Assembly: GCA_003560595.1 (NCBI GenBank)
Contig: PWKY01000050.1
Location: 1-42,531 of the forward strand
Direction: 5' to 3'
From: Thermoplasmata archaeon
Lineage (GTDB): Archaea; Thermoplasmatota; Thermoplasmata; Halarchaeoplasmatales; Halarchaeoplasmataceae
DNA: 42,531 bases
A model generated the notes under the pieces. The model worked only from the letters and a program-made list of their open reading frames with translations, ran no database searches and was not told the origin of the DNA. Within the stretch, counting starts at the first letter, position 1, and each line of letters starts with the position of its first letter. Positions 1-42,531 of this stretch are shown piece by piece. The translations under genes and the position numbers were made by a program.

Positions 1-51
1 GACCTTGTTCCTGAACTCCCTGAAAAATCAGTGCACGATGTCCCCCTGTAG
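1..51 (+). CDS. possible C-terminal end of a truncated gene
   Basis: Frame 1 is open from the window edge to a TAG at 49-51 and would encode a 16-residue tail ending in HDVPL. It would run convergently towards the ATPase gene that ends at 129. The piece is too short to recognise a family, and an open frame of this size can occur by chance. It is listed only because the window edge may cut a real gene here. Confidence 0.25.
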   Translation, partial: DLVPELPEKSVHDVPL

Positions 52-128
52 ATCGTCCAGTGCAGATGTAAATAACCGCAGGGATGTTGGATACCCTCTA
101 ACATATTTCTATCCATCTCTGTTATGCA

Positions 129-1514
129 TCAGCCAAGGACCTCCTCAAGATCCTCCATATCGATAAGCACGAGGGATACGTCTTCTCTATCAGTCAGTTC
201 GTCGGTAAAACCGGCTTTGGAGAAGAGGATATATCTTTCTTCTCTGTTACCGACCCTCCACCTTACTTTTCCTGCCTTGTCTTTTAACCTCTCAAATATA
301 TCGGTACCGACCCTTTGATGACTCCACTTGCATTCTCCAAGATATATCAGACTCTCCCTCTCGTTCAATGCCACTATATCGATCTCATCTTCTCCGTACC
401 ACCATCTTCCGATCTTTGTGAATCTGAACTGATCATCATACCGAACTATCTCTTTTAAATATTCAACGCAAACGTCTTCGAATTTCTTACCCACGTACCT
501 ATCCATATCTGCCATCACATAGTCTTCTACGAACCCTTCATATCCCCCCTCAATATCTGAAAGGTGTGGGCCTATGAAACGGAACCAAAAATCGAAGTAA
601 TTGTCAGCTATCTTGTACAGCCCCCTCCGAGAACGTCTTCCTCTAGCCGTGACCGGGATCTCATGCTTTATGAGCCTGATACGCCGCAGCTCCCCAAGAT
701 ATTTCGGTATGCTCTGGAGTGGGATCTTGGTATCATCAGAGATGGCTTTCGGTGTGGTCCTACCCGATGCCATGGACTCCATGATCGAAAAGTATCTGTT
801 CGGCGTCCTGAATTCCTGCCTCAGAAGTATCTGAGGTTCCTCGTACAATATCTCGGTGTCTCTGCAGACCCTTTCCTTTATGTCATCTTTCAGCGTAGGT
901 CCGTCGAGTTTCTTCAGGTAAAATGGAATACTACCGAATACTGAGTAGTACCTAATAGAGTCTTCAAAGGTCGTTTCCGGGATCATCTTCTTCGCTTCTT
1001 TGAAAGGAAAGGCTTTAAGATCTATCTGTCCGGTTCTTCTTCCGTATAAAGGGTTCTTGTATGACATCAGATCCTCCATCATACTGATGGATGAACCACA
1101 CAGTATGAGCATCACGTCCCTATCTTTAAGATATTCATCCACAAATTTTTGAAAATAGGACGGTATGGATCTATTTTCCTCTATTAGATAGGGGAACTCG
1201 TCTATGACTAGTACTGTTTTTTCCTCCGCTTTACTGGAAAAGTATTCGAACAGATCTGTCCACTGTCGTATGTCCGGCTTGAACCCTCCAAAGTGCTTGT
1301 ACATGTTTTCCGTAATGCTCTCAAGTTGTCTCTCTTTGTCTTCCAGGGATGCAAGGCAGTATATGGATGTTTTATCTTCTATGAACTTCTTTATCAATTC
1401 CGTCTTACCCACCCTTCTTCTACCATAAATCAGGACAAATTCAAAATTCTTCGATGCATGTTTCTTTTCGAGAGAGCTCAGTTCTTCCTTTCTATCTATG
1501 AACTGCAAGGTCAT
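129..1514 (-). CDS. archaeal P-loop ATPase with DUF234-type C-terminal domain
   Basis: The 461-residue protein has a Walker A motif GRRRVGKT at residues 31-38 and a Walker B stretch VLVIDEFPYL near residue 100, as in the archaeal ATPase_2 family. A winged-helix segment follows in the middle. The C-terminal third contains EDEIDIVAL (about 370-380) and then GECKW (about 393), the D-(E)xK layout of PD-(D/E)XK nuclease-like DUF234 domains. The family is common and mobile in archaea; its cellular role is largely unknown, with suggested links to DNA handling or selfish elements. Nuclease activity is inferred from the motif only. The ATG at 1514 lies 28 bases from a TATA box, so the transcript is probably leaderless. 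The gene stands alone. Confidence 0.85.
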   Translation of the reverse strand: MTLQFIDRKEELSSLEKKHASKNFEFVLIYGRRRVGKTELIKKFIEDKTSIYCLASLEDKERQLESITENMYKHFGGFKPDIRQWTDLFEYFSSKAEEKTVLVIDEFPYLIEENRSIPSYFQKFVDEYLKDRDVMLILCGSSISMMEDLMSYKNPLYGRRTGQIDLKAFPFKEAKKMIPETTFEDSIRYYSVFGSIPFYLKKLDGPTLKDDIKERVCRDTEILYEEPQILLRQEFRTPNRYFSIMESMASGRTTPKAISDDTKIPLQSIPKYLGELRRIRLIKHEIPVTARGRRSRRGLYKIADNYFDFWFRFIGPHLSDIEGGYEGFVEDYVMADMDRYVGKKFEDVCVEYLKEIVRYDDQFRFTKIGRWWYGEDEIDIVALNERESLIYLGECKWSHQRVGTDIFERLKDKAGKVRWRVGNREERYILFSKAGFTDELTDREDVSLVLIDMEDLEEVLG

Positions 1515-1540
1515 ACTCGTAAGTAATATACTCGTAAGTA
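1513..1540. repeat. tandem 13-bp direct repeat over the ATPase start
   Basis: ATACTCGTAAGTA occurs at 1513-1525 and again at 1528-1540, a 15-base period. The pair fills the space between the TATA box of the leftward ATPase gene and its start codon, where a bound repressor would block transcription. An operator for autoregulation is a reasonable inference, but no regulator is identified. Confidence 0.6.
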
Positions 1541-1546
1541 TATAAG
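1538..1546 (-). promoter_or_regulatory. TATA box of the DUF234 ATPase gene
   Basis: On the minus strand CTTATATAC is centred about 28 bases upstream of the ATG at 1514. That spacing places transcription start at or next to the start codon, giving a leaderless mRNA. Confidence 0.6.
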
Positions 1547-1569
1547 CTTTTACACTATGTGATCGTGAG

Positions 1570-1833
1570 TTAGAATTCTTTTCTCACCCTATCCATGAGA
1601 TCTTGGAATTTATCTTCACCGTAGATCTCCCTGTAAACGCAGAGGAATCCCAGAACGTTCTCCTGGGCCATCTCTCCGATCTCCTTCATCCCGCTTTCCC
1701 TTTTCTCCAGTTCCTCCTTCCCCTTCGAGGTCAAGCGATAGTACTTTCTATCCTCCTCTTCCATGTTTGTCAGTTGCATATTCACAGTACCCGCTGTCCT
1801 CATTATAGGCGTTATAACGGATAGGATGGTCAA
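1570..1833 (-). pseudogene. remnant of a PadR/MarR-like winged-helix regulator
   Basis: The reading frame starts with TTG directly after an in-frame TAG. It gives 87 residues including RKYYRLTSKGKEELEKRES, the wing and following helix typical of PadR-type winged-helix regulators, then a helical C-terminus. The recognition half of the DNA-binding domain is missing. Upstream of the TAG, in the same frame to about 1910, the sequence SLLEFLIMLS resembles the first helix of such regulators, which suggests a gene broken by a stop and an internal deletion. There is no good ribosome binding site at the TTG. A very small genuine gene cannot be excluded. Confidence 0.5.
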
Positions 1834-1991
1834 CTAGGATAACATGATCAAGAATTCCAGTAAAGAAGGTTCACTCGTTGAGAAGATAGAACTGACGTCA
1901 CCCAGAAACGGTTCCGGGGCATATGCTTATAAGTCATGCCGGGAGAATGCAAAAGCTTCTAGTTTCAGAGGATATTGATCGGTTCAAAACC

Positions 1992-2936
1992 CTATTCAGA
2001 CAATTTCTTTCTCAGGTTCTCCAGCATGACTTCCGTCATCTTCTTGAGATCGTATCTGTGGTCCCAACCCCAGTCCTCTCTGGCTTTCGAGTCGTCGATG
2101 GAGTCCGGCCATGAATCGGCAGTTTCCTGCCTCTCGTCAGGCTCGTAGCCGACTTTGAAATCCGGTATGTGCTTTTTTATCTCCTCTTCCAATTCCTCTA
2201 CGGTGAAACTCAAAGCTGTATGATTGTAGCTGGTCCAGACTGTTATATCTTCCTCGGGAGCGTCCATCACCATCAAAGTACCTCGGATGGCGTCTTCCAT
2301 GAACATCATGGGGAGCTTTGTGTCCGCTTTGACGAAGCAGGTGTATTCGCCCTCCTCTATGGCTTTATAGAATATCTCCACGGCGTAATCGGTGGTACCT
2401 CCGCCGGGTTCTTCCTTGTAACTTATCAGACCGGGATACCTCAAACTTCTGACGTCTAAGCCGTACTTTTTATGGTAGTACTGACACATCAGTTCCCCCG
2501 TCACCTTGGTAACGCCGTATATGGTCACGGGTTCTAGTATGGTATGCTGTGGTGTGTTCTCCAGCGGCGAAGTGGGTCCGAAGACAGCTATGGAACTGGC
2601 CCAGAACATCTTCAGGTCGTGTTCTACACCGAGGTCCAAGAATGTCTTCAAACCGTTAACGTTCACGTCCCATGCAAGGTGAGGTTTCTTTTCACCGACA
2701 GCGGATAGTAGGGATGCCAAGTGGTAAACCTGGGTTATTTCGTGTTTTTTGATCACCCCTTCCATCTCCTCCTTGTTTCTAACATCCCCCTTCTCAAGCA
2801 CTCCCTGAAAATTTTCCGGGATATGCCGATGGCCTAAAGCCACCACGTTCTCTTTTCCATATCTTTTCTGCAGTTCTGGCACTAGCTCAGAGCCTATTTG
2901 GCCAAATGGTCCGGTGACTAGGATTTTTTCCGTCAT
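1992..2936 (-). CDS. tdh: L-threonine 3-dehydrogenase, SDR type
   Basis: A 314-residue extended short-chain dehydrogenase. The nucleotide-binding motif TGPFGQIG is at residues 8-15 and the catalytic YGVTK near residue 140. The C-terminal half has the signatures of epimerase-like threonine dehydrogenases from Thermoplasma and some bacteria: EPGGGTTDYAVEIFY, SYNHTALSFT and ADSWPDSIDDSKAREDWGW. It oxidises L-threonine to 2-amino-3-ketobutyrate with NAD+, the first step of threonine breakdown in the cytoplasm. The ATG at 2936 is preferred because AAGTGA lies five bases ahead of it; a GTG nine bases further upstream is the alternative. No kbl partner is adjacent. A generic sugar epimerase is less likely given the specific C-terminal motifs. 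Confidence 0.9.
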   Translation of the reverse strand: MTEKILVTGPFGQIGSELVPELQKRYGKENVVALGHRHIPENFQGVLEKGDVRNKEEMEGVIKKHEITQVYHLASLLSAVGEKKPHLAWDVNVNGLKTFLDLGVEHDLKMFWASSIAVFGPTSPLENTPQHTILEPVTIYGVTKVTGELMCQYYHKKYGLDVRSLRYPGLISYKEEPGGGTTDYAVEIFYKAIEEGEYTCFVKADTKLPMMFMEDAIRGTLMVMDAPEEDITVWTSYNHTALSFTVEELEEEIKKHIPDFKVGYEPDERQETADSWPDSIDDSKAREDWGWDHRYDLKKMTEVMLENLRKKLSE

Positions 2937-3081
2937 GGTTTTCACTTCACTTTTACGGTTTCAACCGTTCCTAATCTTTAACTTTTTCTCTTAGACACCT
3001 TAATTAGAGCCTATTATGAATTTACTAATTATTTTATTACATGCATTCCATTAGTTGTACATTATTAACATTTAGAGTCAC

Positions 3082-3100
3082 CTATGGGTCGATACCATAG
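3082..3100 (-). other. short hairpin behind the universal stress gene
   Basis: CTATGG at 3082-3087 pairs with CCATAG at 3095-3100 around a 7-base loop. It lies about 45 bases past the stop of the leftward USP gene. There is no T-run next to it, so a terminator role is not supported. The rest of the gap from 2937 to 3143 is AT-rich with no other feature seen. Confidence 0.3.
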
Positions 3101-3143
3101 AGACAAAGAAATGTTTATTGTTGCTATCTAAAACCTACCTCAT

Positions 3144-3608
3144 TCACTTGTTGTTCGCTTTGACAACGGCCACGGTCGCTCTACTGTTCTTGATCACCCT
3201 ATCCGTGGTACTACCAAGTAACACCGACGAGAGTCCGGATCTACCGTGTGATGACATATAGATAATATCTCCCTTATCGGCCAGTTTAGTTATCTCATCG
3301 TAGGGTGTACCCTCGATCACTTTTCCTTCCGAAGAGACCCCCATCTTATCCGCTTCTTCCTTCACCTTTTTCAGTACTCTTTTTCCCTGCTTCCTGAATC
3401 CTTCTCTCAGGAACTCCTTATCAGTCACTTCTAGACCGCCCATCTCGTGACCTGAAAAGCTGTAAGAATAACTGCTGGGTTTTATCACGTACACCGCCAC
3501 CGCTGGTATGTCCATCTTCTTAGCGAACTTCAAACCCTCTTTCACGCCCTTGAACGATAACTCAGAACCGTCTGTAGGTAAGATCACTTTTCCATACATA
3601 TACATCAT
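3144..3608 (-). CDS. universal stress protein (UspA family)
   Basis: The protein begins YGKVILPTDGSELS, the usual first strand of the USP fold. It ends with the nucleotide-binding signature SSHGRSGLSSVLLGSTTDRV, matching G-x2-G-x9-G-S/T, so ATP binding is likely. It is about 155 residues, normal for a single-domain member; these proteins act as soluble dimers in stress responses. Three Met codons lie close together at 3608, 3605 and 3599; all give the same domain, and a longer frame up to 3650 adds residues not seen in the family. A second USP lies at 37044-37481. Confidence 0.85.
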   Translation of the reverse strand: MMYMYGKVILPTDGSELSFKGVKEGLKFAKKMDIPAVAVYVIKPSSYSYSFSGHEMGGLEVTDKEFLREGFRKQGKRVLKKVKEEADKMGVSSEGKVIEGTPYDEITKLADKGDIIYMSSHGRSGLSSVLLGSTTDRVIKNSRATVAVVKANNK

Positions 3609-3737
3609 ATCTAATCTATACCTTGTAAGCATTTCGGTTCGGGAAACCAATTTTATTTTTCAGAATAGCATAACATCTTCTAATATAGCGGAAGATTATT
3701 TATCATAGAAAAGACATACTACCTACGGTGTGATCGG

Positions 3738-4445
3738 ATGAAGTGGAAAGATAGGCCCTGGATGCTTTATGTCATAATAGTCTTAGCTTTCGTGGCTACT
3801 GGACTGCTGTGGAGGATACATGAAGATTTCAGCATCGATATAACCATAGAACTCCTCGGTGCTATCATCACCATAGTGATCATCGACGAGATGCTGGTGA
3901 AATCTAAAAGAAAACGTTGGAACCTGGTGAAGGAGGAGATAGAGTACATACTGGCCAGGAGCATAAACGTACTGAGGGACGAGATATTGAGGAACATGTT
4001 TTCGTTCAAACCGGATATCCGTGGTAACATGGATGTGGATTCGATCGAGGCAGACATCCGAAAGCAGAAGGATAAAAGGTTCAAAGAACTACTTTCCATC
4101 CACCCGGAAGACATGCTTGATATACTGGAGGATACGTACCTCAGCGATGGTTACGACGGCTACTTCCAAGAACAAGCCGAAGACCTATGGAGGATACTGA
4201 ATACAAGGTACTCAGAGCACCTGGAACCCGAGGTGGTGGATGAGCTGCTGAGGTTACATCTTCACCTGAGAGACCTTCACAACAATATAAGACTATATAA
4301 TAGAGGGGATGAGAACAGAAGACGCTCGTACTATCGTAAAATGGGAGGCAAAGAGGTGGTTTACAACACACGCGGTATGATACGCTCGCTCATCAGGTTG
4401 AAAAAGATGGGATATTCCCGGGTAACTTTCAGGGAAGAAGATTAA
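3738..4445 (+). CDS. unknown protein with two N-terminal membrane helices
   Basis: I do not recognise this 235-residue protein. Residues 9-26 and 31-49 are hydrophobic and would form two membrane helices with a tight turn. They are followed by the basic patch KSKRKRW, which should face the cytoplasm. The remaining 180 residues are highly charged and helical with heptad-like spacing, suggesting a cytoplasmic coiled-coil domain. GGTGTGAT lies just before the ATG. It is the first of four rightward genes that end at 6225, with a short gap before the next. No catalytic motif is visible. Confidence 0.75.
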   Translation: MKWKDRPWMLYVIIVLAFVATGLLWRIHEDFSIDITIELLGAIITIVIIDEMLVKSKRKRWNLVKEEIEYILARSINVLRDEILRNMFSFKPDIRGNMDVDSIEADIRKQKDKRFKELLSIHPEDMLDILEDTYLSDGYDGYFQEQAEDLWRILNTRYSEHLEPEVVDELLRLHLHLRDLHNNIRLYNRGDENRRRSYYRKMGGKEVVYNTRGMIRSLIRLKKMGYSRVTFREED

Positions 4446-4470
4446 TAACCAATAAACTATCCTTAACCCG

Positions 4471-4953
4471 ATGCTCGCTACGTTCAAACACCGACTCGCC
4501 GTGGTCATCATACTAACAGCCATCCTCATTTCTCTCTTCGTCTGGTACGGTTCACTGGAACCGGATCCCGATGTACACCGATACCCTAGAGCGGAAGATC
4601 TGATAAAGGATGAAGAAAAGTATGTTGGCCAAGAGGTCGAGGTTGGGGGAAGGGTCGTGTCCACGACTCCACTAACCATAGAGATCGAACACGGTGGCGA
4701 TACCAGGGAGCTTTACATCACCGGGGCTGACGAGGAACCTAACAAAAACGATAGGGTAACGGTGTTCGGTACTTTGGAGGACGAGAACACCATAGCAGCA
4801 TCAGAGATCATCTCAAGACCCTACATCAATTATCTTTACATGTACGCGGTATCTGTAGCAGCAGCACTTTGGATCCTGTTCAGGATCAGCAGGCAGTTCA
4901 GATGGGACATGGAGAGATCGTTATTCATAAAAAGGGAGGACCAAGATGGCTGA
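4471..4953 (+). CDS. membrane-anchored OB-fold protein
   Basis: This 160-residue protein has a membrane helix at about residues 9-26 and another at about 125-142. Between them is a beta-rich domain (VGQEVEVGGRVVSTTPL, NDRVTVFGTL, NTIAASEIISRP) with the rhythm of an OB fold, as in CcmE-like or tRNA_anti-like proteins. The domain would sit outside the cytoplasm and the short basic tail inside. There is no conserved haem-binding His in a CcmE-like position, so cytochrome maturation is not supported. The stop overlaps the start of the next gene by eight bases, so the two are probably translated together. Confidence 0.6.
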   Translation: MLATFKHRLAVVIILTAILISLFVWYGSLEPDPDVHRYPRAEDLIKDEEKYVGQEVEVGGRVVSTTPLTIEIEHGGDTRELYITGADEEPNKNDRVTVFGTLEDENTIAASEIISRPYINYLYMYAVSVAAALWILFRISRQFRWDMERSLFIKREDQDG

Positions 4954-5443
4954 CTTACTGACCCATGTACTGCTGGCTTATTCGCTTGGGACCGTTCTCT
5001 CGTGGAGATACGATCGGATAGAAAAACATCACGTGACCCTACTCATGATCGGGGCAACGTTACCCGATCTCACCAGGATCGGTCTGATCATAGATCCCGG
5101 ATACATCCAGGGATTGGGCCTACCGTTCAGCTATTCCCCGCTACATACCATCCTCGGATCGCTGATCGTCGCCTTCATCATCACTCAATTCGTAAACGAT
5201 GAGCTCGCCTTCCCGATCATCGGTTCGGGTGCCCTCTCACATCACCTCCTGGACTCACTTTTACTGAACGCCTCCGGCTACTCATATCCCCTGTTCTGGC
5301 CCGTATCATCTTATTCACCACCCACACCCGGATTGTATCTAAGTACAGATATGTGGCCGGCTTTAGTGGCGGGAGCCTACTCATTGGTAATATGGATGAT
5401 AGACCGGAAAAAATTAAAAAGCGAGCTCACGTTGGGTGAGTAA
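4946..5443 (+). CDS. YdjM-like membrane protein (DUF457 family)
   Basis: The start MADLLTHVLLAY and the later HTILGS and GALSHHLLDSLL carry the conserved His and Asp residues of the YdjM/DUF457 family, often annotated as membrane-bound metal-dependent hydrolases. At 165 residues, with about four hydrophobic segments, it fits the family length. The biochemical reaction is not established for the family. It overlaps the OB-fold gene by eight bases and is followed 14 bases later by the nucleotidyltransferase gene, consistent with one transcript. Confidence 0.75.
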   Translation: MADLLTHVLLAYSLGTVLSWRYDRIEKHHVTLLMIGATLPDLTRIGLIIDPGYIQGLGLPFSYSPLHTILGSLIVAFIITQFVNDELAFPIIGSGALSHHLLDSLLLNASGYSYPLFWPVSSYSPPTPGLYLSTDMWPALVAGAYSLVIWMIDRKKLKSELTLGE

Positions 5444-5457
5444 ATCAGGTGAACTTT

Positions 5458-6225
5458 ATGGTAAAGAAAGCGATAGTACTGGCAGCCGGAGAGGGTACAC
5501 GGCTCAAACCGATAACCGACGCCATACCGAAAGAGATGATAAGAGTTGGGAAAAAACCAGCCATCGAACACGTACTGGAAGTGCTGAAAGCAGGCGGTAT
5601 CGAAGACGTTCTGATAATAGTAGGCTGGAAAAAGCACGCTCTCGTGGATTATCTAGGCTCGGGTAAGCGTTTGGGCTTGAAGATATACTTCAGGATGCAG
5701 GAGGAAGCTAAAGGTACGGCCCACGCGGTCTCACTCGGTGATGATTTTATCGGTGACGACGATTTTGTGGTGATGTACGGTGATAACTACATAACCCCCT
5801 ACGACACCATGAGGCACATCGTCGATTTTCATAAACGAAACAACAGTCGGGCCACCCTCGTTCTTAACCCCGTTGAAGATCCTAGAAGGTTCGGTGTGGT
5901 GAAGATGGATGAAGATAACCAGATACACGGTATGATCGAGAAGCCCACCTGGGATGAGGCGGAGCCGTACAGGGTCAACGATCACTGGCTCAATATAGCC
6001 GGACTCATGGTACTCAACGGAGAGATATTCGAGTACATCAGAAAGACGACACCCGGTAAGAAGGGAGAGCTGTGGCTCACCGATTCCATAGAACTCATGA
6101 GGAAGGACGGTAATGCCATGTACGGCTACATATTCACCGGTAAGCGGTTCGATATAGGTACATTCGAGTCGCTAAGGGAAGCGGATAAATTAGAGATGGA
6201 AAGGATCGCGGAAGAGGAAGAGTGA
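5458..6225 (+). CDS. sugar-phosphate nucleotidyltransferase
   Basis: The 255-residue protein opens with LAAGEGTRLKP at residues 8-18, the nucleotide-binding motif of the glucose-1-phosphate nucleotidyltransferase family. It continues with PKEM, the metal-binding VMYGDN near residue 102, VEDPRRFGVV and a conserved EKP. Such enzymes join a sugar-1-phosphate to UTP or dTTP to give an activated sugar. The lack of left-handed beta-helix repeats excludes the GlmU-type bifunctional form. UTP-glucose-1-phosphate uridylyltransferase or thymidylyltransferase are both possible. The ATG at 5458 has AGGTGA six bases ahead; the GTG inside that motif at 5449 is less likely. It ends six bases from the convergent aminotransferase gene. 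Confidence 0.87.
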   Translation: MVKKAIVLAAGEGTRLKPITDAIPKEMIRVGKKPAIEHVLEVLKAGGIEDVLIIVGWKKHALVDYLGSGKRLGLKIYFRMQEEAKGTAHAVSLGDDFIGDDDFVVMYGDNYITPYDTMRHIVDFHKRNNSRATLVLNPVEDPRRFGVVKMDEDNQIHGMIEKPTWDEAEPYRVNDHWLNIAGLMVLNGEIFEYIRKTTPGKKGELWLTDSIELMRKDGNAMYGYIFTGKRFDIGTFESLREADKLEMERIAEEEE

Positions 6226-6230
6226 ACTGC

Positions 6231-7406
6231 TCACAGCACCTTTTCCATAGCGGTCTTCATACGCCTGATCCCCTCTTCTATATCCTCAAGGGATGATGCG
6301 TAGGATATCCTCAGGAATCCTTCTCCTTGACTTCCGAAGGATGTACCCGGCAGCAAACATACACCGGCTTCATCGATCATGTAGTTGGCCAGTTCCTCAC
6401 TTTTCATACCTGTCTCCTTGATGTTCGGGAAGACATAGAAAGCTCCCTTAGGATATATACAGCTCATACCTGGGACCTCGTTCAGTCCCTGGACGATAGC
6501 CGTTCTTCGTTTCGTGAAGTGTTCCATTATATGATCCACAAAGTGCTGTCCGTTCCTCAACGCTTCAACACCTCCTTTCTGTACGAAGGAAGTCGTACAT
6601 GAACCAACATCTGCAAAGAGGTTGTGTGTTTTGTGGATGATCTCCTCAGGGGCAACCATGTATCCCAGTCTCCAGCCCGTCATGGAGTACGCTTTTGAAA
6701 ATCCGTCCACGATGATGGTCCGTTCCTTACACTCGTCAAGGTAGGATGGACTGTAGTGCTTTTCACCGTCATACAACATCTTACTGTATATCTCGTCGGA
6801 TAGGATATAGGCATCGTTCTCTTCAGCCATCTCGGCGATGGCTTCGATATCCTTCTTCTTCAGCACACCACCTGTAGGGTTCTGAGGCGAGTTCAGAAGG
6901 ATCAATCTGGTATCACCGGACATCTTCTCCTGCACCTGTTCAGGAGTCATCCTGAAATCATCTTTTTCGTAAAGAGGTATCTGCACTTTTTTGGCGCCCA
7001 TGTATCCTATCAAAGAATCGTACTGGAAGTAGAATGGGTTCTGATAGATCACTTCTTCTCCCATCTCCACTGTGGTCATCAAACCAAAGAATATACCAGG
7101 CTTTGCACCGGGAAGTACCATTATCTGTTCCTTGTCCGGTCTGAACCCTCTGCTCTTCTCTATATCGTCTTGTATGGCTTCGATCAGATCGGGTATCCCC
7201 AATGTAGGTACATAGTGTGTGAAACCTTCGTCCAAAGATCCCTTTGCCGCTTCTTTAACGTTCTCAGGAGTATCGAAGTCGGGCTGTCCTATCTCGAACC
7301 TCACCATATCTCGACCCTGTGCTTCCAGGCGGTTGGCCTTGGCCAGGTACTCGAGGGGGGGTTCCCCTCTGAGCATGGAAATATCCCCGGCTAATCCTTT
7401 TGACAT
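6231..7406 (-). CDS. class I/II aminotransferase, aspartate type
   Basis: A 391-residue PLP-dependent fold-type I aminotransferase. Visible signatures are FEIGQPDFDTPENV at the N-terminus, NSPQNPTGGVL, the DEIYSKMLYDG loop and GFSKAYSMTGWRLGY, whose Lys holds PLP. A substrate-binding Arg lies in GFLRISYA near the C-terminus. The family transfers amino groups from aspartate or other amino acids to 2-oxoglutarate. The ATG at 7406 leaves ten bases after the previous stop; a longer frame to 7448 would overlap the upstream gene by 32 bases and adds no family sequence. It is last in the operon with homoserine dehydrogenase and AOR, which favours aspartate/oxaloacetate exchange, by inference only. 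Confidence 0.88.
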   Translation of the reverse strand: MSKGLAGDISMLRGEPPLEYLAKANRLEAQGRDMVRFEIGQPDFDTPENVKEAAKGSLDEGFTHYVPTLGIPDLIEAIQDDIEKSRGFRPDKEQIMVLPGAKPGIFFGLMTTVEMGEEVIYQNPFYFQYDSLIGYMGAKKVQIPLYEKDDFRMTPEQVQEKMSGDTRLILLNSPQNPTGGVLKKKDIEAIAEMAEENDAYILSDEIYSKMLYDGEKHYSPSYLDECKERTIIVDGFSKAYSMTGWRLGYMVAPEEIIHKTHNLFADVGSCTTSFVQKGGVEALRNGQHFVDHIMEHFTKRRTAIVQGLNEVPGMSCIYPKGAFYVFPNIKETGMKSEELANYMIDEAGVCLLPGTSFGSQGEGFLRISYASSLEDIEEGIRRMKTAMEKVL

Positions 7407-7416
7407 GTGATTTCCC

Positions 7417-8367
7417 CTATGGTTTGGGTATGCACAGGTCTTTAGCACCGTGTTCTGACAGTTTAAGATCGGGGTATTTCTCCTGGATAATGTTGTGTAT
7501 TATCTCAGCGTACTTGACCTTCTCTTTAGCGAACTTTGCCAGGAAACCTTCATCTACCCACGGCTTGTACATGCCTGCTCCAGCAGCTAAACCATATCCA
7601 GGCTCGATCTTAAAGTAGCAGGGAGCGGATACGAGTGCAAGGTCAGGCGCCTCGTAGAAGCGGTTGAATCCTCCCATGGAATCCGCCAGATAGATGTGAA
7701 TGTCTATGGGTATATCTATAGCCTTCCTTATGGAAGCGAACATAGGTATGGATAGGTCTCCAACAGGGTTGAAGGTTCCTGCTCCAAGGTTTTCCAATAC
7801 CTTACCACCGGCAGCGTTGGCGTGTCCCGCATAAATCGATACTTTAAAGGTGATATCCTTAGGTATCAAACCTTTCTTTTTTAGTTCATTCGCCGCCCAC
7901 AGCATTCCTTCATCGGTAACTAAAAATCCTTTAAAACCGAAATCTATGCACCTTTTGATATCTTTGAATGCATAGACCATGTTGTCAGAGCCTCTAACTC
8001 TTAGTCCGGAAAGGGCTCCTTCTGGAGTGGCTATCTGTCGACCGGTGTTCCAGCTTGCACGAGGACCTGGCGTGATTATTACCTCCATGTCCGAATCCGC
8101 TGCCATCTGAGCAAAATCCTCCAGCTCGTCGTCGGTAAGTAATGTGCTTCCCATCACCGTGCTTATCAAACGATGAACGGGTATATCCCTCTCTTCTCTT
8201 TCTTCTATCAATGCCTCTAGTGTTGACGGCCGTTCGACACCGGATATCTCCATTCGGTATTGTGCACCGTCTGGGAAACTCTTCTCAGATCTAGGCAGGT
8301 CTTTAGGGTCTTCACTCGGAACGCCGATCTCTTCCAGGGCTTCTAAAATTTCTTTCATATAGTCCAT
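7417..8367 (-). CDS. U32-peptidase-like TIM-barrel protein
   Basis: About 316 residues with alternating strands and helices: MEVIITPGPRASWNTGR, GFKGFLVTDEGMLWAANEL, FKVSIYAGHANAAGGKVL, GAGTFNPVGDLSIPMFASI and IDIHIYLADSMGGF. This looks like the barrel of U32-peptidase-like proteins, a fold shared by collagenase-type peptidases and by several tRNA- and quinone-modifying proteins. I cannot name a substrate. The ATG at 8367 has GGTGG five bases upstream; an upstream in-frame TTG at 8385 is weaker. It sits between AOR and aminotransferase genes in one operon, so it probably acts on the same metabolites or helps make a cofactor for them. Confidence 0.6.
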   Translation of the reverse strand: MDYMKEILEALEEIGVPSEDPKDLPRSEKSFPDGAQYRMEISGVERPSTLEALIEEREERDIPVHRLISTVMGSTLLTDDELEDFAQMAADSDMEVIITPGPRASWNTGRQIATPEGALSGLRVRGSDNMVYAFKDIKRCIDFGFKGFLVTDEGMLWAANELKKKGLIPKDITFKVSIYAGHANAAGGKVLENLGAGTFNPVGDLSIPMFASIRKAIDIPIDIHIYLADSMGGFNRFYEAPDLALVSAPCYFKIEPGYGLAAGAGMYKPWVDEGFLAKFAKEKVKYAEIIHNIIQEKYPDLKLSEHGAKDLCIPKP

Positions 8368-8434
8368 ATTATCCACCAATTTCAATCAGTGGATAGGTTA
8401 ACATGTCTAAGGTATTTAACATCTCCGAATCAGA

Positions 8435-10267
8435 CTATAAGGTGAACTCCAATCCAAGTTCTTTCAGCTTATCCTCAGTAGGGATACCGTTTTCATCCCA
8501 ACCCCTGAGAGTGTAATATTCATCGAGCATCTCGTCGAACATCTCTTGGGTGAAGGCGTTGCCCTTTGTAGGACCGTCCGGCAGAGGCTCCATCAACCTT
8601 TTAGGCAGTTGATCGTCCTGGCGGTCCATACCTTCCCGAACAGCGAACATCCTGGCTAAGTTCCACATCCTTTCTCCGGCCTTCAAGTATTCATCTTCAG
8701 TGAGATCGAATCCGGTGGCGGTATTGAACATATCTACAAATATAGGCACGCCGAAGGGTACGAAATCACACATGACCAGGGAATAAGCGGCAGCCCTTTC
8801 GTCCTGTGTATCCTTCACCAACTTTGCCCTTCCGTCGGCGGAGAATCTATCTTCCATCTCCAATTCAGCCCTAACCGTCCACGCCCGTTGGTGACAGGCA
8901 CCTCTATCGCTGGTGGCGTAAGCTAGACCCATACCGGGGGAGCCTCTTGGCTCGTAACCTGGGAACTCCATGCCTTTGCAGTGCATCGCGAATTCTGAAG
9001 TACCTTGACCTACTTTTTCAGATGCTCTCATCACACCTTCCGCCAGCAGGTCACCGACCCCCTTTCGCTCTGCGATTTTTTTGATCAATTCGATGTATGG
9101 CTCTGCTTCACCGAAACGAGGCTCCAAGCCGTCGAAGTCCTCTTTGGAAAGGATACCCTTTTCAAAGCACTCCATAGCCCAGCCTAAAACGTTTCCAGTC
9201 GTTATACCGTCTAAACCCAACTCATCTACCAACAAACTGGCTTTGGACACCGCACCTAGATCTCCCATGCAGCAGTTAGAACCGAGTAAAACTAGGAGCT
9301 CGTATTCGGGACCTTCCAATTTAGTTCCTTTGAATTCGCCTTCTTTGACCACACTGTGTTTACCGCACCGTATGGGACAAGCATAGCAGCTCACATTATC
9401 TTCTACTATATCCTGTTCCATGGTCTCGCCGCTTATATCGTCAGCATCATCGAATACGGCATGCTGGAAGTTCTTAGTCGGCAAAATACCGTACTCGTTC
9501 ATGGGATTTATCCATATGGGAGTTCCGTATTTTGTCCGGTTGGGGATGAAATCGTCCTCCCGGGTGATACGGTAGGCTTCTTTGGAAGCTTTTTTGAACG
9601 CTTCGGGATGGGCCTGGCCTATGGTCCCGGTTCCTTTGACGGCTACGGCCTTGAGCTTCTTCGCACCCATCACCGCACCGGCTCCTCCACGCCCGGCTTG
9701 TCCGCCTCTTTCCTTCTGGTCGTGTGTATCTATGTTTATCATAGCATACTTGACCATATTTTCACCGCCAGGACCGATGCTGGCTACTCTGAGTGAATCT
9801 TCATGGTATTTTTCTCTCATGGCGACGGTGGTTTCAGAGGTAGTTTTACCCCATAGGTCCGACGCATCCTCGATGCTGACCTCATCGTCCTGGATAACCA
9901 CGGTACACGGTTCATCCGATATTCCCTTTATCACCAGCACGTCGTATCCCGCTTTCTTCAACGCCGGGCCGAAAAATCCACCGCAGTGACTGTCGTTGAA
10001 TATTCCAGTGAGTGGTGATTTGGTGACAACACAGTATCTGCCTGATGTAGGTGCTGATAACCCGGTCAAAGGACCGGTGACGAACATAAGGGGATTATCC
10101 GGTCCGAGGGGGTCGGTACCCGCTTCGGTACGGTCCCAAAGCATCTTTGCACCTAAGCCCTTTCCACCGATGAAGAGCTTTGCATCCTCCATGTTCAGGT
10201 CGGTGACATCCACTTTTTTATCAGTGAGGTCGATCTCGAGTACTTTTCCGGTGAACGCGCTATCCAT
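8435..10267 (-). CDS. aor: aldehyde:ferredoxin oxidoreductase (tungsten enzyme)
   Basis: The 610 residues are the usual length for the AOR family. The N-terminal domain shows GKVLEIDLTDKK, GGKGLGAKML and TGPLTGLSAPTSGR, and then HCGGFFGPALKKAGYD, which bind the two pterins. The [4Fe-4S] cysteines are CYACPIRC near residue 293 and a fourth Cys in VMCDFVPFG near residue 497. The enzyme oxidises an aldehyde to the acid and reduces ferredoxin in the cytoplasm, and can run in reverse. The start follows GGAGGG with good spacing, three bases after the homoserine dehydrogenase stop, so translation is coupled. That neighbour makes aspartate semialdehyde a candidate substrate. No ferredoxin or pterin synthesis gene is adjacent. 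Confidence 0.95.
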   Translation of the reverse strand: MDSAFTGKVLEIDLTDKKVDVTDLNMEDAKLFIGGKGLGAKMLWDRTEAGTDPLGPDNPLMFVTGPLTGLSAPTSGRYCVVTKSPLTGIFNDSHCGGFFGPALKKAGYDVLVIKGISDEPCTVVIQDDEVSIEDASDLWGKTTSETTVAMREKYHEDSLRVASIGPGGENMVKYAMINIDTHDQKERGGQAGRGGAGAVMGAKKLKAVAVKGTGTIGQAHPEAFKKASKEAYRITREDDFIPNRTKYGTPIWINPMNEYGILPTKNFQHAVFDDADDISGETMEQDIVEDNVSCYACPIRCGKHSVVKEGEFKGTKLEGPEYELLVLLGSNCCMGDLGAVSKASLLVDELGLDGITTGNVLGWAMECFEKGILSKEDFDGLEPRFGEAEPYIELIKKIAERKGVGDLLAEGVMRASEKVGQGTSEFAMHCKGMEFPGYEPRGSPGMGLAYATSDRGACHQRAWTVRAELEMEDRFSADGRAKLVKDTQDERAAAYSLVMCDFVPFGVPIFVDMFNTATGFDLTEDEYLKAGERMWNLARMFAVREGMDRQDDQLPKRLMEPLPDGPTKGNAFTQEMFDEMLDEYYTLRGWDENGIPTEDKLKELGLEFTL

Positions 10268-10270
10268 ATC

Positions 10271-11305
10271 TTATCCCTCCAGTGATTTATTGATGGCAAG
10301 TAGATCGACCAAGAGTGAAAAACCAGTTTCTTCTTTACCGGCTCCTGGCCCTACCACAGTTACATCTCCCAGCAGATCGGTTGAAAATGTGAGGGCGTTC
10401 GTGGGACCCATCACACCTGCCAAGGGATGGTTTAAAGGTATCTTTTCAGGAGCCACTTTAGCTTCTATACCTTTATCTGTTTTCTTCGTACTTCCCACCA
10501 ATTTCCATCTAAATCCCTCTTCCTTTGCTTTCTCCACATCTTCCAGCGATATGCCGGTTATACCTTCTCGTGCCACATCGCTTAACTTAAGGGTGGCCCC
10601 CATAACCGTGTTCGACAAGATCAGCATCTTTCCCTGGGCGTCTATGCCTTCGACGTCCCCTGTTGGATCGGCTTCAGCATAACCTAACTCTTGAGCTTTC
10701 TTCAAGGCATCTTCGTACTCCATCCTCTCTTCCATCTTAGATAATATGTAGTTGGTGGTTCCGTTGACGATACCTTTGATCTCTTTGATGTCGCACCCTG
10801 CCAGGGTCTCCCATGCAAGATTGATAGCGGGAGTACCGCTCAATACGGTGCCTTCGAACCGATACTGGACTTCGTTCCTTTTCGCGAGCTCCATCAGTTC
10901 AACGGCTGAAACCGCCACCGGTCCCTTAGTCGTGCTGACAACGTGTTTTCCAGCCTTCAAAGCGGTCTTCACATGTTCTAAAGCCGGGCCACCGGTTTTC
11001 ATGTCTGTATAGGTAACCTCAACGATGGTATCCGCGTTTGTCTCCTTGATCGTCTTTATAGGATCCCAACCTTTGATCCCTTCAGGATAATCTTCAAGGG
11101 ATACATCCTCCTCGACCATCTCCATCACTTTATCCATATCCAGACCGCTTTCGACGTAAACCGCCCCTTTATTCATGTCGGAGATCGCTACGATCTCATA
11201 TTCAAAATCGTATCTCTCTTTCAGTTCCCGCTCTTTATTCTGCAGTATCTCGGCCAATCCCTGACCTACCACACCGAATCCTATAAACGCCAGTTTGAAT
11301 TTCAT
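10271..11305 (-). CDS. hom: homoserine dehydrogenase
   Basis: The 344-residue protein begins with a Rossmann motif GFGVVG at residues 9-14. It carries the family signatures GIVNGTTNYILSKM and GYAEADPTGDVEGIDAQGK, including the catalytic Lys. There is no C-terminal ACT domain, so feedback inhibition by threonine of the common type is not expected, and no fused aspartokinase. It interconverts L-homoserine and L-aspartate 4-semialdehyde with NAD(P). The ATG at 11305 has AGGTGA five bases ahead; the GTG inside that motif at 11314 is the alternative. It is first in an operon with AOR, a U32-like protein and an aminotransferase. No aspartokinase or threonine synthesis gene is nearby. Confidence 0.93.
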   Translation of the reverse strand: MKFKLAFIGFGVVGQGLAEILQNKERELKERYDFEYEIVAISDMNKGAVYVESGLDMDKVMEMVEEDVSLEDYPEGIKGWDPIKTIKETNADTIVEVTYTDMKTGGPALEHVKTALKAGKHVVSTTKGPVAVSAVELMELAKRNEVQYRFEGTVLSGTPAINLAWETLAGCDIKEIKGIVNGTTNYILSKMEERMEYEDALKKAQELGYAEADPTGDVEGIDAQGKMLILSNTVMGATLKLSDVAREGITGISLEDVEKAKEEGFRWKLVGSTKKTDKGIEAKVAPEKIPLNHPLAGVMGPTNALTFSTDLLGDVTVVGPGAGKEETGFSLLVDLLAINKSLEG

Positions 11306-11438
11306 CTTGTTCACCTTTCATTATTCAAGGCGGTCAAAGGCTGGGATTTACTTAATATTTTCGAGAACTATTTGTCAACCCACGAGTTGAAGCTCTGAAC
11401 TAAGAAGCTCAAGTTATTAAATTTTATATTCAAAATAA

Positions 11439-11447
11439 TTATAAATA
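11439..11447 (+). promoter_or_regulatory. TATA box of the 25-codon ORF
   Basis: TTATAAATA is close to the archaeal consensus and is centred 27 bases before the ATG at 11470. Transcription should start at the start codon. Confidence 0.65.
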
Positions 11448-11469
11448 CTCTTACCCCTATGTAGTAAAT

Positions 11470-11547
11470 ATGAAACAAAACAGCAAGATAGTAAAAAACG
11501 CATACGACAACTCAAGCCTCCTTTCGGTTTACGGGATAGCCCGCTGA
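11470..11547 (+). CDS. possible 25-residue leaderless small protein or leader peptide
   Basis: ATG at 11470 to TGA at 11545-11547 encodes 25 residues beginning MKQNSKIVKNAYDN and ending SVYGIAR. A strong TATA box at exactly leaderless distance supports expression. The last third of the ORF is also the left arm and loop of a 9-bp GC-rich hairpin. A T-run follows at 11587-11594 just before the acetyltransferase start. The arrangement resembles a leader peptide with a conditional hairpin, or a small RNA that also holds an open frame by chance. No homology is claimed. Confidence 0.4.
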   Translation: MKQNSKIVKNAYDNSSLLSVYGIAR

Positions 11548-11554
11548 AAGGAGG
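11517..11554 (+). other. strong two-part hairpin upstream of the acetyltransferase gene
   Basis: CCTCCTTTC at 11517-11525 pairs perfectly with GAAAGGAGG at 11546-11554. Inside it, CGGG at 11532-11535 pairs with CCCG at 11540-11543 around an ATAG loop. The right arm contains GGAGG, a Shine-Dalgarno sequence that the hairpin would hide, although no start codon follows at normal distance. It overlaps the stop codon of the 25-codon ORF. A role as an attenuator or as the body of a small RNA is inferred. Confidence 0.6.
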
Positions 11555-11604
11555 ACTAAAACCTATTCCAAAAAATCATTATACTCCTTTTTTTATCATC
11601 TATC

Positions 11605-12840
11605 ATGACCTCATTACGAACAGTAGATCCTGAGAAAGACAAAGATGCACTTCTTCGTATTTGGAAAGAAGTGGGTTGGTTAGAAAAGGGGAAGGAGGAT
11701 ATGTTGGATACCATACTGGAGATGGAGGGTGGTAAATACTTAGCCGAGGTAAAGGGGTCCCCGGAATGCAACGTTAACACATCGGAGGGAAGTTTGTTCT
11801 ATCAGGATGCGGAATTGCCACTTCACATAATCAACAGCGTGATCACCAGTCCAGTAGCCAGAAGGCAGGGCTTGGCGGCAAAACTGACCGCCAAAGCCAT
11901 AGCCGAGGATGCAGTAAACGGAGCGTACCTGTCCGCACTAGGTATCTTTGACCAAGGCTTCTATAACCAGCTGGGCTTCGGAACAGGTTCTTACGAGAAC
12001 TGGATATTTTTCGATCCTTCGACGATAATAACCGAAAAAAAGCACCGTGTCCCTGACAGGATCTCATCAGAACATTGGAAGCAGGTACATCGGGCACGTC
12101 TCAACAGAAGAAAGGTTCATGGGCTGGTGAATCTTCACCAGGAGAAAGATACAAAACTGGAGATGCACTGGCCCAGTCATAATCTCGGCTTAGGTTACTT
12201 CGACGACAACGGTGAGATCACCCATCATGTTTACTTCCGCACAGAAAACTTAGACCAGGGACCATACACTGTCCAGTGGATGACCTATCAAAACCGAGAA
12301 CAGTTCATGGAGTTGATGAGCATACTCAGATCACTCTCAGATCAAGTGAATCTGATCATCATGCGTGAACCTCCAGGGATACAATTTCAAGATATGTTGG
12401 CACGTCCCTTCAGACATCGACGCATGACGAGATCATCTAAGTTCGAGAATAAGATGTCCGCTAGTGCTTACTGGCAGATGAGGATAATAGATCTCGAGGG
12501 GTGTATTAAATCCTCTTCTTATCGAACAAACAAACAGATACATTTCAACCTATTACTACACGACCCTATCGAAGACCTGCTGGATAACACCTCTGATTGG
12601 AGAGGTCTCTCCGGAGACTACAGGATCAAACTAGGTAAAGAGTCTAGCATAGGCAAAGTTAGGAGGCGAAAACTACCTACTCTCAAGGCGTCGGTGAACG
12701 CTTTCACCCGTCTTTGGTTGGGCGTAAGACCGGCAACGTCGCTTGCCATGACAGACGAACTCAGCGGACCTACTTCTTTACTAGAGGACCTCGACGATGT
12801 TCTGCGATTGCCTACACCCCACCCAGATTGGGATATCTAA
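11605..12840 (+). CDS. GNAT acetyltransferase, Eis-like, with sterol-carrier-like C-terminus
   Basis: This 411-residue protein has an N-terminal GNAT domain with the acetyl-CoA motif VARRQGLAAKL near residue 90 and FYNQLGFGTG near residue 118. A second GNAT-like half follows. The C-terminal SCP2-like region ends in RLWLGVRPATSLAMTDELSG, matching the layout of the Eis family. Those enzymes transfer acetyl groups to amines such as aminoglycosides or lysines; the natural substrate in archaea is unknown. Upstream sit a 25-codon ORF, a strong hairpin and a T-run that ends about ten bases before this start, which may control expression. It is transcribed alone. Confidence 0.8.
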   Translation: MTSLRTVDPEKDKDALLRIWKEVGWLEKGKEDMLDTILEMEGGKYLAEVKGSPECNVNTSEGSLFYQDAELPLHIINSVITSPVARRQGLAAKLTAKAIAEDAVNGAYLSALGIFDQGFYNQLGFGTGSYENWIFFDPSTIITEKKHRVPDRISSEHWKQVHRARLNRRKVHGLVNLHQEKDTKLEMHWPSHNLGLGYFDDNGEITHHVYFRTENLDQGPYTVQWMTYQNREQFMELMSILRSLSDQVNLIIMREPPGIQFQDMLARPFRHRRMTRSSKFENKMSASAYWQMRIIDLEGCIKSSSYRTNKQIHFNLLLHDPIEDLLDNTSDWRGLSGDYRIKLGKESSIGKVRRRKLPTLKASVNAFTRLWLGVRPATSLAMTDELSGPTSLLEDLDDVLRLPTPHPDWDI

Positions 12841-12888
12841 CACCGAACCATTTCGAGTTCTATATCGGACGACGATAACCAAAGAACA

Positions 12889-12895
12889 TATATAA
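12889..12895 (+). promoter_or_regulatory. TATA-like box upstream of intergenic element 1
   Basis: TATATAA lies about 50 bases before the CGATAA core of element 1 and 49 bases after the acetyltransferase stop. If used, it would start a transcript near 12920 that ends at the T-run at 12964-12969, about 50 bases long and without a coding region. Confidence 0.4.
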
Positions 12896-12939
12896 GGCTC
12901 CTATCACCATCTTAATTTACAATCCAAAAGGATCACAAC

Positions 12940-12969
12940 TCACGATAAATTTTTTCTCCTCCCTTTTTT
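12940..12969 (+). terminator. CGATAA / CTCC / T-run element, copy 1
   Basis: TCACGATAAAT is followed by TTTTTCTCCTCCCTTTTTT. The same arrangement occurs at 16220-16261 (+), 24074-24100 (-) and 32746-32776 (-), each time behind a gene on the same strand. The T-run fits an archaeal U-tract terminator. The conserved TCACGATAA and CTCCTCC parts are not needed for that and suggest an added role. The stretch from here to the AAA-TPR start at 13067 is AT-rich. Confidence 0.55.
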
Positions 12970-13066
12970 CCCGGATAAAGATTTAAGTGATATTTTAGCG
13001 TAACTTATATCTAACTCTTAGAAATATCTTTTAACAACGTCGCGTTAAAAAGGATGGAGAAAGAAT

Positions 13067-16066
13067 TTGAAAGAAGATAAGCTAGTCGGAAGAGATAGTG
13101 ATATCCAGGAAGTCAAATATAAACTAGAACAGGCCTTCCAAGGTAAAGGCACTACCGTCTTTATCTCCGGTGAAGCGGGTATCGGAAAGTCCACCCTTGC
13201 CAACATAGCAATTGATGAAGCGAAGAAAAGGAACGCTCATATATTCCAGGGATGGTGCTTATCCGGTGGTACGAATCCTATGATGCCTTTGAAAGAGGCA
13301 TTCCGCGATACTGACATAGGATACCTGATCTCCGGCAGACCCCCACCTTTGCTGGTATCTACTTACCTTATAGATCCTTCAGGTTTGCTGATAGCGAAGG
13401 AAGAAAGGGAGATGACCGACTTAGATTCAGATATATTTTCATCCATGATAAAAGCGGTCGAGAACTTTGTAAAAGATTCTCTTTCAATGATGGGGCATGA
13501 TTCACAGGGAGGTCTGAACGGTATCTCCTTCGGAGATTTCAGGATACTCTTAAAACACTGGAAGGGACTTATCCTTGCGGCGGTTATAGAAGGTGAGAAG
13601 AACGAATTCCTCATAGATGATCTAGATCGAACGTTGAAAAAAGCCCACGGATTGGTTGAAGGATGGGACGGGGACGTTTCTAAAGTCCAGGGTGCGAAAG
13701 AGCTGATCAAAAAACTGATAACTTCCGGTAAATACGAGGGATACCACCTCACCGACGACCCTAAATTGGTGCAGGAGAACCTTTTTGATAACGTGGTCCT
13801 GGGGATACAGCGGTTTGCCGAGCAGCGACCGGTCGTTCTGTTTTTAGACGATCTGCAGTGGGCCGATCCTACCACACTTTCACTTTTCCATTACCTCTCC
13901 AGAAATATCAACGATTCTCATGTCCTCCTACTTGGCACCTATCGGCCGGAGGATTTGAACTCATCTGAAAAAGAGGGTAGTTCTTTACGAGATACCCTGA
14001 AGGGCATGAACAGAGAGGGTCTATACAGTGAGATCGGTTTGAACCGGTTGGATCTAAAAGAATCCAAAGCTTTAGTCGATTCAACCTTAGATGCCAGTGA
14101 GCTTTCCGAGGAGTTCTACACCTCGATATACGGAGAAACGACCGGAAATCCTTTGTTCATCGAGGAGTTGATACAGCTTCTGATTGATGAAGAGCATATG
14201 GTCAGAGAGAAGGGTTCCTGGAAGTTGAAGAGATCTTTGGAACTAACGAAGATACCCGACAAGATCTACGATGTGATAAAGAGAAGATTGGACAAGCTAG
14301 AGGAAGAGCACTATAACATCCTTGAATGCGCCAGTGTGATGGGTGTCAATTTCAGGAGTGATATACTCCAGGAAGTACTCGGATTGGATAGATTATCGGT
14401 ATTGAGGAAGCTAAGTAATTTAGAAAAAAAGCACCGATTGATACACTCAGAGGATGGAAGTTACTTTTTTGATCACAACGAGATAAGGGAGGTAATTTAC
14501 AGAGATATATTACATGAACTGAAGGTGGAGTACCACCGGATCATCGGTGAGAGATTCGAGAAAAAATACCTAGATGGCGGAGAAGATCTGTTGGTCGATA
14601 CCGCCCTTCACCTATATCACGGAAAAGATAAGAGGGCCATCGAATACCTTGTAAAATCTGCTGATGAGGCTTCTGCAGGATATTCCAACTCAGAGGCGAT
14701 CGAACTTTACGACCAGGCGCTGGATATGATGGATAAACCGGACCCGGGACTTTTGGTCAAGATCGGGGACCTTTATCTGCGTACAGGGAACCACGGTGCA
14801 GCTTTATCGGCCTACGGCGAGGCTTTAGATTCTACCCAGAACTATTCCAAACAAGCAGATATGATCAGAAATATAGGTTATACCTATAATCGCAAGGGAG
14901 ATTATGATCAGGCTATAGAACGATGTAAAGCCGGTCTCTCACTTGTCAAAGAGACCCATTCGATCATAGAAGGAAAATTGTACAAGGTCATGGGTTGGGC
15001 TCATCTTCGCAAAGGGAACTACGATAAAGCAAATGAATATATGAGTAAAGGATTAAACATAGCCAAGGAAGCTGATGATAGAGATGAGATGGGTGAAATG
15101 CATCACGCACTGGGCACTCTTTTTTACACTACAAACGTTTATGAAAAATCGTTAGATCATTTTAAAAGATCTCTTAGTATCAAACAAGAATTAGGCGATG
15201 AAAAAGGCATAGCTAAAACTATGAACAATATGGGCAACCTGTTGGAAGCTGTTGGTGATATAGAAAGGTCACTCGAACACTACAAAAAAGGTTTAGAGAT
15301 AGTTGAAAAGATCGGTGAAAAATACTATATCGCCGCCACGTTGAACAATATGGGGATAATCTACTGGGAAACCGGAAAGCTGGATAAAGTTCTGGAATGT
15401 CAGAAGAGAAGTCTTGAGATATTCAAAACACTGGGTAATCAACATTATACATCTACCCTTCTGAATAACGTCGGGAACATATACCACGATCAAGGGGATC
15501 TTGAAAAAGCTCTGGATAACTATGAAGAAGCTCTTTCTATAGCAAATAGGTTAGATGAAAAGAGTTCTATGATACATCCTCTTACCAATATCGGTCTCGC
15601 TTATATTGACATGGACGAACTAGAGACCGCTCGAGGATATATAGAAAAGAGTCTGCAATTGTGCACGGAGTCCCAGGAATTAAGACAGTTGATTGTGAAT
15701 TATTTTGCGTTAGGTGAGATATATTTGAAAGAAGTTGAAATCGAGAAAGCTTCCGACCTTGCTAAAAAAGCATTAGATATAGCACTTCAGTTGGGAAGCA
15801 CGACTCAGGAAGGTAAAAGCAGGACGATTTACGGGATGGTTCATCGTGAAAAGGGAGAGTACGAAAGGGCTAAAAAGGAGTTCATTAAGGCTATCGAGCT
15901 ATTAGATAAGAGCGGTGAGAAACGCGAGCTAGCTAGGACGTATTACGAATATGCCCTTTTGTTATCGTTGATGGGTGATGAAGAAGGGCATACAAAATAT
16001 TGCAAATCCGCTGTAGGTATCTGGGAGAAAAATGGTATGGCTTTATGGATAAAAAAAGTGAGTTGA
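13067..16066 (+). CDS. large AAA ATPase with C-terminal TPR array
   Basis: The 999-residue protein has an AAA_16-type NTPase domain with Walker A GEAGIGKST at residues 35-43. After an insertion of about 170 residues comes Walker B VVLFLDDLQWADPTTL near residue 260, then a winged-helix-like linker (ECASVMGVNFRSDILQEVL). From about residue 540 to the end run ten or more TPR motifs, several containing the NNMG(N/I)-type turn. This matches signalling STAND ATPases that sense a partner through the repeats. There is no DNA-binding, cyclase or nuclease domain, so output must go through another protein. The start is TTG, six bases after GGAGA; the ATG at 13054 is out of frame. It is transcribed alone, before the pseudo-receiver regulator. 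Confidence 0.85.
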   Translation: MKEDKLVGRDSDIQEVKYKLEQAFQGKGTTVFISGEAGIGKSTLANIAIDEAKKRNAHIFQGWCLSGGTNPMMPLKEAFRDTDIGYLISGRPPPLLVSTYLIDPSGLLIAKEEREMTDLDSDIFSSMIKAVENFVKDSLSMMGHDSQGGLNGISFGDFRILLKHWKGLILAAVIEGEKNEFLIDDLDRTLKKAHGLVEGWDGDVSKVQGAKELIKKLITSGKYEGYHLTDDPKLVQENLFDNVVLGIQRFAEQRPVVLFLDDLQWADPTTLSLFHYLSRNINDSHVLLLGTYRPEDLNSSEKEGSSLRDTLKGMNREGLYSEIGLNRLDLKESKALVDSTLDASELSEEFYTSIYGETTGNPLFIEELIQLLIDEEHMVREKGSWKLKRSLELTKIPDKIYDVIKRRLDKLEEEHYNILECASVMGVNFRSDILQEVLGLDRLSVLRKLSNLEKKHRLIHSEDGSYFFDHNEIREVIYRDILHELKVEYHRIIGERFEKKYLDGGEDLLVDTALHLYHGKDKRAIEYLVKSADEASAGYSNSEAIELYDQALDMMDKPDPGLLVKIGDLYLRTGNHGAALSAYGEALDSTQNYSKQADMIRNIGYTYNRKGDYDQAIERCKAGLSLVKETHSIIEGKLYKVMGWAHLRKGNYDKANEYMSKGLNIAKEADDRDEMGEMHHALGTLFYTTNVYEKSLDHFKRSLSIKQELGDEKGIAKTMNNMGNLLEAVGDIERSLEHYKKGLEIVEKIGEKYYIAATLNNMGIIYWETGKLDKVLECQKRSLEIFKTLGNQHYTSTLLNNVGNIYHDQGDLEKALDNYEEALSIANRLDEKSSMIHPLTNIGLAYIDMDELETARGYIEKSLQLCTESQELRQLIVNYFALGEIYLKEVEIEKASDLAKKALDIALQLGSTTQEGKSRTIYGMVHREKGEYERAKKEFIKAIELLDKSGEKRELARTYYEYALLLSLMGDEEGHTKYCKSAVGIWEKNGMALWIKKVS

Positions 16067-16165
16067 ACTCTATGGGTAAATTTAAATAAATAAACCTAGA
16101 GTAAGTTTTATACCTGATATGTACGGTGTTTCGAACTCTGTATCGATTTTCGAAATACGGAGAAC

Positions 16166-16174
16166 TTATTTAAG
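16166..16174 (+). promoter_or_regulatory. TATA-like box upstream of intergenic element 2
   Basis: TTATTTAAG is about 65 bases before the CGATAA core of element 2. A transcript from here would begin near 16197 and end at the T-run at 16255-16261, without coding capacity. Confidence 0.35.
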
Positions 16175-16219
16175 TAGCGGGTTACATGCTAGATTGTAGG
16201 GTAGACATAAGCAGAAATA

Positions 16220-16261
16220 TCACCGATAACTGATAACGATAATTTCTCCTCCTCTTTTTTT
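16220..16261 (+). terminator. CGATAA / CTCC / T-run element, copy 2
   Basis: The core TAACGATAAT is followed by TTCTCCTCCTCTTTTTTT. GATAA occurs three times in 20 bases here. It lies 155 bases behind the AAA-TPR stop and 58 bases ahead of the next gene, which has its own TATA box at 16281. The core differs from the other copies at one position. Confidence 0.5.
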
Positions 16262-16280
16262 CTATTTTTCTTTAAAAAAA

Positions 16281-16288
16281 TATAAATA
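16281..16288 (+). promoter_or_regulatory. TATA box of the pseudo-receiver regulator gene
   Basis: TATAAATA lies 31-38 bases before the ATG at 16319, with GGGAG just ahead of the start. Transcription would begin near 16310 and give a very short leader. Confidence 0.6.
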
Positions 16289-16318
16289 GAGCCGCGTTTA
16301 TTAGCACCTAGGGAGAAT

Positions 16319-17500
16319 ATGATAGTACTACTCGTTGATTACGACCATGGGTTCCTTGACCAAACCAAATATGTTTTAGAGACAAAATGGTCCGATATGG
16401 ATGTTATCATCGCTGATTCTACAAAAAAATCTATTGATATCCTAGGTAGTAAAGATATCGAAGTGGTGGTATGTGGCTATCTAAAGACTAAAAAAGAAAG
16501 CCTCGATTTTTTAAAAGAGGTACGTGATAATAACGCCAACATACCTTTCATACTTTTTACCGATAAGGATAAATCAGCTATCCAGGCCTTAAGTATGGGC
16601 GCAAACCGTTATATCCGTAGAGACGGTGATCCTACCCTGCAATTTGAATTTTTAGCTCTAGCGATAAAACAGGAAGTAAAAAAGAGGAAAGAGATCGAAC
16701 ACCTCGAGACTGAAATAAAACGTCACCAACGCATAGAACGTAGATTAGATTCGATGATCAACAACATGGATATAGCCATAGTTTCTTTACAGAAAGATAT
16801 GACTTTGTCCAAGGTTAATAAGTCATTTGAAAACATGGTCTCATGTGCTAGAGAAAACGTGGAGGGAAAAAGAAATTGGTTGGATTTCGTTAAGGATGAT
16901 GAGAAAGAGAAAATTAAAAAGCATCATAAACTGCGAAACATAGATCCTTCTCTGGCACCAAGCTCCTATACTTTTCATTTAATAACAAAATACCAGGAGG
17001 AAAAGTTCGTTTGCGCATCTTTTACATGTGACGACGATGGTTCCTGCTTGATATCTATCATCGATTTCACGTCCTTCGAAATGGTTCTAGGTGAGTTGAA
17101 GAAGGTGGAGGAATCACTGATAGGCTTGAGGATGGGTTCTCCTCCAGAAACGATCCCATCTTTTGTAAAGGGTATATTCGACAAGAACGATCTTAATAGA
17201 GTCGTTAGAGAATGGATGTTGGATGAGATATTACTGATGCTGATCTCCTTAAAAGAGGGGGCTAGCGGTAAGGAGTTGATGAATGAGCTCAACAAGTACT
17301 TTGGTCTCGATCTGAGTTCAAGTATCGTTTATCCCGCACTTCACCGCCTTGAAGAAAGAAGTTTTCTTACAATGAAAGAGGGAATAAAAACAAAACAGTA
17401 TAGAATCAAAGATGCTGAAATGGTACAAGAAAGGATTCACTCTAAACTAAAAGAAATATACGGTGCTTACGTGATATTGAAGTTGATCTACCAAAAATAG
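16319..17500 (+). CDS. pseudo-receiver / PAS / PadR-like transcription regulator
   Basis: Three domains are visible in 393 residues. Residues 1-115 are a response-regulator receiver of the archaeal type (ANIPFILFTDKDKS, ALSMGANRYIRRDGDP). The phosphoacceptor position, normally Asp in VVSDY, is Gly53 in VVVCGY, one acidic-pocket residue is Tyr8, and the conserved Lys is Arg, so phosphorylation is unlikely. A coiled-coil and a PAS-like domain follow (about 130-260). Residues about 300-393 are a PadR-type winged helix: LLMLISLKEGASGKELMNEL, SSIVYPALHRLEER, KTKQYRI. It should bind DNA and sense a ligand or partner, not a histidine kinase signal. It is transcribed alone. Confidence 0.8.
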   Translation: MIVLLVDYDHGFLDQTKYVLETKWSDMDVIIADSTKKSIDILGSKDIEVVVCGYLKTKKESLDFLKEVRDNNANIPFILFTDKDKSAIQALSMGANRYIRRDGDPTLQFEFLALAIKQEVKKRKEIEHLETEIKRHQRIERRLDSMINNMDIAIVSLQKDMTLSKVNKSFENMVSCARENVEGKRNWLDFVKDDEKEKIKKHHKLRNIDPSLAPSSYTFHLITKYQEEKFVCASFTCDDDGSCLISIIDFTSFEMVLGELKKVEESLIGLRMGSPPETIPSFVKGIFDKNDLNRVVREWMLDEILLMLISLKEGASGKELMNELNKYFGLDLSSSIVYPALHRLEERSFLTMKEGIKTKQYRIKDAEMVQERIHSKLKEIYGAYVILKLIYQK

Positions 17501-17557
17501 ATATAAAGCATAATATTAAATAGAGCGATGTGCATTACAATTTATAGAGTGATCTAT

Positions 17558-18376
17558 TTGACCAAGGGAAAAATTATCACCATGGGAGGCAACGTAGAGG
17601 TTTCTCCGACCGAACCTTTATTTAAAGAATTTTTTAACATATCACAGTTGATATCTGAAGGGCAACCGACTATTGGGATAATACCAGTACCGAGTGGTAA
17701 TCCAAGGAAGAGTGGAAGGGCCTATTCACGGCTTTTTGAAGAGATAGGGGCGAATGTGGTCGTCTTAAATCCATCAAGTAGAGAAGAAGCGAACTCTCAG
17801 AAATTGCTTGAAAAGGTAGAAACAGCCCATTCGTTTTTCATAACGGGAGGGCACCAACTACGTATCACCGCCCTCTTATCTGGAACAAAGATGTTGAAAA
17901 ATATAAAACAAAAGTTTTACCAAGGTGCATTGATCGGTGGAACCAGTGCCGGTGCCGTTTGTCTTACTACCATAATGATCGGCGAGGGTGCTATAAGAAG
18001 ACCTTTCTACAAAGGAGAAGTTGATCTAACACAAGGTTTAGGATTCATAGAAGACGTTGTCATAGATACGCACTTTGCTGAAAGAGGCAGGTTTCCAAGA
18101 TTGATACACGTAGTCAGCGAAAATCCTGGTATATTAGGTATAGGATTGGGTGAAGGTACTGGAGCAGTGTGGAATTTCGAAAAAATCGAGTTCGAAGTCA
18201 TAGGAAGAGGTAACGTGGTAGCGATACAAGGAAAACATTTGACTAAAAGCAATATACCGGACCTTGAGTACGGCGAGACTCTATCCGTAGGTGGGATCAG
18301 AGTTCATGTTTTAGGACGGGACACCAGATTCCAATATGAGGACTGTGAACTCTATCTTCCAGAAAAAGAAAAATGA
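17558..18376 (+). CDS. cyanophycinase-like peptidase, family S51
   Basis: 272 residues with the S51 catalytic motif GGTSAGA; the nucleophile is Ser130. Upstream are IGIIPVPSGN and FFITGGHQLRI, as in cyanophycinases, and GVVIDTHF-like sequence DVVIDTHFAERGR follows with the conserved His and Arg. Cyanophycinases cut beta-Asp-Arg bonds in the storage polymer cyanophycin. No cyanophycin synthetase is present, so use of imported polymer or of another isopeptide is possible. The start is TTG at 17558, because family members begin with KGKIITMGG; ten more residues upstream to 17528 are possible but atypical. It ends just before a tRNA gene on the opposite strand. Confidence 0.83.
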   Translation: MTKGKIITMGGNVEVSPTEPLFKEFFNISQLISEGQPTIGIIPVPSGNPRKSGRAYSRLFEEIGANVVVLNPSSREEANSQKLLEKVETAHSFFITGGHQLRITALLSGTKMLKNIKQKFYQGALIGGTSAGAVCLTTIMIGEGAIRRPFYKGEVDLTQGLGFIEDVVIDTHFAERGRFPRLIHVVSENPGILGIGLGEGTGAVWNFEKIEFEVIGRGNVVAIQGKHLTKSNIPDLEYGETLSVGGIRVHVLGRDTRFQYEDCELYLPEKEK

Positions 18377-18380
18377 TAGA

Positions 18381-18455
18381 TGGGCCCAGAGAGATTTGAA
18401 CTCTCGACCTCCCGGTTATCAGCCGGACGCTATAACCAACCTAAGCCATGGGCCC
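18381..18455 (-). tRNA. tRNA-Ile (GAU)
   Basis: The 75-base cloverleaf has acceptor arms GGGCCCA and TGGGCCC, an anticodon loop CTGATAA closed by CCGG/CCGG (anticodon GAT), and a T arm with GTTCAAATC. The discriminator base is A, and CCA is not encoded. No intron is seen. It is convergent with the S51 peptidase gene, four bases away. Confidence 0.95.
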
Positions 18456-18497
18456 GATGGGATTACGGTCTAAGGGGAGCCTATAAATAAAATTTAC

Positions 18498-19031
18498 TTA
18501 CGTTATTATCTTCTCTTTTATGGATTTAAAATCTTCTTCCATGACCTCTTTCAGATTGGGGTTGTAAAGTGCTGCAGCAGGATGGTAAAGTGGGACTATC
18601 GTTAGACCGTTAATTTCAAAGATCTTTCCGTGCTTTTCACTGATACCCGCACTTCCTAAAAAGTGTGAAGTGGCATGATTGCCGAGTGTACAGATAATTT
18701 TTGGATTGATCGTACCTAGTTGTTTTTTCAAATGATAAGAGCACGCTTCCTTCTCGTCCTTCCGTGGATCTCGGTTATCAGGTGGTCTGCATTTTACCAC
18801 GTTGGTTATGAATACCTTCTCTCGTTTTAAACCGGCCTTGGAAAGCAGTTCGTCCAGAAGCTCTCCAGATCTACCAACGAAAGGTCTTCCGAGCTCGTCC
18901 TCTTTTTTTCCAGGCCCCTCTCCGATGAATACGATTTCTGCATCATATGTACCTTCACCTGGTACCGCATTAGTTCTGTTTTTATGCAGTCTGCAGCGAA
19001 CACAGTTCGATATCTGCTCCTCAAAATTCAT
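18498..19031 (-). CDS. udg: uracil-DNA glycosylase, iron-sulfur family 4
   Basis: 177 residues. The four cluster cysteines are C10, C13, C81 and C97, the C-x2-C ... C-x15-C layout of family 4/5 enzymes. The active-site motif GEGPGKKEDELGRPFVG is followed by VVKCRPPDNRDP and the C-terminal YHPAAAL. It removes uracil from DNA after cytosine deamination. Its ATG overlaps the osmC stop as ATGA, making it the last gene of a cysK-osmC-udg operon. Placing a repair enzyme with thiol and peroxide genes fits a response to oxidative damage, which is an inference. Confidence 0.93.
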   Translation of the reverse strand: MNFEEQISNCVRCRLHKNRTNAVPGEGTYDAEIVFIGEGPGKKEDELGRPFVGRSGELLDELLSKAGLKREKVFITNVVKCRPPDNRDPRKDEKEACSYHLKKQLGTINPKIICTLGNHATSHFLGSAGISEKHGKIFEINGLTIVPLYHPAAALYNPNLKEVMEEDFKSIKEKIIT

Positions 19032-19453
19032 GCTTCAACCTTCACGTCTATATCTATACCATTTTTTACACTTTGAGTTACGATGCAGTAGTCCTCGAAT
19101 ATCTTGATGCACTGCTGTATTTTTTCTTTATCTTCGACTTCTGGTTTGAGCACGGCATCCAATTTTGTTATCCTCAGCCTATCATCGACCCTCTCGATAG
19201 TGGCTTTGATATCCCCTTTGAAATCATCTACATCGATCCTCTTTTTATTCAAGCAGTACAAGAAACTAGCCATCATGCAGTTCAGTAACGATGCTGCAAG
19301 AAGCATGCCTGGTGTCGGTCCACTTCCTTCTCCCCCCACTTCCGTTGTTTCATCGGTTATCAACTTTCCCATCTCTTCATGGTCGAAGGAAACCTCGAAC
19401 TTCATATTTTCCAGGTGCTTTATATCCACACCAAAAGTACTTTTGTCTTTCAT
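19028..19453 (-). CDS. OsmC/Ohr-family thiol peroxidase
   Basis: 141 residues with the two redox cysteines of the family: C59 in SLLNCMMASF and C123 in FEDYCIVTQSV. The GSGPTPGMLLAASL segment before the first Cys is characteristic. These small dimeric proteins reduce organic hydroperoxides with a thiol donor. GAGGT lies just before the ATG. It is the middle gene of the cysK-osmC-udg operon, 10 bases after cysK and overlapping udg by four. Confidence 0.9.
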   Translation of the reverse strand: MKDKSTFGVDIKHLENMKFEVSFDHEEMGKLITDETTEVGGEGSGPTPGMLLAASLLNCMMASFLYCLNKKRIDVDDFKGDIKATIERVDDRLRITKLDAVLKPEVEDKEKIQQCIKIFEDYCIVTQSVKNGIDIDVKVEA

Positions 19454-19463
19454 CTTATCAACC

Positions 19464-20471
19464 TCATATGTAATTTTTCTTTATCAACTCGTTCAGTTCT
19501 TCAAGATACTGGGAAAGATTCATGGGTGGATGGGTGTCCATCCCGCCATGTTCCCGAACACATCTAAGGCACTCTGCGGCATCGAAGAGGGATGTGCTGA
19601 AGTACTTCTCTCCACCATCGGGAAACAAGGTCACGACCGTACCACTGTCAAGCTCTGAAGCCACTTCCAAAGCGATGTGCATCGCCGCACCTGAGCTCAT
19701 ACCGACGAAGAGTCCTTCCTTTATGGCTAACTTTCTAGCGGTTTCAAAGGCATCTTCGTCCTCTACTTTTCTTATCTCGTCTAATCTTCTTGGATGATAT
19801 ATCTTTGGAACGATATCTTCCTCCATATTCTTCAGACCCTGGATACAGTAGTTTGGATTCGGTTCTACCCCGATAATCTTGATCGAATTATCGTATTCTT
19901 TCAACCTTTTTGAAATGCCCATCAACGTTCCGGTAGTTCCCATACCTGCAACGAAGTGTGTGATCTCACCACCGGTGGCATCGATGATCTCTTTACCGGT
20001 GGTTTCGTAGTGGGCGAGCATATTAATTGGGTTATCGAATTGGTTCGGCCTCCAGTAATCCTCTTCTTCCGACAGTTCCACCGCTCTTTTGATGGCGCCG
20101 TCTGTTCCTTCATCCTCCGGCGTAAACTCGATCTCAGCACCCAAAGCAGTAAGCATTCGCACCCTTTCTATACTCACTCCTCTAGACATGGTGAGGTGAA
20201 GATGATATCCTTTTATCGCACATACCATGGCTAGTCCTAACCCAGTATTCCCACTGGTTGCTTCTACGATTATGGTCTCTTTGTTGACCTCTCCCCTTCT
20301 CTCCGCCTCTTCTATCATGTAAAGTGCGATCCTATCCTTCACCGAACCCATCGGGTTAAGCTTTTCAAGCTTAGCGTAGATTTCAACGTTTTTATTAGGA
20401 TTTAACTTGTTGATCTTGACTAAAGGAGTATTTCCTATCAGTTCTAAGGCTGATTCCACTTTCTTAGACAT
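19464..20471 (-). CDS. cysK: cysteine synthase / cystathionine beta-synthase family
   Basis: 335 residues of a fold-type II PLP enzyme. The cofactor Lys is K45 in GSVKDR; the substrate loop is TSGNTG at 72-77 and the phosphate-binding loop GTTGTLMG. The family makes cysteine from O-acetylserine, O-phosphoserine or homocysteine plus serine, and the sequence alone does not say which. The last 40 residues (CLRCVREHGGMDTH and a helical tail) extend beyond minimal CysK and carry two Cys; there is no CBS domain. It is first in the operon with osmC and udg. Confidence 0.9.
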   Translation of the reverse strand: MSKKVESALELIGNTPLVKINKLNPNKNVEIYAKLEKLNPMGSVKDRIALYMIEEAERRGEVNKETIIVEATSGNTGLGLAMVCAIKGYHLHLTMSRGVSIERVRMLTALGAEIEFTPEDEGTDGAIKRAVELSEEEDYWRPNQFDNPINMLAHYETTGKEIIDATGGEITHFVAGMGTTGTLMGISKRLKEYDNSIKIIGVEPNPNYCIQGLKNMEEDIVPKIYHPRRLDEIRKVEDEDAFETARKLAIKEGLFVGMSSGAAMHIALEVASELDSGTVVTLFPDGGEKYFSTSLFDAAECLRCVREHGGMDTHPPMNLSQYLEELNELIKKNYI

Positions 20472-20542
20472 GTGATCTAGTTATTACTAACTGACTGTTA
20501 TTAGAGATTTACCCCTCACTTTCACAAACCCCTCTAGCGAAG

Positions 20543-20551
20543 TTATTTAAG
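20543..20551 (+). promoter_or_regulatory. TATA box of the XPD-like helicase gene
   Basis: TTATTTAAG is centred about 32 bases before the ATG at 20579, giving a leader of only a few bases. Confidence 0.5.
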
Positions 20552-20578
20552 TATAACATCAATAAGTACTCGAAAAAG

Positions 20579-22480
20579 ATGGCACTATCTGAAAATTCAA
20601 TTTTCCCATACAAACCTCGGAAGAATCAGGAAGAAATAATGGATGATATCCGCTCCAGTGTTGAAAATGGAGTATCGCTTGTATATCAAGCGTCCACGGG
20701 TTCGGGAAAAACGGTGTGCACCCTTGCACCTACCATTGACTATGCTAAAAAAGAAGGAAAAAAGGTTCTGTACCTAACAAGAACCAACTCCCAGCAGAAA
20801 CAGGTGTTGTTGGAATTGAGGCGTATGTGTAACCATTTTGGTATAGGTATTCAGGGGCGTAACAACACTTGCATCTTAGCCCTAGAGGATGAAGAGCTTT
20901 CTAAAGGTAGTGCGGATGAACTTTCAAAGTACTGCAGCGATAGAAAGAAAGAAGTGCGTCAGCAGATGGCGGAAGATTCTGACAACTTTAGCTGCCACTA
21001 CTACGCTGGTCTGCTCACCTCTCCTTTTGATGATCTGAAAAGGTGGGCAAAGAAGAACATCCCAACCGGCGACGAGTTCAGGAGCAAGTGCGCAGAACTC
21101 GATGTCTGCCCCTACGAAGCTGCGAAGATACTGGTAAACGACGCTCTTTTAGTTACAGCACCCTATGTTTACTTTTTCGTACCCTTCATAAGACGCCGGT
21201 TACTGGAATGGATGGGTGTTGAGATCGACGATTTGATAGTGGTTATAGACGAAGCACACAACCTTCCGGACTACGCACGAGAGTTAGCGTCAGGGGATAT
21301 GAGCCAGATAAGCATAGAACGGACCATCTCTGAAAGCATAGAAAGAGGTGACCCGACTGTCGGACCGGACATATCCACTTCCCACCTCTGTAGAACACTC
21401 TCTACCATAATAAACGAGATGGTTAGAGAATACGTTGTAGACGACGACGGTTTGGTACCTCCTAACGAATTAAGAACGGAGCTCATGCACTCACTTAAAG
21501 TGAACACCAACGACATAAGGGATATCGTCAGAGAACTAAAACTCCACGGCGAATTAGTACGGCAGGATAAGAGGGAGAAGAAAAAATTAGCTAGGTCTTA
21601 CATGAATTCAATGGCAGATTTTCTACGTTTCTGGATAAATATGGAGAGAGCTCACTACATAAAGCTTGTTAAGGGCGGCAGTAATCCTTCGATAGAAGGT
21701 TTTTGTCTAGACCCAAGCCAAATAACTGAGTGCTTGAATCACTGCCATACCAGTATCCACATGTCCGGTACCCTTGAACCGCTTGACGAGTACCGTGATT
21801 CCATCGGTCTTCCCTTCGACACGGTTGCCAAAATATATCCACCTCCCTTTCCTCGGGAAAACAGGATGCTTTATTATGTTAGGGAGATAACTACACGATA
21901 CGAAGCTCTGGCCAGGGACGACGGCATGGTGACCAAGATACGAGATATGTTGAAAAGTGTGTTGAATGGAGTAAAACGGAACACCATCGTTTTCTTTCCG
22001 AGCTACAGATTGATGGATGATGTTTGCCGTCCCCTTCTTAAAGACGGTATAATGATAGAAGGGCAGAACATGACCCAGCCCGAGTTGATGGATTTAGTGG
22101 ACCGGTTTAAGAAGAATGGAGGCACTTTGTTATCTGTCATCGGCGGTAGGATAAGTGAGGGTATGGACTTTCCAGGTAAAGAGCTGGAGGTGGCAGTTGT
22201 GGTAGGTATACCCTATCCTAAACCGACTGCTAGGCAGAGAGGATTGCAGCACTACTACGATATGAAGTTCGGAAAGGGTTGGGAGTACACGGTTAAGGCA
22301 CCGGCCGTACGTAAGATACTGCAGTCCACTGGTAGGGTAGTTCGCAGCGAAACAGACCTCGGGGCAGTTCTGATCATGGATGAGAGGGCGGTTCATTTCA
22401 AGGAATATCTACCAGGATTAAAACCGACTGAGGACGCTTCGGGAAATATACGTGCTTTTTTCAATATGAAGGAAAATTGA
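20579..22480 (+). CDS. XPD/Rad3-like superfamily 2 DNA helicase
   Basis: 633 residues, the usual archaeal XPD length. Walker A STGSGKT is at 39-45 and the DEAH box VVIDEAHNLPD near residue 223. Between them, six Cys from C84 to C177 (including GRNNTCIL, SKYCSDRK, NFSCHYY and CAELDVCPYE) provide the four ligands of the [4Fe-4S] cluster. Later motifs include HMSGTLEPL, IVFFPSYRLMD, GGRISEGMDFPG and QSTGRVVRSETD. The enzyme unwinds DNA 5' to 3' and is linked to repair. It has its own promoter and is followed by hypB 37 bases later, which has a separate TATA box. Confidence 0.93.
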   Translation: MALSENSIFPYKPRKNQEEIMDDIRSSVENGVSLVYQASTGSGKTVCTLAPTIDYAKKEGKKVLYLTRTNSQQKQVLLELRRMCNHFGIGIQGRNNTCILALEDEELSKGSADELSKYCSDRKKEVRQQMAEDSDNFSCHYYAGLLTSPFDDLKRWAKKNIPTGDEFRSKCAELDVCPYEAAKILVNDALLVTAPYVYFFVPFIRRRLLEWMGVEIDDLIVVIDEAHNLPDYARELASGDMSQISIERTISESIERGDPTVGPDISTSHLCRTLSTIINEMVREYVVDDDGLVPPNELRTELMHSLKVNTNDIRDIVRELKLHGELVRQDKREKKKLARSYMNSMADFLRFWINMERAHYIKLVKGGSNPSIEGFCLDPSQITECLNHCHTSIHMSGTLEPLDEYRDSIGLPFDTVAKIYPPPFPRENRMLYYVREITTRYEALARDDGMVTKIRDMLKSVLNGVKRNTIVFFPSYRLMDDVCRPLLKDGIMIEGQNMTQPELMDLVDRFKKNGGTLLSVIGGRISEGMDFPGKELEVAVVVGIPYPKPTARQRGLQHYYDMKFGKGWEYTVKAPAVRKILQSTGRVVRSETDLGAVLIMDERAVHFKEYLPGLKPTEDASGNIRAFFNMKEN

Positions 22481-22486
22481 ACAAAC

Positions 22487-22493
22487 TTTAAAT
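22487..22493 (+). promoter_or_regulatory. TATA box of hypB
   Basis: TTTAAAT is centred 28 bases before the ATG at 22518, so the mRNA is probably leaderless. It overlaps the end of the helicase gene region by position only, lying just after its stop. Confidence 0.5.
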
Positions 22494-22517
22494 CTAATTT
22501 GTTCTTGAGTCCCTTCG

Positions 22518-23180
22518 ATGCACAAGATCTGCGACGTTAGTATGGAGAAGAACATACTCGAAGAGAATCAGCGTATAGCTCATCTGAACAAACAAGCATT
22601 TAAAGAAAATAACATCCGAGCATTCAACGTACTAGGTGCCATAGGTTCTGGTAAAACTACTCTGATAGAATCACTTTACAAAGGTATGAAAGATAAAAAT
22701 GTAGGGGCTATCGCAGGAGACTTAACAGGAGAGGACGACCATCTGCGATTTGAATCACATGGGATACGTTCACTGTCTATAAACACCGGTAAAGATTGCC
22801 ACTTAGACGCTCATCTTGTGAATCATGCCATAGAGGACCTTCCATTGAAAGGATTAGATTACCTCTTCATTGAGAACGTCGGTAATTTGATTTGTCCGGT
22901 GGATTTTCCACTCGGGACGGAAACTGAGATAGTGGTCATCTCGGTTACCGAAGGAGACGACATGATACGTAAGCATCCTCTGATATTCTCTTTAGCAGAT
23001 ATCACCGTTTTAAACAAAGTGGATCTAGCAGAGGTTATGGAAGTTGACCTTGATGTAATAAGAAGCGATTACAAAAAGGTAAACCCCAATGGAACTCTGA
23101 TAGAAGCAGATGCTAGAAAGGGAAAGGGAATAGATAAGCTTGCAAAATTGCTTGAACTTCCCTACTCTTTACCTTTGTAG
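22518..23180 (+). CDS. hypB: hydrogenase nickel-insertion GTPase HypB
   Basis: 220 residues. The P-loop GAIGSGKT is at 40-47; GDLTGEDDHLR follows. The metal site GKDCHLDAH includes C94 and H95, with C126 in ENVGNLICPVDFPLG, and the guanine motif is NKVD. HypB delivers nickel to [NiFe] hydrogenase large subunits with HypA, and uses GTP. It lacks the His-rich nickel-storage tail of many bacterial forms. No hypA or hydrogenase gene is in the window. The last 19 bases overlap the convergent membrane protein gene. Confidence 0.92.
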   Translation: MHKICDVSMEKNILEENQRIAHLNKQAFKENNIRAFNVLGAIGSGKTTLIESLYKGMKDKNVGAIAGDLTGEDDHLRFESHGIRSLSINTGKDCHLDAHLVNHAIEDLPLKGLDYLFIENVGNLICPVDFPLGTETEIVVISVTEGDDMIRKHPLIFSLADITVLNKVDLAEVMEVDLDVIRSDYKKVNPNGTLIEADARKGKGIDKLAKLLELPYSLPL

Positions 23181-24040
23181 TAAGGAGAATCTTCTAACCT
23201 TACGATACTTGTATTATCTTCCTTTTTGTAGAAACGGTTCCTTTCCTGGAAGAGCATACCTATAACGAATCCTCCGGCGACCAGCATACCAACCAAGAAT
23301 GAAGGCAAACGGTCGTATGATTCGGGTACCGGTACAATTGCGCTTGACATGGATTTTTCGATATCTATAGATGAAAGAGAAACTTTATTGGTATCAGGAT
23401 CGGTGTAGCTAACTCCTAGATATAAAGTATCGCCACCGTTGAAAACATCTACCATGGCGATGGAGTTCCAGCTGTAATATCCTGTCAGACCATCGGGCAA
23501 ATCGAACTGAAAATAATTTATGGGATATTGTCCAGAATGCACCTGTCCAGCGTCGGTTATCATGGTTCCGTTTACGTCTATGTTCTGGTGAATATAGTAG
23601 TCACCCAAAAGATCGCCGTCGAGTCCTACGATCTCAAAGGAAAAGGTCAACTCTGTAGTATCCTTCACGGAGATCACGTTAAAGTCAAAGTATAATTCGA
23701 TCTCATGTCCCTCGAGTATCAGTGTAGTTTCCATAGCTATATTCATGTGCGGATACCTGTGTTGACTGAAAGATTCTATGTCGACTTCCCAATCGCTATC
23801 CAATGAGATCACAGAGATACCTTCGTCTGAACGATATTGAAGAGCGGTATACTCGATGCTGAAAAGATAATCATCAGCAGATAATGAGATAATGGGGTGT
23901 TCTTCAGATGATATCGTAACTTCAATATTTTCCTCATGGCCCAATAATGTAGATTGTGCTTGTGCTAGGGGAGCTAACATCAAAAGTACGGTGCATATCA
24001 ACGCCGTCGTAACGGCCAAAGACGCCCTATTTTCTTTCAT
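23162..24040 (-). CDS. exported, C-terminally membrane-anchored protein of unknown function
   Basis: I do not recognise the family. A signal peptide covers residues 1-28 (basic start, hydrophobic core, cleavage likely at AQA-QS). The middle 210 residues are beta-rich with few Cys, suggesting an extracellular beta-sandwich. One membrane helix follows (about 248-265, FLVGMLVAGGFVIGMLF), then a short charged cytoplasmic tail. Polar repeats are absent. The gene's 3' end overlaps hypB by 19 bases, tail to tail. The nearest clear TATA box upstream, at 24144-24152, lies beyond element 3, which would then be part of its 5' leader. Confidence 0.7.
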   Translation of the reverse strand: MKENRASLAVTTALICTVLLMLAPLAQAQSTLLGHEENIEVTISSEEHPIISLSADDYLFSIEYTALQYRSDEGISVISLDSDWEVDIESFSQHRYPHMNIAMETTLILEGHEIELYFDFNVISVKDTTELTFSFEIVGLDGDLLGDYYIHQNIDVNGTMITDAGQVHSGQYPINYFQFDLPDGLTGYYSWNSIAMVDVFNGGDTLYLGVSYTDPDTNKVSLSSIDIEKSMSSAIVPVPESYDRLPSFLVGMLVAGGFVIGMLFQERNRFYKKEDNTSIVRLEDSPYYKGKE

Positions 24041-24073
24041 GTCTATCCTACCTATGATTCCTCTCCCATTTAG

Positions 24074-24100
24074 AAAAAGGGTTGAGGAGATTTATCGTGA
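24074..24100 (-). terminator. CGATAA / CTCC / T-run element, copy 3
   Basis: On the minus strand TCACGATAAA is followed by TCTCCTCAACCCTTTTT. It is 84 bases behind the PRPP synthase stop and 33 bases ahead of the start of the exported protein gene. If that gene uses the TATA box at 24144-24152, the element sits in its leader and could act as an attenuator. Confidence 0.5.
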
Positions 24101-24143
24101 TAAAGGCATATGTGTACGAGTTACAATTAGAATAACGTAAGGG

Positions 24144-24152
24144 TATTATAAA
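24144..24152 (-). promoter_or_regulatory. TATA box ahead of element 3
   Basis: On the minus strand TTTATAATA is about 50 bases before the CGATAA core. The predicted transcript start is near 24122. It could drive the exported protein gene or only a short RNA. Confidence 0.5.
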
Positions 24153-24184
24153 AGGAATTTCGCACAGTTCTCGAACTGATACAT

Positions 24185-25021
24185 CTAAAAGATGGTTTTT
24201 TTGAGTAACGGAGCGATAGTTACCTCGCTGTTTTTACACTCTAAAGTATCCGTACAAAACACTGAATCAAAGTGTTGTTCTAATCTCTTGTTTGAGCCGC
24301 CAATAAATAGGCCGTGAGTGCATCCCGCGTGGACTTCCTCTGCACCCCTATCAAATAGCTGATTAGCAGCCTCCATCATCGTACCACCTGTGGATATTAT
24401 GTCGTCCAATATTACCACCTTTTTCCCCTCCACATCTACGTTTTTGGGTTTGATCTCAACAGTTGAACCATCGATACGGTGTTTCTCCAAATAATCCCAT
24501 GGTACACCTACGCTTTCTGCAGCTAACTTTACCCGCTCTTTGCCTCCCTCGTCAGGTGACAAAAACAGATCGGGTTCATGGAGTAGTGAATGTTCTGCGA
24601 GAAGTCCCATGGCACTAAGGTTTTCAGCAGGGATATCGAAAAATTCTAAGATACCTTTGGAATGTAGATCTACACTAAAAAATGTATCTGCATATAGTGA
24701 GATAGTCTTTGCGATAGCCCGAGAGCTTACACACCCTCCTTCTTTGAATGCTTTATCTTGGCGGGAATAACTGTAATAAGGGACAACCGCAGTGATCGAA
24801 GATGCACCGTTTTCATTTAAAGCATCTAAAATGAACAACATTTCAATAAGATGTTTATTTGGATAGGTGGATTGTATCAGCACACAGTCTTCGCCGGAAA
24901 CATCACCTTCCAATCTTACGTATATCTCACCATCTGGGAATACTTTAGCTTCAACTTCTATATTTTCGAGATCATCTAGCCTTTTACACAAACCTCGGGA
25001 CCCCGGTCCTTTTATCAACAT
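24185..25021 (-). CDS. prs: ribose-phosphate pyrophosphokinase (PRPP synthase)
   Basis: 278 residues, typical of the short archaeal class. Visible motifs are SYSRQDKAFKEGG, the ribose-phosphate region FFSVDLHSKGILEFFDIP and the PRPP-binding loop VVILDDIISTGGTM. It makes PRPP from ribose 5-phosphate and ATP for nucleotide, histidine and other synthesis in the cytoplasm. No other purine or pyrimidine genes are nearby. It is followed downstream by element 3. Confidence 0.95.
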   Translation of the reverse strand: MLIKGPGSRGLCKRLDDLENIEVEAKVFPDGEIYVRLEGDVSGEDCVLIQSTYPNKHLIEMLFILDALNENGASSITAVVPYYSYSRQDKAFKEGGCVSSRAIAKTISLYADTFFSVDLHSKGILEFFDIPAENLSAMGLLAEHSLLHEPDLFLSPDEGGKERVKLAAESVGVPWDYLEKHRIDGSTVEIKPKNVDVEGKKVVILDDIISTGGTMMEAANQLFDRGAEEVHAGCTHGLFIGGSNKRLEQHFDSVFCTDTLECKNSEVTIAPLLKKTIF

Positions 25022-25079
25022 GGTAGTTCATACCCTAATGTTACGTGATTGATATATCTTTTTTGACCGTTTTACTTGC

Positions 25080-25601
25080 TTACTTTTTTCCCCATCGATA
25101 TCCGATCTCGAAGGCATTGATGTTCTTTTCTTCCGTACCCGAGGGTACTAGACTTTCGATAGCATCTTTCATAGCATCCTTTCCTACATATCCGGTTTTT
25201 GCGGCGAAATAACCAAGCATCACTATGTTAGCTACCATCCTTAATCCTATTTCTTCCTCAGCTATCTTAGTCGCTGGTAAACCAATCGATTCTCTCTCGG
25301 TTTCCACCAGCCCGGTATCTATGATAAGGATACCATCATCGTCCAGCGTGGGAAGGTAAGTGTCTAGTGCTGACTGAGACATGGATATCAAAACATCTGG
25401 GTTTCTAACTTGTGGATAGTTTATCCTGCTGTTACTGATGATTATATCCGTGCTGCAAGCACCTCCACGTGCCTCTGGCCCATAACTTTTGGTGAGTGTA
25501 ACATCCTTACCATCAAGTACTCCGGCTTTACCCAGTATGTGCCCCATGAGGATTATTCCCTGACCACCGAACCCAGAGAATCTTATCTCCTGTTTCATCA
25601 T
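25080..25601 (-). CDS. korC: 2-oxoacid:ferredoxin oxidoreductase, gamma subunit
   Basis: 173 residues starting with RFSGFGGQGIILMG, the signature of the gamma subunit. It later has SYGPEARGGACSTD, as in 2-oxoglutarate:ferredoxin oxidoreductases. It helps bind coenzyme A in the complex. Its ATG overlaps the korB stop (ATGA) after AGGGGTGA, so it is translationally coupled. It is the last gene of the operon delta-alpha-beta-gamma. A branched-chain 2-oxoacid enzyme (Vor) has the same layout and cannot be fully excluded. Confidence 0.93.
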   Translation of the reverse strand: MMKQEIRFSGFGGQGIILMGHILGKAGVLDGKDVTLTKSYGPEARGGACSTDIIISNSRINYPQVRNPDVLISMSQSALDTYLPTLDDDGILIIDTGLVETERESIGLPATKIAEEEIGLRMVANIVMLGYFAAKTGYVGKDAMKDAIESLVPSGTEEKNINAFEIGYRWGKK

Positions 25602-26512
25602 TTCACCCCTAGTTTACTGCGTGCGGCTTCAAAGACCTTTCCACGCTCGTCTTGATATGTGGGAGCCTCTCTATCTATGAATTTACCAACAATTATCTTG
25701 CTCTTTGGATCCTTTGGATCTAAAGCCACATCTGTCGGGTCCGCATCGTTCTTTACCTCACAGTTCTCTTTAAAGTATCTCATGGTTGTAACCCCGGTTT
25801 TCAATCCAACCTTTCGACCATACCCTGTTGGACAAGGCGAGAGTATTTCGATGAAACAAAATCCCTTCTTATCGAGTGCTTCTTTCAGTGACTTTATCAG
25901 CTCTTCAACGTGATAAGTAGTCCATCTAGCAACATAAACCGCTCCTGCCCCTGCTGCCACTGCAGGTAGGTTGAAAGGCTGCTCGAAGCCACCCCAAGGA
26001 GTGGTTGATGTCTCCGCTTCCGTGGGGGTCGTGGGGCCTGCTTGCCCACCGGTCATACCGTAATTGAAATTGTTTACACATATCACATTGAAATCAACGT
26101 TACGCCTAGCTGCATGGATGAAGTGATTACCACCTATAGCGAATAGATCTCCGTCTCCACTGAATACGGTGGTTACCAGATCACGATTGCCCACTTTTAA
26201 GCCTGTAGCGAAAGGTATCGCCCTTCCGTGGGTGACGTGGAACGAATCAACATCAACATACCCTGCGGCTCTACCGCTGCATCCTATACCGGAAACTACC
26301 GCCGTATTTTCCGGGGCGATGCCAGAGTCTTTCAGTGCGCGAAGGTAGGCGTTCAGGGTTATCCCTAGACCACAGCCGGGACACCATATGTGAGGTATCC
26401 TGTCCTTTCTAAGATAGTTATCTAGAGGATGAAGGCCGTGTGAAGCTCCCTTCTTGGGTTTTTGATCCATGTAGTCAGGTGAAAACCAATCTCTACTTTT
26501 TCTTATGCTCAT
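25598..26512 (-). CDS. korB: 2-oxoacid:ferredoxin oxidoreductase, beta subunit (TPP-binding)
   Basis: 304 residues. The thiamine diphosphate motif GDGDLFAIGGNHFIHA is followed by NFNYGMTGGQAGPTTP, and cluster cysteines lie in IWCPGCGLG and a later CPTGYG. The subunit carries the catalytic TPP and one [4Fe-4S] cluster. The ATG at 26512 is preferred because GGAGTGA precedes it; a GTG at 26521 inside that motif would overlap the korA stop. Confidence 0.94.
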   Translation of the reverse strand: MSIRKSRDWFSPDYMDQKPKKGASHGLHPLDNYLRKDRIPHIWCPGCGLGITLNAYLRALKDSGIAPENTAVVSGIGCSGRAAGYVDVDSFHVTHGRAIPFATGLKVGNRDLVTTVFSGDGDLFAIGGNHFIHAARRNVDFNVICVNNFNYGMTGGQAGPTTPTEAETSTTPWGGFEQPFNLPAVAAGAGAVYVARWTTYHVEELIKSLKEALDKKGFCFIEILSPCPTGYGRKVGLKTGVTTMRYFKENCEVKNDADPTDVALDPKDPKSKIIVGKFIDREAPTYQDERGKVFEAARSKLGVK

Positions 26513-26517
26513 ATATA

Positions 26518-27684
26518 TCACTCCTTAAAGTCAGGTATCTTTTCTTGATTGATAGCAACAATCCTTTCCATTATCTCCTCTGGGGTATGTATGCTTCCCC
26601 CCATCTTCGGTGCGAGGTATGTTTTTGCAGATCCTGCAGTACATCTTTCAACTTCGAACACGATCTGGCCGAAGTTTATCTCCGCCACCAAGAAGGTTTT
26701 CGTACCGTTTCTAGCTAGGTCGTAGATTCTTTCTTCTGGGAATGGCCATATGGTTATCGGTCTCAAAAGACCTACCTTGTAGCCCTGATCTCTAGCCATA
26801 TCTACTGCCTCCGTAGCCGCTCTATATACGCTACCATAGGCAACGATTATCATATCTGCATCATCCGTTTTGTACTCGTCGTACTTTAAGATATCATCCG
26901 CGTTCTTTCGGATCTTATCTATCAATCTAGTTACCAAACGGTTTTGAGTCTTCTCATCTACCGAGGGATGACCTTCTTCGTCATGGGTTAGCCCAGTTAC
27001 ATGTACCGAATACCCCTCACCTGCATTTGCCATAGGTGGTACTAGGTCTTCGTCGGGACAGAAGGGCAGGAATTCACTAGGTGGATCCTTAGGTTTCTTC
27101 CGATCGATGATGTTCAGCTCTTCTTTTGGAGGTATCTCTACTTTCTCGGTCATGTGGGATACCATCTCGTCGGATAACACGATCACTGGAAGTCTGTATT
27201 TTTCAGACATGTTGAAAGCTTCGATAGTTAGATCGAACATCTCTTGAGGAGACGAGGGCACTAGTACTATCACACCTACGTCGCCGTGTGTGCCCCATCG
27301 AGTCTGCATCACATCCCCCTGTGCCACCTTTGTTGGAAGTCCTGTAGAAGGTCCTCCACGCATGACGTTAGCTATCACACAGGGTGTTTCGGTCATCAAT
27401 CCCAAACCATAATTTTCCATCATCAAGCTGAATCCAGGCCCGGATGTAGCTGTCATCGCCTTCCTTCCGGCCCATGACGCGCCTAGTATTGCCGTTATGC
27501 TGGCAAGTTCGTCCTCCATCTGAAGATAACTGCCGTGGATCTCGGGAAAGCGGTTCGCGATCCTTTCCAATATCTCAGATGCAGGGGTTATGGGATAACC
27601 TGCGAAGAAAGTGCAACCTGCGGCTATAGCCCCCTCCGCACATGCTGTGTTTCCGTCCATAAAATGTACTCCAGGTTCCATCAT
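26518..27684 (-). CDS. korA: 2-oxoacid:ferredoxin oxidoreductase, alpha subunit
   Basis: 388 residues from the ATG at 27684, which overlaps the korD stop as ATGA behind GGAGGAGG. Family signatures are GNTACAEGAIAAGCTFFAGYP near the N-terminus, TSGPGFSLMMENYGL, and the C-terminal AYGSVYRAATEAVD and EINFGQI. It binds the 2-oxoacid and contributes to the TPP site. With the other three subunits it oxidises 2-oxoglutarate or a related acid to the acyl-CoA with reduced ferredoxin, or works in reverse for carbon fixation. Confidence 0.94.
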   Translation of the reverse strand: MMEPGVHFMDGNTACAEGAIAAGCTFFAGYPITPASEILERIANRFPEIHGSYLQMEDELASITAILGASWAGRKAMTATSGPGFSLMMENYGLGLMTETPCVIANVMRGGPSTGLPTKVAQGDVMQTRWGTHGDVGVIVLVPSSPQEMFDLTIEAFNMSEKYRLPVIVLSDEMVSHMTEKVEIPPKEELNIIDRKKPKDPPSEFLPFCPDEDLVPPMANAGEGYSVHVTGLTHDEEGHPSVDEKTQNRLVTRLIDKIRKNADDILKYDEYKTDDADMIIVAYGSVYRAATEAVDMARDQGYKVGLLRPITIWPFPEERIYDLARNGTKTFLVAEINFGQIVFEVERCTAGSAKTYLAPKMGGSIHTPEEIMERIVAINQEKIPDFKE

Positions 27685-27947
27685 TCTTCCTCCTCCAGAT
27701 ATATAGCGAATTCCGGACATACCTTCTCGCATTTACCGCATAAGATGCAGTCACCTGTTAGCTCAGGAGGATGATACCCCTTATCCGTGGTTTTATCAGA
27801 ATATTCCAAAGCTTTCATGGGACAGAATTCTATACAGAATCCACAACCCTTGCATCTCTCGGGCATCATACAGATAGTCCCTTTGTTTTTTTTAGATTCA
27901 ACCTTCCAACATCTTTGACCTTTGTTTTCCTCTTCTTTTTCCATCAT
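27681..27947 (-). CDS. korD: 2-oxoacid:ferredoxin oxidoreductase, delta subunit (2x[4Fe-4S] ferredoxin)
   Basis: 88 residues with two cluster motifs, CKGCGFCIEFCP and CILCGKCEKVCP. It passes electrons from the catalytic subunits to free ferredoxin. The ATG at 27947 has GGAGGT five bases ahead; a longer frame to 27968 lacks this. It is the first gene of the kor operon, whose promoter must lie in the divergent gap shared with the ribosomal operon. Confidence 0.93.
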   Translation of the reverse strand: MMEKEEENKGQRCWKVESKKNKGTICMMPERCKGCGFCIEFCPMKALEYSDKTTDKGYHPPELTGDCILCGKCEKVCPEFAIYLEEEE

Positions 27948-28135
27948 CTCATACCTCCATCGTGCCAAATCTTTAATTTTTCACCGAACCGGGCATGGTA
28001 CCGATATAATAAAAACTGTCCCCATAGGAAATCCTTTAGACTCCTTTTGATCAGAGGCGATTCAAACCTCATGCACCGACATTTATGTCTTTTTAACATG
28101 TGGTGGTCTCCACGTGGCAGGCGAGGTTAAACTCG

Positions 28136-28143
28136 TATAAATA
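28136..28143 (+). promoter_or_regulatory. TATA box of the ribosomal protein operon
   Basis: TATAAATA with start of transcription expected near 28167. It lies in the 346-base gap between korD (leftward) and rps13 (rightward). The rest of the gap upstream shows no convincing RNA gene. Confidence 0.65.
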
Positions 28144-28168
28144 GATTATGCAGGATAACTATTTTTAC

Positions 28169-28212
28169 ATGGATGAGGTATGAAGATTAGAATAGAAGGC
28201 TTCGGCTATTGA
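28169..28212 (+). promoter_or_regulatory. leader with two overlapping short ORFs before rps13
   Basis: At the predicted transcript start, ATG 28169 opens a four-codon ORF (MDEV, stop 28181-28183). Its stop region overlaps ATG 28180, which opens a ten-codon ORF (MKIRIEGFGY, stop 28210-28212). GGAGG follows directly at 28213-28217, and then an in-frame extension of S13 from ATG 28231. A C(TTCG)G tetraloop sequence lies inside the second ORF. A role in feedback control of the operon is possible but unproven. Confidence 0.35.
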
Positions 28213-28293
28213 GGAGGACAACGCTTTTATATGAGCCTTATTGTAGCGTTTTATCCTAACAATACTCCATCATATATAAAGGAGGCAATTAAC

Positions 28294-28767
28294 TTGGCTG
28301 ATGAAGAACACGCAGAGGATTTCAACTACATAGTCCGTCTTATGAATACCGACCTTGACGGGGAACAGCCCACGCTCTATGCCATGAGAGGTATCAAGGG
28401 CGTAGGTACCAGGATTGCAGAGTCCGTTGTAAGGGACGCTGGGGTAGACCCTAGTCAGAAGATAGGAAACCTAGAAGATGAAGATGTGGAAAAATTAAAA
28501 GATGCACTTCAACGATTTTCAAAAATGGCACCGGAATGGATGTTCAATCGTAAGAGAGACCCCTATACCGGTAAAGATCTGCATCTATTTGGTAACGATT
28601 TGGACCTAACACTCCGTGAGGATTTCAACCGACTAAAGAAGATAAGCTGTTATCGAGGTATCCGACATGAACAGGGTCAAAAAGTAAGGGGTCAACGAAC
28701 TCGATCCAACGGTCGGTCAGGTATGACAGTAGGTGTACAGCGAAGGAAAGCGGCTGGAGGAAAGTAG
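28294..28767 (+). CDS. rps13: 30S ribosomal protein S13
   Basis: 157 residues from a TTG start. The sequence contains YAMRGIKGVGTRIAESV, the HhH motif of S13, and ends with CYRGIRHEQGQKVRGQRT-like text and a basic tail. The TTG at 28294 is chosen because GGAGG stands eight bases before it and archaeal S13 proteins begin with a short acidic stretch like ADEEHAEDF. A frame from ATG 28231 adds 21 residues not seen in the family. First gene of rps13-rps4-rps11-rpoD. Confidence 0.95.
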   Translation: MADEEHAEDFNYIVRLMNTDLDGEQPTLYAMRGIKGVGTRIAESVVRDAGVDPSQKIGNLEDEDVEKLKDALQRFSKMAPEWMFNRKRDPYTGKDLHLFGNDLDLTLREDFNRLKKISCYRGIRHEQGQKVRGQRTRSNGRSGMTVGVQRRKAAGGK

Positions 28768-28786
28768 AAAGGATAAGTGATGATCT

Positions 28787-29389
28787 ATGGGCGATCCAAA
28801 ATTTAGTAGAAAAAAATATCAGAATCCACCTCATCCATGGCAAGCAGATCGTATCAACACGGAAAACGATTACCTTAGGCACTACGGGCTCAAGAATAAA
28901 AAGGAGTTCTGGAAGGCAAAGTCCAATCTTAAAAGGATCAGGGGGCAGGCACGTCATCTTCAGGCAAGGTTGAGATACGGTGATAAGCAGGCGACTAAAG
29001 AGATAGATGATCTGATCGGCATGCTACATCGTAAAGGGTATTTGGTTGGCGAAAGCGTTGGGATCAACGATGTTCTAGATCTTGAGGTTGAGAATATATT
29101 AAATAGGAGATTACAAACAGTTGTTTACAACAAAGGATTAGCTAGAACACCTAATCAATCTCGCCAGTTTATAACCCACGGACACATCCGTTTGAACGGT
29201 CGAAGAACAACGATACCAAGTTATATCGTTAGCAGGGAAGATGAAGCTACATTAGAATATCACAACAATTCACCTTTGAATGACGAACTTCATCCGGAAA
29301 GACCAGGTGATGAAGCTGTTGGTATGTCAATCGAGGAGAAGATGCAGAAAGAAGAAGAAAAAGAAAAATATCATAAACGGAGACGATGA
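28787..29389 (+). CDS. rps4: 30S ribosomal protein S4
   Basis: 200 residues beginning [18 protein letters not shown], the archaeal/eukaryotic S4 (uS4) start. An S4 RNA-binding domain lies in the middle ([31 protein letters not shown]). The C-terminal 30 residues are acidic then Lys/Glu-rich. It binds 16S rRNA early in small-subunit assembly. It lies 19 bases after rps13 and overlaps or abuts rps11. Confidence 0.96.
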
Positions 29390-29391
29390 TC

Positions 29392-29775
29392 ATGGTTAAA
29401 TGGGGAATTGCACACGTATACGCATCCTATAATAATGTGTTAATAACTATAACTGATGTAACTGGGGCAGAGACTATTGCAAAGGCCACTGGAGGCATGG
29501 TTGTAAGACAAGACAAAGACCAGGCCTCTCCTTATGCAGCTATGGAAGCTGCTAGAAAGGCGATCGATGATGCAAAAGAGAAGGGTATCACTAACATTCA
29601 CGTTAAAGTTAGAGCCCCTGGTGGAAGCAAATCACATTCGCCAGGTCCAGGATCTCAAGCCGCTATTCGTTCATTCGCGAGAGCTGGTGTCAGGATCGGT
29701 ACAATAGAAGATGTAACCCCTATACCTCACGATACTACAAGGCCCAAGGGCGGTCGTAGAGGTAGAAGGGTGTAG
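29392..29775 (+). CDS. rps11: 30S ribosomal protein S11
   Basis: 127 residues with [20 protein letters not shown] at the start, [20 protein letters not shown] and the basic end [11 protein letters not shown], all standard for uS11. The ATG at 29392 lies nine bases after GGAG; the ATG at 29386 overlapping the S4 stop is only three bases from it and adds two residues. It forms part of the platform near the E site. Confidence 0.96.
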
Positions 29776-29786
29776 ATGTGAATAAG

Positions 29787-30626
29787 ATGAAAATAGAGAT
29801 CGTAGAGATGCAGGAAAGGAAAGCTAAATTACTGCTTTCCGATGCTAATCCCACACTCGCAAACGCTTTGAGACGGGTATTGATCGCCGACGTTCCAAAG
29901 CTTGCCATCGAGGATGTAGAGTTCCATCTAGGGACCATAGGCGATGAAAGTGGAACCAAGGAGTATAAAAGTTCTACACCTCTTTTCGACGAGATAATCG
30001 CCCACAGACTTGGGATGATACCTATACCAACTGACCTTGATCTTTTCAACTTCAGAGACGAATGTGAAGAGTGTGGTGGTGAAGGATGCCCCAACTGCAC
30101 CGTAATTTACAGCCTGAACAAAAAAGGACCTTGTACAGTATATTCAGGGGATATGATGCCTGTGGGAGAGGTGGACCTAAGAGTGGTTGACGACCTTATT
30201 CCGATCATAAAACTAACCGACGATCAAGCTATATTGATATACGCCATCGCGGAATTGGGTACAGCAAATAAACACGCAAAATGGCAACCTACTACAGGTG
30301 TGGGATACAAATACTATCCCGATGTGACCATAGATCAAGATAAATGTGATATGTGTGGCGATTGTTTAGATATTTGTCCCGCCAATATCTTAGAAGAGAA
30401 TGACGGTGGAGTACAAGTAACGGATATGGAAGCCTGTAAACTGTGTAAATCCTGTGTGGAAACTTGTACCAAAGACGCGTTCGAAGTTAACGGTTTAGAT
30501 GATAAGTTAATACTCAGGTACGAAACAGATGGATCCCTAGCTGCAGAAGTCGTTCTCAAAAAATCGTTAGAGATCCTACAGGACAAATTCGGCGGTTTCA
30601 TCGATCTAGTTGAAACCATAGAATAA
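29787..30626 (+). CDS. rpoD: DNA-directed RNA polymerase subunit D (Rpo3) with ferredoxin domain
   Basis: 279 residues. The N-terminal dimerisation motif is NALRRVLIADVPKLAIE. A Cys cluster C93, C96, C101, C104 resembles a zinc site. Two complete [4Fe-4S] motifs follow: C187, C190, C193, C197 and C217, C220, C223, C227. Many archaeal subunit D proteins keep one or two clusters, others none; both look intact here. The subunit pairs with L to nucleate polymerase assembly. The ATG at 29787 is preferred, with GTGA five bases ahead; a GTG at 29778 is possible. It ends the protein-coding part of the operon and is followed by tRNA-Leu. Confidence 0.95.
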   Translation: MKIEIVEMQERKAKLLLSDANPTLANALRRVLIADVPKLAIEDVEFHLGTIGDESGTKEYKSSTPLFDEIIAHRLGMIPIPTDLDLFNFRDECEECGGEGCPNCTVIYSLNKKGPCTVYSGDMMPVGEVDLRVVDDLIPIIKLTDDQAILIYAIAELGTANKHAKWQPTTGVGYKYYPDVTIDQDKCDMCGDCLDICPANILEENDGGVQVTDMEACKLCKSCVETCTKDAFEVNGLDDKLILRYETDGSLAAEVVLKKSLEILQDKFGGFIDLVETIE

Positions 30627-30681
30627 AGCTTGTTTGACATACCATTAAAACCACAAGACCCAATCACCATTACAATAAACC

Positions 30682-30752
30682 CATTTCTGCGAGTTTATGT
30701 GGAAAGGATTTCCACCAACTCCTCGAAATTCGAAACCTCTCATTTCTGCGAG
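30682..30752 (+). repeat. 12-bp direct repeat flanking the tRNA-Leu upstream region
   Basis: CATTTCTGCGAG occurs at 30682-30693 and 30741-30752. The second copy covers the first five bases of tRNA-Leu. The copies are 59 bases apart. It could be a trace of a small duplication or of insertion at the tRNA 5' end, or chance. Confidence 0.4.
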
Positions 30753-30832
30753 GGTAGCCAAGCATGGCCAACGGCGCAGCGTTGAGGGCGCTGTCCTATA
30801 GAGGTCCGAGGGTTCAAATCCCTTCCCTCGCA
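30748..30832 (+). tRNA. tRNA-Leu (GAG)
   Basis: An 85-base class II tRNA. Acceptor arms are GCGAGGG and CCCTCGC with discriminator A. The anticodon arm is CAGCG, loop TTGAGGG, CGCTG, giving anticodon GAG. A long variable arm follows, and the T arm has GGGTTCAAATCCC. CCA is not encoded and no intron is seen. In other archaea a tRNA-Leu stands between rpoD and the L18e-L13-S9 genes; here the tRNA is kept and those genes are not. Confidence 0.96.
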
Positions 30833-31020
30833 TTCAATTACCTTTCCGAGAGTAGCGAGGAAAGTGATTGAAAAGAAGGAAGTTTTGCTTCCTACGCACT
30901 TTTTTATGTTTCTGAGCGAAGCAAATAAACAAAAAAGTAAGCGGACGACAGTACGGTGAATACTTACTTTTCTGGATTGGAACGTAGGGAAATAAAGTAA
31001 AGAAGGAACGAGTTCCTGCA
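30833..31020 (+). ncRNA. candidate structured RNA behind tRNA-Leu
   Basis: No gene fits this gap, but it is rich in pairing. CAATTAC and TTTCC (30835-30848) pair with GGAAA and GTGATTG around a short loop. AGGAAG pairs with CTTCCT just after. ACTTTTTT near 30900 pairs with AAAAAAGT near 30940, and the same right arm can instead pair with CTTACTTTT near 30970, so two folds compete. AGGAA/TTCCT with loop CGAG lies near 31005, and TGCC-GAGA-GGCA, a GNRA loop, near 31030. A transcript processed from the tRNA precursor is one idea. The family is not recognised, and the end points are approximate. Confidence 0.4.
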
Positions 31021-31121
31021 GCATATGCCGAGAGGCAATAGCCTTCCTAAGCGCAATGGAGACATAAGATCCCCCGCACTATTTACCTATTAAGATCTCA
31101 TAATTAGAGGTTGATGGATAC

Positions 31122-31787
31122 TCAATACTTATATTCGATTGGGTCCTGCAAACCAGCCTTTTTGAATCCCTTTAATCTTAGCCTGCAAGAATCACATTTA
31201 CCGCAGGCTTTGTTCCCATCTCTGTAACAGCTCCAGGTGAGCTCAAGAGGAACTTCGAGTTCATCGGCCTTCTTGATTATCTCTTTTTTTGACATGTTCT
31301 GCAGAGGAACACGGATGTTAATCGAATCTCCTTCTACACATTTTCTAGTACCCTCGTTAACCACCTTTTGAAAAGCTTCGTAAAACTCCGGACGACAGTC
31401 GGGATACCCACTGAAGTCAACGGCGTTAGCGCCGATGTAAATAGAATCCGCATCTATCGCTTCGGCGTAGGATAGTGCATAACTGAGTAAAATTATATTT
31501 CGAGCGGGAACGTAGGTACTAGGGATAACTTCACTCTCTTCGAAAGGAATTTCCTCGCCACCTTTCAGCAGAGAGGATCTAGTGACATCCGCTAAAGGTA
31601 TGCTCAACACAATATGCTCTTCAACACCGTAGTGTTCAGCCAATCTTTTAGCGCATTCCACCTCTTTATCGGCCTTCTGACCGTAAACAAATGTAAGGGC
31701 ACTCACCCGTTCCATCTCATGATCCGCGATACCTAGTACCGTAGCAGAATCAAGTCCACCAGAAAGCAGGACTATGCCGAGAGTCAA
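31122..31787 (-). CDS. queC: 7-cyano-7-deazaguanine synthase QueC
   Basis: 221 residues. The PP-loop SGGLDSATVLG is near the N-terminus. The zinc site near residues 190-207 is C-x(8)-CGKCDSC. It converts 7-carboxy-7-deazaguanine to preQ0 with ATP and ammonia; in archaea preQ0 becomes archaeosine in tRNA. The start is TTG at 31787, directly after the queD stop, with an AGGAGGG motif upstream. It follows queD in the operon; queE is not adjacent. Confidence 0.95.
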   Translation of the reverse strand: MTLGIVLLSGGLDSATVLGIADHEMERVSALTFVYGQKADKEVECAKRLAEHYGVEEHIVLSIPLADVTRSSLLKGGEEIPFEESEVIPSTYVPARNIILLSYALSYAEAIDADSIYIGANAVDFSGYPDCRPEFYEAFQKVVNEGTRKCVEGDSINIRVPLQNMSKKEIIKKADELEVPLELTWSCYRDGNKACGKCDSCRLRLKGFKKAGLQDPIEYKY

Positions 31788-32258
31788 CTAAAGTTCCCTC
31801 CTAGCCCAAGCTCCTTGCCCCAATGATTCGTCAACCCCTATCTCGATCGCCTTGATGTTGTCTGGAAAATTTGTGTACTCGATAAGTCTTTCCAGCACAT
31901 ACTTTGCCAACTCTTCGGTGGTGGAGTGATCGATATCTAGGAGGATTACGTCCTCTTGGGGAAACACATATCTCTTATCGCCTACCAACACCTCTATCTC
32001 CTCTCCCTGCTTTTCGAATGTGTTACCACCCTTAGCTATAAGAGTACGGTGGTCAAGCTCATCCGCTATAATTCTGAGTTCTTTTTTTAACGTTAAAAAG
32101 TCGAATACTAAACCTTGCGAAGTTTCTTCGCCCTCGATCCTTGCGTTGATGGCATAGTTGTGTCCATGTAAACGTCCGCACTTGTCGTGCTTTGGGATGA
32201 TGTGGGAAGCGGAGAACCCTACATGTGCGTCCCATCCGTTCAGTTCTAATCTTATCAT
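31788..32258 (-). CDS. queD: 6-carboxytetrahydropterin synthase QueD
   Basis: 156 residues. FSASHIIPKHDKCGRLHGHNY carries the zinc ligands H19, H31 and H33 and the catalytic C27; a later DHRTL and an acidic C-terminal DESLGQGAW complete the site. It makes 6-carboxytetrahydropterin from dihydroneopterin triphosphate, the second step to 7-deazaguanine. First gene of a queD-queC operon, divergent from the FKBP gene. Confidence 0.93.
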   Translation of the reverse strand: MIRLELNGWDAHVGFSASHIIPKHDKCGRLHGHNYAINARIEGEETSQGLVFDFLTLKKELRIIADELDHRTLIAKGGNTFEKQGEEIEVLVGDKRYVFPQEDVILLDIDHSTTEELAKYVLERLIEYTNFPDNIKAIEIGVDESLGQGAWARREL

Positions 32259-32323
32259 GATATCAACCGTGTTGAATCAAGTATTCCTACGGATGATTTT
32301 AAACCTTTGTGATAATCCGGTCA

Positions 32324-32332
32324 TTTTATATT
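32324..32332 (+). promoter_or_regulatory. TATA box of the FKBP gene
   Basis: TTTTATATT lies about 33 bases ahead of the ATG at 32361, giving a short leader with GAAGGAT before the start. Confidence 0.5.
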
Positions 32333-32360
32333 GACGTGCGTTCTCGGTTAGAAGGATAAC

Positions 32361-32678
32361 ATGGCTGTTAAGAAAGGAAACGTAGTAAGTGTAGATTACA
32401 CTGGTAGACTTAAGGATGGTACAGTTTTCGATTCTTCCATCGAAAAGACCGCGAAGAAAAACAATGTATATAGTCCAAAAAGGGATTACGCACCTCTTGA
32501 ATTCAAAGTTGGAGAGGGGAAGCTTATCAAAGGTTTTGAAGAAGGCGTTAAAGGTATGGAAGTCGGGGATAAAAAAGAAGTGGAGATACCTCCCGAAGAA
32601 GCCTATGGAAAATCAGGCGACCATCCATTAGCCGGTAAAACACTTATCTTTGAGCTACATTTAAAGGATATCAAGTGA
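32361..32678 (+). CDS. FKBP-type peptidyl-prolyl isomerase, short form
   Basis: 105 residues with VSVDYTGRLKDGTVFDSS, FKVGEGKLIKGFEEGVKGM and EIPPEEAYG, the core of FKBP domains. It ends with LIFELHLKDIK. The chaperone insertion (IF domain) found in most archaeal SlyD-like FKBPs is absent, so the protein resembles the minimal eukaryotic FKBP12 layout. It catalyses cis-trans isomerisation before proline, with a role in folding. Confidence 0.93.
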   Translation: MAVKKGNVVSVDYTGRLKDGTVFDSSIEKTAKKNNVYSPKRDYAPLEFKVGEGKLIKGFEEGVKGMEVGDKKEVEIPPEEAYGKSGDHPLAGKTLIFELHLKDIK

Positions 32679-32745
32679 TGATATCAAGATCAGTCAAAGA
32701 AGCAATAGGGTTAGAACATTCTATACCTAAAAACCTAGAAAGAGT

Positions 32746-32776
32746 AAAAAAAAGGGAGGGAGGGTGATTATCGTGA
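32746..32776 (-). terminator. CGATAA / CTCC / T-run element, copy 4
   Basis: On the minus strand TCACGATAAT is followed by CACCCTCCCTCCCTTTTTTT. It is 48 bases behind the MEMO stop, and convergent with the FKBP gene, so here a terminator role for MEMO is the simplest reading. A TATA-like CTTTATATA at 32800-32808 on the same strand could start a very short RNA. Confidence 0.5.
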
Positions 32777-32823
32777 TGTGCATATCAGTGCAAACGGGGT
32801 ATATAAAGCTTTCCTATCTTTTC

Positions 32824-33642
32824 TCATTTGCAAGCGATCGCCGCATATCCGACGACTTCTCTCATCGGGGATACGTCTCCACTTGTAGCATACTTAAGTA
32901 GCATAGCATCCTCATACATGGTAGAGTACATCATAGATGCAACCGGACCATATCCGCACATGCTTATGTTTTTACTTCGGACCACATCATACAACCCTTG
33001 TGGATCGTTAGCCAATATATTGGCTATCGCTGATTTATCCCGTTCATTAGCCACCTCTCTAGTCACGTAATGTGAGAAGTCAGTAGAAGCGATCACGACT
33101 GCCTTTGTACCACTTATCACATCATTGATAATCTTGCCAACCTTTGATGCAGTTTCGAGATCCTGGGAAGATAATAAGATCGGTACTATCTTTAAGTCGC
33201 TAAAGATATACTGCAAAAAGGGCAATTGAACCTCGAGAGAATGTTCCCTTTGATGCACTTGATTATCCACAGCTATAGGACCCTTGACTATCTCCTCTAC
33301 TATTTCTGAGTCCACTTCAATTATCCCTAGAGGGGTTTGAAAATCCTGGTCAGCTACTGAAGCATTACCGTGACTGTAGCTGGAATGTGCCGGTCCGATT
33401 AAAATTACAAAATCTGGTTTTCCGTCCTCGTAAAGAGCTGAGTAAGCATGGGCTGCCACCGGTCCTGAGTAAACATAACCTGCATGGGGTACAACTAATC
33501 CTTTCAATTCATGCAAATCTGATTTTTTTTCGGATAACCTACCCGGTCCCAGATCATGATTAAAACAATCTTTTATAGTACTCTTCAACTTATCTTCACT
33601 TCCAGGATAGAACTGACCGGCTACTGCAGGCTTTCTCACCAT
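32824..33642 (-). CDS. MEMO-family protein (AmmeMemoRadiSam protein B)
   Basis: 272 residues starting with RKPAVAGQFYPGS. Later are VVPHAGYVYSGPVAAHAY, IGPAHSSYSHG and ASTDFSHYV, carrying the His residues of the MEMO fold, which resembles extradiol dioxygenases. In archaea MEMO proteins often go with AMMECR1 and radical SAM proteins; neither is adjacent here. The biochemical role remains unclear in the family. Confidence 0.92.
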   Translation of the reverse strand: MVRKPAVAGQFYPGSEDKLKSTIKDCFNHDLGPGRLSEKKSDLHELKGLVVPHAGYVYSGPVAAHAYSALYEDGKPDFVILIGPAHSSYSHGNASVADQDFQTPLGIIEVDSEIVEEIVKGPIAVDNQVHQREHSLEVQLPFLQYIFSDLKIVPILLSSQDLETASKVGKIINDVISGTKAVVIASTDFSHYVTREVANERDKSAIANILANDPQGLYDVVRSKNISMCGYGPVASMMYSTMYEDAMLLKYATSGDVSPMREVVGYAAIACK

Positions 33643-33705
33643 TTTAACACCTCTAACGATAATGTATAATTAGATACTTAAATTTGTTGTATTGTTATCA
33701 TAACA

Positions 33706-33714
33706 GATATAATG
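33706..33714 (+). promoter_or_regulatory. TATA-like box of rtcA
   Basis: GATATAATG is centred about 27 bases before the ATG at 33737 and supports that start over the TTG at 33725. Confidence 0.4.
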
Positions 33715-33736
33715 ACCATGCCTGTTGAAGATAGAT

Positions 33737-34735
33737 ATGCTAGAGATCGATGGTTCCTATGGAGAAGGCGGAGGACAGATCGTTAGAACTGCAGTGGCGA
33801 TGTCAATAGTGAACGATATTTCCATACGCATAGACAACATCAGAGCTAACCGACCGAATCCGGGCTTATCTCATCAACATCTGATGGCTTTGAGAGCTGC
33901 TTCGGAGATGTGTGGTGGGAAGCTGAAGGGGGCTGGTAAAGGAGCTACTGAAGTAACGTTTGTTCCAGGAAAAGTTTATGGTGGTAGCTATCGGTTCGAT
34001 ATCGGTACCGCTGGAAGTATCACCCTACTTCTGCAGGCTCTCATACCTGCTGCACTTCATGCCGATAATTCGGTCAAGATACAGGTTCGAGGAGGAACGG
34101 ATGTTAAGTGGTCCCCACCCTACGATTATTTTGAAAATGTGTTCCTTGAACACCTGCGGCGTATGGGACTAAACATCAGTTCTAAACTAATCAAAAGAGG
34201 GCATTATCCAAAGGGTGGAGGAAAGGTATCTCTAACGATAGAACCTGGTACTCCTGCACCCATTGAAAATTCAGGTGATGTTGAATGCATATCCGGCCGG
34301 GCATTCGTCACGTCCCTTCCAGACCATATATCGAGACGGATGCGCAAAGCAGTGTTAAAAGAATTTGTGGACACCGACATAAAGATCGAACTCGCATCAT
34401 ATCGATCTGCCAGCCCTGGAACTGGTATCACCCTTTGGACCGGGGGGAATAGACTGATCGGTGTGGGTAAGCTGGGAGAGAAAGGAATACCGGCGGAAGC
34501 CGTGGGTAAAGAAGTGGCAGATTATATGCGAAGAGTAATAGATTCAGGATCCCAGTTGGACAGATGGAGTGCGGACCAGTTGATCCCATATATTGCTATG
34601 TACGAAGGTAATGGAGAGATAAAAGTAGAAAAACTCACAGGTCATCTGGAAACTAATCTATGGTTAGTCAATCGTTTTTGCTCTGATAAAATAAAAATAG
34701 AAAAAAGAGAGAATGGATTATACATGATTTACTAG
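33737..34735 (+). CDS. rtcA: RNA 3'-terminal phosphate cyclase family protein
   Basis: 332 residues. IDGSYGEGGGQIVRTA opens the protein, then NPGLSHQHLMALRAA, GTAGSITLLLQ, and the family signature RGHYPKGGGKV at 154-164. RtcA converts 3'-phosphate RNA ends to 2',3'-cyclic phosphate through an adenylated His. That His, in the HLADQ context of the E. coli enzyme, appears here as Trp277 in DRWSADQL, so the usual chemistry may be lost or use another residue. Alignment by eye is the only support. A non-adenylating Rcl1-like role is an alternative. It is followed 48 bases later by the reductase gene. Confidence 0.88.
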   Translation: MLEIDGSYGEGGGQIVRTAVAMSIVNDISIRIDNIRANRPNPGLSHQHLMALRAASEMCGGKLKGAGKGATEVTFVPGKVYGGSYRFDIGTAGSITLLLQALIPAALHADNSVKIQVRGGTDVKWSPPYDYFENVFLEHLRRMGLNISSKLIKRGHYPKGGGKVSLTIEPGTPAPIENSGDVECISGRAFVTSLPDHISRRMRKAVLKEFVDTDIKIELASYRSASPGTGITLWTGGNRLIGVGKLGEKGIPAEAVGKEVADYMRRVIDSGSQLDRWSADQLIPYIAMYEGNGEIKVEKLTGHLETNLWLVNRFCSDKIKIEKRENGLYMIY

Positions 34736-34783
34736 AATATAAAAATCAGAAACTTTATAGTATTTTAAGTACCATTAAGTCTT

Positions 34784-35416
34784 ATGAGACCTAAAGTAGT
34801 AGTGAACGTTGCGATGTCGGCTGACGGTAAGATCGCACTGGCAGACAAGACTGAAGTTAAGATATCTGGAGAGGAAGATTTCGCCAGAGTTCACGAACTC
34901 AGGAACGAGGTAGATGCAATACTAGTCGGCATAGGAACCGTTATCGCCGACGATCCTAAGCTTACTGTCAAAGATAGATTCGTTAAAGATCCAAAACATC
35001 CTCTCAAGGTGGTGCTTGATTCAAAGGGCAAGACACCGAAAAACTCCCGACTATTCGACGAAGGAAAATACCTTATCGCAACGACGTTAGATAGGAGTGA
35101 TCCAAACTGGATAAAGTGTGGAAACGGGAAAAGTGTGGATCTGAATATTTTGATGAAAGAACTTCAGGAAAGAGGTGTAAAGCAACTACTGGTTGAAGGA
35201 GGTGGTGAAGTGATATACTCCTTCTTTGAAGAGGGTTTAGTAGATGAATTCTACGTTTATGTAGGTAGCATGATGATCGGTGGGAAAAACGCACCAACAC
35301 CAGCCGACGGAGAAGGAACAAAAAGTATCGATGAAATAAGGGGGCTTCAACTTATTTCATATACGCCCATGGATGATGGTATACTGCTTAAGTACAGGGT
35401 GAAAAAAATTGACTAA
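34784..35416 (+). CDS. arfC: 2,5-diamino-6-ribosylaminopyrimidinone 5'-phosphate reductase
   Basis: 210 residues of the RibD C-terminal reductase family. Signatures are NVAMSADGKIA, VGIGTVIADDPKLTV and LLVEGGGEVIYSFFEEGLVDE. In archaea it acts early in riboflavin and F420 synthesis, reducing the ribosyl side chain with NADPH. The length fits the stand-alone archaeal form without a deaminase domain. It overlaps the Mut7-C gene by eight bases. ACTTTATAG at 34752-34760 suggests its own promoter. Confidence 0.9.
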   Translation: MRPKVVVNVAMSADGKIALADKTEVKISGEEDFARVHELRNEVDAILVGIGTVIADDPKLTVKDRFVKDPKHPLKVVLDSKGKTPKNSRLFDEGKYLIATTLDRSDPNWIKCGNGKSVDLNILMKELQERGVKQLLVEGGGEVIYSFFEEGLVDEFYVYVGSMMIGGKNAPTPADGEGTKSIDEIRGLQLISYTPMDDGILLKYRVKKID

Positions 35417-35855
35417 GTTCTTAGTGGATTGTATGTTAGGACAGACTGTAAAGTGGCTACGCCTATTAGGTATCGACGCTGAATATGCATCACAAGAAGC
35501 CCGTGACGAGGCTCTACTTGAAAAGGCTAAGAAAGAAGATCGCATAATCGTTACAAGGGACAAGACTCTGGGAGAGTCCGATCAAGCCTTCCTAGTACCC
35601 AAGCTACCATCGGGAGAGATAGTTTCGATTATCTTATCAAGTTTCGATCTAGAAATAGATCCGTTATCGAGATGCTCGCTGTGTAATTCACTTGTTTCCC
35701 CTATAGAAAAAGATATAGTCAAGGGTGAAGTACCGGATGGCGTCTATGAAAAACAGGTGGAATTCTGGCAGTGTGACGGATGCAATAAGATATACTGGAA
35801 GGGGACTCACTGGGACCATATAAAATCTAACATCGATTTGATTGAAAATGATTAG
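35409..35855 (+). CDS. Mut7-C RNase-domain protein with zinc ribbon
   Basis: 148 residues. The N-terminal half FLVDCMLGQTVKWLRLLGID and IIVTRDKTL carries the acidic residues of the Mut7-C (PIN-like) domain. The C-terminal half has two Cys pairs, CSLC and CDGC, then KGTHWDHI, a zinc ribbon. RNase activity is predicted for the family and not shown here. The TTG start overlaps arfC by eight bases with GGGTGA upstream, so the two are coupled. Confidence 0.85.
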   Translation: MTKFLVDCMLGQTVKWLRLLGIDAEYASQEARDEALLEKAKKEDRIIVTRDKTLGESDQAFLVPKLPSGEIVSIILSSFDLEIDPLSRCSLCNSLVSPIEKDIVKGEVPDGVYEKQVEFWQCDGCNKIYWKGTHWDHIKSNIDLIEND

Positions 35856-35944
35856 TATATACTATAATACGAGTATCGCCTAAAGTTATTATTGAATAAA
35901 AAAGACGTAAAGAGTTATTAATCAGAAGTCTATTTTGAGATATC

Positions 35945-37042
35945 ATGAGAACATACTCAGGTCCCTTTCTAACCCAAGATGGTTTCATACAAGCCCAGAT
36001 ATCTATCGAAGGTGGTTCGGAAGAATCAGATATCTGGGGTGAAAGAGGTATAGGCACCATAGTTGATTTTGAAGAGGGGGGAGATGAAGGAAACCCTTCT
36101 GTTATCATACCTACATTATACAACGCTCACACCCACTCAGGGGACTCCGTTGTGAAAGAAGTGCCCACTGGTAGCTTGGCGGAGGTAGTTGGACCCGGAG
36201 GTTTCAAACACAAAGCATTGGCTGAATCTTCGGAAGAAGATATAGTTCGATCCCTACAGCATTATCTGGAAAGAGCCATCGATTCCGGTATCAGAGATAT
36301 CGTTGACTTCAGAGAAGAGGGGATAGAGGGTATACGTATAATTCGGTCGGCTTTCGAAGGATTAGAAGACAAACTTAAACTAAGGATAATGTCGCGACCT
36401 TGTCAGATGAATTATGATGAGTGGGAGTTGAATAAGCTGTTATCGCTATCGGATGGGATCGGTCTGAGTTCGTATCGTGATTGGGACGAAAATCTCTTGA
36501 TGAGAATAGCTCAGATAACTGCAAAGAGGAATAAACCCTTGTCTATGCACTGTAGCGAGGATGTAAGAGAACCCATCGACGATGTGATCGAGCTTGGAGT
36601 TCATCACCTGGTCCACATGATAGAGACCACTTCAGATGACCTTCTAGCTTGTGCGTTAGAGGATATACCGATCGTGGTTTGCCCACGCTCGAATATGTTT
36701 TTTAGAAAGGTTCCGGATATACCAGGCATGCTCGAAGCCGGTTTGACACTTTCTTTAGGTACCGACAACGCCATGATCGCATCACCAAACATGTTCAGGG
36801 AGATGGAGGCCGCATTTAGGGTGTCTAAATTATTTGGAGATATTGATCCTTTAGAGATATTGCTGATGGCTACGTGGAATCCTAGAAAAGCTTTAAATTT
36901 ACCTTACTGTATTGGAGTATCAGAACCTGGGGGAAATCCAATAGAAAGTTACATGGTATTGACTCCACCCAGGAGAGAACCAGCATATGATGTGGTCACC
37001 AGAAAGGGGCCTGAAGATGTGTTGGAAATCGTAGAGTGGTAA
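35945..37042 (+). CDS. amidohydrolase-superfamily metal-dependent hydrolase
   Basis: 365 residues with the metal motif NAHTHSGD near residue 60, SMHCSED, HHLVHMIE and the catalytic LGTDNAM, as in cytosine/adenosine-deaminase-like members. The N-terminal small beta domain is shorter than in many deaminases. The substrate cannot be assigned: a deaminated nucleoside, pterin or formyl group are all possible. It is followed one base later by the USP gene, so the two are probably cotranscribed. Confidence 0.85.
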   Translation: MRTYSGPFLTQDGFIQAQISIEGGSEESDIWGERGIGTIVDFEEGGDEGNPSVIIPTLYNAHTHSGDSVVKEVPTGSLAEVVGPGGFKHKALAESSEEDIVRSLQHYLERAIDSGIRDIVDFREEGIEGIRIIRSAFEGLEDKLKLRIMSRPCQMNYDEWELNKLLSLSDGIGLSSYRDWDENLLMRIAQITAKRNKPLSMHCSEDVREPIDDVIELGVHHLVHMIETTSDDLLACALEDIPIVVCPRSNMFFRKVPDIPGMLEAGLTLSLGTDNAMIASPNMFREMEAAFRVSKLFGDIDPLEILLMATWNPRKALNLPYCIGVSEPGGNPIESYMVLTPPRREPAYDVVTRKGPEDVLEIVEW

Positions 37043-37043
37043 G

Positions 37044-37481
37044 ATGGAAGATTTCAAAAGAATATTGATACCGACCGATGGATCAAAAACAAGCGAAGTT
37101 GCAGTGGATAAAGGACTATCTTTGGCGAGGTTGATAGGTGCGAAAGTCAAAGTTCTGTTTGTTGTGGACACACAGACGTTCAGAGATATACCTCCTGACG
37201 ACCTTATTACGACCCTTCGAGGCCATATGGAATCAAAAGGTAACGAGATACTTGATGAGATAGAAGAACGTGCAGATGATATGGGTGTAGAACTGGAGAA
37301 AAGTTTAGTTCATGGACATCCCGACGACCTTATTGTAGAGGAATCAAAAAATTTTGATCTTATAGTTATAGGAACTCATGGACGTTCAGGACTTTCTAGA
37401 CTATTGGTCGGTAGTATTACGGAAAGAGTTGTTAGACACGCTAAGTGTCCTGTGTTGATCATAAAAACAGAGGAGGAATGA
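37044..37481 (+). CDS. universal stress protein (UspA family)
   Basis: 145 residues. It starts RILIPTDGSKTSEVAVDKGL and ends with GTHGRSGLSRLLVGSITERV, the ATP-binding signature, then KCPVLII. It differs clearly from the USP at 3144-3608, so the two are not recent duplicates. It lies between an amidohydrolase and a four-CBS gene, with gaps of one and three bases, in one operon that runs to glyS. Confidence 0.92.
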   Translation: MEDFKRILIPTDGSKTSEVAVDKGLSLARLIGAKVKVLFVVDTQTFRDIPPDDLITTLRGHMESKGNEILDEIEERADDMGVELEKSLVHGHPDDLIVEESKNFDLIVIGTHGRSGLSRLLVGSITERVVRHAKCPVLIIKTEEE

Positions 37482-37484
37482 TAG

Positions 37485-38327
37485 ATGATGAAAAAAGTAT
37501 CAGATTTGATGACCCCAGAACCCATCGTAGCGGAGCTGCCTGGAAACCGTAGAGAAGTGATGAATTTAATGGTTAAAAACAAACTGACCGGTATGCCGGT
37601 GATCAAAGATGGTAAACTTAGAGGTTTGATAAGCCGTCACCATTTTTTTGAACATCCATATGAGGAACAATTAGCTTTGCTTTATGCAAAGGACCATCCA
37701 AGTATCTACGAAAATGAGGCACTAGATTCCGCAGCAGAGTTGTTTGTGGATAAAAATATCCATTACCTGCCAGTCATAGATGATGAGGGATTTTGTGTAG
37801 GTATACTGACAACGGCGGATATGCTCGAATACGTGGTAGAGAAAAAGATCGATGTGCCTGTTGGAGAGGCAGCTACAAGACAATGTGTTCCGCTCTATGA
37901 GGGGACGCCCATCAAGGTAGCTTTACAGATAATGAAGCTAACTAAATTATATGCATTCCCAGTGGTTGATAAGGATGCAACACTTATCGGTATAATCACA
38001 GATAGGGATCTTTTCAACCTATCTGAAATAAGTGGAGAGATCGTTATATCTGAGTTAGGGCTTGGTGAAGATGAAGAAACTTGGTCTTGGGAGGGCGTTA
38101 GAAACATAATGAAGTTATACTATGAAGAATCAAAAGTAGATATGCCCGAAATAGCTGTTCGTGATGCTATGGTTTCAGATCCGATCTCTGTTTTCTCTAA
38201 AACAGAAGTTTACAAAGCTGCCCGGATGATGCGAAGGAATGACTTTGGACAGCTTCCGATTGTGGATGAAATGGATGTTTTGAAAACAATGGTCTATGAA
38301 CTAGATCTTATAGCGACCTTGATATGA
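37485..38327 (+). CDS. four-CBS-domain protein
   Basis: 280 residues made of four CBS motifs (about 1-55, 60-115, 120-180 and 205-280), visible as repeated DLMTPEPIVAELPG, TGMPVIKDGKLRGLIS, HYLPVIDDEGFCVGIL, YAFPVVDKDATLIGIITDRD and GQLPIVDEM. CBS pairs bind adenine nucleotides and sense energy state. No enzyme domain is attached, so it should act on a partner; the adjacent USP, also a nucleotide binder, is a candidate. Confidence 0.9.
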   Translation: MMKKVSDLMTPEPIVAELPGNRREVMNLMVKNKLTGMPVIKDGKLRGLISRHHFFEHPYEEQLALLYAKDHPSIYENEALDSAAELFVDKNIHYLPVIDDEGFCVGILTTADMLEYVVEKKIDVPVGEAATRQCVPLYEGTPIKVALQIMKLTKLYAFPVVDKDATLIGIITDRDLFNLSEISGEIVISELGLGEDEETWSWEGVRNIMKLYYEESKVDMPEIAVRDAMVSDPISVFSKTEVYKAARMMRRNDFGQLPIVDEMDVLKTMVYELDLIATLI

Positions 38328-38336
38328 GGTTTTCCG

Positions 38337-39818
38337 ATGGCTGATAAGGAAGAGCTTGATTCTTTATGTAAACGCCGTGGATTTCTATGGCCTAGCTCAG
38401 AAATTTACGGTGGAGAGGCTGGGTTTTATGATTACGGACATTTAGGTGCTCGTTTAAGAGATAATTGGGAAAGGATGTGGAAGGACTTCTTTTTAGGACT
38501 TGGAGAACATTATCACATGATATACACTCCCAACATACTTCCATACAGGGTCCTTGAGTCCTCTGGACACGTTGATCACTTTTCAGATGTATTAGTACAA
38601 TGTAAAAGATGCGGAAACAGTCATCGAGGGGATCATCTAATAGAAGATATCATCGGAGTATCCGCCGAAGGGATGAACAAAGGTGAGATCTCGACTTTTA
38701 TATTAGAGAAGGAAATAGATTGTCCAGACTGCCAGGGGGATCTAGGAGAAGGTGAAGACTTTAACATGATGTTTGATTTAGATATAGGACCCAAGGGCGA
38801 ACGGAAGGGTTTTTTACGTCCTGAAACTGCTCAAGGAACCTACATGAATTTTGCTCGGGAATACCGTGCGCTTAGAAGGAAGATGCCTTTTGGATTGGCA
38901 ACCATCGGCAGCGCATTTAGGAACGAGATATCTCCTAGACAGGGAGTTTACAGGTTGCGAGAGTTCAGGCAAGCTGAACTACAGATATTTTTCGTGCCAG
39001 AATATAACCAAGGGTCTTTTGCGGAAGCCTACGAGAACCTAAGTACTAAAAAAATACCGGTGTTGAGAGCCGGGTGTGAAGAACAAAAGAAGATGTCTTT
39101 AGACGATTTGGATGATCTACCTAAATTTTATCGATACCACCTAGGGAAAATGTTCGAATTTTATTCCCATAAGATGGAACTTTCTGAGGATAAATTTAGG
39201 TTACGTGAGTTGTCCGAGGAGGAGAAGGCATTCTATAACCGCATACATTTCGATGTTGAAGTGGATATGGGATCTCTAGGAGGGTGGAAGGAAGTCGCTG
39301 GCCTACATTATCGTGGAGATTATGATCTTACCCAACATCAAGAGAGTTCTGGACAAAAGATGAGTGTACCTATAGACGGAGAGCGGAAAGTTCCACATGT
39401 TATCGAGTTGAGTTTCGGTGTAGATCGTAATATATGGGCACTTTTGGATTTGGGGTACATAACCGGAGACAGAGATTGGATAGATCTGCCAGTCGATATC
39501 GCACCCTATCAGGTAGCTGTTTTCCCGCTGATGAGGAAAGATGGGATGCTTGAAAGATCTCGAGAGATCTATGATTTGCTTAACTCTTGTTTCAATGCAT
39601 TTTGGGATAAAAGTGGTTCCATAGGCAAAAGATATGCCAGGCAGGATGAGATAGGGACACCTTACTGCGTAACTGTTGATTATGATAGTCTTGAGGATGA
39701 CACCGTAACGATCCGCGAAATCTCATCTACGGATCAAATACGGCTAAAAGTGTCTGACCTAAAGCAAGAATTATGGAGTTACATAAATAAGGAAAAGGTT
39801 TTCAAGAATAACAACTAA
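38337..39818 (+). CDS. glyS: glycyl-tRNA synthetase (archaeal/eukaryotic alpha2 type)
   Basis: 493 residues, class II. It has YGGEAGFYDYGHLGARL near the start, a Cys cluster CKRCGN ... CPDCQG, and motif 2 FRNEISPRQGVYRLREF after RPETAQGTY. Motif 3 is ELSFGVDRNIWALL, followed by the anticodon-binding domain. It charges tRNA-Gly. Its stop overlaps the convergent UPF0147 gene by four bases. Confidence 0.96.
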   Translation: MADKEELDSLCKRRGFLWPSSEIYGGEAGFYDYGHLGARLRDNWERMWKDFFLGLGEHYHMIYTPNILPYRVLESSGHVDHFSDVLVQCKRCGNSHRGDHLIEDIIGVSAEGMNKGEISTFILEKEIDCPDCQGDLGEGEDFNMMFDLDIGPKGERKGFLRPETAQGTYMNFAREYRALRRKMPFGLATIGSAFRNEISPRQGVYRLREFRQAELQIFFVPEYNQGSFAEAYENLSTKKIPVLRAGCEEQKKMSLDDLDDLPKFYRYHLGKMFEFYSHKMELSEDKFRLRELSEEEKAFYNRIHFDVEVDMGSLGGWKEVAGLHYRGDYDLTQHQESSGQKMSVPIDGERKVPHVIELSFGVDRNIWALLDLGYITGDRDWIDLPVDIAPYQVAVFPLMRKDGMLERSREIYDLLNSCFNAFWDKSGSIGKRYARQDEIGTPYCVTVDYDSLEDDTVTIREISSTDQIRLKVSDLKQELWSYINKEKVFKNNN

Positions 39819-40081
39819 CCGTTATTCTGTTTTAACGATTCGAGACGGCTGATTATATTCCATATCATGGTACGTCCATGAAGTGGTATATTTGGATCAT
39901 CAGCCATATCTTCAAGTTTGAAAATTGACGAGGCGATCCTCACATCGATTTCGTCATTAGATTTCAAAAGCATTTTTTCACACTGATCCGCTGCATTCCT
40001 AATGTTTCTAGGAATAGAAGTGTCTCCTGTTATCTGGTCTAGCATATCGCAAACCTGCCGTATTTCTTTGGTAGTGCTCAT
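39815..40081 (-). CDS. UPF0147 family protein
   Basis: 88 residues, all-helical. IPRNIRNAADQCEKMLL, RIASSIFKLEDMADDPNIPL and HGRTMIWNIISRLE match the UPF0147 family, found only in archaea, with unknown function. The ATG at 40081 has AGGTGA five bases upstream; the GTG at 40090 inside that motif is less likely. It lies between glyS and the rRNA promoter region. Confidence 0.9.
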   Translation of the reverse strand: MSTTKEIRQVCDMLDQITGDTSIPRNIRNAADQCEKMLLKSNDEIDVRIASSIFKLEDMADDPNIPLHGRTMIWNIISRLESLKQNNG

Positions 40082-40272
40082 TTGTATCACCTAAAATCAT
40101 CAAGTAATTCTATGAAGGTTTTGACACCTCATGATTAGGATTCCCCCGCCTATTTAACTTCTTATTATTAAAGCTTATGGTAATTACCCGATACAGTTAT
40201 CGTATATACAATTGTTGTTCAATAACACGTGAACGATGAAAATTTATTTTGATTTCAGGTATCCCGTAACCC

Positions 40273-40280
40273 TTTTATAC
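40273..40280 (+). promoter_or_regulatory. distal rRNA promoter TATA-like box
   Basis: TTTTATAC would start transcription near 40303, at the base of the hairpin below. It is the weaker of two boxes ahead of 23S rRNA. Confidence 0.35.
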
Positions 40281-40302
40281 AAGACCCCTATTAGTTCGCC
40301 TT

Positions 40303-40330
40303 CCCCTCCGAGATAATCTCGGTATTGGGG
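40303..40330 (+). other. hairpin between the two rRNA promoter boxes
   Basis: CCGAGA at 40308-40313 pairs with TCTCGG at 40317-40322, and CCCC at 40303-40306 pairs with GGGG at 40327-40330. No T-run follows. It may mark the start of the distal transcript or be a binding site. Confidence 0.4.
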
Positions 40331-40341
40331 ATTAAAAAAGG

Positions 40342-40350
40342 TTTAAATAT
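40342..40350 (+). promoter_or_regulatory. proximal rRNA promoter TATA box
   Basis: TTTAAATAT with transcription expected from about 40372. About 130 bases of leader follow before the mature 23S end. They contain short hairpins such as GGTC/GACC near 40440 but no tRNA. The gap from 40082 to 40340 otherwise shows nothing but AT-rich DNA. Confidence 0.6.
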
Positions 40351-40504
40351 GCCCGGTGTGGTGTTACAATACTACATCGGATCATTACATGCACCCGGCG
40401 ATATGAAAGATGGTTGTCGGGGAAGGGTATATGGTCGTTCAAGAGACCGATGATTACCGATCATACGCAGACCTGGATGTGTACCAGTCCGAAATTAATT
40501 GCTG

Positions 40505-42531
<2,027 letters not shown>

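Follow-up and report, generated by a model that had tools for sequence, protein, structure and literature searches.

A homoserine dehydrogenase (HOM) and a tungsten-type aldehyde:ferredoxin oxidoreductase (AOR), encoded side by side in a family of uncultured salt-lake archaea, probably join homoserine and aspartate by a redox route that has not been recognised before. The pair lies in a stretch of 42,531 nucleotides (the window) from a metagenome-assembled genome (MAG) of the Thermoplasmata, 92.7% complete, which belongs to the salt-lake family 'Ca. Haladaptatiplasma/Halarchaeoplasma'. Two of its close relatives, also Thermoplasmata MAGs, bear the names 'Ca. Halarchaeoplasma' and 'Ca. Haladaptatiplasma', under which soda-saline lake MAGs with an assumed salt-in strategy have been described (PMC11332174). 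The entire evidence for the HOM-AOR pairing comes from draft genomes of this single archaeal family (n=16, genera g1-g6).

In the proposed two-step redox pair, HOM would interconvert L-homoserine and aspartate 4-semialdehyde (ASA) with NAD(P), and AOR would interconvert ASA and L-aspartate with ferredoxin. In these mostly auxotrophic archaea the net flow would be oxidative, from homoserine via ASA to aspartate, yielding NAD(P)H and reduced ferredoxin, and the two remaining products of the operon, an aminotransferase (AT) and a U32-like barrel protein, would probably connect HOM and AOR with the pool of 2-oxo acids, either through 4-hydroxy-2-oxobutanoate/homoserine or through oxaloacetate/aspartate. 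This reading as a whole, including the oxidative direction and the link to 2-oxo acids, is given about an even chance of being correct.

The operon and its products

All four open reading frames are encoded on the minus strand (Table 1) and, with the start codons that are conserved in the relatives, are separated by gaps of 3, 67 and 10 bases, in keeping with the four leftward genes and gaps of 3-67 bases described in the first-pass annotation. No 16S rRNA gene was found in the window by the Rfam search, while a partial 23S rRNA gene occupies the contig end.

Table 1. Features of the window, listed for the operon in the order of the genes.
Feature	Position	Strand	Start codon	Basis
Four-gene operon	6231..11305	-		
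Homoserine dehydrogenase (HOM), short form without ACT domain	10271..11305	-	ATG 11305 (alternative GTG 11314)	NF004912
Tungsten-type aldehyde:ferredoxin oxidoreductase (AOR), subfamily A	8435..10267	-	ATG 10267	PF01314, PF02730, tree
U32-like TIM-barrel protein, no function assigned	7417..8367	-	ATG 8367 (alternative TTG 8385)	alignments and AF2 model
Class I/II aminotransferase (AT), no substrate assigned	6231..7406	-	ATG 7406 (ORF extends to GTG 7448)	PF00155
Partial archaeal 23S rRNA gene, contig end	40499..42531			

With 445 bits, HOM clears the cut-off of 373 bits set for its equivalog, homoserine dehydrogenase; the closest solved structure is 3do5. The gene was found in 14 of the 16 family genomes, including all nine of the good ones; the 14 orthologues share 67-94% identity with the window copy, and the signature GYAEADP-GDVEG-DAQGK is invariant across them. 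AOR matches both AFOR domains (PF01314, 479 bits; PF02730, 271 bits), and its cluster cysteines and active-site region align with the closest solved structures, 9g7j and 1aor. In the alignment with P. furiosus 1aor, read by eye, the motif CYACPIRC, the E of EGPEYE, the H of GACHQ and the C of LVMC are matched, residues taken to represent the [4Fe-4S] cysteines (CxxCxxxC...C) and the active-site region.

AT belongs to the class I/II aminotransferases (PF00155, 221 bits), with 1dju/1gd9 as the closest solved structures. The aspartate role implied by its earlier designation as an aspartate-type enzyme is not established, the best NCBIfam match, an aspartate aminotransferase equivalog, reaching 348 bits, far short of the cut-off of 624.

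Conservation of the HOM-AOR pair

Of the 14 family genomes with a HOM gene, 13 have an AOR gene immediately next to it, the two being co-directional in g1, g2, g3, g5 and g6 and convergent in g4; the sole exception is G086, where HOM has no AOR neighbour. As the genomes carry only 1-8 AOR genes each, this arrangement is not a matter of chance, and in G030 the HOM-adjacent AOR gene is the only one found. The full order of four genes, the conservation of which the first-pass annotation had proposed to check, is present in g1, g2 and g3 and probably also in g5, where the contigs break between AOR and the barrel gene. Within g2, an extra AT is inserted between AOR and the barrel gene of G006, and the order is split over two contigs in G079; the operon of G048 was assembled from two contigs, both ending in nearly identical AOR sequence. 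The barrel and AT genes, adjacent in every case where the contig permits inspection, form a pair separate from HOM-AOR in g4 and occur without HOM-AOR in G093.

In g2, g3, g6 and G086, the usual divergent neighbour of HOM is a gene for a glyoxylate reductase/2-hydroxyacid dehydrogenase (loci L018, L020, L021, L128 and L134). Another aminotransferase is present in two of these cases.

In the tree, the HOM-adjacent AORs split into clade A (g1, g2) and clade B (g3-g6), each supported at 100/100 and ~35% identical to each other. Clade B joins twelve other paralogues (96/99) apart from clade A, a grouping that is to be read as tentative at this depth and with such long branches. Since the HOMs are orthologous and their AOR neighbours come from two clades, the pairing has outlasted an exchange of AOR, which argues for chemistry in common.

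AORs are broad-specificity enzymes, and the one next to HOM may clear other aldehydes, in which case it would be a general scavenger that has no substrate in common with an incidental neighbour. So far, a role has been defined for at least one member in only 5 of the 92 clades of tungsten oxidoreductases, and aldehyde detoxification is among these roles (PMC13328260). However, the adjacency in nearly all HOM-bearing genomes, in two orientations and with two AOR subfamilies, makes a merely incidental association decidedly unlikely. ASA, on the other hand, is HOM's own aldehyde, and because the gene order is conserved and the enzymes that usually form ASA are missing (see below), genomic context makes it the leading candidate substrate of AOR. 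The oxidation of ASA by AOR, as put forward in the first-pass annotation, is partly supported: its two genomic predictions have been borne out, but the sequence does not fix the substrate.

Aspartate-family enzymes and the direction of flow

Profile and BLAST searches, on which all absences in the window genome rest, found neither a true aspartokinase (AK) nor a true aspartate-semialdehyde dehydrogenase (ASD), in line with the initial remark that neither was seen. For AK, the near-match proved to be a UMP kinase (TIGR02076, 264 bits); for ASD it was a saccharopine dehydrogenase, and for homoserine kinase a mevalonate kinase. Genomes with the operon had been expected to lack AK and ASD, and both are missing from 12 of the 16 family genomes, six of these being at least 90% complete and carrying HOM. 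In the four genomes where AK and ASD are jointly over cut-off (G030, G048, G055 and G079), their genes sit in methionine, aromatic or lysine clusters. A search of the family genomes with a chimeric query found MetX and a close MetY only in G030, G055 and G079, and in G030 and G079, where AK, ASD, MetX and MetY are all present and there is only one HOM, this enzyme probably also serves the synthesis of methionine, which counts against the oxidative reading.

Homoserine kinase (ThrB, TIGR00191) was over cut-off in none of the 16 family genomes, and the chimeric query detected no MetX, MetY or DapA in the window genome. No PF01118 protein was over cut-off in that genome either, and hence there is no ArgC or LysY. 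With AK, ASD, ThrB, MetX, MetY and DapA missing, HOM is therefore retained without its standard partners, and the window genome seems, judging from its gene content, to be auxotrophic for several amino acids.

It had also been suggested that AOR, run backwards, would bypass AK and ASD. In such a biosynthetic route, AOR would reduce aspartate to ASA with ferredoxin, HOM would convert ASA to homoserine, and a ThrC-like enzyme would lead on to threonine. The retention of HOM when AK and ASD are not found would be explained in this way, and the window genome does contain two ThrC-like genes (TIGR00260, 167.2 vs 167.1; PRK06381, 371 vs 266), which are usable in the synthetic direction and to that extent count against the oxidative pair. 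In addition, the coupling of AOR to an alcohol dehydrogenase (ADH) is a known means of pulling acid reduction (PMC10816221). However, AOR reduces acids slowly, the undissociated acid is presumed to be its substrate, and in vitro the reaction was observed at pH 5, where methyl viologen served as the electron donor but ferredoxin did not (PMC10816221), whereas the hosts of the operon are soda-lake organisms. Moreover, a homoserine kinase of the TIGR00191 type is lacking throughout the family, and the window genome, devoid of a PF01118 protein, DapA, MetX and MetY, looks like that of an auxotroph and not of a prototroph with one odd route. The reductive bypass is consequently regarded as unlikely.

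The oxidative direction of the HOM-AOR pair is favoured on the same grounds, namely the slow acid reduction by AOR, for which ferredoxin did not serve in vitro, and the apparent auxotrophy. Counting against it, a source of homoserine was not found, no catabolic cluster was seen, and the ectoine hydrolase DoeA/EutD was over cut-off in none of the 18 genomes searched. Ectoine degradation in the window's family was rejected on the latter result.

The barrel protein and related pathways

The barrel protein of the window has no match of its own in Pfam or NCBIfam, and none to PF01136 at E<=10, but 16 of its 40 relatives match PF01136 (best 2e-7). No invariant or near-invariant cysteine was found among these 40 relatives. 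The U32-like label given at first reading can be kept in the sense of remote kinship, the protein appearing to be a very distant U32 relative at most. In alignments A1 and A2, its start codon is conserved and invariant residues are present; matches to pentatricopeptide proteins among PDB sequences covered short stretches only and were judged to be chance. Modelling with AF2 and the 40 relatives produced a TIM barrel with a pLDDT of 90.3 (a model made with 14 close relatives, pLDDT 45, was discarded), whose nearest folds are class II aldolases, followed by PanB and PrpB (2-methylisocitrate lyase). The TM-scores of ~0.45 are attainable by any TIM barrel, and therefore the fold assigns no function to the protein.

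Relatives of the barrel protein were found in 32 of 399 sampled Bacillota genomes, often encoded between PanB and a GdhA-like gene and near EutD-, EutB- or DoeB2-like genes that remain below cut-offs, and in another Thermoplasmata family the barrel gene precedes two DapA-Fae fusion genes. These neighbourhoods hint at 4-hydroxy-2-oxo acid chemistry, which would be compatible with homoserine via transamination.

The Bacillota operon PanB - U32-like barrel - GdhA-like dehydrogenase was seen at L194 (3409-7942), L195 (4314-8658), L196 (5318-8545), L197 (5703-10077), L198 (5093-8350) and L199 (3750-8141). Several such operons adjoin ectoine-hydrolase-like, EutB-like or deacetylase genes, and the operon is perhaps an anaerobic route of ectoine-type degradation. 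The DapA-like aldolase-Fae fusion genes directly follow the U32-like gene in tandem at L027 (5659-8605) and, in the same layout, at L028 (9990-12940), both from Thermoplasmata, and are the only Fae copies in their genomes; by analogy with Fae-Hps fusions, the product is possibly a formaldehyde-releasing aldolase that carries its own trap. A second U32-like subfamily (37-40% identity; L205, L206, L175, L178) adjoins an Ldh2-type dehydrogenase and is also found near two-subunit fumarase/tartrate dehydratase-like or malic-enzyme-like genes.

The same neighbourhoods bear on a further alternative, in which aspartate would be led through ASA and homoserine to 4-hydroxy-2-oxobutanoate (HOB), formed by AT, and on to pyruvate and formaldehyde/C1, the barrel protein being the lyase or a partner of it. 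To our knowledge, a route from aspartate via homoserine to pyruvate and C1 is known only as the engineered homoserine cycle. In its favour, the PanB and DapA-Fae neighbours both point to chemistry of hydroxymethyl groups and 2-oxo acids, the barrel model shows similarity to class II aldolases, PanB and PrpB, and the chain is that of the synthetic cycle (PMC8879981). Yet neither PanB nor Fae was found in the window's family, so that a partner of either kind was rejected there, and the modest TM-scores carry no specificity for these folds. GlyA (serine hydroxymethyltransferase) was detected in the window genome with the chimeric query, the GlyA part of which is presumably the E. coli sequence; a further C1 source is therefore not needed, and a substitute for a lacking serine hydroxymethyltransferase was rejected. 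A natural chain from aspartate to pyruvate and C1, with the tungsten AOR as an ASA oxidoreductase and the barrel protein as a new 4-hydroxy-2-oxo acid lyase, is accordingly held to be quite improbable.

The oxidative HOM-AOR pair has partial counterparts in several known systems. A literature search combining AOR, homoserine dehydrogenase and ASA found no paper among those it covered. The earlier statement that no such pathway is described needs a qualification, since both half-reactions are known. In ectoine degradation by Halomonas, DoeC performs the reaction proposed for AOR, the oxidation of ASA to aspartate (PMC3187862); AOR would do this job with ferredoxin, whereas DoeC is a relative of aldehyde dehydrogenases encoded in the doe cluster, and here a tungsten AOR stands beside HOM. 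The oxidation of homoserine to ASA is carried out in rhizobia by a type of homoserine dehydrogenase strongly biased to oxidation and tied to homoserine catabolism, although these are aerobic bacteria, have no AOR described and convert ASA to diaminobutyrate (PMC10228743). The AOR-ADH pathway of Thermoanaerobacter and others likewise links AOR with the NAD(P)-dependent interconversion of an alcohol and an aldehyde (PMC10816221), but with an alcohol dehydrogenase in place of the homoserine dehydrogenase, which implies an amino-acid substrate in the archaeal case. In the synthetic homoserine cycle, aminotransferases interconvert homoserine and HOB, the latter formed from pyruvate and formaldehyde (PMC8879981); that cycle was engineered in E. 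coli, whereas here it is the gene context that suggests the chain.

Few AOR clades have a known role, and the link to HOM provides this AOR with a specific amino-acid semialdehyde as a candidate substrate and, potentially, with the part that DoeC plays elsewhere, here linked to ferredoxin. Running in reverse, the pair would take the place of aspartokinase and ASA dehydrogenase without consuming ATP. In either case, clues from gene context have been gained for an unannotated barrel family of archaea and Bacillota.
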